Below, piece after piece: positions 1 to 42,372 of a DNA stretch of 42,372 bases. The DNA comes from Candidatus Caenarcanales bacterium. GTDB taxonomy: Bacteria; Cyanobacteriota; Vampirovibrionia; 2-02-FULL-35-15. The stretch's first letter is position 1, and the number at the start of each line of letters is the position of its first letter. The DNA is taken from the NCBI GenBank assembly GCA_020050435.1, contig JAGVKQ010000026.1:1-42372 (forward strand), given 5' to 3'. Below the pieces are notes generated by a model that saw nothing but the letters and a program-made list of their open reading frames with translations, was not told where the DNA came from and did no database searches. The position numbers and the translations under genes are program-made.

Positions 1-105
1 GGAGTTTGAACTACTGGAGTTTGAACTACTGGAGTTTGAACTACTGGAGTTTGAACTACTGGAGTTTGAACTACTGGAGTTTGAACTACTGGAGTTTGAT
101 TTACA
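1..105 (-). repeat. 15-bp tandem array encoding PVVQT
   Basis: Six identical copies of GGAGTTTGAACTACT fill 1-90, followed by a diverged seventh unit at 91-105. The array continues past the left edge. On the minus strand each unit encodes Pro-Val-Val-Gln-Thr in the frame of the RTX-like protein. Identical units in coding DNA suggest recent expansion by slippage or recombination, so the length may vary between strains. Confidence 0.95.
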
Positions 106-1148
106 ACAGGTGTATTTATAACTGGTTGTCCATTTAAAGTTAGAAATTTTGCACCTTTAAAATCACTCTGTGCTTGCTCAATATGAGATCTCAAGTCAGT
201 ACCTAGAATAAGATTATTTCCGATTATATTAACAACACCTTGAGTATTGCCACCATTAGTATTTGGTCTAAATCCAAGTGCATCAGAGACTGGAGCATTA
301 TTTACAAAAACACGAAATATTGTACCGGTTAGAGCAGAGGTTAGTGGATCAAGTCTTAGCTCTACATCATTACCAGTAGAATAAACAGTAATATTTCCTG
401 TATTATCATTGATATTAATAGAGGTTGGCTTTACTGGACCAGGACCTGGATCTACTGGATCTACTGGATCTACTGGATCTACTGGTCCGACTACTCGACC
501 TTTATCAGTTTCATCAAGTTGAACAGTGTCTTTTTTACCTAGTGTAAAACTATCGTTAGAATTAGCATAAAGATTATCATTTACATTATCCTTACCAGTT
601 AAAAATGTATCATTTCCTGGACCGCCTCTACCTACATCTCTACCTGGTCCTAAATCAACAACATCATCACCTGCTCCACCTTGGAAGCTATCATTTCCTT
701 TTAAAAGTGTAGCTCTCACAGATACTGGAGTATTTAAAGAAATACGAGCAGCATCCGCTTTATTTCCACCTGTAAAATTAATATTTTTTACACTAGCACC
801 AGGGAAAATTTGAGTATTTCCATTTAAAGAAACAGTGTAAGTTGGACTTGAACTAGAAGTAGAAGTGTAAGTAACATCAAATGTGTTTTGTTTATTGTTT
901 AAACCTTGAACAGCTAGAGTACCATTAGAACCCAATGCAATAGAACCAACAGCAGGAGCTTTTTTTGCAGCAGTATTAACTTCTGGTCCAGCATTTAAAG
1001 TAGCAATAGCAACACCTGAAAGAAGAGTTTTTTGTCCTAACTCTTCTACTTGTGCGACAACGTCTGTATTTGCACCAGCATTTGCTGCCTTACGCTTTGC
1101 AATACTTGAAGCTTGTGATGGACCGAATACTGTTTGAACTAAATTCAT
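1..1148 (-). CDS. RTX-like secreted protein, N-terminal part (runs off left edge)
   Basis: This is an open frame of about 382 codons from ATG at 1148, behind a good ribosome site (CAGGAG), to the window edge with no stop, so the C-terminus is missing. No signal peptide is visible. Residues about 151-185 contain acidic glycine-rich nonapeptides of hemolysin-type calcium-binding (RTX) style (GGAGDDVVDLG, GGPGNDTF). Such proteins usually leave the cell by type I secretion in an unfolded form and fold on binding calcium. A PVD-PVD-PVD-PVD linker follows (447-482), then a region of beta character, then a PVVQT pentapeptide array at the edge. Only two to three RTX units are present, so calcium binding is plausible but modest. 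It could be a surface adhesin or a secreted enzyme; the catalytic part, if any, lies outside the window. It has its own promoter at 1186-1215. Confidence 0.8.
   Translation of the reverse strand, partial: MNLVQTVFGPSQASSIAKRKAANAGANTDVVAQVEELGQKTLLSGVAIATLNAGPEVNTAAKKAPAVGSIALGSNGTLAVQGLNNKQNTFDVTYTSTSSSSPTYTVSLNGNTQIFPGASVKNINFTGGNKADAARISLNTPVSVRATLLKGNDSFQGGAGDDVVDLGPGRDVGRGGPGNDTFLTGKDNVNDNLYANSNDSFTLGKKDTVQLDETDKGRVVGPVDPVDPVDPVDPGPGPVKPTSININDNTGNITVYSTGNDVELRLDPLTSALTGTIFRVFVNNAPVSDALGFRPNTNGGNTQGVVNIIGNNLILGTDLRSHIEQAQSDFKGAKFLTLNGQPVINTPVVNQTPVVQTPVVQTPVVQTPVVQTPVVQTPVVQT
447..482 (-). repeat. 9-bp tandem repeat encoding PVD
   Basis: Four identical copies of TGGATCTAC encode a Pro-Val-Asp linker inside the RTX-like protein. 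The linker separates the calcium-binding-like segment from the following domain. Confidence 0.9.
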
Positions 1149-1185
1149 AATAATCTCCTGTAATATTTTTTTAAGATAACAATTC

Positions 1186-1215
1186 ATTATGCTTTTAAAC
1201 ATAAGTCATTGTCAA
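1186..1215 (-). promoter_or_regulatory. Sigma-70 type promoter for the RTX-like gene
   Basis: On the minus strand a perfect -35 TTGACA (1215-1210) is followed after 18 bases by CATAAT (1191-1186). The predicted start near 1179 leaves a leader of about 30 nt containing the AGGAG ribosome site. Confidence 0.65.
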
Positions 1216-1304
1216 ACAGTATTAACCTATCAAAAGGATGAAAATAACGAATATTAAAAAAATTTAATCTTTGAAATTTAATCTTTTATTTATTATTTAA
1301 TTTA

Positions 1305-2792
1305 TTACAGCTTTAAGTCCACAGTTATAGGATTATGGTCTGAAAGACCGTGTGGGAAGGAGCTATTAAAGGTTTTTAAAGTTCTTCCATTAAAGGGTAA
1401 GAATTGATTATTAACAGGCTTAATAAAAAACCAGTCTAATTTAAAGTAAGCAATAATTCTTGGTTTTTCAAATTTGAATGTACTTTTAAAACCTTTCCAA
1501 TGCCTTTGATTAGAATTAGCTAAAAGCCCTTTTCTTCTATTAGAGCTTCTCTTTTTATCTCCACTTAAATCAAATTTATTCCCATCATCAAATTGAAATT
1601 TCTTTAGATATGCATAGAACCTTCTTTCATGATTTGGAAAAAAAGCAGGAATACTAGGGAAGAAAGGATCTTTGTACTGAAGAAGTTTACTAAGTGTAAC
1701 TGCTGAAATCCCATATACATAAGGCAGACCTGGAATAAATGCAATGGCTGTTGTACGAGCTATAAAGTGAGGATCTCTAATTCTTTTTATAACTTCTTTT
1801 TGTACTGATGTAGGTTTTGTGTCTGTAGTAGATGTATTGAAATCACCACATAAAACAATTGGGGTTTTTATATCTTTAAGACTGTTTAGCAAAGCTTTAA
1901 ACTGTTTAAGTCTTTGATCTGGATATGCTCTATCTTCTAAGTGAGTAGAAACCACAGTAACAATTTTATTATTAGGTAGTTTAAGATCTGCAATTAGAAC
2001 ATTTCGGCTACCATGTCTAACTTCTTTGTATTCAATCTCCTGAGAAAAGATTACTTTTGAAATACCATATCTGACATATTCAACTGGAGATTTATATTTT
2101 TTTGTTTCTCCACCATACCAATCATACTGATTAGGGAGTCTAACAACTCTAGATGAAACAATGGGATATTTAGAAATGATTGCATTACCATGAAGTCCTC
2201 TATAACGATTTCTATCAATTTTCAGATTTTGATATATGGGACCAACTTCTACAAACTCTGTCGAGTAAGCATAGTTCCAGCCTAATGAATCTGCCAAATT
2301 AGCAACTATGTTTTTGTATTCAGTTCTTGGCATGCCAATGTCCACTTCATTTAAAGCAATAACATCAGATCCTACGAATGTATCAAGTTCAGCTTTAAAG
2401 TTTTTTTGATTTCTTTTATTTACTTTTGAAAGATACTTTCTCTCATAATCCCCAGGCTTCAGGAGAATATCTTTAATGACTTCAATATTACGTCCTCTGT
2501 GAATATTCCAATTAGCAAAACGAATGTAGGATTTATCTAACTTCGCATCATATTTTCTATTAACGACATAAGTCATTGAAAGATGTGCTTGAAGTTTTTT
2601 ATTTAATTCAGCACTTGGTTTAGCTTGTTTACTAAGTTTAACTAAGTCATTAAAAGTAAGTCCACTTAAATTATCTGGCTTAGTATCAAGTACATTTTCT
2701 TCTATTCTATGTTTTAAAGTTACAGAAGCATATGAAGGAATAGAATTTAATGCAAGTAGAATTGAAAAGATTGATAAAAATATTTTTTTCAT
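1305..2792 (-). CDS. Secreted endonuclease/exonuclease/phosphatase-family protein
   Basis: The 495-residue protein has a signal peptide (lysines, then a hydrophobic stretch ending near SYA, residue 22). The motifs of the EEP fold (DNase I, sphingomyelinase, inositol phosphatase superfamily) appear in order: WNIHRG, LNEVD with the metal-binding Glu, HGNAIIS, VSTHLED, GDFNT, and the C-terminal SDHNP with the catalytic His. The enzyme should hydrolyse phosphodiester or phosphomonoester bonds with a divalent metal, outside the cytoplasm. The substrate (DNA, phospholipid or other) cannot be told from the motifs. The region between GDFNT and SDHNP is longer than in minimal members and rich in aromatic and basic residues. 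It is transcribed away from the small gene at 2990 and ends 156 bp before the RTX-like gene, which has its own promoter. Confidence 0.85.
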   Translation of the reverse strand: MKKIFLSIFSILLALNSIPSYASVTLKHRIEENVLDTKPDNLSGLTFNDLVKLSKQAKPSAELNKKLQAHLSMTYVVNRKYDAKLDKSYIRFANWNIHRGRNIEVIKDILLKPGDYERKYLSKVNKRNQKNFKAELDTFVGSDVIALNEVDIGMPRTEYKNIVANLADSLGWNYAYSTEFVEVGPIYQNLKIDRNRYRGLHGNAIISKYPIVSSRVVRLPNQYDWYGGETKKYKSPVEYVRYGISKVIFSQEIEYKEVRHGSRNVLIADLKLPNNKIVTVVSTHLEDRAYPDQRLKQFKALLNSLKDIKTPIVLCGDFNTSTTDTKPTSVQKEVIKRIRDPHFIARTTAIAFIPGLPYVYGISAVTLSKLLQYKDPFFPSIPAFFPNHERRFYAYLKKFQFDDGNKFDLSGDKKRSSNRRKGLLANSNQRHWKGFKSTFKFEKPRIIAYFKLDWFFIKPVNNQFLPFNGRTLKTFNSSFPHGLSDHNPITVDLKL

Positions 2793-2895
2793 TTTTGTAG
2801 ATTCACTTTCAGATTAAGTTTTTATGAGGGCTGACCCGACGCATAGTAATTAATTACCTCAAAATTTAAAGATTTAAACGGAGTATTACATAAAA

Positions 2896-2924
2896 TTGAT
2901 ACAAAAAATATTAAATGATAATAC
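2896..2924 (+). promoter_or_regulatory. Sigma-70 type promoter upstream of small ORF
   Basis: TTGATA (2896-2901), a 17-base spacer and TAATAC (2919-2924) match the sigma-70 consensus well. Transcription would start near 2931, about 60 nt before the small ORF at 2990, and could continue into the GIN-repeat gene. Confidence 0.6.
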
Positions 2925-2989
2925 TCAAGGGTGACAAGCATCACATTTTTAAGCACCAGGAATAAATATACTAAGCTTAGAGGTGGGAT

Positions 2990-3133
2990 ATGGAATCTTT
3001 TACTTTAAAATACGAAGAGTACAACCTTAAATCTGAAGAGAAAAAGTATATACTACCTTGCATTTTCCACAATAAGTACTTATTGATTAATAATACCTCT
3101 AACTTCAAGCAATCAATTCTTGAAAAGCCATAG
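2990..3133 (+). CDS. Possible small protein, 47 aa, unknown
   Basis: ATG at 2990 is preceded at close range by GAGGTGG, a strong ribosome site, and a consensus-like promoter lies 60-90 bases upstream. The product is charged at the N-terminus (lysine, glutamate and tyrosine rich), with one cysteine in the middle and no membrane segment. I recognise no family. The promoter and ribosome site are the only reasons to call it real; it could also be a leader transcript for the next gene. Confidence 0.4.
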   Translation: MESFTLKYEEYNLKSEEKKYILPCIFHNKYLLINNTSNFKQSILEKP

Positions 3134-3271
3134 ATTACAAATTCCCACTCAAGGGATTTAAAAGTATATCCCTAAATACAAGCCCTTGCATTTATATAAA
3201 CCCTCTAATAAAAAGTATTCAAATAATACAAAGGGCATATTTAAAGAATAGAGAGTAGGTTTAAGAGACAT

Positions 3272-4234
3272 ATGAAAAGATTATTTACTTTATTTTTAGC
3301 CTTAGCACTTGTATTTAATTTATGTGAATTAAATGCTTTGTCAGCAGGAAGAGGGGTTTCAGGAGAATGGGTGCTTATAGAAGGATCAGAAGAAACAGGC
3401 TTTACTGGATTTAAAATTAAAAATAATAATAGTGGTGCTTTTGTTTTTACCAATGGAAGCAAGCATAAAATCACTTCTTTTGAACAATATAACAATGATT
3501 CAATAAATGGATTTCTAATAACCATAGATGGGCTTTCAGATTCATATGTTTTATCTCTGGAAAATAAAAATATAATTGGTTATCTGTTTGGGGTTGAATT
3601 AGAGAAGGTTTTTGTAGCTAGTAGAAGGGGAATTCAAAAAGCAAATTCACAAGGAAATCACCCAACTACATCTACATCCTCTTCAACAACTGGAGGTCCT
3701 TCATCAACGTCTGGCTTAAACGGCATTAACGGCATAAACGGAATTAACGGCATCAACGGGATTAATGGCATCAACGGAATTAATGGCATCAACGGAATTA
3801 ATGGCATCAACGGAATTAATGGCATCAACGGCATTAACGGAATTAACGGTATTAACGGCATCAACGGCATAAATGGCATCAACGGCATTAACGGCATAAA
3901 TGGCATTAACGGCATAAATGAAGAACCTAGACCATCGTTTACACCAATTCCTACTATTACACCAGCATCAACTCAGCCAATACCTACTTCAACTCCCACT
4001 GGATCTGTAGTAGGAGCTGCTGCCGGAGCAATAAGTAATGGGGTTATAAATGGAATACCTACACCTACTCCACCACCTGTTTTGCCTAGTAACATAGGTA
4101 GTCTAGGAACGACAACTACAACTGTGCCAGTAACAACTGTTACACCGACACCTACTCCATTCAATCCATGGACAGATCCAAATTATTTTGGAGGACCTTC
4201 ACCTACACCATTTAATCCCTTTGACACGATATAA
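3272..4234 (+). CDS. Secreted low-complexity protein with 22 Gly-Ile-Asn repeats
   Basis: The 320-residue protein has a clear signal peptide (residues 1-26). A globular N-terminal part of about 95 residues follows (VSGEWVLIEG ... GYLFGVELEKVF). Next come a Ser/Thr-rich spacer, a perfect GIN array at residues 151-216, and a long Pro/Thr-rich tail (PTPTP, TTTTTVPVTT) to the C-terminus. Glycine at every third position resembles the collagen Gly-X-Y rule, but Ile-Asn pairs and the absence of proline in the array make a collagen triple helix unlikely; a flat beta solenoid or fibre is another option. Pro/Thr tails are common in exported wall-spanning or glycosylated stalks. The likely role is a surface or extracellular structural protein, which is inference. 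I recognise no family. Confidence 0.8.
   Translation: MKRLFTLFLALALVFNLCELNALSAGRGVSGEWVLIEGSEETGFTGFKIKNNNSGAFVFTNGSKHKITSFEQYNNDSINGFLITIDGLSDSYVLSLENKNIIGYLFGVELEKVFVASRRGIQKANSQGNHPTTSTSSSTTGGPSSTSGLNGINGINGINGINGINGINGINGINGINGINGINGINGINGINGINGINGINGINGINGINGINGINEEPRPSFTPIPTITPASTQPIPTSTPTGSVVGAAAGAISNGVINGIPTPTPPPVLPSNIGSLGTTTTTVPVTTVTPTPTPFNPWTDPNYFGGPSPTPFNPFDTI
3713..3919 (+). repeat. 9-bp tandem array encoding GLN then 22 x GIN
   Basis: One GGCTTAAAC unit is followed by exactly 22 nine-base units (GGCATCAAC, GGAATTAAT, GGCATTAAC, GGCATAAAT and similar), all encoding Gly-Ile-Asn. Units vary only at synonymous positions, so the peptide is held constant while the DNA drifts. In the middle, GGCATCAAC and GGAATTAAT alternate as an 18-base higher-order unit, a trace of segmental expansion. 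Confidence 0.97.
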
Positions 4235-4264
4235 GATTATTTTCCAATTAAATATTGGAGACTT

Positions 4265-4296
4265 GTACAGACGCCCCAGCGGGGCGTCTCTCCTAC
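4265..4296. repeat. Short palindromic element (copy a)
   Basis: The stem AGACGCCCC / GGGGCGTCT (9 bp, loop AGC) is flanked by GTAC on the left and CTCTCCTAC on the right. It belongs to a family seen again at 9303, 19566, 23089 and 42339. Its right-hand GTAG, read on the minus strand, contains the TAG stop of the SIMPL gene. It may serve as a transcription terminator between the two converging genes, but no run of T follows it. Confidence 0.75.
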
Positions 4297-4994
4297 TTGC
4301 TTATCAAATATTGAATACTTACACTAGAAGTAACACTCACGTCCCCAGGTAATACCTGAGTAGTAGGTGCACTGCCAGCATCAGCAAAAGGTGATGACTT
4401 TACAAAAGGAATGCCTCCGTAAGCATCAACATTTATAGCTTTAACTCCTGTAATAGAAACATTTGCGGCTTTTGCAACAATATCAGCTTTTCTTCTAGCA
4501 TCTAAAACTGCTTGTCCTAAAGCATCTGCTTCCAAAGGATCAGTATCATCAATACTAAAACTAATTCCACTAATTGTATAGTTTCCTGTCAATGAAACTG
4601 AATCAATAATTCTACCCACGTCTGAAACTTTTCTTATAGTGGCTGTAATTTGATTGTTTGCTTGGTAGCCAGTAATAGTGCTCTCATTATCATTAAATTT
4701 ATAAGTAGGGTAAACATTTATGCTGCTAGTCTGAATATCTTTCTCAGCTACTCCAGAAGACCTAAGTGTATCCAAAAGTTTTTGTGTGGAAATAGAGTTA
4801 GAACTGACTGCTTCATTAGCATTTTTACCTTTAGTTAAAACACCAATACTAATAGTAGCTATGTCTGGTTTTGATTTAACTTCTCCACTTCCACTTACTG
4901 AAATAGTAGATGATGAACTATCAGTCTGAGCAAAAGAAGCTGAAGCTAAAATCACTCCTAAAATTAATGCATAGAATATTGAATTTGTTTTCAT
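4293..4994 (-). CDS. SIMPL-domain (DUF541) periplasmic protein
   Basis: The 233-residue protein has a signal peptide (residues 1-22, ending SFA). The rest matches the SIMPL/DUF541 family: ISVSGSGEVKSKPDIATISIGV at the start of the mature protein, a middle segment with YQANNQITATIRKVSDVGRIID, and a C-terminal segment with ALGQAVLDARRKADIVAKAA. Family members are periplasmic or outer-membrane-associated and often oligomeric; several are tied to oxidative stress or signalling, but the biochemical role is unsettled. The length is normal. The TAG stop lies inside palindromic element a. A MITE sits 45 bp upstream of the start, so that insertion now forms part of the promoter region. Confidence 0.88.
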   Translation of the reverse strand: MKTNSIFYALILGVILASASFAQTDSSSSTISVSGSGEVKSKPDIATISIGVLTKGKNANEAVSSNSISTQKLLDTLRSSGVAEKDIQTSSINVYPTYKFNDNESTITGYQANNQITATIRKVSDVGRIIDSVSLTGNYTISGISFSIDDTDPLEADALGQAVLDARRKADIVAKAANVSITGVKAINVDAYGGIPFVKSSPFADAGSAPTTQVLPGDVSVTSSVSIQYLISK

Positions 4995-5038
4995 TTTTTA
5001 ATCCTTCTTTAAGGATAAATTATATCATTTCCCCAATG

Positions 5039-5149
5039 GTAGGACTTACGCAACAAGCGAACCATATACCCGAAGCGCACGTGTGCCCTTCAGGGCGGGA
5101 AAGGGAGCGAAGGGTATATGGTGAGCATAAAAAAATGCGTAAGTCCTAC
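5039..5149. mobile_element. MITE, 111 bp, with 14-bp perfect terminal inverted repeats
   Basis: GTAGGACTTACGCA (5039-5052) and its exact reverse complement TGCGTAAGTCCTAC (5136-5149) bound the element. If TA is the duplicated target, the true ends are GGACTTACGCA flanked by TA on both sides, as for IS630/Tc1-mariner-type elements. There is no room for a transposase. Inside, ACCATATACCC (5061-5071) pairs with GGGTATATGGT (5112-5122), and GCCCTTCAGGGC forms a small hairpin, so the whole element can fold into one nested cruciform. From memory this terminal repeat is typical of cyanobacterial transposons. The right end supplies the TAG stop of the DUF309 gene. Confidence 0.85.
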
Positions 5150-5496
5150 TTAAAATCAATTTTAACGGCAAGATAAGTTTTTTCATTTAAATTATTAGGA
5201 TAATCAGTGCCTGTAAAAATTGATTCTAATTCAAGTAAAAACTGGGAGAGATCCACACCATAAGAGTCAGCTTTATATTTTTCAAGATTTGACTTTGATC
5301 TTAAAAAGACTTTATAGGCACCAGGGAATCTTTTTTCTTGGATTAAGTGTAAAGCAACAAAAGCTTGTATTATTCCTTGATAGAATTGCTTTTTAGGCTC
5401 ATCAGTTTTACCCCAAAGAGGCTCTAGAATATCGTGAGCCTCATGATATTTACATTTATTGAAAAGCTTTACAGCTTCTATAAATTGTTTATCCAT
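5146..5496 (-). CDS. DUF309-family protein
   Basis: The 116-residue protein carries the DUF309 signature near its start: F-N-K-C-K-Y-H-E-A-H-D-I-L-E-P-L-W, followed by FYQGIIQAFVALHL. It is a small all-helical protein of unknown function, common in cyanobacteria. The final codons run into the MITE, and the stop is TAG within the terminal inverted repeat, so the last residues may differ from the ancestral end. Its start is separated from the divergent hydrolase gene by only 17 bases. Confidence 0.85.
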   Translation of the reverse strand: MDKQFIEAVKLFNKCKYHEAHDILEPLWGKTDEPKKQFYQGIIQAFVALHLIQEKRFPGAYKVFLRSKSNLEKYKADSYGVDLSQFLLELESIFTGTDYPNNLNEKTYLAVKIDFK

Positions 5497-5513
5497 ATAT
5501 AATTAAACTGCTT

Positions 5514-6371
5514 ATGAAAATCAAAATGAAATTCATTGCTCTTTTTATATTAACAATCTTTCTAGGGTTGCTTAGCTTAAATGCATTGAAAACTTATGCC
5601 AAAACATATACGAATACAACATTAAGAGATGAATTTATTAGTTATTGTCTTTTCGCACCAGATAAAACAGTTAAAGAAAATCCCTCAGATTACGGATTAA
5701 AACATGAAGACGTCCAGATTAATCTTAAAAATAAAAGCAAACTTGTTGGATGGTATTTTCCAGCAGACAAAAAAACAGATAAGCATATTATTTACCTGCA
5801 TGGATCAAAAGGCAACATAGGACTTTATCTGGGTGGAATTAAAGAACTACACAAAGTAGGCACAAATATTTTAATAGTGGACTATGAGGGCTTTGGAAAA
5901 AGCACTGGAAAAGACACTATATCAAACACTATCAATGACTCCATAGCAATGTACAACTATCTAATAAAAGAAAAACATGCTGAACCAAAAAATATAAGCC
6001 TATTTGGTTATTCTTATGGAGGTGCAGTTGCAGCAGAATTAGCAAAAAAGAAAGAAACACATGCCCTAGTACTCGAATCCACATTTTCTTCTCTTCTTAA
6101 AATTGCAATTGAAAAAAATTATCCTTTTGTAAAATTTATTATTTCAGACGATTTACTAAACACAAAAGAGAATATAAAAAAAATAAAAATACCTATTTTA
6201 ATTGCTTATGCTGAAAAAGATAAAATCGTCCTAACATCTAATAGTAAAGAGCTTTTTGAAGCTGCTAATAAACCTAAATACCTTTACGAAATAAAAGATG
6301 CAGAACATCATAATATTTTCAAGTTTGTAACACCTGAGTATGTCAACTTGATAAAAAAAATAATCCTATAA
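5514..6371 (+). CDS. Alpha/beta hydrolase, membrane-anchored or exported
   Basis: The 285-residue protein has an N-terminal hydrophobic segment (residues 7-25) that is either an uncleaved anchor or a signal peptide. The hydrolase core shows YLHGSKGN (oxyanion region), the nucleophile elbow GYSYGG with Ser167, an acid in YAEKDKIV (about Asp236) and the catalytic His in AEHHN (265 or 266). This is the layout of the BAAT/serine aminopeptidase-like or DUF-type alpha/beta hydrolases, so an ester, thioester or peptide could be the substrate. No clear ribosome site precedes ATG 5514. TATAAT lies at 5498-5503, which would place the transcript start within a few bases of the ATG. An in-frame ATG at 5526 is an alternative start. 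Confidence 0.8.
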   Translation: MKIKMKFIALFILTIFLGLLSLNALKTYAKTYTNTTLRDEFISYCLFAPDKTVKENPSDYGLKHEDVQINLKNKSKLVGWYFPADKKTDKHIIYLHGSKGNIGLYLGGIKELHKVGTNILIVDYEGFGKSTGKDTISNTINDSIAMYNYLIKEKHAEPKNISLFGYSYGGAVAAELAKKKETHALVLESTFSSLLKIAIEKNYPFVKFIISDDLLNTKENIKKIKIPILIAYAEKDKIVLTSNSKELFEAANKPKYLYEIKDAEHHNIFKFVTPEYVNLIKKIIL

Positions 6372-6411
6372 TCAGTATTTCAAAATACACTAATGTTACT
6401 TTTGTTTTGCT

Positions 6412-6420
6412 TGTTATAAT
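6412..6420 (+). promoter_or_regulatory. Extended -10 promoter for TPR lipoprotein gene
   Basis: TGTTATAAT is a consensus extended -10 (TG, one base, TATAAT). No -35 is obvious, as expected for this promoter class. The start would be near 6427, just before the AAGGAG ribosome site at about 6433. Confidence 0.55.
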
Positions 6421-6442
6421 TACAAAGAATTAAGGAGCAAAC

Positions 6443-7288
6443 ATGAGAAGAAGAAATACAATTATTTTTATTTTAGCAATAAGTCTAATTACATTAGTAG
6501 GATGCGCCAAAGTAAATAAGGACACTACTGTACAAGATAATCAATGGAAAGACTTAAACAGAAAAGTTGTTGAACTTTATCAAGGTGGAAAACACAAAGA
6601 CGCTGTCATTTATGCAAATGAAGCTTTAAAGTTAGCAAAAGAGACTTATGGAGAAAACGACAGTAAAACAGCTATTTCATATAGTAATGTAGGAGAACTA
6701 AACAGATTACTTCAGAACAATGATGAAGCAGAAAAGAATCTAAAGAAAGCTATAAAGATTGATGAGAAGATATCTGGAAAAGATAGCTTACCAGTCGCTA
6801 AAGATTTAAACAATTTAGCAGTTTTATATAGAGGAAAAGGAGATTTTAATAGAGCAGAACCTTTATTAAATAGAGCCCTTGCAATCAGAAAAGCAAAGCT
6901 TGGTGAAAACAATCCAGAAGTTGCTGTTTCTTTAAATAACTTAGCAATTTTTTACAGAGCAAAAGGTGAGCTCTTAAAAGCAGAACCTCTTTTAAATGAG
7001 GCTTTAGCCATTAGAGAAAAAGCACTTGGAAAAGAACATGCAGATGTAGCAATTTCACTAAATAATATTGCTGAATTATACAAAGCTGAAAAGAAATATC
7101 CTGAATCAGAAGCAATGTATAAAAAATCAATAGCTGTTTTTGAAAAAGCACTTGGCAAGAACCATCCAAATGTTGCTGTTGTTATGAGAAACCTATCCAG
7201 CTTATATACAGAGATGGGTAAAAAAGACGAAGCAAAGAAGATGGATCAAACAGCATTAGCAATACTTTCACAAAAAAAACAAGGCTAA
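6443..7288 (+). CDS. TPR-repeat lipoprotein
   Basis: The 281-residue protein has a lipoprotein signal with lipobox LVGC (Cys21), so it is expected to be anchored in a membrane after diacylglycerol transfer. The rest is at least four 42-residue tetratricopeptide repeats of the kinesin-light-chain type (TPR_12), for example NNLAVLYRGKGDFNRAEPLLNRALAIR repeated with small changes. TPRs are protein-docking scaffolds; no enzymatic domain is present. The start ATG has a strong AAGGAG site nine bases upstream. It may assist outer-membrane or secretion assembly, but nothing in the sequence identifies a partner. It is monocistronic, with a promoter just upstream and a hairpin terminator just downstream. 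Confidence 0.87.
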   Translation: MRRRNTIIFILAISLITLVGCAKVNKDTTVQDNQWKDLNRKVVELYQGGKHKDAVIYANEALKLAKETYGENDSKTAISYSNVGELNRLLQNNDEAEKNLKKAIKIDEKISGKDSLPVAKDLNNLAVLYRGKGDFNRAEPLLNRALAIRKAKLGENNPEVAVSLNNLAIFYRAKGELLKAEPLLNEALAIREKALGKEHADVAISLNNIAELYKAEKKYPESEAMYKKSIAVFEKALGKNHPNVAVVMRNLSSLYTEMGKKDEAKKMDQTALAILSQKKQG

Positions 7289-7313
7289 TGCGAAATGCAG
7301 AATGGGAAATTAT

Positions 7314-7334
7314 AAGCCGACTTTCAGTCGGCTT
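7314..7334 (+). terminator. Hairpin terminator after TPR lipoprotein gene
   Basis: AAGCCGACT, loop TTC, AGTCGGCTT form a perfect 9-bp stem 25 bases after the stop codon, followed by GAATTT. The T-run is weak. A second inverted repeat, TTTAAAGCC ... GGCTTTAAA, follows about 15 bases later. Confidence 0.6.
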
Positions 7335-7446
7335 GAATTTGCTCATTTAAAGCCTCAAGGTAAACCCTGGGCTTTAAATTTCTCAAATATAAAATTCTCA
7401 TAAATATTTTGTATATATTTGGGTTCTTACGTCATGATTAGGAAAG

Positions 7447-7466
7447 AGTCAATCCATGAATTGACT
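7447..7466 (+). promoter_or_regulatory. Hairpin in the typA leader
   Basis: AGTCAAT (7447-7453) pairs with ATTGACT (7460-7466) around the loop CCATGA. It lies about 25 bases before the typA ATG and just upstream of its AAAAGGA ribosome site. Because TypA is needed for growth at low temperature in other bacteria, this could be a translational control element; that is inference. Confidence 0.35.
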
Positions 7467-7491
7467 TTAATTAATAACTAAAAAAGGATTT

Positions 7492-9297
7492 ATGAACTCG
7501 AAAATTAGAAACGTAGCTATTATTGCTCACGTTGACCACGGTAAGACTACATTAGTAGACGCTATATTAAAATACACTGGCGTTTTCAGAGTAAACCAAG
7601 AAGTTGAATCTTGCGTAATGGACTCAAATGATCTTGAGCGTGAAAGAGGAATTACCATCCTTGCTAAGAATACTGCTGTTAACTATGGTGAATTTTTAAT
7701 TAACATTGTAGATACTCCAGGTCACGCAGACTTCGGTGGAGAAGTAGAACGTGTTTTAGGAATGGTAGATGGTTGTCTTTTAATTGTAGATGCTTTTGAA
7801 GGTGTAAAACCACAAACAAGATTTGTTTTAAGAAAAGCACTAGAAAAAGGGCTCAGACCAATCCTTGTTTTAAATAAAATTGACAGACAAAACACCACTC
7901 CAAATAAAGTTATTGATCAAGTTTTAGATTTATTTATTGAATTAGGTGCTGATGACAATCAAGCAGAATTTCCTATTATTTATGCCAGTGGAATAAAAGG
8001 AATGGCTAAATTGAAATTAGAAGATGAAGATACAGATATAAAACCTCTACTAGATATAATTGTCCATCACGTTCCACCACCATTAGGTGATGCAGAAAAA
8101 CCATTTCAGTTTCAAGTTACCAGCATTGACTACAATGACTTTCTAGGAAGAATCTTAATCGGAAGAATACATAACGGTACGATCAATGTAGGTGATCAAG
8201 TAGCTTTAATAAAGACTGATGGAAAAATCACTAAAGAGAAAGTCTATAAACTTTTCAGTTTTGAAAACTTGAAAAAGGTAGAAATACAATCAGCAACCGC
8301 TGGAATGATCATTGCAATGAGTGGTTTACCAGAAGCAACTATTGGAGAAACAGTGGCTTGTACTGATAATCCAGAAGCTTTAACACTTATAACTATAGAT
8401 GAACCTACTATGCAAATGATCTTCTCAGTAAACGATAGTCCTTTTGCTGGAAAAGAAGGAAAGTTCGTCACATCCAGACAAATAAGAGAAAGACTTTTTA
8501 AAGAATTAGAATCGAATGTAGCCCTTAGAGTAGAAGATTCTGGTGGAGCAGGAGATAGATTCTTAGTCAGTGGACGTGGAGAATTGCATCTTGGTATTTT
8601 AATTGAAACTATGAGAAGAGAAGGATTTGAATTCCAAGTAAGTAAACCTCAGGTAATTTTTAAAACCATTAAAGATCATACTTATGAACCATTTGAATCT
8701 CTAGTATTAGATGTTCCAGATGAGTCTACAGGTTCATGTATTGAAGCCATGGGTAAAAGAAAAGGTGAATTAAAGAACATGCATTCTGATGGAAAGATGA
8801 CTGTTCTTGAGTTTGAAGTACCTACTCGTGGATTAATTGGTTACAGAGGTGAGTTTATTAGGCAGACAAAAGGTCGCGGCATAATGAACCATAGTTTCTT
8901 TGAATACAGACCTTTTGCAGGTGATATAAATAAAATTAGAAATGGTGTTTTAATTGCATATGAAAGTGGGACATCTACTCCTTATGCTATTTTAAATGCA
9001 CTAGACCGTGGTGAGTTTTTTATTCCACCTGGAACTGAAGTTTATTTAGGAATGATAGTGGGTGAAAACAATAAACCACAGGACTTAGAAGTAAATATAT
9101 GCAAGACTAAAAAACTTACAAATATGCGCTCAGCAGGTTCTGACACTTTAGAAACATTACCACCACCTATAGAAATGCATTTAGAAGAGGCTCTTGAATA
9201 TATAAATAATGATGAGCTTGTAGAAGTTACTCCAAAATCTATACGCCTCAGAAAATTAATCTTAGACCCAAATAAGAGAAAAGCTGCGAGTAAGTAG
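7492..9297 (+). CDS. typA: Ribosome-associated GTPase TypA/BipA
   Basis: The 601-residue protein is a translational GTPase of the EF-G family. The G1 motif AHVDHGKTT is at residues 13-21, followed by the switch [13 protein letters not shown] (G3), NKIDR (G4) and SG(I)KG (G5). EF-Tu-like beta-barrel and EF-G domain III/V equivalents follow, with the TypA-specific C-terminal domain ([37 protein letters not shown]). It binds the ribosome and is involved in assembly of the 50S subunit and in growth under cold or other stress. The length is typical. The start has an AAAAGGA site at good spacing. The TAG stop falls in a GTAG that begins palindromic element e. Confidence 0.97.
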
Positions 9298-9302
9298 GTA
9301 AA

Positions 9303-9322
9303 GAAGTTTCGCGAAGCGTCTC
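9303..9322. repeat. Short palindromic element (copy e, degenerate)
   Basis: AGAAGTTTCGCGAAGCGTCT is a 20-base palindrome with two imperfect positions, followed by CTAAAA. It shares the GCGTCTCTA arm with copies a and c, and starts six bases after the typA stop. Confidence 0.55.
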
Positions 9323-9386
9323 TAAAATATTTTCGCTAACTTAAGCACAAACAATTCAAACAATTATCATAGTGAAAATATTTTAG
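9322..9386. terminator. Long inverted repeat between converging genes
   Basis: CTAAAATATTTTCGCTA (9322-9338) and TAGTGAAAATATTTTAG (9370-9386) are inverted copies with one mismatch, around a 31-base loop. The right arm overlaps the end of the beta-barrel gene. It could act as a bidirectional terminator for typA and that gene, although the stem is AT-rich. Confidence 0.45.
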
Positions 9387-10053
9387 ATATTTCTAGTACA
9401 AAACCATTGTCACCATTGGCTTTATTATTATGGATTTGATAACCAGCCCATAGGGTTGCATTTTTAGGTCCAACTAAATAAAATCCAGGGATCAAGAATC
9501 CATTTGAATGTTTACCAGAGAACCAGTCCATTTGCAAACCAAATCTTTTAGTAATCGGCTGCTCAATTCCACCTATAAAACCAAAAGCATCTCTTCCAGC
9601 AAAAGTAGTAGTTAAAACATTTGCTCCACCAGTGATTCTAGTTTTCAATTTAGGTAGCCTTAAACTTAAATGTGAATAAGTCCAGTTACCGACTCCATTT
9701 CCTCTTAAAGAAGTTTGAATTAAGGTACCATAAGTTAATTTAGTTTCATACTTTTCATATAATTTTTTATTCAATGGAATAAAGCTTTTAAAACCTACAC
9801 CTAAAAGTTCATTGGCAACATTATTTGTACCTACTCCACCAAGAGTTAGATCTATCTCAGTATTTTTTCCTACACCTATGGCAGCATATTCAGTGTTTAC
9901 AAAGAATTTATTTGAGAATTGAGTTTCATGCTGTAAAAAAAGTTTATTTTTTTCAGTCACATCAGCAGAGGGAACATTAAATAAAGTTTGTTGTGCATAA
10001 CATGTACTAACGCTTAAGAAGAGCGTAATGAAAAGTAAAATTATTTTCTTCAT
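9367..10053 (-). CDS. Outer-membrane beta-barrel-like protein, unknown
   Basis: The 228-residue protein has a signal peptide ending near CYAQ (residue 20). The mature part alternates hydrophobic and polar residues, with many aromatic and glycine residues (GVGKNTEIDLTLGGVG, GFKSFIPLNKKL, ATLWAGYQIHNN), as in a small transmembrane beta-barrel of eight to ten strands. It ends in a strand (FVLEISKIFSL), although the last residue is Leu rather than Phe. It most likely lies in the outer membrane; the role is unknown. The start has a GAGGA site. It is divergent from glk, with 88 bp between the start codons. Confidence 0.7.
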   Translation of the reverse strand: MKKIILLFITLFLSVSTCYAQQTLFNVPSADVTEKNKLFLQHETQFSNKFFVNTEYAAIGVGKNTEIDLTLGGVGTNNVANELLGVGFKSFIPLNKKLYEKYETKLTYGTLIQTSLRGNGVGNWTYSHLSLRLPKLKTRITGGANVLTTTFAGRDAFGFIGGIEQPITKRFGLQMDWFSGKHSNGFLIPGFYLVGPKNATLWAGYQIHNNKANGDNGFVLEISKIFSL

Positions 10054-10141
10054 TCTGTCCTCATTCCTCTAACCTCTGTTTTCCCCTCCTATTGTATACT
10101 GATTATTGGTTTTCTACCATTCCATAATTAAGGAGATAACT

Positions 10142-11155
10142 ATGTACCTTGTAGGCGATATAGGCGGCACAAAAACAAATATAGCAATTTTAGATTTCAC
10201 AAATGGAAACTTTAAGACAGTTTTTGAAAAAAGTTTTTTAAGTAAGGATTATGACAGTTTAAGAACAATTGTAAAAAAAGTTTATGAAGAAGATATAAGA
10301 GGAAAATTTACCATAACAAAAGCTTGTTTTGGAGTGGCTGGTCCTGTTAAAAACGGTAAGTGCGATGCGACAAACCTTCCATGGTTAGTGGATGCTAAGA
10401 AAATTGCAGAGGTTTTAACCCTTGAAAATAACGTCGTTTTTTTATTAAATGATTTAGAAGCAGCTGCATATGGAATAGATTGTTTAACAGAAAAAGATAT
10501 TTTTGTACTAAATGAAGGTGAAGAACAAAAGGGTGGAACCAGATGTTTAATTAGTGCTGGAACTGGTCTTGGTGAATCTATCATCGTTCATGATGGAAAA
10601 AACTATAGACCCATACCTAGTGAAGGTGGACATAGCGATTTTGCTCCTAGAAATAAAATTGAAATGGATTTACTGGAAGATTTAATGGCTAAATACGGTC
10701 GTATTAGTTATGAAAGAGTTTTATCAGGTCCTGGCTTAGCAAATGCATATGAGTTTTTCAAAAAGACTTCTTACCAGGATATTTCAGCATGGCTTTCAGA
10801 AAGAATTAAAGAAGAAGACCCTTCAGCAGTAATTTCAGAAGTTGCAATGAGTAGAAAAGATGAAGCTTGTGAAAAAGCGCTTGATTTATTCGTTTCAGTT
10901 TATGGAGCTGAGGCTGGAAACCTAGCACTTAAATCACTCTCTACAGGTGGAGTTTATATAGGTGGTGGCATAGCACCTAAGATTCTGGATAAAATTAAAG
11001 AAGGCTCATTTATGCAATCATTTACTAATAAAGGACGCTTAGCCATTATGATTTCTCACATGCCTGTAAAAGTGATTTTAAATTCTAAACATCCATTATT
11101 AGGCTGTGGAAATTACTTGAATATACATTGTGGAAAAGAAGCTGTAACTGCTTAG
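10142..11155 (+). CDS. glk: Glucokinase
   Basis: The 337-residue protein is an ATP-dependent glucokinase of the Glk (PF02685) type. It shows the phosphate-binding GDIGGTKTN at the start, LLNDLEAAAYG with the catalytic Asp, SAGTGLGE, the sugar-binding PSEGGHSDFAP, and the second nucleotide motif GGVYIGGGIAPK near the C-terminus. It phosphorylates glucose to glucose 6-phosphate in the cytoplasm. The frame extends upstream to an ATG at 10106, but AAGGAG sits eight bases before ATG 10142 and the family begins at MYLVGDIGG, so 10142 is the start. A second protein of the same superfamily follows 110 bp downstream. Confidence 0.93.
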   Translation: MYLVGDIGGTKTNIAILDFTNGNFKTVFEKSFLSKDYDSLRTIVKKVYEEDIRGKFTITKACFGVAGPVKNGKCDATNLPWLVDAKKIAEVLTLENNVVFLLNDLEAAAYGIDCLTEKDIFVLNEGEEQKGGTRCLISAGTGLGESIIVHDGKNYRPIPSEGGHSDFAPRNKIEMDLLEDLMAKYGRISYERVLSGPGLANAYEFFKKTSYQDISAWLSERIKEEDPSAVISEVAMSRKDEACEKALDLFVSVYGAEAGNLALKSLSTGGVYIGGGIAPKILDKIKEGSFMQSFTNKGRLAIMISHMPVKVILNSKHPLLGCGNYLNIHCGKEAVTA

Positions 11156-11265
11156 ATTAATTTTTTCTAATAATACGTTTTATTTGATTAATTTGAGTGT
11201 TTAAACACTAGCAATTTTGTTTTATATTGTTAAACTTATTATGTTTGATTTAAGAATTTAATAAG

Positions 11266-12540
11266 ATGAGACCAACTCAAAACTATTCTGTATTAATGGG
11301 GGGAAGACTTAATCCGGTCTTTGGAATGAGCGCTCCCATTGCTTTTCCAGACAGATTTTCAACTGATAGTGCTTTAGAAATCCTTAGTAAAAGAAGTGCC
11401 ACTATAGGAGTTATAGATGGTGGAAGAACATCTATGAAAGGTGCTGAAATTCCTGTAAAAAATGGAGAAATAGACTTAAGCAAACTCTACTATAAAACTG
11501 GTAAACCCAATAATTCAAAATTTAAGATCACACGATATGCAATTGAAGGCAATAGTTTAAATAACAGAACTTTTTATGAAGGAGCAAAATGGTTAACAGA
11601 ACATGCTTCAAGACCTATTGATGCATTATCTGTTTCAGTACCTGGACCAGTTGATTATAATGGAAAAAAAGGAATATTTACTCAAGCTAGGGAATTAGGG
11701 ACCATTTCATTTGAGCAAGTAGCTAATGAAACTGGCAAAGCCACTACTTATGATAACGATTTAAAATTCTGGGGATACTATGTAGATTTTATTTTAAGAA
11801 TGTATGCTGAAGGAAAACTACCAGACAATAGTCCGATAATAACTGAGACCATAAAAACATTTTTCCCAAGCAAAAACACACAGTTTGGAGCAAGACAAAT
11901 AGTTCTTGCACCAGGTGGTGGATTAAATGGTGCAATTGTCTGCGGAGATTACTTTGTACTGGATCATGAATTTGGTCAATCCGCTCTACCAATGGCAGGA
12001 AAAAGAATTGAAAATTTTGGAAAGTTTTTACGGAAACACTATAAAGAAAGATACAAGCATTCACCTACTGTAACTTGTGAAGATGGACTCTCTTCAAGAG
12101 GACTTGTTGATTGTTTAAAGTTTGTATATTTAGAAGAATTTAAAAAATCTATTCCTAAAAACTGGGAAAGAATTATTAATAAACATGGCTTTAATGCAGC
12201 TACTTTTATTGCAGAAGATTCTAAACAAAAAGATGGAATAGCCAGAAAAGCTTTTTTCCTTTACTTAGAAATTATTGGTGCCGTTTGTGCTAATGCTGTT
12301 ACAACTACAGGATCTACAGGTGGTGTATGGTTAGGTGGTAGCACTAGACATGATTATGATTTCATGATGGAAGCGGACGTCAAACCTCATTTCGAACAAG
12401 GTTATACAGGCTCTCGTTTAATTCCACAATATTATCCAGAAGTAAAGGTAATAATGGATGAAAGAGCCCCGAATATTGGTGGCGCAGCTCTTACTATCGG
12501 TATGTTACATAATCTGCAATACACTCTGAAGAGTAAATAA
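11266..12540 (+). CDS. Glucokinase-like ASKHA-fold protein, divergent
   Basis: The 424-residue protein is related to glucokinases but far from the standard sequence. Phosphate loop 1 reads VIDGGRTSMKG instead of DIGGTKTN. SVPGPVDYNGKKG corresponds to the GVAGPV segment, YDNDLKFWG keeps the catalytic Asp, LAPGGGLNGAIV corresponds to SAGTGLGE, and GGVWLGGSTRHD is the C-terminal nucleotide motif. HEFGQSALP replaces the glucose-binding EGGHSDF, so the substrate may not be glucose. About 90 extra residues compared with Glk are spread over the N-terminus and middle. It lies just behind glk but has a 110-bp gap, so co-transcription is possible, not certain. A sugar kinase of unknown substrate, or a regulatory relative, fits best. 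Confidence 0.75.
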   Translation: MRPTQNYSVLMGGRLNPVFGMSAPIAFPDRFSTDSALEILSKRSATIGVIDGGRTSMKGAEIPVKNGEIDLSKLYYKTGKPNNSKFKITRYAIEGNSLNNRTFYEGAKWLTEHASRPIDALSVSVPGPVDYNGKKGIFTQARELGTISFEQVANETGKATTYDNDLKFWGYYVDFILRMYAEGKLPDNSPIITETIKTFFPSKNTQFGARQIVLAPGGGLNGAIVCGDYFVLDHEFGQSALPMAGKRIENFGKFLRKHYKERYKHSPTVTCEDGLSSRGLVDCLKFVYLEEFKKSIPKNWERIINKHGFNAATFIAEDSKQKDGIARKAFFLYLEIIGAVCANAVTTTGSTGGVWLGGSTRHDYDFMMEADVKPHFEQGYTGSRLIPQYYPEVKVIMDERAPNIGGAALTIGMLHNLQYTLKSK

Positions 12541-12624
12541 GAAATACTCTATACAAGACAAGACTAAATATAATTTTCATTTTGAGTTAAAATATTAATT
12601 CCGAATATTTTAAAGGATAAAACA

Positions 12625-13317
12625 ATGTCAAAAGCAATATTAATCAAAGCAAAAGAAAAAGAAAATAAAACACCTAACGCTCTAAGAAGAGATGGATTTA
12701 TACCAGCGACCGTTTATGGTCATAGCTTGAAATCATTTTCAGTTCAAGTAAATGCTAAAGAATTTTCAAAGATTCCTCATAAAGCATACTCACACATCAA
12801 TGAACTTGAGTTATCAGGAAAAGATAAATTTCCAGTAATTATTAGAAATGTTCATAGAGATCCAGTTAGAGATACTTACTACAATATTGAGTTTTATAAA
12901 ATAAATGAAAAAGAAAAGATTAAAGTTAAAGTGGCTCTTAATTACACTGGTGTTTCAGAAGCCGTTGTAAAGGGTGGTATTTTAATTGTTTCTCAAACAG
13001 AAATAGAAGTTCAATGTTTACCAATGAATATTCCAGATGCAATCGATGTAGATCTTTCAGTAATTACTGAAATTGGACAAGTAATCCATGCAGGAGATCT
13101 TAAGGTAACAGATGGCATCATAGTTTTAGCTAAGAAAGAAGAAATTCTTGTTAAGGTAGAAGTACCTAAGACACATGAAGTTGAAGCACCTAAGGCAGAA
13201 GCAGCAGCAGCTACACCAGCAGCAGGAGCAGCAGCACCAGCAGCAGGAGCAGCAGCACCAGCAGCGGGTGGAAAAGCAGCACCAGCAGCAAAGCCTGATG
13301 CTAAAGCAAAGAAATAG
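12625..13317 (+). CDS. rplY: Ribosomal protein bL25 (Ctc form) with Ala/Pro-rich tail
   Basis: The 230-residue protein is the long, two-domain form of bL25. The N-terminal 5S-rRNA-binding domain begins KAKEKENKTPNALRRDGFIPATVYG, and the C-terminal TL5-type domain follows (IKVKVALNYTGVSEAVVKGGILIV, ... ATPIDVDLS-like AIDVDLSVI). It binds 5S rRNA in the central protuberance of the 50S subunit. Residues about 193-230 are a low-complexity Ala/Pro/Lys tail (repeats of APAAGAA), encoded by a locally GC-richer GCAGCA-type repeat. Such tails are usual in this family. AAAGGA precedes the ATG. A perfect 20-base palindrome follows the stop. Confidence 0.95.
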   Translation: MSKAILIKAKEKENKTPNALRRDGFIPATVYGHSLKSFSVQVNAKEFSKIPHKAYSHINELELSGKDKFPVIIRNVHRDPVRDTYYNIEFYKINEKEKIKVKVALNYTGVSEAVVKGGILIVSQTEIEVQCLPMNIPDAIDVDLSVITEIGQVIHAGDLKVTDGIIVLAKKEEILVKVEVPKTHEVEAPKAEAAAATPAAGAAAPAAGAAAPAAGGKAAPAAKPDAKAKK

Positions 13318-13322
13318 AGAAA

Positions 13323-13342
13323 GTGAGGTTTGCAAACCTCAC
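13323..13342. terminator. Perfect 20-base palindrome after rplY
   Basis: GTGAGGTTTGCAAACCTCAC is a perfect inverted repeat beginning five bases after the rplY stop codon. It has no loop bases and no T-run, so it would form a cruciform or a stem with a tight turn. The ribosome site of the next gene would overlap its left arm if that gene used the TTG at 13330. Confidence 0.5.
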
Positions 13343-13350
13343 CTCCAAAA

Positions 13351-13617
13351 ATGCAATTCCCTTTCCCATGCCCTAAGTGTAATCAAAGTATCTGCAGAAG
13401 AGCTTATACAATCAACCTAGCAATGGGCTATGCAGAAGAACAGTTTTGCTTAAAATGTTTATCAGAATTGCATAGTCAGAGCATTGAAGATATGTTTGAT
13501 TTTATTTATGGCTATGTAGAAAGCAGAGGATGTTTTAAGAAAGAATGGGATAAGATGACACAGAAAAGTGAGTGTCCATTACCTAATAGCTGTGTAATAG
13601 GGAAATGTTTCAAATGA
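13351..13617 (+). CDS. Small cysteine-rich zinc-binding-like protein
   Basis: The 88-residue product from ATG 13351 has three cysteine clusters: CPKCNQSIC near the N-terminus, FCLKC in the middle, and CPLPNSCVIGKC at the C-terminus. This pattern suggests one or two bound zinc ions or an iron-sulfur site. An in-frame TTG at 13330 lies inside the palindrome and follows AGTGAGG, so it is an alternative start that adds seven residues. The stop overlaps the start of the TusA-like gene as ATGA, so the two proteins are translationally coupled and probably work together. I recognise no named family. Confidence 0.65.
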   Translation: MQFPFPCPKCNQSICRRAYTINLAMGYAEEQFCLKCLSELHSQSIEDMFDFIYGYVESRGCFKKEWDKMTQKSECPLPNSCVIGKCFK

Positions 13618-13853
13618 ATAATGATCTAACACCAACAACAAACCTTGATTTAAGGGGAATAGCCTGCCCACTAAACTTTGTAAAAACTAAGATTCAGTTG
13701 GAAAAAATGAACTCAGGAGATATTCTTGAAGTACTACTAGATTCAGGTGAAGCCATTGAAAGCGTTCCACCAAGCATAAAAGAAGAAGGGCATGAAGTCT
13801 TAGAAGAAAAAGAAATAGAGAATTATTTTAAGTTAGTTATTAGGAAAAATTAA
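13614..13853 (+). CDS. TusA/SirA-like sulfur-carrier protein
   Basis: The 79-residue product has the TusA fold signature LDLRGIACPLNFVKTKIQLEKM, in which the cysteine of CP-x-x carries a persulfide in the family. The second Pro of the classic CPxP is replaced by Asn (CPLN), a common variant outside Proteobacteria. It probably passes sulfur for tRNA modification, molybdenum cofactor or iron-sulfur chemistry. The frame also has ATG at 13605, but ATG 13614 overlaps the upstream stop (ATGA) and is preferred. The gene ends in TTAA, shared with the stop of the converging gene. Confidence 0.8.
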   Translation: MNNDLTPTTNLDLRGIACPLNFVKTKIQLEKMNSGDILEVLLDSGEAIESVPPSIKEEGHEVLEEKEIENYFKLVIRKN

Positions 13854-14806
13854 ATGGCTTGACGAGGAATAGAATATCCTTGAGAATTTAAATATTTTGT
13901 TATTAAGCATTGAGCTTTAAATGATTTTTCTACAGTTTCTTCAGCTTTATTTTTGACATCCTCATCCCTATCAAAAACTCCGCAACCTCTTTGAGTAAGT
14001 GCATTTTGAATTGCTTCTAAATCCATAACATTATCTACTAAATCTAAAAATGTTACCAATGATACTTCTACAGCTCCTTCTTCTCTTTTAACAGGTAATA
14101 ATCCAGCACGTCTATGCTCCTCAAATTCTTTCCAATATGACTCAACCATACTTTCTAAAAGTCTTATTGTTTGAAGTCTTACTTCCCAACTATCATTTTT
14201 GTTTTTTCTTGCATTTTGATTATCTTTTAGACCAAATCCTTCTGAAGATAAAATAGCAGTGGCATAAAGTGGATCAGAAATAATACCCATCATTGCAAGT
14301 GGATATAAAAAACTTTGAGTAAGATAAAATTGATTTAAATCTCTTCTTTTATCTCCCAATCGATCTCTAAATTTACAAGCTTGAGGAGATATCTCCATTT
14401 CCGACCCCATCGCTAAAAGTTCATCAGGAGTTAACTTATTATTATCACTTGGCTTTACTATGTTTATAATTTCTGGTTTTAAGTGTGGTCTCATATCAGG
14501 CATAGCTATTTTAGGTATTTCATCTCGTAAACCAAGTCGATTTTTTACACCAATAGCAACTCCTATAGCCTGATTTAATCCATATATAGCATCTACATAG
14601 TCTCTAACCTTTTCTCTTTTATCCTTAGCATTTATAATTCCACCAGTAATGGGGTATCCATGATTACTAAGTCCATAATGTTTGCCCACCATTGATCTAA
14701 GTAGTGCCCTGCCTTCTGAATACTTAATTTTAAGCTCTCTAAAAGCTAAAGGATCTTCAGTTATTCTCAGTAAATATACAGGTTCATCATAAGAGCCAAT
14801 TCGCAT
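13850..14806 (-). CDS. Unknown 318-aa cytoplasmic protein
   Basis: There is no signal peptide or membrane segment. The protein is mostly helical and rich in charged residues, with a His/Gly segment near the start (KHYGLSNHGYPITGG) and several aspartate-rich turns. I recognise no domain. The start is supported by GGAGATATT before ATG. It converges on the TusA-like gene, sharing four bases (TTAA), and is divergent from tRNA-Ile. Confidence 0.7.
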   Translation of the reverse strand: MRIGSYDEPVYLLRITEDPLAFRELKIKYSEGRALLRSMVGKHYGLSNHGYPITGGIINAKDKREKVRDYVDAIYGLNQAIGVAIGVKNRLGLRDEIPKIAMPDMRPHLKPEIINIVKPSDNNKLTPDELLAMGSEMEISPQACKFRDRLGDKRRDLNQFYLTQSFLYPLAMMGIISDPLYATAILSSEGFGLKDNQNARKNKNDSWEVRLQTIRLLESMVESYWKEFEEHRRAGLLPVKREEGAVEVSLVTFLDLVDNVMDLEAIQNALTQRGCGVFDRDEDVKNKAEETVEKSFKAQCLITKYLNSQGYSIPRQAI

Positions 14807-14919
14807 AATATCTCCAACAAAATATGTATTTTATAAATTGATTATTATAAATTAAAGCAGTATTGTTTAACAGAGTCAAGCAAAACAGAATTATGTTTAA
14901 ATTTATACAGTCTTCACGT

Positions 14920-14925
14920 TATAAT
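14920..14925 (+). promoter_or_regulatory. -10 element for tRNA-Ile
   Basis: TATAAT at 14920-14925 is placed to start transcription near 14932, about 54 bases before the tRNA. The -35 is poor (TTTAAA about 18 bases upstream). Confidence 0.4.
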
Positions 14926-14985
14926 ATTTAACCTCAGGTTTAACCTGCCTGTAAATTCGGATTCTGATCATCTGGTTCTCTTTAA

Positions 14986-15059
<74 letters not shown>

Positions 15060-15073
15060 TTTCATTTTTTTAT

Positions 15074-15099
15074 AGCTCCAGACAAGCTGGAGCTTGTTT
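15074..15099 (+). terminator. Rho-independent terminator after tRNA-Ile
   Basis: AGCTCCAG (15074-15081), loop ACAAG, CTGGAGCT (15087-15094), then TGTTT. The stem is 8 bp and perfect. Confidence 0.7.
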
Positions 15100-15317
15100 C
15101 AACTAAAAGTAACGTTTTGTCGGATACACCGAGTAAATCGGACGGATCTTTTTTTTGTAAGTAAGCTTATTTTTAAATAGCTTTTTTAAGATAAATTTCT
15201 TTATGTCGTACTGGTCCAAATAATGTAAGATTTGGCATCTTTTAAATTCATTACATTAGATCTTTTATACATAAAAACAAAAAAGCTTTTACGAGCTACT
15301 CGTTTCACCTAAAATCA
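15100..15317. other. Intergenic stretch with weak hairpins
   Basis: No gene is seen here. A T8 run at about 15151-15158 follows an imperfect hairpin built on CCGA-GTAAA-TCGG. TAATGTA at about 15221 can pair with TACATTA some 27 bases on. ACGAG-CTA-CTCGT near 15292, read on the minus strand, is followed by AAAAGCTTTTTTG and could terminate transcription coming from the pilin gene. Confidence 0.4.
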
Positions 15318-15472
15318 AAAAGGGGTGTGGGGTCGAGGACATGTATGATACAAATAATCATAGGAAAGAGATTGATCAAAAATAAGAGTTCCGCAGACCC
15401 CACGCTGGAAGGGATTGTTAAGGGAAACCAAAGAGGTTTCCCTTAAATTTAATGGCTTTGCAAGCCCCTTTT
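15318..15472. ncRNA. Putative structured RNA, about 155 nt, strand uncertain
   Basis: Three nested or adjacent stems are visible. AAAAGGGG (15318-15325) pairs with CCCCTTTT (15465-15472) and closes the whole unit. GTGGGGTC (15327-15334) pairs with GACCCCAC (15396-15403). AAGGGAAACC (15420-15429) pairs perfectly with GGTTTCCCTT (15435-15444) around AAAGA. A smaller TATGAT/ATCATA hairpin sits in the distal loop. The region is GC-rich against its surroundings and lacks an ORF. On the minus strand it begins five bases after the Flp pilin stop, so it may be the 3' UTR of that gene or a separate RNA. The size and the closed rod-with-bulges layout recall 6S RNA, but I cannot match any known family by eye. 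Confidence 0.5.
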
Positions 15473-15476
15473 CATT

Positions 15477-15644
15477 TTATTCTGGAAAAATATTAATAAC
15501 TCTAGCATATGAGTCTTGAAGTCTTTGACCTAATACTCCTACCACTGCAGCCGTTGCAATAACTATAGTAACTCCCATCATAATTGAATATTCAGCAGGG
15601 GAGGTCCCATCATCATCAAAAAGGAATTTTAATAAATTATACAT
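15477..15644 (-). CDS. Flp-type (type IVb) pilin-like protein, 55 aa
   Basis: The 55-residue product runs from ATG 15644 with AAGGAG six bases upstream. It has the Flp/Fap signature: FLFDDDGTSPAEYSIMMGVTIVIATAAVVGVLGQRL, that is an acidic/Gly segment, a Glu-Tyr pair and then a single hydrophobic helix, ending with a short amphipathic part. In family members prepilin peptidase cuts just before this helix and the subunits polymerise into thin adhesive Tad pili. The N-terminus is very short. No tad assembly gene lies in the window, so the machinery must be elsewhere if this is used as a pilin. The gene is solitary, with a structured region directly after its stop. Confidence 0.8.
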   Translation of the reverse strand: MYNLLKFLFDDDGTSPAEYSIMMGVTIVIATAAVVGVLGQRLQDSYARVINIFPE

Positions 15645-15776
15645 TTCTTCTCCTTGCGCACTCTGCTATTAGTAAATGCCCCCATTCACAAACATAAAAT
15701 CAATAAATCAAAAACATAGATCAATAGATTTAGGAAGAATGTCTGTAGTAGAATGTTTAATTAAGGATTTATATTT

Positions 15777-16571
15777 ATGAAAAACTTTGAAAAATTCAAA
15801 AAAAGGATTGAAAAAGACTTTTTTAGGCATCCTGTTATAGTAAAAAATCCCTATACTAAATGGTTTAAAAAAGGTACTGCAAATACTGAACAAGTAAAAG
15901 ATTTAATTTTACAATTTTCTGTTTTCTCAAATCACTTTATAGTGGTTCAAGCTAAAAGAATGGTAAACGCGGAAACCCTTGAAGGCGAGGTTTCCGCTAG
16001 GGCAATTTTATTAAATGAGTGTGGTGTAGGAATGAATGTTAAATCAGGAAGCATTGAAAATCAGAGATTCACGACTCCAAATGCTCATATAAATTGGCTT
16101 AGAAGAGTAGCAGATATTTTAGGAATAGACCAAAGGTCAGTAGGTAAGTGGGAAACAGGGACAAAAGCTACCCATGATTTTTTAAGAGGTTTAGATAAAA
16201 CTTATGGGAGTCACGATGGACAGGTAGGCTCAGGAGCCAGCTTTGCTATAGAAACATGGGCAGCTTATGGTATTGGAAAGAGTATAAAAGAAGAGTCAAA
16301 TAATTTCTGGATGGAGCTAGTATCTGGTTTAGAATCTTTTAATAAGAGACACAGAACACCAAATAAACTTAAACCTTTACCAGTAGGATTTTTTAAATAT
16401 CATTTTGAAACTGAAGCAGGACATGGGACAAACGTTTGGAATGAATTAGAAGAAACCTATCATCAAGAAAGCTTCAATGAAGAGAAATACATAAGCGCAG
16501 GAAAAATTGCATTAGAGTCTATTTATACTTTCTGGTTAGGACTTGATGAAACACGCAAAAAGATCGGCTAG
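15777..16571 (+). CDS. Heme-oxygenase-like di-iron enzyme (TenA/PqqC/CADD superfamily)
   Basis: The 264-residue all-helical protein has motifs of the heme-oxygenase-like oxidase (HDO) superfamily. These are a first-helix Glu in LLNECGVG, followed after an insertion by the His of NAHINWLRR; a Glu in FAIETWAAYG; and the C-terminal H-x3-E-x2-H (HFETEAGH), expected to complete a two-iron or Fe/Mn site. Relatives include PqqC, fatty-acid decarboxylase UndA and Chlamydia CADD, which makes p-aminobenzoate from tyrosine. The subfamily and substrate cannot be fixed by eye. The start has AAGGA nine bases upstream. It converges on the homogentisate operon with a small palindrome between them. The chemistry would need O2, as the neighbouring dioxygenases do. 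Confidence 0.75.
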   Translation: MKNFEKFKKRIEKDFFRHPVIVKNPYTKWFKKGTANTEQVKDLILQFSVFSNHFIVVQAKRMVNAETLEGEVSARAILLNECGVGMNVKSGSIENQRFTTPNAHINWLRRVADILGIDQRSVGKWETGTKATHDFLRGLDKTYGSHDGQVGSGASFAIETWAAYGIGKSIKEESNNFWMELVSGLESFNKRHRTPNKLKPLPVGFFKYHFETEAGHGTNVWNELEETYHQESFNEEKYISAGKIALESIYTFWLGLDETRKKIG

Positions 16572-16582
16572 GGCATATGCCC
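16571..16582. terminator. 12-base palindrome at the HDO-like gene stop
   Basis: GGGCATATGCCC starts at the last base of the TAG stop codon and lies in the 17-base gap between two converging genes. It is short and has no T-run beyond TTTTC. It may help end transcription on both strands. Confidence 0.35.
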
Positions 16583-16588
16583 CAGTTT

Positions 16589-17356
16589 TCAAGATACTTT
16601 CTTTTTCGCATAATTGATCATTTTCTCTTCGCACATTTTAATATCTTCTTCAGTGATTTCCCAGAATTTTTTTCTATTTACATTGGACTGAATCATGGCA
16701 AACAATTCATGGTCTAGAAATGGAGTAACATTATTGCTTTGATTTTCTTTTTCTTTCTCTTGATACAATCCCAGAAAAGTTTTATCTCTAAACCAAGACT
16801 CCCTATTATGCTCTTCCAACATCTTTAAAAGATCTTCATTAGGGTTTCTCTGTACAAACTCAAAGAAAAAACCACTAGGCTGGCTACCAGGCATGTACCA
16901 CTCACCACTAAAGACCTGAATAACATCTTCATGCTCATCTTTTAAAATGGGAGTTATAAAATTAACTCCTCTTTCCAAAGCATACTTATGAAAAGCAAGT
17001 AAGTCATTCGTTCTTAAAGCCACATGTTGAAAGTGAACAGATGCAGAGTGCTTAGTTAATAAATCTCTAGAGTGTGAGTGCTGAAATTTTGGTTCAGATG
17101 GCTGAACAATAGCAAAGATAGTATTTTGCAGAGACTCTTCTCCTACAACACCCTTCCCCACTCTAGCAGCAAAAGTCATAGACTCCTCACCAAGTCCTTC
17201 TACCCATTCTTTTCTTTTTTCATAAATTATATCTTCAGGTGAAACACCAAAAATTGTCTTAAAAATTACATAAGCAGTATTGTACATTTCGGGATCTATA
17301 TGAATAGTCATATGATCTACTTGAAAATTTAAAAATGGATATTTTTTACTTGGCAT
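16589..17356 (-). CDS. One-domain 4-hydroxyphenylpyruvate dioxygenase-like protein
   Basis: The 255-residue protein is a vicinal-oxygen-chelate protein with the three iron ligands of the catalytic half of HPPD: His in VDHMTIHID (about residue 15), His in FQHVALRTND (about 110) and Glu in GFFFEFVQRNP. Typical bacterial HPPD has about 350-400 residues and two such domains; here the N-terminal non-catalytic domain is absent. HPPD converts 4-hydroxyphenylpyruvate plus O2 to homogentisate. Its place as the last gene of an operon with homogentisate dioxygenase and a fumarylacetoacetase relative supports that role or a close variant. Its start overlaps the homogentisate dioxygenase end by 11 bases. 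A different 2-oxoacid-dependent oxygenase is the main alternative. Confidence 0.75.
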   Translation of the reverse strand: MPSKKYPFLNFQVDHMTIHIDPEMYNTAYVIFKTIFGVSPEDIIYEKRKEWVEGLGEESMTFAARVGKGVVGEESLQNTIFAIVQPSEPKFQHSHSRDLLTKHSASVHFQHVALRTNDLLAFHKYALERGVNFITPILKDEHEDVIQVFSGEWYMPGSQPSGFFFEFVQRNPNEDLLKMLEEHNRESWFRDKTFLGLYQEKEKENQSNNVTPFLDHELFAMIQSNVNRKKFWEITEEDIKMCEEKMINYAKKKVS

Positions 17357-18557
17357 TAGATTTGTACCAGCTTAACGGATATTCTTTATCCGCATACTTA
17401 AAACCTTCTTCTGTAACATTTAGACTTTCAAAAAATGTATCTAACATAACAGCTAAATGATCATTTAATTTCCCTCTATCTTTAGTAGATTTAAGTGCAG
17501 CATCACCATGTGGACTATGAGCTAAAGATCCAGGATGAAGCGTTATAGATCCTTCCTGAATATAACCTTCTCTAGCTCCATAATTTGAATTACTGAAAAA
17601 CATTACTTCATCTGAGTCTACGTTTGAATGAGCATAAGGCGCTGGAATATCTTTTTCATGCCAGCCTTCTATTTGTGCAGTAAAAGAACAAATAGAAAAT
17701 CCATTATGAGGGGCTACTCCAGACTGAAAGGTCTGACGTACAGGTGGTGCAGTATGAATCTCTCTGGCTAATGGGTGCTGGTTTTCTATATCAAATCCGA
17801 AAGGATAAAAGGCTCCTTCCCAACCTACAATATCAAAAGGATGGTGATCTAGAGTCAAAGTAGAAACATTTCCTTCAGAATGTTTTACATTAATAATATA
17901 TTCACCTTCTTTATCAATCGGTTCTTGGAATTCTGGAATTTCAATTTCAGTCTCTACAATAGGTGCCATTAACGTAGCTTGACCAGCAGCATTCAAATAA
18001 TGCGGAGCAAAACCTATAGGATAAGTAGACTCAACAATTAAAATAAAAGCATTTTTTGATATTAACTCAATTTGATAGATCGTTCCTTTTGGAACAACAA
18101 TATAAAGTCCTTTTTTTATAGCTAAATTTCCATATTCAGTTTTTAATAGACCTTCACCATCCTGAATATAAAAAAGCTCATGCTTTTCACCATTCTTGAA
18201 GAAAATATTTTCTTTTGAAGATTGAGAAGGTTTACTTACTGAAACAATGGTATCTTTTCCATATAAAATAGGTTTTCTTGAGGTTATACAATCTCCTTCA
18301 AATGGAATCTTACCTGTATAAATATGAAAAGGCTGCAAAATATTGTCGGATAAGGGTTTCAATTTAAAATCAAATTTAGCTTTTTCTGGTTTTTTTGACT
18401 GAATGGTAGGATATTTTCTTATGTGAAGTTTTCTAGTGTATGGACCACCAAAACCTAAAGAGCCATGTATTTCTTCTAGTGCTAAAACACCAGGAATTGC
18501 ATAGTACTCAGTATGTGGAGTTTTAGGAAGGTTACCTTTTTTTATTATTTGTGACAT
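17346..18557 (-). CDS. hmgA: Homogentisate 1,2-dioxygenase
   Basis: The 403-residue protein is a cupin-fold ring-cleaving dioxygenase. The C-terminal half holds YAHSNVDSDEVMFF, whose His and Glu bind iron, and HPGSLAHSPHG, which provides the third ligand. GVAPHNGFSICSF and the EVHTAPP-like segment REIHTAPP are family hallmarks. It opens homogentisate to 4-maleylacetoacetate using O2. It is shorter than the human enzyme (445), in line with bacterial HmgA. It lies between a fumarylacetoacetase-family gene (5-base gap upstream) and the HPPD-like gene (11-base overlap downstream), so the three form one operon. No maleylacetoacetate isomerase is seen. Confidence 0.9.
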   Translation of the reverse strand: MSQIIKKGNLPKTPHTEYYAIPGVLALEEIHGSLGFGGPYTRKLHIRKYPTIQSKKPEKAKFDFKLKPLSDNILQPFHIYTGKIPFEGDCITSRKPILYGKDTIVSVSKPSQSSKENIFFKNGEKHELFYIQDGEGLLKTEYGNLAIKKGLYIVVPKGTIYQIELISKNAFILIVESTYPIGFAPHYLNAAGQATLMAPIVETEIEIPEFQEPIDKEGEYIINVKHSEGNVSTLTLDHHPFDIVGWEGAFYPFGFDIENQHPLAREIHTAPPVRQTFQSGVAPHNGFSICSFTAQIEGWHEKDIPAPYAHSNVDSDEVMFFSNSNYGAREGYIQEGSITLHPGSLAHSPHGDAALKSTKDRGKLNDHLAVMLDTFFESLNVTEEGFKYADKEYPLSWYKSNAK

Positions 18558-18562
18558 CTTTA

Positions 18563-19504
18563 TTAACTCTTTGCAAAAGTTAAATTCTTATAATTTAACT
18601 CTTTATATTCTGGAGCTTTAGAGACTTTGTTTTTTAAAGTACCTAGATTTCCAACCTCTAATTCTATAGTATCTCCGCCTGAAAGCCATCTATCCAAATC
18701 CAATCCACAACCACCAAAAAATGTACCTGAACCAAAGATATCTCCAGGATAAACAGTTTCTTCTTGTGAAACATGAGAAATCATCAGAGAAAATCCCCAA
18801 TATTGCTTGCTGAAATTTCCATTAGACCAGGTTTCACCATTTACTTTTACAGTCATTGATAAATCTTTACTTGGGTCAACTTCATCTTTAGTTACCAGAT
18901 AAGGTCCAAATGCATTTGCAAAATCTTTACTTTTAGCAGGTCCCATTAATAATGACATTTCTCTCTTCTGAATATCTCTAGCTGAGAAATCATTAAAAAT
19001 CATATATCCAAAAATGTGATCTTTAGCATTTTCTATTGATATATTTTTTCCTTTTTTCCCAAGAACACAAGCAATCTCACATTCAAAATCAAGTTTTCTT
19101 GTATAAGATGGCCATGGTATTTCATCATTTAGTCCATAGATTTGCCTATGATTACCCTTATAGTAAACAGGGATTTCATACCAATATTCATTCAGCTCAA
19201 CACCACGTCTTTTAGCGCCAGCTTTTGCATGCTCTTCAAATGCAAAAAAGTCTTTCAATGCTGGCGGGTTTAAAATAGGAGCTTTTATATCTATTTCAGA
19301 TAAAGTAATCAAGTTTTCAGCTTTTACATTTTTTATAAGGTCACTTGTAATTTTTAAATTGGAATCTCCACCTTCAATAAATGCAAGCATATTATTTGGA
19401 AGTTTTCCATTAGAAGCTTTTGGTAAATCTAAGACCTTATCACCTACCAACACACCAATTGATAAATCATTTGATTTTTTGTTTGAAAATGTAAGAAGTT
19501 TCAT
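18563..19504 (-). CDS. Fumarylacetoacetate hydrolase family protein
   Basis: The 313-residue protein has the FAH C-terminal fold. Metal-binding acids lie in LDFECEIACVLG, with NDFSARDIQKREM after it, SKDFANAFGPYLVT, and GDIFGSGTFFGGCGLDLDRWL. FAH splits fumarylacetoacetate to fumarate and acetoacetate. The superfamily also contains acylpyruvases and decarboxylases, but the operon context (homogentisate dioxygenase, HPPD-like) favours the tyrosine-pathway activity. The first 75 residues form the small N-terminal domain found in bacterial FAH. It is the first gene of the operon; a palindrome 60 bases upstream separates it from the rhodanese gene. Confidence 0.88.
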   Translation of the reverse strand: MKLLTFSNKKSNDLSIGVLVGDKVLDLPKASNGKLPNNMLAFIEGGDSNLKITSDLIKNVKAENLITLSEIDIKAPILNPPALKDFFAFEEHAKAGAKRRGVELNEYWYEIPVYYKGNHRQIYGLNDEIPWPSYTRKLDFECEIACVLGKKGKNISIENAKDHIFGYMIFNDFSARDIQKREMSLLMGPAKSKDFANAFGPYLVTKDEVDPSKDLSMTVKVNGETWSNGNFSKQYWGFSLMISHVSQEETVYPGDIFGSGTFFGGCGLDLDRWLSGGDTIELEVGNLGTLKNKVSKAPEYKELNYKNLTFAKS

Positions 19505-19565
19505 ATTAATAAGATTTTATCAGAGCACTTCATGAATTGCCTATAACTATATTAAGAATTCGAGC

Positions 19566-19590
19566 ACAGATGCCTCAATGGGGCATCTCT
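19566..19590. repeat. Short palindromic element (copy b)
   Basis: CAGATGCCTC, loop AAT, GGGGCATCTCT form a 9-bp stem with one G-T pair. The flanks match copies a and d (CAGA on the left, CTCTA on the right). On the minus strand its TAGAGA end carries the TAG stop of the rhodanese gene. It probably separates that gene from the homogentisate operon. Confidence 0.65.
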
Positions 19591-19909
19591 ATCCACATTC
19601 CACTGGATATCCAGCCTGAACCCAGGCTTTAATTCCACCATCAATAACAATTAAATCTTTATACCCAACAGATTCCAGATATTCAGCTGCTTTTAAAGCT
19701 CTTTTTCCAATACCACAAAGATAATAAGAAGGCTTTTCTTTTTCTATCAAATTTATTTTTTCCATAAATTCAGAAAGAGGGGTAAGCTTTGAATTTTTAA
19801 TTCTTGCTGCTTGGTATTCTGGGATTTCCCTTACATCAATAATCTGGCAGCTTTCACCGCTATCAATTAGATTTTTTAATTCTTCTACACTGCAATATTC
19901 AATTGGCAT
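19589..19909 (-). CDS. Rhodanese-domain protein
   Basis: The 106-residue single-domain rhodanese shows the CH2A-like IIDVREIPEYQAARI and an active-site loop YYLCGIGKRAL with the catalytic Cys, then the C-terminal VIDGGIKAWVQAGYPVE. It moves a sulfane sulfur or acts as a persulfide carrier in the cytoplasm. AAGGGG precedes ATG. The TAG stop is supplied by palindrome b. It is divergent from feoB. The reactive loop CGIGKR is of the short type seen in GlpE-like proteins. Confidence 0.9.
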   Translation of the reverse strand: MPIEYCSVEELKNLIDSGESCQIIDVREIPEYQAARIKNSKLTPLSEFMEKINLIEKEKPSYYLCGIGKRALKAAEYLESVGYKDLIVIDGGIKAWVQAGYPVECG

Positions 19910-20026
19910 AATTAACCCCTTAAACTTGTATTATAGAACAGAAGAGGTGTTTAGAAGTACAAAAGAAAGACAAACAACCCGTATATAACAATTTCTTCCT
20001 ACTTCTTACTCTGCCATAATTAACAT

Positions 20027-22069
20027 GTGAATTATCCATCTACAACTGGTAAAAAACTAATAGCTTTGGCAGGAAATCCCAATGTAGGGAAGTCTGTTTT
20101 TTTTAACTATTTAAGTAAAGTTTATGTAGATGTAAGCAATTATCCCGGGACTACAGTCGAAATAACCAGTGCCCCACTGGGAAATGAGAATGAAAACATT
20201 CTTATTCAGGATACTCCAGGGATTTATGGAGTAAGTAGTTTTAATGATGAAGAAAGAGTAGCCAGAGATATTATTCTTTATGCTGACATTGTGATTAACA
20301 TAGTTTCAGCCATAAGCTTAGATAGAGATTTATTTCTAACCAAACAATTAATTGATATGGGCAAACCAATGATTCTTGCTATAAATCAAATGGATGAAGC
20401 AAAGTCACTTGGATTAAATATTAATATAGAAAAGCTTTCAGAGCTTCTTGGCATTCCAGTTTTTTCAACCATTGCTATAACTGGTGAAGGAATGGAAGAA
20501 ATAAAAAATGCTATCTATCCTCTTTCAAGTTCTATTGAAAAAAAAGGGAAAGTAGACCCTATTCTTAAAAATGAACTCACAGAGATTCTCCCCTTGGTTT
20601 CAAATCAGGCTGAAGCGCTTTTATTACTAGAAGGTGACTTAGTAATAGCAGAAAGACATAACATTGAACCAAGAAATAAAAGAAGTGAGCTTTATAGTCA
20701 AAGAAGAAAAGAAGTAAATGATCTTATAGAAGAAGTTACCTTATATAAAAACAAAAAAGAAAGATTTTTAACAAAAGTTTCAAATATACTTATTGACCCA
20801 CTTTGGGGAGGGATAGTTGCAATTTTTATTGCTTACCTATTTTTATATCAATTGCTTGGGGTCTGGGTTGGAAGTAATTTAATAGAAGTTACAGAAGGTA
20901 AAATAATGAATGTCTATTATGAGCCTTTCGTAAGAGAAAACACTTCTCAGATTTTCCCCGTAGAGATAAGAAGAGGTTATAAGATTTTTGTTTTTCAAAA
21001 TGGTTTTCTGAAAGATAAAGAACAATATAAAACATTAGTTGAAGACAGAGAAGTAAATAAAAGCATAAAAGATGAGTATTTTTTTGGACCTAGTGATTAC
21101 ATAGAAAACACAAAGTCAGCCCCTACAAAATTAACGAATAATCTCTATAGCGCTACTGGCACTATTTTATCTGGGAAATATGGCATCTTAACATTGACAG
21201 TAACTTATTTACTTGGGCTTTTATTTCCATTAGTTCTTGCTTTTTATATGGCTTTGGCAGTCCTTGAAGATAGCGGATATTTACCCAGACTGGCAGTTTT
21301 AATTGATGGTCTTTTATCCAGAATTGGAATGAATGGCAGGGCAATTATTCCATTAATTTTAGGTCTTGGCTGTGTAACTATGGCATCAGTCACCACTAGA
21401 CTTTTATCGACAAAAAGAGAAAAAATAATAGCCATGACTATTTTAGGTTTTGCTATTCCTTGTTCAGCTCAACTTGGTGTAATTCAAACACTGCTTGCTA
21501 AATCTGGCGGCTTATCTTCATGGCTTATCTGGCTTTCAGTAATTGGAAGTGTTTTAGTTTTAACTGGCTATGTAATGAATAAATATTTACCTGGAAAGGT
21601 CACTCCACTACTTATTGATTTACCACCACTTAGAATACCCAGATTAAAAAACATCTATTATAAAACTAAAACAAAAGTAATGTTTTTTATGACTGAAGCA
21701 GTTGGGGCATTTTTCTTTGCAGCATTTATAGTAGGCTGTATGCAGGTAACTGGCTTACTCCAAAAAGTTATTAAAATCTTTGAACCAATTGTTATGGACC
21801 TTTTACACCTCCCTAAAGAAGTCTCAATTTCATTTATTCTAGGTATGGTTAGAAGAGATTTTGGAGCTTTTGGGTTGACTGAATTAGCAATGACACCTGC
21901 TCAAGTAACAGTAGCCAGCGTAGTCTTAACCTTATTTGTCCCATGCATAGCCACAGTATCAGTCATGGCTAAAGAACAGAGCTGGAAAGTAGCAGCGGGA
22001 ATATGGATTAGCTCAATCGTTCTTGCTGTCAGCATAGGATCAGTTTTAGCTATAATATTAAGTGCATAA
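20027..22069 (+). CDS. feoB: FeoB-type metal transporter, variant gate
   Basis: The 680-residue protein has an N-terminal G domain (G1 GNPNVGKS at 16-23, G3 DTPG at 62-65, G4 NQMD at 120-123), a helical linker, and a membrane domain from about 260 on with two gate repeats. FeoB imports Fe(II) across the inner membrane. Here the gates read GLGCVTMAS and IPCSAQLGVI instead of the usual GCNVP and CGAR, which marks a separate FeoB branch whose metal may differ. Residues about 283-385, between the first two membrane helices, form an extra-cytoplasmic insert far longer than in E. coli. No feoA is nearby. The start is GTG 20027 without a ribosome site; CATAAT at 20015-20020 could start a leaderless transcript there. 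Confidence 0.9.
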   Translation: MNYPSTTGKKLIALAGNPNVGKSVFFNYLSKVYVDVSNYPGTTVEITSAPLGNENENILIQDTPGIYGVSSFNDEERVARDIILYADIVINIVSAISLDRDLFLTKQLIDMGKPMILAINQMDEAKSLGLNINIEKLSELLGIPVFSTIAITGEGMEEIKNAIYPLSSSIEKKGKVDPILKNELTEILPLVSNQAEALLLLEGDLVIAERHNIEPRNKRSELYSQRRKEVNDLIEEVTLYKNKKERFLTKVSNILIDPLWGGIVAIFIAYLFLYQLLGVWVGSNLIEVTEGKIMNVYYEPFVRENTSQIFPVEIRRGYKIFVFQNGFLKDKEQYKTLVEDREVNKSIKDEYFFGPSDYIENTKSAPTKLTNNLYSATGTILSGKYGILTLTVTYLLGLLFPLVLAFYMALAVLEDSGYLPRLAVLIDGLLSRIGMNGRAIIPLILGLGCVTMASVTTRLLSTKREKIIAMTILGFAIPCSAQLGVIQTLLAKSGGLSSWLIWLSVIGSVLVLTGYVMNKYLPGKVTPLLIDLPPLRIPRLKNIYYKTKTKVMFFMTEAVGAFFFAAFIVGCMQVTGLLQKVIKIFEPIVMDLLHLPKEVSISFILGMVRRDFGAFGLTELAMTPAQVTVASVVLTLFVPCIATVSVMAKEQSWKVAAGIWISSIVLAVSIGSVLAIILSA

Positions 22070-22115
22070 TGATTCCTCAACCATTTACCATCAACTATCA
22101 AACCATTTACCCCCT

Positions 22116-22325
22116 ATGACAGACTGTAATAAAATCAATTGCCCCACATGTAACTTCGAGCTAGACGAAAGTTTCATCGAGCAAAAATGTCCACGTTGTC
22201 AGTCATTGATTGAATCCAAATTTTTATGTGGGAGCTGTCATAGTTGTGCTGATACTCTCTCCCCTAATGAAAGCAAAAAAGAAAATATTTTAAGTAAGGT
22301 CTTTTCTTTTTTTAAGAAGGTCTAG
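22116..22325 (+). CDS. Small zinc-ribbon protein downstream of feoB
   Basis: The 69-residue product from ATG 22116 has paired cysteines CPTC and CPRC forming a zinc ribbon, then CGSCHSCADT, and a basic, hydrophobic C-terminus (VFSFFKKV). It lies 46 bases behind feoB on the same strand. An in-frame GTG at 22062 overlaps the feoB end and would add 18 residues of unrelated character. It could be a FeoC-like accessory or metal-handling partner of the variant FeoB; this rests on position and cysteines only. Confidence 0.65.
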   Translation: MTDCNKINCPTCNFELDESFIEQKCPRCQSLIESKFLCGSCHSCADTLSPNESKKENILSKVFSFFKKV

Positions 22326-22327
22326 AG

Positions 22328-23077
22328 TCATTCCACCCACACGACTTTCGAACAAAGACTTTTATCATCACAATAGATCAATCTATAACCTGGACTTGTT
22401 TTCTCCACCTTAAAATCAACTAAACCTGGTGCTATTTGATAAAAAGTAGAAGGAGCGCTTGCAAATAAAGTATTGTTTATTTTCTTTTCTAAGACCTGAT
22501 GAATATGTCCAAAAAATACCCCTTTTACACAAGGAAATCCTTTAATAATATCCATAAAAGCATCTTTATCTTTTAAAATATATTGATTCATATGAGGGCT
22601 TTCAGAATCTAGTGGATGGTGATGCATAAAAATTACTATATTTAAATTTGAATTATTAGCTAAAAAAGTTTTAAGCGCTTCTAATTGAGAGTCTAAGATT
22701 TCACCATGAATAGATGGAGGAACAGTACTATCTAAAAAATAAAAAGACCAATCATCTTTTTTTATACTGTAATCAAAAGAATCTTTTTTATTACCGATGT
22801 TAAAAATAACTGACATTACTCTTAAATCATCATGATTACCAGGAATAATATAGTACTTTTTTTGCAACCTATCGACTTCTGATTTTAAGAGGTCATAAGA
22901 TTGAGTAGTAAAGTCATTGGATAAATCACCACTTAAAACAAGAAAATCAAAATTAACTTTATCTTTAATTAAATGATCAATAACTTTTTTTAGATTAGTG
23001 TAGGGATTTGAATCATTATAGACTTGGTCTTTTGTCGAAAAGAGATGAATGTCTGATAGTTGTAAAATTGTAATCAT
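22328..23077 (-). CDS. Calcineurin-like metallophosphoesterase (CpdA/Icc type)
   Basis: The 249-residue protein has all metal motifs of class III cyclic-nucleotide phosphodiesterases: LSDIHL (Asp9, His11), LSGDLSND, PGNHDD, MHHHPLD and GHIHQ. It should hydrolyse a phosphodiester, plausibly cAMP or a related nucleotide, in the cytoplasm with two metal ions. The frame extends upstream to TTG 23098, but that codon sits inside a terminator hairpin, and the family begins at MITILQLSD, so ATG 23077 is chosen. No ribosome site is visible before it; the preceding bases are the T-run of the terminator. Confidence 0.88.
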   Translation of the reverse strand: MITILQLSDIHLFSTKDQVYNDSNPYTNLKKVIDHLIKDKVNFDFLVLSGDLSNDFTTQSYDLLKSEVDRLQKKYYIIPGNHDDLRVMSVIFNIGNKKDSFDYSIKKDDWSFYFLDSTVPPSIHGEILDSQLEALKTFLANNSNLNIVIFMHHHPLDSESPHMNQYILKDKDAFMDIIKGFPCVKGVFFGHIHQVLEKKINNTLFASAPSTFYQIAPGLVDFKVEKTSPGYRLIYCDDKSLCSKVVWVE

Positions 23078-23081
23078 AGTT

Positions 23082-23109
23082 AAAAAAAAGAGACGCAAGG
23101 TGCGTCTCT
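23082..23109 (-). terminator. Terminator of SLH gene / palindromic element (copy c)
   Basis: AGAGACGCA, loop AGG, TGCGTCTCT form a perfect 9-bp stem (23089-23109). On the minus strand the stem is followed by eight T, the classic rho-independent layout, 25 bases after the SLH gene stop. The arm GCGTCTCTA matches palindrome copies a and e. The T-run ends five bases before the ATG of the phosphoesterase gene. Confidence 0.8.
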
Positions 23110-23133
23110 AAATCAATCTAAGTTAAAAATAAC

Positions 23134-23757
23134 CTACTTATTAATTGCATTTCCAAGATCCTTATTAAAAGGTGCTGTTACTGCTGCTAACACTCCTCTT
23201 GAAAGATCTCTAACATCTACAACTAATCCCTTAATTAATCTTTCTAATATAAAACCTTTTCTTCTTTCAGCATAAGCTAATCTCTTTTCATGCTCTTGAA
23301 GAAGTGTTTCATGTTTTGCAACTGTTCCTTCTAAAGTGGTCACTCTACCATCAATATCAGTAACTCTTGCTTCTAATTTATCTACTCTACCTTGAAGTGT
23401 TTTTAGTTCGCTTGAAAACTCATCCATTAACTTAGCAAGTTTAGATAAATCATCTCTATCTTTGCCTATTTCATCACTGAAATATGTTGCTAAATCATAA
23501 ACTGCTGCTGCTAATTCAAATCTTGTAGTTAATTTTTTACCTTTATATGTACCATCTGGGTAACCTTCAAGAACATCATACTTCTCAACTAATCCTTTAA
23601 CTGCAGCATAAGACCAATCAGATGTTTCCACATCACTAAGTTCTTGTACTGATACTACTCTTGAATCGATAGGTCTAGCTGCCTGTGCTAACGTTCCGAG
23701 TATAAAAATGGAATTAAGTCCTATTAAAAGACTTGCTACTATTACTAAATTTCTCAT
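23134..23757 (-). CDS. SLH-domain coiled-coil envelope protein
   Basis: The 207-residue protein has a signal peptide (cut near AQA-AR, residue 27). One S-layer-homology domain follows (SDVETSDWSYAAVKGLVEKYDVLEGYPDGTYKG ... TRFELAAAVYDL), then a coiled coil of about 60 residues with a heptad-like repeat (LQGRVDKLEARVTDIDGRVTTLEGTV). In cyanobacterial porins the same SLH plus coiled-coil head ties the outer membrane to the peptidoglycan-linked wall polymer and is followed by a large beta-barrel. Here the barrel is missing and only about 60 helical residues follow. It may be a tether subunit without a pore. AAGGAG precedes ATG, and a terminator follows. Confidence 0.85.
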   Translation of the reverse strand: MRNLVIVASLLIGLNSIFILGTLAQAARPIDSRVVSVQELSDVETSDWSYAAVKGLVEKYDVLEGYPDGTYKGKKLTTRFELAAAVYDLATYFSDEIGKDRDDLSKLAKLMDEFSSELKTLQGRVDKLEARVTDIDGRVTTLEGTVAKHETLLQEHEKRLAYAERRKGFILERLIKGLVVDVRDLSRGVLAAVTAPFNKDLGNAINK

Positions 23758-24005
23758 TATCTTCTCCTTAGATTTCTAAACAATTCTTTTTCTTCCTGAC
23801 AATTTTATACCCTTATATATTTGGTTTTAATTTTAGCTTCTTTGTTAATTCAACTAAATAATAACCTAGAATTAAACATAATATAAGACCTGGCATCCTA
23901 TATTTTAATAGAAGAAAAGTTTGAAAAGAGGTTCCATCTGTATATCAATAGTTATATTTCTAATAATTGGTAGATATAAGAAAAGATAAGGGAGGTTAGA
24001 TAATT

Positions 24006-24028
24006 GTAAGAAAAAAGTCTTTTTTTAC
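24006..24028 (-). terminator. Possible terminator of ribD
   Basis: GTAAGAAAA pairs with TTTTTTTAC directly after the ribD stop codon, with A- and T-runs on either side. The stem is AT-rich and weak. Confidence 0.35.
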
Positions 24029-25162
24029 TTAAGGCTTAGGTCTAAGGGATACCATTAAGTCATTACCAATTAATTTATGATTTATTATCCTGAACTCTTT
24101 AATGGAGTTCCCATTATCAATTTGGGGGAGATGAACTGACAAAACTGATTTTTCATTACCAAAGATTTTAGGTGCCATAAATAAAATATATTCATCTATT
24201 AGAGAGCTTTCAATTAATTCGCCAGCCAGATTTGGTCCTGCCTCAACCAAAACACTTAATATATTTTGCTCCCCTAGCTTAATGAATAACTTCTTTAAGT
24301 CTAATTTACCCTCACTAATTTGATCAACTTCAACAATATTAATAAGAGGATTTTGAGTTTTATATTCCTTTAATTTCTCTGCTTGTCCAGACTTGGTTAC
24401 AAGAAAGACTTCATCATATTTTTTTGATTTGTATATTTTAGCGCTAGGCGAAGTTTCCAGATTTACATCAAGAACTATTCTTTTTGGATTTCTTGAATTT
24501 TCAACTAATCTAACGGTAAGTTCCGGATCATCAACATTGACAGTATTTGAACCAACTAATACTGCATCATAAGTATTTCTAAGCCTATGAACCTCTACTT
24601 TAGATTCCTCAGAAGTAATAGAGGTTTCTTTTCCTTTAGATAGGGAAACTTTAGCATCAAGAGTTTGAGCTTGTTTTAAAGTTACCCATGGAAGTTTTGT
24701 TTTTATCCATTTTAAGAAAAATTTGTTTAGCTCTTCCCCATCGTCTTCCAATACTCTGGAAAAAACTTTAATATTACTTTCACTAAGTTTTTGCTCTCCA
24801 GAAGCATTAACCAAAGGATTAGGATCATAATTAGAGAAGTAAACCTGGCTGATCCCGCTTTTAATAATTAAATCTGTGCATGGTGGGGTTTTACCAAAAT
24901 GACAGCAAGGTTCTAAACTAACAAATAAGGTTCCCCCCTTGGCTTTTTCCCCCGCTTCCTTAATAGCAATTACTTCAGCATGATCTTCACCAGACTTCTG
25001 ATGAAAACCTCTACCTACAGGTACACCTTCTTTATCTAGAACAATAGCTCCTACAATAGGATTTGGCGACGTTCTTCCAAGTGCATTTTTGGCAAGTTCA
25101 AAACACTCTTGCATGTAGTATTCAGCTTGGCTTATATAAATGTCATCTAGTTCTAAAGACAT
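24029..25162 (-). CDS. ribD: Riboflavin biosynthesis protein RibD (deaminase/reductase)
   Basis: The 377-residue bifunctional enzyme has an N-terminal cytidine-deaminase-like domain whose zinc ligands are His61 (HAE), Cys86 (EPCCH) and Cys95 (PPC). A C-terminal reductase domain follows (VTLKQAQTLDAKVS, VGSNTVNVDDPELTVR, LVEAGPNLAGELI). It deaminates the GTP-derived pyrimidine and then reduces the ribosyl group with NADPH in riboflavin synthesis. It stands eight bases after the CAP-like gene, at the end of a three-gene minus-strand run, without other rib genes. I see no FMN riboswitch upstream. Confidence 0.95.
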   Translation of the reverse strand: MSLELDDIYISQAEYYMQECFELAKNALGRTSPNPIVGAIVLDKEGVPVGRGFHQKSGEDHAEVIAIKEAGEKAKGGTLFVSLEPCCHFGKTPPCTDLIIKSGISQVYFSNYDPNPLVNASGEQKLSESNIKVFSRVLEDDGEELNKFFLKWIKTKLPWVTLKQAQTLDAKVSLSKGKETSITSEESKVEVHRLRNTYDAVLVGSNTVNVDDPELTVRLVENSRNPKRIVLDVNLETSPSAKIYKSKKYDEVFLVTKSGQAEKLKEYKTQNPLINIVEVDQISEGKLDLKKLFIKLGEQNILSVLVEAGPNLAGELIESSLIDEYILFMAPKIFGNEKSVLSVHLPQIDNGNSIKEFRIINHKLIGNDLMVSLRPKP

Positions 25163-25170
25163 GATATGAA

Positions 25171-26478
25171 TTATAACTCAATTGGCTTCATTCCAATAAC
25201 TGGTAATTCAACCCTAACTGTTCTTCTACTAATAATAATTGCTGAATTAGATCCAGGAATATCAGCTATAACATTTACAAAATACAAACCTGTCATTCCC
25301 TGATAATTTAACAATAAATCACCTTTAAATTGTCCATCTGAAGTTGTTTTTATTCCACCTTTTAAAGGCACTTCTTTAGGAGAGCCATTTTGAATAGTGT
25401 TTAGGAAAAATGGAGCAAGAACTCCACTAGCACCTCCAGTAAATGGCGCTCCTCCTAAAGCCGCAACAAACCCAATACCACTTAAAATTTTTATTAAATT
25501 GCTTTTAGAATTATCAGAAAAAGCTATATAGTCTTGAGGAGGAAAATATGGTTTCATATTTTCACTATTAAAACCAATATCTCCATTGTCATTAACATCA
25601 AAAATATCAGCATCACTTAAATAACCAATGGTTATCGCTTTAAACTTATAAGGGGATTTTAATTTCCCCGACAAGTTTAGCTTTTGATTTAGATTGATGG
25701 TTGTTCTTATTGGTTCAATCTCACCATTCTTTGTCAGAAAATCCAAAACAACCACAAATTTTTTCTTATCTTTGGACACTCCAAAGCCATATCCAACTTG
25801 AGTAATATAAGGGTTATAAAGAATCTTTAATTCATCAGTATTCAATGATATAGCTTCAATTAATTGATTTATTAATAATTCATTTAAAACAATTTTTCCT
25901 TCATCCAACTCAAAGCTTCTAAGAACTTCTATTAAAGCACCAGTACCACCAGCCAAGGTATATCTTTCATCAGGACAGTGTCCTTTAGAATCAAAATGTG
26001 ACAATTGGTTTTTATTAATTATATTTTCTGCTTGTTCACCTGCAACCTTAAAAGCAATATCATCCTTAATTAGAGGCAAGGCTCCCATAAAGCTTCTTTG
26101 CTGATTTATAATCTCAATAAAAGAATCCTCAAACTGCTTTAAAGCAAGCTCTTTAGTTTGATAGTTTTCATAACCAGACTCTTCATTACCAGCAACTTCT
26201 TTTTTTGCCTCATTGCCATATCCCAAAAGAAAATTATTAATTCTTACAATTCTATCTTTAGTATCTTCTTTTATATATGATTTCAGGAATAAACTTTTTT
26301 CAATTTTTGCAAGCCTATCATTATCACCTAAAGAAGAAAAGTTTTTCCCAAAAACAAGAGTCTCAATTCTTATCAATTCAGATTTAGAGTCAGGCATTAA
26401 AGAAGAAAAAGAAGGTTGCAAAGAAACAATAAGACAGAAAAGAAGAAAATAAATTCTAATCTGATGGATACATTGCAT
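25171..26478 (-). CDS. Secreted CAP/SCP-like domain protein
   Basis: The 435-residue protein has a signal peptide (IRIYFLLFCLIVSLQPSFSS). Residues about 30-95 contain two or three short repeats of the pattern RIETLVFG / RLAKIEKSLF / RIVRINNFLLG. A CAP-like domain follows (FIEIINQQRSFMGALPLI, AGEQAENIINKNQLSHFDSKGHCPDERYTLAGG, VGYGFGVSKDKKKFVVVLDF), with the His and Glu/Arg positions seen in bacterial CAP proteins. The C-terminal 150 residues include a glycine-rich hydrophobic stretch (SGIGFVAALGGAPFTGG) and an Ig- or C2-like beta region. Secreted CAP proteins are often adhesins or hydrolases; no activity is assured. The start overlaps the acyl-CoA synthetase end by 23 bases. Confidence 0.7.
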   Translation of the reverse strand: MQCIHQIRIYFLLFCLIVSLQPSFSSLMPDSKSELIRIETLVFGKNFSSLGDNDRLAKIEKSLFLKSYIKEDTKDRIVRINNFLLGYGNEAKKEVAGNEESGYENYQTKELALKQFEDSFIEIINQQRSFMGALPLIKDDIAFKVAGEQAENIINKNQLSHFDSKGHCPDERYTLAGGTGALIEVLRSFELDEGKIVLNELLINQLIEAISLNTDELKILYNPYITQVGYGFGVSKDKKKFVVVLDFLTKNGEIEPIRTTINLNQKLNLSGKLKSPYKFKAITIGYLSDADIFDVNDNGDIGFNSENMKPYFPPQDYIAFSDNSKSNLIKILSGIGFVAALGGAPFTGGASGVLAPFFLNTIQNGSPKEVPLKGGIKTTSDGQFKGDLLLNYQGMTGLYFVNVIADIPGSNSAIIISRRTVRVELPVIGMKPIEL

Positions 26479-28264
26479 TTATAGATTCCTTATATTTTTC
26501 TTGAACAAATTTTCTCTTAACTTTAAGAGTAGGAGTCAATTCACCTGTTTCTATTGTAAAATCATTTGGTAAAATAGTAAATTTTCTAATTTGCTCATAA
26601 TCAGCAAAATCAGAGAGTCTAACCTTAAGCTCTTCATCAATAAGCTCAATTGTCTTAGAATTACTTATCAGCTCATTAATATCATCTGACAAGCTGTTTT
26701 GTTTAATAAAATCCTCTAGATGGCTCCGATCTAAAGATATAAGTGCAGACAAATACTTTCTTTTATCACCAATTACTATTACATTACTTATATAGTCTGA
26801 AGTTTTAATTGCATTTTCAATGTTTTGAGGAGCTATATTTTTACCAGCAGAATTCACAATAATATCTTTTTTTCTATCAGTAATTTTCAAGAAACCTTCT
26901 TTATCAAGAACTCCTATATCTCCAGTGCAAAACCATCCATCTTTAAAAGCTTCTTTTGTTGCTTGTTCGTTTTTATAATATCCAGAAAATACCGTTGGTC
27001 CTTTTATTAAGATTTCTCCATCCTCAGCAATTTTAATCTGAATATTTTCTAAAGGCAAACCTACCGTACCTAATTTAAAATCATCCAATCTATTAACAGT
27101 AGCAGGAGCCGATGTTTCAGTTAAGCCATAACCTTCAAGCACCTTAATACCTATAATAAAAAAAAACTCTGCAATATCTTTAGATAAAGGAGCTCCGCCA
27201 GAAATAAAACATCTAAGGGTAGGAGCAATGGTTTTTCTTATTTTAAGAAAAATTAATTTATCTGCAAGGAAATACTGTGGGTAATATATTAGAGATTCAA
27301 CTATATTTAATTTACCGTTTTTAGAATATATTTTTTTACCAATATTAAATGCCCAATCAATTAGTTTCTTCTTAAGACCTTCTTGTGAATTTAAATTGGC
27401 ATTTATTTTACTGTACATTTTTTCAAGTAATCTTGGTACAACAAGCATTATAGTGGCACCAGAATCTTTAAGTGCAGGTGCAATTTGATCCATATTCGAA
27501 CAGAAGCATATAGGAACAGCTCTGCTTATTGCAAAATGCAACCCGCCAACTCTTTCGAAGACATGGGACAATGGCAAAAAAGATAAGAACTTATCAGTTT
27601 GTTTTAACGGCATTGCTTTATTGGTAGAATCAACAACACTTAAAAAATTGTTGTGAGTTAAAACAACCCCTTTTGGGTTTCCTGTAGTCCCAGAAGTATA
27701 AATAATACTTGCAACATCTTCTCTTTTAATAGACTTAATTGATGTCTCTATATGAGCAGGCTCCTTAGATAAGCTAAGTTTTCCTAGATCCTTCAAGTTT
27801 TTAAAAGTAATAATTCTCGAGTCATTGACAGGAAGATCTCCAAGATCTGAAAAAACAATTGCAAACTCAATATGAGGTAAATCTTTCCATTGAGATCGAA
27901 TCTTTTGTAATTGTCCTTTATCTTCAATAAAGATATATCTGCTTTTAGAATCATTTAAAATATAATTTACAGCATAGTCACCCAGCGTTGGATACAATGG
28001 AACGACTACAGCACCTAAACTTAAAATAGAAAGGTCTGCAACAGCCCATTCATACCTAGTTGCAGACAATATTGCAACATTGTCTCCTTTTTTTAAACCA
28101 AGCCTTTTTAAACCTAGTGAAGTTTCAAGTACTATTCTGTTTACAGAGTCCCAAGTTATTGATTTATATGGGGTATTCCGTCTTAACCTGTACTGGAAAG
28201 CGACTTTATCTGAATTTTTTTTCACCTGATCAATAAATTGTTCTGGAATATTATTAGGCTGCAT
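26456..28264 (-). CDS. Long-chain fatty acyl-CoA synthetase (AMP-forming)
   Basis: The 602-residue protein is an ANL-superfamily enzyme. The ATP-binding loop IIYTSGTTGNPKGV is at about 188-200, with LSHVFERVGG, the linker region LEGYGLTETSAP, DGWFCTGDIG, and KITDRKKDIIVNSAGKNIAP leading into the C-terminal domain. It is closest to the FadD15/FAA1-like long-chain synthetases. It activates fatty acids to acyl-CoA or acyl-ACP through an acyl-adenylate, at the membrane. The catalytic Lys of the C-terminal domain lies in TPTLKVKRKFV. The frame extends 21 codons upstream to 28327, but that part overlaps pyrR and resembles no family start, so ATG 28264 (MQPNNIPEQF) is used. It is divergent from pyrR. 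Confidence 0.92.
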   Translation of the reverse strand: MQPNNIPEQFIDQVKKNSDKVAFQYRLRRNTPYKSITWDSVNRIVLETSLGLKRLGLKKGDNVAILSATRYEWAVADLSILSLGAVVVPLYPTLGDYAVNYILNDSKSRYIFIEDKGQLQKIRSQWKDLPHIEFAIVFSDLGDLPVNDSRIITFKNLKDLGKLSLSKEPAHIETSIKSIKREDVASIIYTSGTTGNPKGVVLTHNNFLSVVDSTNKAMPLKQTDKFLSFLPLSHVFERVGGLHFAISRAVPICFCSNMDQIAPALKDSGATIMLVVPRLLEKMYSKINANLNSQEGLKKKLIDWAFNIGKKIYSKNGKLNIVESLIYYPQYFLADKLIFLKIRKTIAPTLRCFISGGAPLSKDIAEFFFIIGIKVLEGYGLTETSAPATVNRLDDFKLGTVGLPLENIQIKIAEDGEILIKGPTVFSGYYKNEQATKEAFKDGWFCTGDIGVLDKEGFLKITDRKKDIIVNSAGKNIAPQNIENAIKTSDYISNVIVIGDKRKYLSALISLDRSHLEDFIKQNSLSDDINELISNSKTIELIDEELKVRLSDFADYEQIRKFTILPNDFTIETGELTPTLKVKRKFVQEKYKESINAMYPSD

Positions 28265-28304
28265 AATGAATATATTAACGCAAAAGATATGGAATAATAT
28301 AATC

Positions 28305-28826
28305 ATGAATGTATTACTTGACAGCAATGAACTTACAAAAACCTTAAGAAGACTTGCACATGAAGTAATAGAAAATTACGTAGACCTAAGGAATCTAGTC
28401 ATTATAGGAATTGTAACCAGAGGTGAACACATAGCTAAAAGATTGTGCGAAATCATCTCTCAGATAGAAAAAATTGATGTTCCTTATGGATATATAGATG
28501 TAACATTATATAGAGATGATTTAGATCATAGAAAGTCTTTAAAACCCAGCAAATCCAGCAAAGTACCAAACATTGACGGGAAAGACATTCTTCTTGTTGA
28601 TGATGTTTTATTTGAGGGCAGAACAGCTAGAGCAGCTTTAGATGCACTAAAGGATTTTGGTAGGCCAGCATCAGTAAAGCTTCTTGTTCTAGTAGATAGA
28701 GGACACAGAAAACTTCCTATAAGTGCAGATTTTGTAGGGAAAAACATTTCAACAAACTTAAAACAACTTATTAAGGTCAATATTTTAGAAACAGATAAAA
28801 AAGACTGTATAGAAATTCAAGGCTAA
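28305..28826 (+). CDS. pyrR: PyrR: pyrimidine operon regulator / uracil phosphoribosyltransferase
   Basis: The 173-residue protein is a type I phosphoribosyltransferase. The PRPP-binding loop DILLVDDVLFEGRTARAALDAL, the N-terminal TLRRLAHEVIE and LVIIGIVTRGEHIAKRL, and RDDLDHR match PyrR. In Firmicutes PyrR binds pyr mRNA in response to UMP; in cyanobacteria it may act mainly as a UPRTase. No pyr gene or PyrR-binding leader is visible here. ATG 28305 gives the normal family length; the upstream in-frame ATG 28266 adds 13 atypical residues. The next gene follows after two bases, so they share a transcript. Confidence 0.92.
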   Translation: MNVLLDSNELTKTLRRLAHEVIENYVDLRNLVIIGIVTRGEHIAKRLCEIISQIEKIDVPYGYIDVTLYRDDLDHRKSLKPSKSSKVPNIDGKDILLVDDVLFEGRTARAALDALKDFGRPASVKLLVLVDRGHRKLPISADFVGKNISTNLKQLIKVNILETDKKDCIEIQG

Positions 28827-28828
28827 AG

Positions 28829-29815
28829 ATGGAAGATCTAATTCAAGTTAAAAACCTAACCAAACATTTCCCGGTTAAACGTGGATTTTGGTCCAAAACA
28901 GTAAATCACGTTCAAGCATTAAATAATATAAATTTAAATATTGGCAGGGGTGAAATCATTGGTATTGTAGGCGAATCAGGCTGTGGTAAATCTACGCTGG
29001 GAAAATTAATTCTAAGACTACTAGAACCAACATCAGGAGAAGTTTTATATAAAGAAAAAAATGTGTTTTCTCTTCCTGGAAATGAAATGAGAGATCTAAG
29101 ACAAGAACTTCAAATAGTTTTCCAAAATCCATACTCCAGCCTTAGCCCCAAGATGAGAATTAAAGAAATTATTAGTGAACCTATTATCATTCATAAACTA
29201 CTCAAGACTAAAGAAGAAATCAAAAAAAGGGTAGACGAACTTTTAAATCTTGTAGGACTTGAAAGCTATCTTGGAGATAGATATCCTCATGAATTGTCAG
29301 GAGGACAAAGACAAAGGGTTGCCATAGCAAGATCACTTTCATTAAATCCAGAATTCTTAATTTTAGATGAGCCAGTAAGTGCTTTAGACGTTTCAGTCCA
29401 GGCTCAGATATTAAACCTGCTTGTAGAACTGCAGCAAAAATTAAATCTTACTTATCTTTTTATTTCACACAATTTATCAGTTGTAAGTTACATTTCACAT
29501 AAAATTATAGTTATGTATCTTGGTCATATAGTAGAAGTTGGAAGTAAAGATGAAATAATGAAAAACCCTCAGCACCCATATACAAAAGCTTTACTAAGTG
29601 CAGCACCACAAATTAGAAGTCAGCAATCAGCTAATCAGCTTTCAGAAAGAATTATTTTACATGGAGACATTCCAGACCCATCAAATCCACCTAGTGGCTG
29701 TGTTTTTAGGACTAGATGCCCTATTGCTAAAGAAAAATGTACAAATGAAGAACCAAAGCTAGAACTTAGAAATGGAAGACTTTCTGCATGTCATTATTCT
29801 GGGGATCCTATATAG
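28829..29815 (+). CDS. Oligo/dipeptide ABC transporter ATPase (OppF/DppF type)
   Basis: The 328-residue ABC ATPase shows Walker A GESGCGKST, Q-loop FQNPYSSL, signature LSGGQRQR, Walker B FLILDEP and the H-loop FISHNLS. The C-terminal oligopeptide/dipeptide (oligo_HPY) domain contains HPYTKALLSAAP and CVFRTRCPIAKEKC, whose cysteines may bind a 4Fe-4S cluster in some family members. It energises peptide or nickel uptake with a partner OppD-like ATPase, two permeases and a binding protein, none of which are in the window. It is two bases behind pyrR, an unusual pairing. Confidence 0.92.
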   Translation: MEDLIQVKNLTKHFPVKRGFWSKTVNHVQALNNINLNIGRGEIIGIVGESGCGKSTLGKLILRLLEPTSGEVLYKEKNVFSLPGNEMRDLRQELQIVFQNPYSSLSPKMRIKEIISEPIIIHKLLKTKEEIKKRVDELLNLVGLESYLGDRYPHELSGGQRQRVAIARSLSLNPEFLILDEPVSALDVSVQAQILNLLVELQQKLNLTYLFISHNLSVVSYISHKIIVMYLGHIVEVGSKDEIMKNPQHPYTKALLSAAPQIRSQQSANQLSERIILHGDIPDPSNPPSGCVFRTRCPIAKEKCTNEEPKLELRNGRLSACHYSGDPI

Positions 29816-29822
29816 AAAATCG

Positions 29823-30131
29823 TTATCCTAAATTCTCAATTTCTCTCTCAAGAACAGGAGCATCAATCTGACTTAAATACTGTAATCTTTTACGCTCAGC
29901 TTCAGCAAAATTTGAAGACTCAATCGTATACATTTTTATAAAATTGAGAGGGACTAAATTCTTTGCATAGTTTCTAGAATCTGGTTTATCATCACAACCA
30001 TATGATTCTATCTCTACAAAATCCTGACCAACTGTAACTACTCTACCAGCAATACCGCTTCCGTCATGAAAATAAAGTCTTATCCAACTTTTTGTTTCAG
30101 CTAATTTCTCTAATTTTATTTTAATGTTCAT
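29823..30131 (-). CDS. Small LSm/SH3-like beta-barrel protein, unknown
   Basis: The 102-residue protein has a central strand-rich part, KSWIRLYFHDGSGIAGRVVTVGQDFVEIES ... LVPLNFIKMYTI. This reads like a small five-stranded barrel of the LSm/Hfq-like class (strand, DGs/G turn, strand with G-x-V-x-x-V, strand F-V-E-I, final V-P-x-x-x-I). A short helical tail follows (SSNFAEAERKRLQYL). The similarity is at the level of pattern only. It converges with the ABC ATPase gene, seven bases apart. If the fold is right, RNA or protein binding would be likely. Confidence 0.55.
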   Translation of the reverse strand: MNIKIKLEKLAETKSWIRLYFHDGSGIAGRVVTVGQDFVEIESYGCDDKPDSRNYAKNLVPLNFIKMYTIESSNFAEAERKRLQYLSQIDAPVLEREIENLG

Positions 30132-30258
30132 AGGTAATATACTGATATTCTATAGCAATCAAGCACCTATTTCAATGATAGTAAAAATTAATACTTTATA
30201 AAAAAACATCTTTTCTTTAGTTTTTCTTTAGGATTGATTTCAATGATAATATATCTGT

Positions 30259-31461
30259 ATGAAAACCAAGCAAAAAGGTTATTTTGGCAAATTTGGCGGG
30301 ATGTTTGTCCCCGAAACCATTATTCCAGCACTAGAAGAATTAGAGACGGCTTTTAATAAATATAAAAAAGACAAAGCTTTTAATGCTGAATTGAATGATT
30401 TACATAAAAATTACACTGGTAGACCTACACCATTATATTTTGCAAAAAGACTTACAGAGCATTTTGGAAAAGCAAAAATCTATTTAAAAAGAGAAGACCT
30501 CTGTCACACTGGAGCTCATAAAATAAATAACTGTATTGGTCAGGCTTTACTTGCAAAAAGACTAGGGAAAAAAAGAATTATTGCAGAAACTGGAGCTGGT
30601 CAGCATGGAGTGGCTACTGCCACTGTTTGTGCTTTACTCGATCTAGAGTGCGAGATTTACATGGGTAAAACAGACGTCAAGAGACAATCTTTAAACGTAT
30701 TTAGAATGGAGTTATTAGGAGCGAAGGTTATACCAGTTGAAAGTGGCTCACAAACCCTAAAAGATGCTACCAGTGAGGCTATTAGAGATTGGATTACAAA
30801 TATTAAAAACACTCATTATATTATTGGGTCAGTTGTAGGGCCTAGTCCATACCCCACTATAGTTAGCTACTTTCAGTCTGTAATTGGTAATGAATTAAAA
30901 AAACAGGTAAAGAAAACTCCTGATTATATAGTGGCTTGTGTAGGTGGTGGATCAAATGCAATGGGAATTTTTTATCCTTATGTGCACAAAAAAACTGTAG
31001 GGGCTTATCGAAACAAGCCTATTTTAATAGGCGTAGAAGCTGCGGGTGAATCACTTAACAGTAATAAACATGCTGCCAGTTTAACTCTTGGAAGACCTGG
31101 TGTGCTGCACGGTTCATACAGCTATCTTTTACAGGATAATGATGGTCAAATCATAGAAGCTCACAGTATTTCAGCAGGGCTAGATTATCCTGGTGTTGGA
31201 CCACAACACTCTTACTTAAAAGATTCAAAATTAGTCTCATATCACTCTGTCACTGATGAAGAAGCCCTCAAAGGATTTCATATGCTAGCCAGATTAGAGG
31301 GCATCATCCCAGCACTTGAGTCATCTCATGCAATAGCTTACTTAAACTACTTAATTCCTAAAACTAAAAAAAATGAGGTTGTTGTTGTTAACCTTTCTGG
31401 CAGGGGAGATAAGGACATTAATACCATAATCTCTGCAGGTAAAAGCACACTGCATTTCTAA
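30259..31461 (+). CDS. trpB: Tryptophan synthase beta chain
   Basis: The 400-residue PLP enzyme shows the TrpB start [16 protein letters not shown], the PLP lysine in [10 protein letters not shown] (Lys88), [13 protein letters not shown], the phosphate-binding GGGSNAMG, and [13 protein letters not shown]. It joins indole and serine to make tryptophan, normally in complex with TrpA. The interface elements look like the standard TrpB1 class. No trpA or other trp gene flanks it. There is no ribosome site before ATG 30259, and TAATAT lies at 30247-30252, so the transcript may start at or close to the ATG. TTCAATGATA occurs twice upstream (about 30172 and 30239), a possible operator. Confidence 0.95.
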
Positions 31462-31608
31462 ACATATTATAAAGGTCTATTTTAAGGTTAAGGAAACCTA
31501 GACATATCCTTCTTAACCTTCATAGAATCGACTTGTAAGAATAAAATTTAAAGAGTTTTAATTTTCAATAAATTAAAAGGCTTTAGTTATTATTTTTTAT
31601 TTTAAAAT

Positions 31609-32772
31609 ATGACAGCAATAAATCCAACAAATTCAATAAGTCCAAATTACGGATACAGTGAAGTGTCTCCTTTTGATGATTATAAAGATCTAAAAAAAGG
31701 AGATAAGACTTTTTCTGGTTACAACCATTCTACAGAGAGTAAAAAATGGGCAGAAGACACAAGCATAAATGCAGATAGAAGTGTTTGGTCTCATATAGTA
31801 GAGCTCCCGTTAAAGATTGCATCATATTTTATATTACAATCAGATTTTAAAGATTCCCCTTGGTCAACATTTTTTTTCACTGCAAAAGATTTAGCAGGAA
31901 ACATGGGAGATATGTTTAGGAATCAGATTTACTCTCACAAAAATACCAAAGGAGAATATGACGACAACGTAGGTGCAGAGCTATTTGCTGATGGGAAAAG
32001 CAATCCTGACAGCGGTTTCACACTACCCACGATAAATAACTTTGTACAGACCAAACTTAAATATCTTCTTATCCCTCTAAGCCTAGTAAATTATGAGCTT
32101 GCAAATGATATAGAATGGGCAGGCGTAAAATCACTAGATGCATGCTGGTGGAGAAAAATGAGCATAGACAGGGCATTTGGTAATGGCTTCTGGAATAAGC
32201 TTTACAACAGAATGTTTAAATCAGATTCAGAACCCACAGAAAATCAGCTCACGTGGAAATCTGTTCAGGAAAGCTTTTCCTCTCACGTAAGCAATGCAAA
32301 GAAAGCATGGAATAATGAAAACACCACAGAATTTTGTGACCATTTTGACAGAGCAATTTCAATTTTTACGCCTATCATTCAATGCTTAAACGTAGCTGGT
32401 GACATAGGCAGACCACTAGCAAGAAGGCTTGGAATAGAAGGAACCCCAAGAAATATAATCAGAGTTTTAAGTGCAATAGACAGACCATTGATTTGGGCAA
32501 ATAATCTTCTTAGATATTATTTCCCAGAAGTATTAAATAAAAAAGACAGCCATGCACCAACTTCCATTGCTGATGCGCCACACACCCTACTTGCAGCAAC
32601 CGTTGGAGATATGGTTGATTTCAGCGCATTAATTATGGAAGACAGAATTAAAGAATCCAGTGGAATGATTAATCATTTTATTGAAATTGTAAGAAGATTT
32701 ACAACAAGTACAAATGATATGTACTTCGCAGCGAGAAGAAGAAGAGCACATAATGACAATCAGACTAGTTAA
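31609..32772 (+). CDS. Unknown 387-aa protein
   Basis: There is no signal peptide. The first 60 residues are polar and probably disordered. The rest is helical, with several moderately hydrophobic segments rich in Trp and aromatic residues (VWSHIVELPLKIASYFILQSDF, YLLIPLSLVNYEL, NIIRVLSAIDRPLIWANNLLRYYFPEVL) that could be membrane-associated amphipathic helices. The C-terminus is basic (AARRRRAHNDNQTS). I recognise no family. The gene ends by overlapping the rpoC2 stop by eight bases on the opposite strand. No clear ribosome site precedes the ATG, and the upstream gap is AT-rich. Confidence 0.7.
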   Translation: MTAINPTNSISPNYGYSEVSPFDDYKDLKKGDKTFSGYNHSTESKKWAEDTSINADRSVWSHIVELPLKIASYFILQSDFKDSPWSTFFFTAKDLAGNMGDMFRNQIYSHKNTKGEYDDNVGAELFADGKSNPDSGFTLPTINNFVQTKLKYLLIPLSLVNYELANDIEWAGVKSLDACWWRKMSIDRAFGNGFWNKLYNRMFKSDSEPTENQLTWKSVQESFSSHVSNAKKAWNNENTTEFCDHFDRAISIFTPIIQCLNVAGDIGRPLARRLGIEGTPRNIIRVLSAIDRPLIWANNLLRYYFPEVLNKKDSHAPTSIADAPHTLLAATVGDMVDFSALIMEDRIKESSGMINHFIEIVRRFTTSTNDMYFAARRRRAHNDNQTS

Positions 32773-35700
32773 GGCTCATTGATTGATCAAATGCTTTAAT
32801 ATCAATTTGCTCAACTTGTTTAATGTGAATATATCCAGTACCTGCGGGAATTAAACGTCCAATAATTACGTTTTCTTTAAGCCCTCTCAACCAGTCTTTT
32901 TTACCTTGAACTGCTGCTTCTGACAGGATTCTAGTAGTTTCTTGGAAACTTGCAGCTGATATAAAGCTTTCAGTATTCAAGCTAGCTTTTGTAATACCAA
33001 GAAGAACAGACTTATATGCAGGAGGCTTAGCATCTTTGTTTATAAGTTTTCTTGCTTTTTCTGTCTCTTCAATAATGTCTCTCATTTCAACAAGCTCACC
33101 AGGAAGAAGAATGGTATCACCAGCATCTTCAATTCTCATCTTCTTAGTCATTTGTCTAATAATAACTTCAATATGTTTATCAGAGATTTCCACACCTTGA
33201 CTTCTGTATACTTTTTGAACTTCATCAAGCAAGTATTGTTGAACTGCTGCTACACCAAGAAGTGCAAGTATGTCATGAGGATTTGCTGGTCCATCTGTTA
33301 AAGGCTGACCAATTTTAACTTCTTGACCATCATCAACAATAATGTTTAAACCTGAAGGAATAGACACTTCTTGTTGAACATCACCTGAGACTAATATAAG
33401 TCTTATTGCTTCTTCTTCTTCTACAATTTTAATCTTGGCATCCAATTCTGAAAGGATAGAAGATTCACGAGGCTTACGACCTTCAAGCAATTCTTCTACT
33501 CTAGGAAGACCTTGAACGATATCTGCCGTCTTAACTCTCTCATAGATAAGAGATGCAAGCTGATCTCCTCTTTGTACTAAATGTCCTTGATCACACTGAA
33601 GAAGTGCACCCATACTTACTAAGTATGGTCTACCTTTTCTTATAACAACTGATTTAGCATCTGCAGTAAGTATCTGACCTGAACAAGCAGATTCAGTCTG
33701 ACCGCCCACTTTTTGACCAAACTTAACAAAGTCACTAACTTTTGCTGTTGGTTTTGCTGTGGTTTCTTGTTTAATCAAATCATTTCCAGTAATAAGAAGT
33801 AGTCTTTTTTCTTCTTGTGTACTTAAGCTAACCATTCCATTTGTACGTGCAAGCACTTGGGTTTTAGCAATAGCTACTCCAGGGGCAATATGATCATGAT
33901 TATCAAGCAATAATTGAGTAACGTTTGTATCTTGTTCTCTTCTAAGAACAATATTTTCTTTAACTATTACTTGCAATTCTTGATTATCATCAGCATCTTT
34001 TGTAATTTCAACATTACCTTTTAATGTAACTAAATCACCAGTCATTGTTAAAACTAAGCTGGTCTTCGATAAAGCTCCACCATTAAAGTTTCTAACTCTT
34101 TCTCCATCTCTAAATAACATTTGAGTTACTGCAACAAGTGCAATATTTGGATCAGTTGAATAACCTTGGAAATTTACTTTCTTAGGTTCAATTGGGAATA
34201 TCATTACCGGTCTTAGAAGTAATTTAACTGTTCCTTTTTCTTCATTTTCAATAAGAGTAATTACTTTAGGAGCATCAGTAGTAATACCAGGATAAACTTC
34301 CACACCTTCAGCGACAAGCTCACCATTTTCATGTTTAAGCAATGCTGGCTCTGGGATTTCATGGAGTTCGCCAGGTTTAACTGTTACTTCATGGATAATA
34401 TCATTATCTACTTTTAACTGAACGATACCATCTAAGTGAGTAAAAACTTCTTTTACAATTTCTTGTCCAGCTTTTACAGTATCTTCATTTTCAACAAGTT
34501 TTAAACCAACATCTTTACTTAGGTAATGAACTTCTTCAGGAATAAATACTACTTTTCCTGTTTGAGTAATAATTCTTGAATCATCTACTTCTAATCCTTG
34601 ATATCTAATTTCACCTGATGTTGTAACAGCTAAAACTCCATCATCAATAATTTCAGCAATTACACTCTTATTTTCAAGTGTTTCATTAGGAACAACTTTA
34701 ATAGTCCAATTTTCTTCTGGATTTGTTTTTGTACCTTTAATTTTCCATGAATTGCCTTGTTTTATAGTTTCAAACTTAGCATTTTCTGCACCAACTCTTG
34801 CAATTACAATGCTAACTTCTCTACCCTGAACTAGTCTCTTAATTTTCTCTTTTCCAACTTTAACTTCTTCTATTACTAAGTCATCATTAAATCTAACTTC
34901 ACCACCACGCTCTGAAATGATTAATGATTCAGCAAGAACATCTTCTTTCTCAGCTTGTTCGCCATCTTTAACAGTAAGTCTGCTACCTGCAGGAAGATTA
35001 TAAACATCACCTTCTAGTACCCAGATCGTACCACTCTTATTTGCTGTTCTTGAAATATTTCCTTGACGATCTCTCTTTTCATCAGCTGCAAAACCATCAA
35101 AAACAACTTGTCCTGGATGATCAGAAATAATATCTTTTGTAGCCTTTTCAATTTGACCACTTTGATCACTATCAATATATTCTGCAATCACGCCACCCTT
35201 TTCAACATCGGTGCCGCTTTGATAAATAATTTGTGAACCAATTGGAAGAAATACTTCCTTACTACCAATTTTAATTTTTCCTTCTTTTATGGTTTGATAA
35301 ACTTGGTCACCATATTTAGTTCTGGATTCTTTAGTAGGAATATCATACTTAAGAGTGCCTGATTCTGGAGTTGTAATAAGTCTTCTAATACCCATACCAG
35401 ACACAACACCGCCTGTATGGAAAGTTCTCATGGTTAACTGTGTACCTGGCTCACCAATTGACTGAGCAGCAATAATACCAATAGCCTCACCCATATCAAC
35501 CATAGTGTTTGTAGCCAAACTCCAGCCATAACATACCTGACAAATACCATAAGGCATTTCACAAGCAAGAGGAGTTCTAACCTTTACGGTGTTTACATTT
35601 GAGGTTTCAATTAATTTAGCTTTTACACGATCAATTACTTCACCCTTTTTAATTATTATTTGTTTAGTACTAGTTTCAATAATATCTTCAGAAGCAATTC

Positions 35701-36448
35701 TTCCTACAATTCTGTCTCCAACACTAAGAGTTAACTTCTCACCTTCATAAAGTGAATGAACAAAAATGCCTTTAGTAGTACCACAATCATGTTCACGAAT
35801 AGTTACGTCTTGTGCAACGTCTACAAGTCTTCTAGTTAAATAACCAGAATCTGCTGTTTTAAGTGCTGTATCTACGATACCTTTTCTTGCACCATAACTT
35901 GAAATAATATACTCAGTAACATTCAAGCCTTCTTTAAAGTTTGTCTTAATAGGCAAATCGATAATTTGACCTTGAGAATCTGCCATCAAGCCTCTCATCC
36001 CTACAAGCTGACGAACTTGACTTAAATTACCTCTTGCACCAGAGAATGCCATCATATAAACAGGATTTAATTTGTTGAAATTTTCAACAACTCTTGCAGT
36101 TAGTTTTGCTGTGGTTTCAGACCAGGTATCAATAACTTTATTATATCTTTCAACTTCAGTTATATCACCTTTTTCATATCTTTTTTGAGCTTCTTCGATT
36201 TGTTTTTCTGCTGCTGTAATAAGTTCTTTTTTATCAGGAGGAATAGTCAAATCTTCAATACTAATAGTGACTCCAGCTTTAGTAGCAAAGTGAAAACCAA
36301 GATTTTTTAAAGAGTTAGCAACTTCACTGGTTACAGCTGCACCATACTTTTCATAAACATCTAGAATTAACCTAGACAATCTTTTCTTGTCTACATTTTC
36401 ATTTATGAAAGCTATTTTTTCTTTTTTATTCTTAGTTGTCTGAATCAT
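32765..36448 (-). CDS. rpoC2: RNA polymerase subunit beta' C-terminal part (RpoC2)
   Basis: The 1227-residue protein corresponds to the C-terminal half of bacterial beta'. A zinc site is formed by Cys222, Cys296, Cys303 and Cys306. The bridge helix/trigger loop start GEPGTQLTMRTFHTGG is at about 334-347, and the conserved end PRVEELLEGRKPRE begins at about 980 and runs to GRLIPAGTGY. Between these lie about 630 residues of repeated small beta domains, the large SI3 insertion typical of cyanobacteria and much larger than in E. coli. AAAGGAG precedes ATG 36448. It is the last gene of the rpoB operon, 36 bases after rpoC1, and its stop overlaps the converging unknown gene. Confidence 0.97.
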   Translation of the reverse strand: MIQTTKNKKEKIAFINENVDKKRLSRLILDVYEKYGAAVTSEVANSLKNLGFHFATKAGVTISIEDLTIPPDKKELITAAEKQIEEAQKRYEKGDITEVERYNKVIDTWSETTAKLTARVVENFNKLNPVYMMAFSGARGNLSQVRQLVGMRGLMADSQGQIIDLPIKTNFKEGLNVTEYIISSYGARKGIVDTALKTADSGYLTRRLVDVAQDVTIREHDCGTTKGIFVHSLYEGEKLTLSVGDRIVGRIASEDIIETSTKQIIIKKGEVIDRVKAKLIETSNVNTVKVRTPLACEMPYGICQVCYGWSLATNTMVDMGEAIGIIAAQSIGEPGTQLTMRTFHTGGVVSGMGIRRLITTPESGTLKYDIPTKESRTKYGDQVYQTIKEGKIKIGSKEVFLPIGSQIIYQSGTDVEKGGVIAEYIDSDQSGQIEKATKDIISDHPGQVVFDGFAADEKRDRQGNISRTANKSGTIWVLEGDVYNLPAGSRLTVKDGEQAEKEDVLAESLIISERGGEVRFNDDLVIEEVKVGKEKIKRLVQGREVSIVIARVGAENAKFETIKQGNSWKIKGTKTNPEENWTIKVVPNETLENKSVIAEIIDDGVLAVTTSGEIRYQGLEVDDSRIITQTGKVVFIPEEVHYLSKDVGLKLVENEDTVKAGQEIVKEVFTHLDGIVQLKVDNDIIHEVTVKPGELHEIPEPALLKHENGELVAEGVEVYPGITTDAPKVITLIENEEKGTVKLLLRPVMIFPIEPKKVNFQGYSTDPNIALVAVTQMLFRDGERVRNFNGGALSKTSLVLTMTGDLVTLKGNVEITKDADDNQELQVIVKENIVLRREQDTNVTQLLLDNHDHIAPGVAIAKTQVLARTNGMVSLSTQEEKRLLLITGNDLIKQETTAKPTAKVSDFVKFGQKVGGQTESACSGQILTADAKSVVIRKGRPYLVSMGALLQCDQGHLVQRGDQLASLIYERVKTADIVQGLPRVEELLEGRKPRESSILSELDAKIKIVEEEEAIRLILVSGDVQQEVSIPSGLNIIVDDGQEVKIGQPLTDGPANPHDILALLGVAAVQQYLLDEVQKVYRSQGVEISDKHIEVIIRQMTKKMRIEDAGDTILLPGELVEMRDIIEETEKARKLINKDAKPPAYKSVLLGITKASLNTESFISAASFQETTRILSEAAVQGKKDWLRGLKENVIIGRLIPAGTGYIHIKQVEQIDIKAFDQSMSLN

Positions 36449-36484
36449 TGTTTTAACTTAACTCCTTTGAAACCCATATATAAA

Positions 36485-38326
36485 CTAACCAGTAATATCT
36501 TTAATTGTTTCATTGAAAATAATTCGACCTACAGTCGTATTAATTCTCTTTCCATCTTCATCACGAACATTGATTTTTGCATGGAGATGAAGTATGTTCG
36601 CTTCATAAGCTGCTCTTGCATCATTGAAGCTATAGAAATTCATTCCAGAACCTTTGCAAGTTGCAGATTCTTCTGGATCTGGTCTTTCTACTGTTAGATA
36701 GTAAATCCCAAGAATCATATCTTGTGTAGGTGTAACTGTTGGCTTACCACTAGCAGGTAAAAGAATATTATTACTTGCAAGCATTAACATTCTTGCTTCT
36801 GCTTGAGCTTCAACTGATAATGGAATATGAACAGCCATTTGGTCACCGTCAAAGTCTGCGTTAAATGCTGCGCAAACAAGAGGGTGTAACTGTATCGCTC
36901 TTCCATCTACAAGTACTGGTTCAAAAGCTTGAATACCTAATCTATGTAGAGTTGGTGCACGATTTAATAAAACGGGATGTCCTAGAACTACTTGGTCTAA
37001 TATTTCCCAGACAATAGGAGTTCCTTTTTCAATTTGCTTTTTAGCAGATTTAATGTTTTGGCAGATTTGACGCTCAATAAGTTTATTAATAACAAATGGT
37101 TTGAATAACTCAATAGCCATTTCTCTTGGTAAACCACATTCATGAACTTTCAATCTAGGACCAACAACAATAACTGATCTTCCTGAGTAGTCAACACGCT
37201 TACCAAGTAAGTTTTGTCTAAATCTACCTTGCTTACCTTCAATAATATTTGAAAGTGATTTAAGAGGTCTTCCATTTGATCCAGTAACAACTCTTCCTCT
37301 TCTACCATTATCAATAAGAGCATCTACTGCTTCTTGAAGCATTCTTTTTTCATTTCTTACAATGATTTCAGGTGCTCCCATATCTAAAAGTCTAGCTAAA
37401 CGATTATTTCTGTTTATTACTCTTCTATATAAATCGTTTAAGTCACTGGTAGCAAATCTTCCACCATCTAACTGAACCATTGGTCTTAAGTCTGGAGGAG
37501 TAATAGGAAGAACATCTAATACCATCCATGTTGGATCAGTATTTGAGCCTATTAAACTTTCAAGGAGTCTCAATCGTTTAATTATTTTTGCTCTTCTTTG
37601 TTGGCTTCCGCTAGCGGTCGCTAACTCTGCTCTTAATTTAATAGCTAACTCTTCAAGTCCTGGAAGTGCTTTTAACTCACCACGCTCATCACGTGTTTTA
37701 GCATCAGGGAATTCATAAACTGGTTTAGCAATTTCTTCAAGAATTAATCTGAGAGATTCTGCACCAATTGCAACTTCAAACTGAGCATTTTCATCTTGAG
37801 CTAAAACTTCATACTCTTCTTCTGTTAAGAGCTGACTTTTAGTAATAGTCTCAACATTGCCAGGATTCAATACAACATATTGATTGAAATAAATAACTTG
37901 TTCAAGATCTCTCAAAGGAATATCAGTAAGCAAACTTAAATAGCTAGGAATTCCTTTTAAAAACCAAATATGACAAACTGGAGCGGCTAACTTAATATGC
38001 CCCATTCTATGTCTTCTTACTTTTGATTCTGTAACTTCTACGCCACATCTTTCACAAATAATACCTTTGTGTCTTACTCTCTTATATTTTCCGCAATAAC
38101 ATTCCCAGTCCTTAGTAGGTCCAAATATTCTTTCACAAAAGAGACCATCTTTTTCAGGTTTCAATGTTCTGTAGTTTATGGTTTCAGGTTTTGTAACCTC
38201 ACCAAAAGACCAACCCATTATTCTTCCTGGGGAAGCAATCTTTATCTGAAGATGATTAAAACGATCAAATATTGATATGCTTGGGAAGTTACCATTTGAT
38301 TTAAAAAGACTTTCTTGAACTGCCAC
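36485..38326 (-). CDS. rpoC1: RNA polymerase subunit gamma / beta' N-terminal part (RpoC1)
   Basis: The 613-residue protein is the N-terminal half of beta'. The zinc cysteines are 76, 78, 91 and 94 ([19 protein letters not shown]), and the catalytic NADFDGD motif binding the active-site magnesium is at 489-495. Clamp and rudder sequences ([27 protein letters not shown]) lie between. It starts at GTG behind GGAAGGG. Its length and end point equal cyanobacterial RpoC1. A true split, not a sequencing error, is supported by the separate ribosome site of rpoC2. Confidence 0.97.
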
Positions 38327-38360
38327 TTTTTCACCCTTCCTTTAAAAAACGTTCTAAAAA

Positions 38361-41300
38361 TTAACCTTCTAGATCAGGATCTACTACTGCATCAGAATCC
38401 ACGTCAGTATCTGCCAATGGAACTTCTTCAAAAAGTTCTTCTTTCTCAACTGGTGAAGATAGAATAGTTTCAGACAAATTAACTCCTTCTTCAGCAGCAG
38501 CAGCTCCAACAGGAACTAACAATTCTTCTTTAGCATTTAGATCTCTAAGCTCTTCATCAAGCCCAATATCTTTACTTGAAAGAGAGATCTTAGGTTGAGT
38601 TTTTCTACTTTCTGTTTCATCAGTAGTTAAATCAACTTCATCTTCAGTTCCATCTTTATGCTTATTTAGAACGGTAATATCCAGACCAAGTGACTGTAAT
38701 TCTCTTACAAGAACCTTAAATGATTCTGGAACTCCAGCTCTTGGAATATTTTCACCTTTAACTATGGCTTCATAAGCTCTACTTCTTCCAGCAACATCAT
38801 CTGATTTAACCGTGAGCATTTCCTGAAGAATATAGCCAGCACCGAAAGCTTCAAGTGCCCAACATTCCATTTCTCCAAGTCTTTGACCACCGAACTGAGC
38901 TTTACCACCCAATGGTTGTTGTGTTACTAAGCTGTAAGGACCTGTACTTCTTGCATGGATCTTATCATCGACAAGATGCACAAGCTTCATCATGTACAAT
39001 TTTCCAATTAAACATGGGTTATCAAAAGCTTCACCAGTTCTTCCATCATAAAGTACTGATTTACCATTATCAAGAATCCAATGACTGCCAGATAGTTTTT
39101 TAGCAGCAACAAGTTCTTCAGAAACAAGTTTTCTACTAGCTTCTGGATCATACATTTCATCGAATGGAGGTACTTCATAATGAATACCATTTAACATGGA
39201 TACTAAACCAAGCATGGTTTCATATGTTTGTCCGATATTCATACGACTAGGTACGCCTAGTGGATTTAAAACGATATCTACAGGAGTACCATCTGGTAAA
39301 TAAGGCATATCCTCTACGGGAAGGATCTTAGAAACAATACCTTTATTACCGTGTCTTCCTGCCATTTTATCTCCGACAGAAACTTTTCTTTTTTGAGCAA
39401 TAAATACTCTAACTACTTTATTAGCAACTGGAGGTAATTCATCACCTTTTTCACGATCAAAAACTCTTACATCTACAACTCTTCCGCCTTCACCATGTGG
39501 AACGCGAAGCGAGTTATCTCTTACGTCTCTTGCTTTTTCTCCGAAAATTGCTCTGAGAAGTCTTTCTTCAGGTGGGTGATCAGATTCACCTTTAGGTGTA
39601 ATCTTACCTACAAGAACATCATCAGGATAAACTCTGGCACCGATTCTTACGATACCGTTTTCATCAAGATGCCTAAGTGCTTCTTCAGAAACGTTTGGAA
39701 TTTCTCTTGTAATTTCTTCAGGTCCAAGCTTAGTAGAACGTGCATCTATTTCTAATTTTTCAATATGAATAGAAGTAAATTCATCATCCATTACAAGTCT
39801 TTCACTGATTAAAATAGCATCTTCAAAGTTATATCCTTCAAATGGCATAAATGCTGCAAGGATATTTTTCCCAAGAGCAAGTTCACCCATTTCAGTAGCA
39901 GGACCATCAGCTAGAACTTGTCCTGGGAGAAACTTATCGCCAACTTCAACAATAGGCTTTTGATTTAAGCACGTATCTTGGTTACTTCTTGCATATTTAA
40001 TCAAAGAATATTCAACATCATCATCAAATGATTTATATTTAACTCTAATTTTTTGTGAGCTTACATATGTAACTTCACCAAAATCCTGAGCAATAACTAC
40101 CATTCCAGAATCTCTTGCTGTTTGCTTTTCAACACCAGTACCAACATAAGGTCTCTCAGTGGTAATAAGTGGAACGGCTTGACGTTGCATGTTTGATCCC
40201 ATTAGAGCTCTGTTTGCATCATCATGCTCAAGGAATGGAATAAGTGCAGTTCCTACAGAAACAATCTGAATAGGACTTACACCAACAAAATCTACTTCTT
40301 CAGGTGGAACAACGATAAACTCACCTTTATATCTAACAGGGATCATTTCTCCCTTAAATCTACCAGTTTCACCGATCGGTACATCACCAGGCGCTACACG
40401 GAAATTATCTTCTTCGTCAGCAGATAGATATTGAACTTCATTTACAACAATACCTTCTACAACTTTTTTATAAGGTGTTTCAATGAAACCATATTGGTTA
40501 ACACGTGCATGAGTAGCAAGTGATCCGATAAGACCAGCGTTTGGACCTTCTGGAGTTTCAACAGGACAAATACGTCCGTAATGACTAGGATGAATATCAC
40601 GAACAGCAAATCCTGCTCTTTCACGTGAAAGACCACCAGGACCTAATGCTGAAAGTCTTCTCTTATGAGTCAATTCTGCCAATGCATTTGTTTGATCCAT
40701 AAACTGAGAAAGTTGGGATGAACCAAAGAACTCACGAATTGCTGCAATAAGTGGTTTTGGATTTACAAGGTTTGCAGGAGTTAAAGTATCTGCATCTTGC
40801 AAGGTCATTCTTTCTTTAATTATTCTTTCAAGTCTGGACAAGCCAACTCTGAATTGGTTTTGAAGTAGTTCACCGACTGATCTAATTCTTCTGTTTCCAA
40901 GATGATCAATATCATCTATTTGTCCTTCATCATAGTGAAGATTAATAAGGTAGTCTACAGAAGCAACAATGTCATCTCTGGTTAATACTCTTAAATCTTC
41001 AGGTACTGAAAGAGCAAGTTTCTTATTTAATTTATATCTTCCAACTTTACCAAGGTTATATCTCTTGTCGTCAAAGAATCTGGATTCAAGTATTTGTCTA
41101 CCACCTTCAACGCTGGTAGGATCACCAGGTCTAAGTTTTTTATAGACTTCAATCAATGCTTGTTCTCTAGAATCTGCTGGATCTTTTTCAAGAGTTTTAT
41201 GTAAAAAGTCAAAGTGATGGAACATTGTTTCCATTTCTGAAACAGTGTATCCAAGCGCTTTTAATAAGGTAGTAGCATAAAGTTTTCTATTTTTATCAAT

Positions 41301-41858
41301 CTTTACATGAACGATATCGTTGTTATCTGATTCAAGTTTTAACCATGCTCCTCTGTTTGGAATGAGGGTAGCATTAAATGTTCTCTTACCATTTATGTCA
41401 GTATCACGTTTGTAATAAATTCCAGGTGATCTTACGATCTGAGAAACTACAACTCTTTCTGCACCGTTTACAATAAACGTTCCACGGTCAGTCATCATTG
41501 GAATTTCACCAACAAACATTTTATTTTCTTTTATTTCACCAGTGTCACGATTGACAAGGCGCATTTGTATATAAAGTTTTTTAGTATAGCTTTGATCTTT
41601 ATCTCTAGCTTCCTGAGGTGTTTTTGCTTTATTTGCTTCTGTATGATCTTCGAATGAATAATTATCATGTAAAAAATAAAGTTCAAGACGTCCTGTGTAA
41701 TCTTTAATTGGTGAGAATGATTTTAATTCTTCTGAAAGTCCCTCTCTTAGAAACCACTCAAATGATGCCTTTTGGATTTCAGCAAGGTCTGGAAGGATAG
41801 AAGTCCTTTGGCCAGCCTTTGCGTATGGTTGAACACGCTCTGGCGATTTTATAGTCAT
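38361..41858 (-). CDS. rpoB: RNA polymerase beta subunit
   Basis: The 1165-residue protein is a standard RpoB. The rifampicin-region sequence [42 protein letters not shown] keeps the usual Gln, Asp and His residues, so no classic resistance change is seen. [22 protein letters not shown] and [24 protein letters not shown] follow. The last 80 residues are an acidic low-complexity tail of lineage type. GAGGTAG precedes ATG. It begins an operon with rpoC1 (34-base gap) and rpoC2. The genes usually found upstream (rplK, rplA, rplJ, rplL) are absent; a tRNA-Leu lies there instead. Confidence 0.98.
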
Positions 41859-42218
41859 TTACTACCTCAATATACTTTTATAAACCAAAATTTTCTTCTT
41901 TGATAAAAAACAAGAAACAGAGGTTAAATTATATTGAGTTCTTAACCAAAAAGTCAACGTGTATTTAAGATTAAATTGTACATCTATAACAATTTAAATA
42001 TGTATGTGCTGTATTTTAGATCTTGTATTGATTTTTAATCCCCAGACTTTGAGCCTGATTGGTATATAGGATATATCTCATATTATGTTTTGTCAAGTAA
42101 TTGATAATTAAGAATACTAACTTTTTTATAGAAGATGACGTGTTAAAGAGAATATGGGATTGTCATGACAAGGATCTACATTGCATAACGATTAATATTT
42201 TATGATGCGAAACAATTT
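41859..42218. other. 360-bp rpoB upstream region
   Basis: It contains the rpoB promoter in its left part. I see no ORF, hairpin or operator in the remaining AT-rich 260 bases up to tRNA-Leu. Confidence 0.5.
41928..41957 (-). promoter_or_regulatory. Strong sigma-70 type promoter of the rpoB operon
   Basis: On the minus strand TTGACT (41957-41952) and TATAAT (41933-41928) are separated by 18 bases. The start would be near 41921, giving a leader of about 60 nt. Confidence 0.75.
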
Positions 42219-42300
42219 GCCGGTGAAGGGACTTGAACCCCCAAGGGCTTGCGCCCGGCTGATTTTGAGTCAGCTACGTTTGCCATTTCGTCACACCGGC
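42219..42300 (-). tRNA. tRNA-Leu (anticodon CAA)
   Basis: The 82-nt gene has acceptor arms GCCGGTG / CACCGGC, an anticodon arm GCTGA-CTCAAAA-TCAGC giving CAA for the TTG codon, a long class II variable arm (CGGGCGCAAGCCC) and T-loop TTCAAGT. CCA is not encoded. It has no intron. A partial second copy lies 19 bases upstream. Confidence 0.96.
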
Positions 42301-42319
42301 ATTAAATTTATTTTTCAGA

Positions 42320-42372
42320 TTGCGCCCGGCTGATTTAGAGACATGCCATGGCATGTCTGTACTACGTTTGCC
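42320..42372 (-). pseudogene. Partial tRNA-Leu copy with a palindrome in the anticodon arm
   Basis: GGCAAACGTAG (42372-42362) and AAATCAGCCGGGCGCAA (42336-42320) match the D-arm side and the anticodon/variable-arm part of the intact tRNA-Leu. Between them the eight bases CTGACTCA, including the anticodon, are replaced by 25 bases containing the palindrome. The 3' third of the tRNA is missing. The window edge cuts the 5' part, so it is unknown whether the acceptor strand is present. It cannot form the anticodon stem and should not work as a tRNA. Confidence 0.75.
42339..42358. repeat. Short palindromic element (copy d)
   Basis: AGACATGCCATGGCATGTCT is a perfect 20-base palindrome. Its flanks, TAGAG on the left and GTACTAC on the right, match the flanks of copy a read on the opposite strand. 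Confidence 0.85.

Follow-up and report, generated by a model that had tools for sequence, protein, structure and literature searches.

In vitro, RAYT transposases cleave and ligate oligonucleotides of REP sequence. For RAYTs other than those described below, cleavage on single-stranded DNA, at a CT dinucleotide beside the tetranucleotide GTAG and a hairpin, has been published. Clean footprints of REP insertion at new sites are rare.

The closest described elements are the double-foot REPs of TnpA-REP (RAYT) subclass 2.4 (Quentin et al. 2018, PMC6006769). These are short (20–40 bp) stem-loop palindromes with a 5' foot GT[AG]G and a 3' foot C[TC]AC, in which a GTAG end, a complementary CTAC end and a long stem recur as in the family described here. 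In tnpA-REP genes of this subclass they are found as in-frame insertions between the HuH and Y motifs, and the subclass ranges over many phyla, Cyanobacteria included. GTAG-tagged REPs (Di Nocera et al. 2013, PMC3733652) are also palindromes of 20–40 bp with a GTAG tag and a link to RAYTs, and some lie within genes, including uvrABC and tRNA-modification genes; however, their tag is described as unpaired at one end, whereas here the tag belongs to the palindrome. Rickettsia palindromic elements (PMC2229807) occur in frame within protein genes, and two RNA genes, those for tmRNA and RNase P RNA, carry them too, but the classical forms have coding capacity, measure 105–146 bp and have no known RAYT. 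At 28 bp, the element studied here was rejected as a member of that group.

The locus lies at the end of contig C9, which in its entire length of 42,372 nucleotides is the window analysed, in a genome of 2.49 Mb and 30 contigs. Here a second, non-functional copy of tRNA-Leu(CAA), truncated at its 3' end, stands immediately before the 5' end of the intact gene, and a 28-bp palindrome of the form GTAGAGAC-core-GTCTCTAC occupies its anticodon arm. We consider it fairly probable that this palindrome is a double-foot REP of the RAYT subclass 2.4 type, placed there by a RAYT acting on single-stranded DNA. The element type, a transposase-linked REP, is known; what is unusual is the site, a tRNA copy, and an unusually clear footprint of entry. 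Compared with the described double-foot REPs, the element differs in its feet, GTAC...CTAA, and in its position inside a tRNA pseudo-copy. The word 'tRNA' is absent from the text of PMC6006769. None of the papers searched was found to describe a REP within a tRNA gene or copy, which does not prove absence, and a literature search with the letters of the palindrome returned only primers and unrelated text.

A palindrome replaces part of the anticodon arm in a tRNA-Leu copy

The intact tRNA-Leu(CAA) gene is encoded on the minus strand at 42217–42301 (ARAGORN; Rfam RF00005, 55 bits). The fragment begins at 42320, 18 bases upstream of the 5' end of the gene, beyond an AT-rich spacer of 18 nt (42302–42319, minus strand; TCTGAAAAATAAATTTAA in the sense of the tRNA). 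As the original prediction had claimed, the fragment matches the intact gene on both sides of the anticodon: 42320–42336 (TTGCGCCCGGCTGATTT; minus strand), comprising the start of the variable arm and the 3' side of the anticodon arm, is identical over all 17 bases, and 42362–42372 (CTACGTTTGCC; minus strand), from the 5' part, is also exact. Between them, 25 bases (42337–42361) stand in place of eight native bases that include the anticodon (CTGACTCA). The perfect palindrome ascribed to this insert was recovered as its inner 18 bases (GACATGCCATGGCATGTC), for which the chance expectation is 0.01 per window even with three mismatches allowed. The stem extends outward to 42336–42361 (26 bases) with a single mismatched pair (TAGAG.../...CTGTA). 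Palindrome and pattern scans place the whole REP-like element at 42335–42362; these 28 bp (GTACAGACATGCCATGGCATGTCTCTAA in the tRNA sense) carry two mismatches to GTAGAGACATGCCATGGCATGTCTCTAC and fall within the size and stem-loop form of double-foot REPs. The junction can be read as eight bases out and 25 in or, by the ends of the element, as 11 out and 28 in, and it shows no target duplication.

Introns of cyanobacterial tRNA-Leu genes, to which the insert had been linked because of its place in the anticodon arm, are group I introns of tRNA-Leu(UAA). The present insert shares with them only the anticodon arm of a tRNA-Leu. It lies in the CAA isoacceptor, is 25 bases long, has cost the arm eight bases, stands in a tRNA lacking its 3' half and has no match to an intron family in Rfam; splicing could not restore the tRNA, since the eight bases are missing. 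An intron-like insertion at the anticodon is thus refuted by the sequence and the Rfam result, and we assign it a negligible probability.

C9 ends inside the tRNA copy, which could point to an assembly artefact at the contig end. The last 82 bases of C9 are identical, end to end, to positions 21748–21829 of a second contig, C24 (21,829 bp). Read through C24, the 5' part of the tRNA, whose presence beyond 42372 had been left to be checked, is found up to the true 5' end. The copy therefore comprises 27 bases from the 5' end and 17 from the 3' side of the anticodon arm, 44 tRNA bases with no mismatch, and lacks the T-arm and the 3' acceptor strand. Written in the orientation of the tRNA, the locus is GCCGGTGTGACGAAATGGCAAACGTAG-TACAGACATGCCATGGCATGTCTCT-AAATCAGCCGGGCGCAA-TCTGAAAAATAAATTTAA-TGCCGG, the last being the intact gene. 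The tRNA match is thus longer than the 28 bases first seen, and the palindrome recurs across the genome; a match confined to those bases, or a palindrome found nowhere else, would have spoken against the original prediction. The join of C9 and C24 is supported by gene order. In relatives from the same family the order is eno, an htrA-like protease, a membrane protein (~235 residues), tRNA-Leu and rpoB, and here the first three lie at the end of C24 and tRNA-Leu and rpoB on C9. With the palindrome whole in both contigs, albeit of one and the same assembly, and the join backed by gene order, we hold an artefact to be very unlikely. Since the contigs break at the tRNA copy, there may be strain variation within the sample.

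C9 opens in a 15-bp tandem repeat (GGAGTTTGAACTACT; 1–90), the likely cause of the contig break at that end. Elsewhere in the window, an array of 9-bp tandem repeats (3676–3945) lies within an open reading frame (3272–4234), and rpoC (32765–38326) consists of two separate genes, as in Cyanobacteria and relatives, which is in keeping with a probable place of the genome in or near the Melainabacteria.

Partial tRNA copies are typical of att remnants, the traces left where a phage or island has integrated site-specifically at a tRNA, and the fragment had been proposed as a landing site or recombination target. Usual att remnants consist of the 3' part of the tRNA, whereas this fragment is the 5' half. 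Moreover, a mere 18 bp separate the two copies, no integrated element lies there, and the order eno, htrA-like protease, membrane protein, tRNA-Leu, rpoB is conserved around them. The att reading was rejected on these grounds as highly improbable, and a role as landing site or recombination target finds no support.

The palindrome is a member of a dispersed family carried by RAYT genes

Palindromes of the form GTAGAGAC(N12-13)GTCTCTAC are dispersed in many copies in the genome. The pattern TAGAGAC-N4/24-GTCTCTA has 12 perfect copies, always with a spacing of 12 or 13 bases, while a reversed control pattern has none in the same genome. A looser scan for AGAC-N12/17-GTCT yielded 159 sites; among the 50 listed, 24 have a self-complementary core, against an expectation of about 0.7% for random cores. 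Core classes include GTTG..CAAC, TTGC..GCAA, ATGC..GCAT and GCCCC..GGGGC. In a 442-kb sample of the genome sequence we counted 106 GC-rich palindromes (of which 26 had tag-like ends under a loose criterion) as compared to 40 in one shuffle, so that their density is an estimate from this sample and a single shuffle. Palindrome scans of the window itself found a further AGAC...GTCT-type element with a GCCCC core (4267–4291) and a shorter AGAGACGC...GCGTCTCT palindrome (23089–23109). Common flanks, claimed for the palindrome in the tRNA copy and a 'copy a', were confirmed for the family in the form of the GTAG...CTAC ends; for 'copy a' no counterpart could be identified. This consensus conforms to the feet of double-foot REPs, whereas the tRNA-copy palindrome reads GTAC...CTAA at the same places; it may have decayed, or its route of entry may have been a different one.

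Within a set of 60 genomes, the perfect-ended element was found in eight of 11 from the same family and, as a single match, in one of the other 49. None of the comparison genomes belongs to the same genus. The exact ATGCC form is also present in metagenome-assembled genomes of many phyla, e.g. Ignavibacteria, Wallbacteria, Desantisbacteria, Dadabacteria, Roizmanbacteria and Melainabacteria.

Several copies lie in frame in conserved genes, namely queA, uvrC, trpC, trpA (two), an aguA-like gene and an amidase gene. In queA, the genome under study (G000) and G009 carry different REPs at one site where the other relatives have none. The net gain there is 12–15 bases relative to genomes without the element, as far as it can be read at old coding sites, where lost bases are no longer legible; the tRNA copy is therefore not alone in having gained fewer bases, net, than the element contains. 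At a single site in uvrC the core class differs between genomes, with GTTGC in G000 and G007, AATTC in G001 and G005 and TATTGC in G006, and the length is nearly constant. One REP may have been replaced in place by another, or the site may be a hot spot. A further in-frame copy was observed on C24 (L011, 472–500), at the start of the htrA-like protease reading frame and ahead of its likely signal peptide.

RAYT-type Y1 transposase genes carry the palindrome as well, nearly all of them between the HUH motif and the Tyr region. It is present in six of the seven RAYT reading frames of the family found by a Y1_Tnp profile search, in one more RAYT of the same genome, which came from the random sample, and in RAYTs of further phyla, these last partly fetched for holding the element. 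A RAYT on C27 (L010; at 113 kb) of the same genome contains GTAGAGACATGCCTAGGCATGTCTCTAC in frame. Its core is of the ATGCC class, as is that of the tRNA insert. The motifs NHVH, WQ and YIxNNP match TnpA-REP subclass 2.4, as does the in-frame REP between HUH and Y. By sequence, the family thus fits the double-foot REP type of this subclass. The proposal that a small element had inserted at the anticodon arm is supported in that the palindrome is a copy of a dispersed, transposase-linked family.

Origin of the junction

The membrane-protein gene next to the tRNA copy encodes 118 amino acids (C24, L011 1571–1927) as compared to about 235 in seven relatives. The reading frame stops a few bases short of the tRNA copy, and the 3' half of the gene is gone; in a relative, the C-terminal part of the protein has a weak HisKA-like match. 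The fragment upstream of tRNA-Leu is absent from all relatives examined. A truncated gene and a tRNA copy meeting at one junction point to a local rearrangement in which the gene lost its 3' half and the tRNA its usual leader.

The REP would have been placed during or after the rearrangement that produced the tRNA copy. By analogy with published RAYTs, processing of single-stranded DNA with a cut at CT beside GTAG and a hairpin could have set it into the copy, where the insert would be tolerated, the function being provided by the intact gene.

The main rival to placement by a RAYT is a single replication-based rearrangement, in which a stalled fork took up synthesis on new templates, the tRNA gene and a REP from another site, and the upstream gene lost its 3' half. 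The palindrome would still be a REP, and no transposase would be needed at the site. A truncated neighbour, a partial tRNA copy and a palindrome coincide at one spot, and eight native bases are gone with no target duplication, which speaks for such an event. Yet the same palindromes stand at many sites with no other visible rearrangement, and cognate palindromes are carried by RAYT genes. We regard this template-switching event as possible but rather unlikely.

Under placement by a RAYT, the junction may also hint at what the transposase took as its target. A GTAG tetranucleotide abuts the anticodon stem of tRNA-Leu(CAA), and of no other among 36 tRNA genes examined in the genome; other members of the family have GCAG at this arm. 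The replaced native sequence, CTGACTCA, corresponds to the 5' strand and loop of the arm and contains two CT dinucleotides. As a REP is recognised as GTAG plus a hairpin, the arm resembles one. In single-stranded DNA it might have been mistaken by the transposase for a REP, and its 5' strand and loop exchanged for a real one. We think this doubtful; the position of GTAG beside the stem is a post hoc observation and counts as weak evidence. It does provide a target hypothesis, GTAG plus a hairpin. The intact gene, at a distance of 18 bp, supplies the exact native sequence, no mismatch occurs in the flanks and the length is under no coding constraint, so that the junction can be read directly.

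The fragment and the leader of the intact gene

Five relatives have TATAAT exactly eight bases before the tRNA. A by-eye alignment with them puts the 6-mer AAAAAT of the spacer at that place, probably a decayed remnant of the ancestral -10 promoter element. The fragment may now lie within the 5' leader of the tRNA transcript. One could go further and take it for a functional leader or regulatory RNA, transcribed from upstream, whose 5' end pairs with the 3' acceptor strand of the intact tRNA. The decayed appearance of the -10 beside the gene, the sequence TGCTAGAAT upstream of the fragment and a predicted pairing of GCCGGTG in the fragment with CACCGGC in the tRNA would be in keeping with such a role. 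But that pairing would more likely harm the tRNA, the relatives examined all lack the fragment, and a scan for sigma-70-type promoters at the fragment gave nothing above shuffled expectation. A functional leader is accordingly quite improbable. In an Rfam scan of the fragment, the gathering score was reached by intact tRNAs only.

Other decayed tRNA copies

Decayed tRNA copies are not rare in this setting. A truncated tRNA-Ser(CGA) copy without the 5' acceptor strand (L179, 600–668; contig C20) follows the intact gene at a distance of about 100 bp on the downstream side, and two palindromes lie in the interval. A decayed tRNA-Phe copy with no palindrome (L155, 1616–1682; contig C12) is found 40–110 bp upstream of its intact gene. 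The relative G010 has an independent second copy of tRNA-Leu(CAA), at about 340–430 of L050 (contig C61), some 110 bp downstream of its intact counterpart. Two of these four copies, the tRNA-Leu fragment and that of G010, hold an inserted palindrome, numbers too few for a claim. In G010 the insert, of roughly 32 bases, lies in the T-loop and contains palindromes (TCCGCCAGAGGCGGA...) different from the one in the tRNA copy described here.
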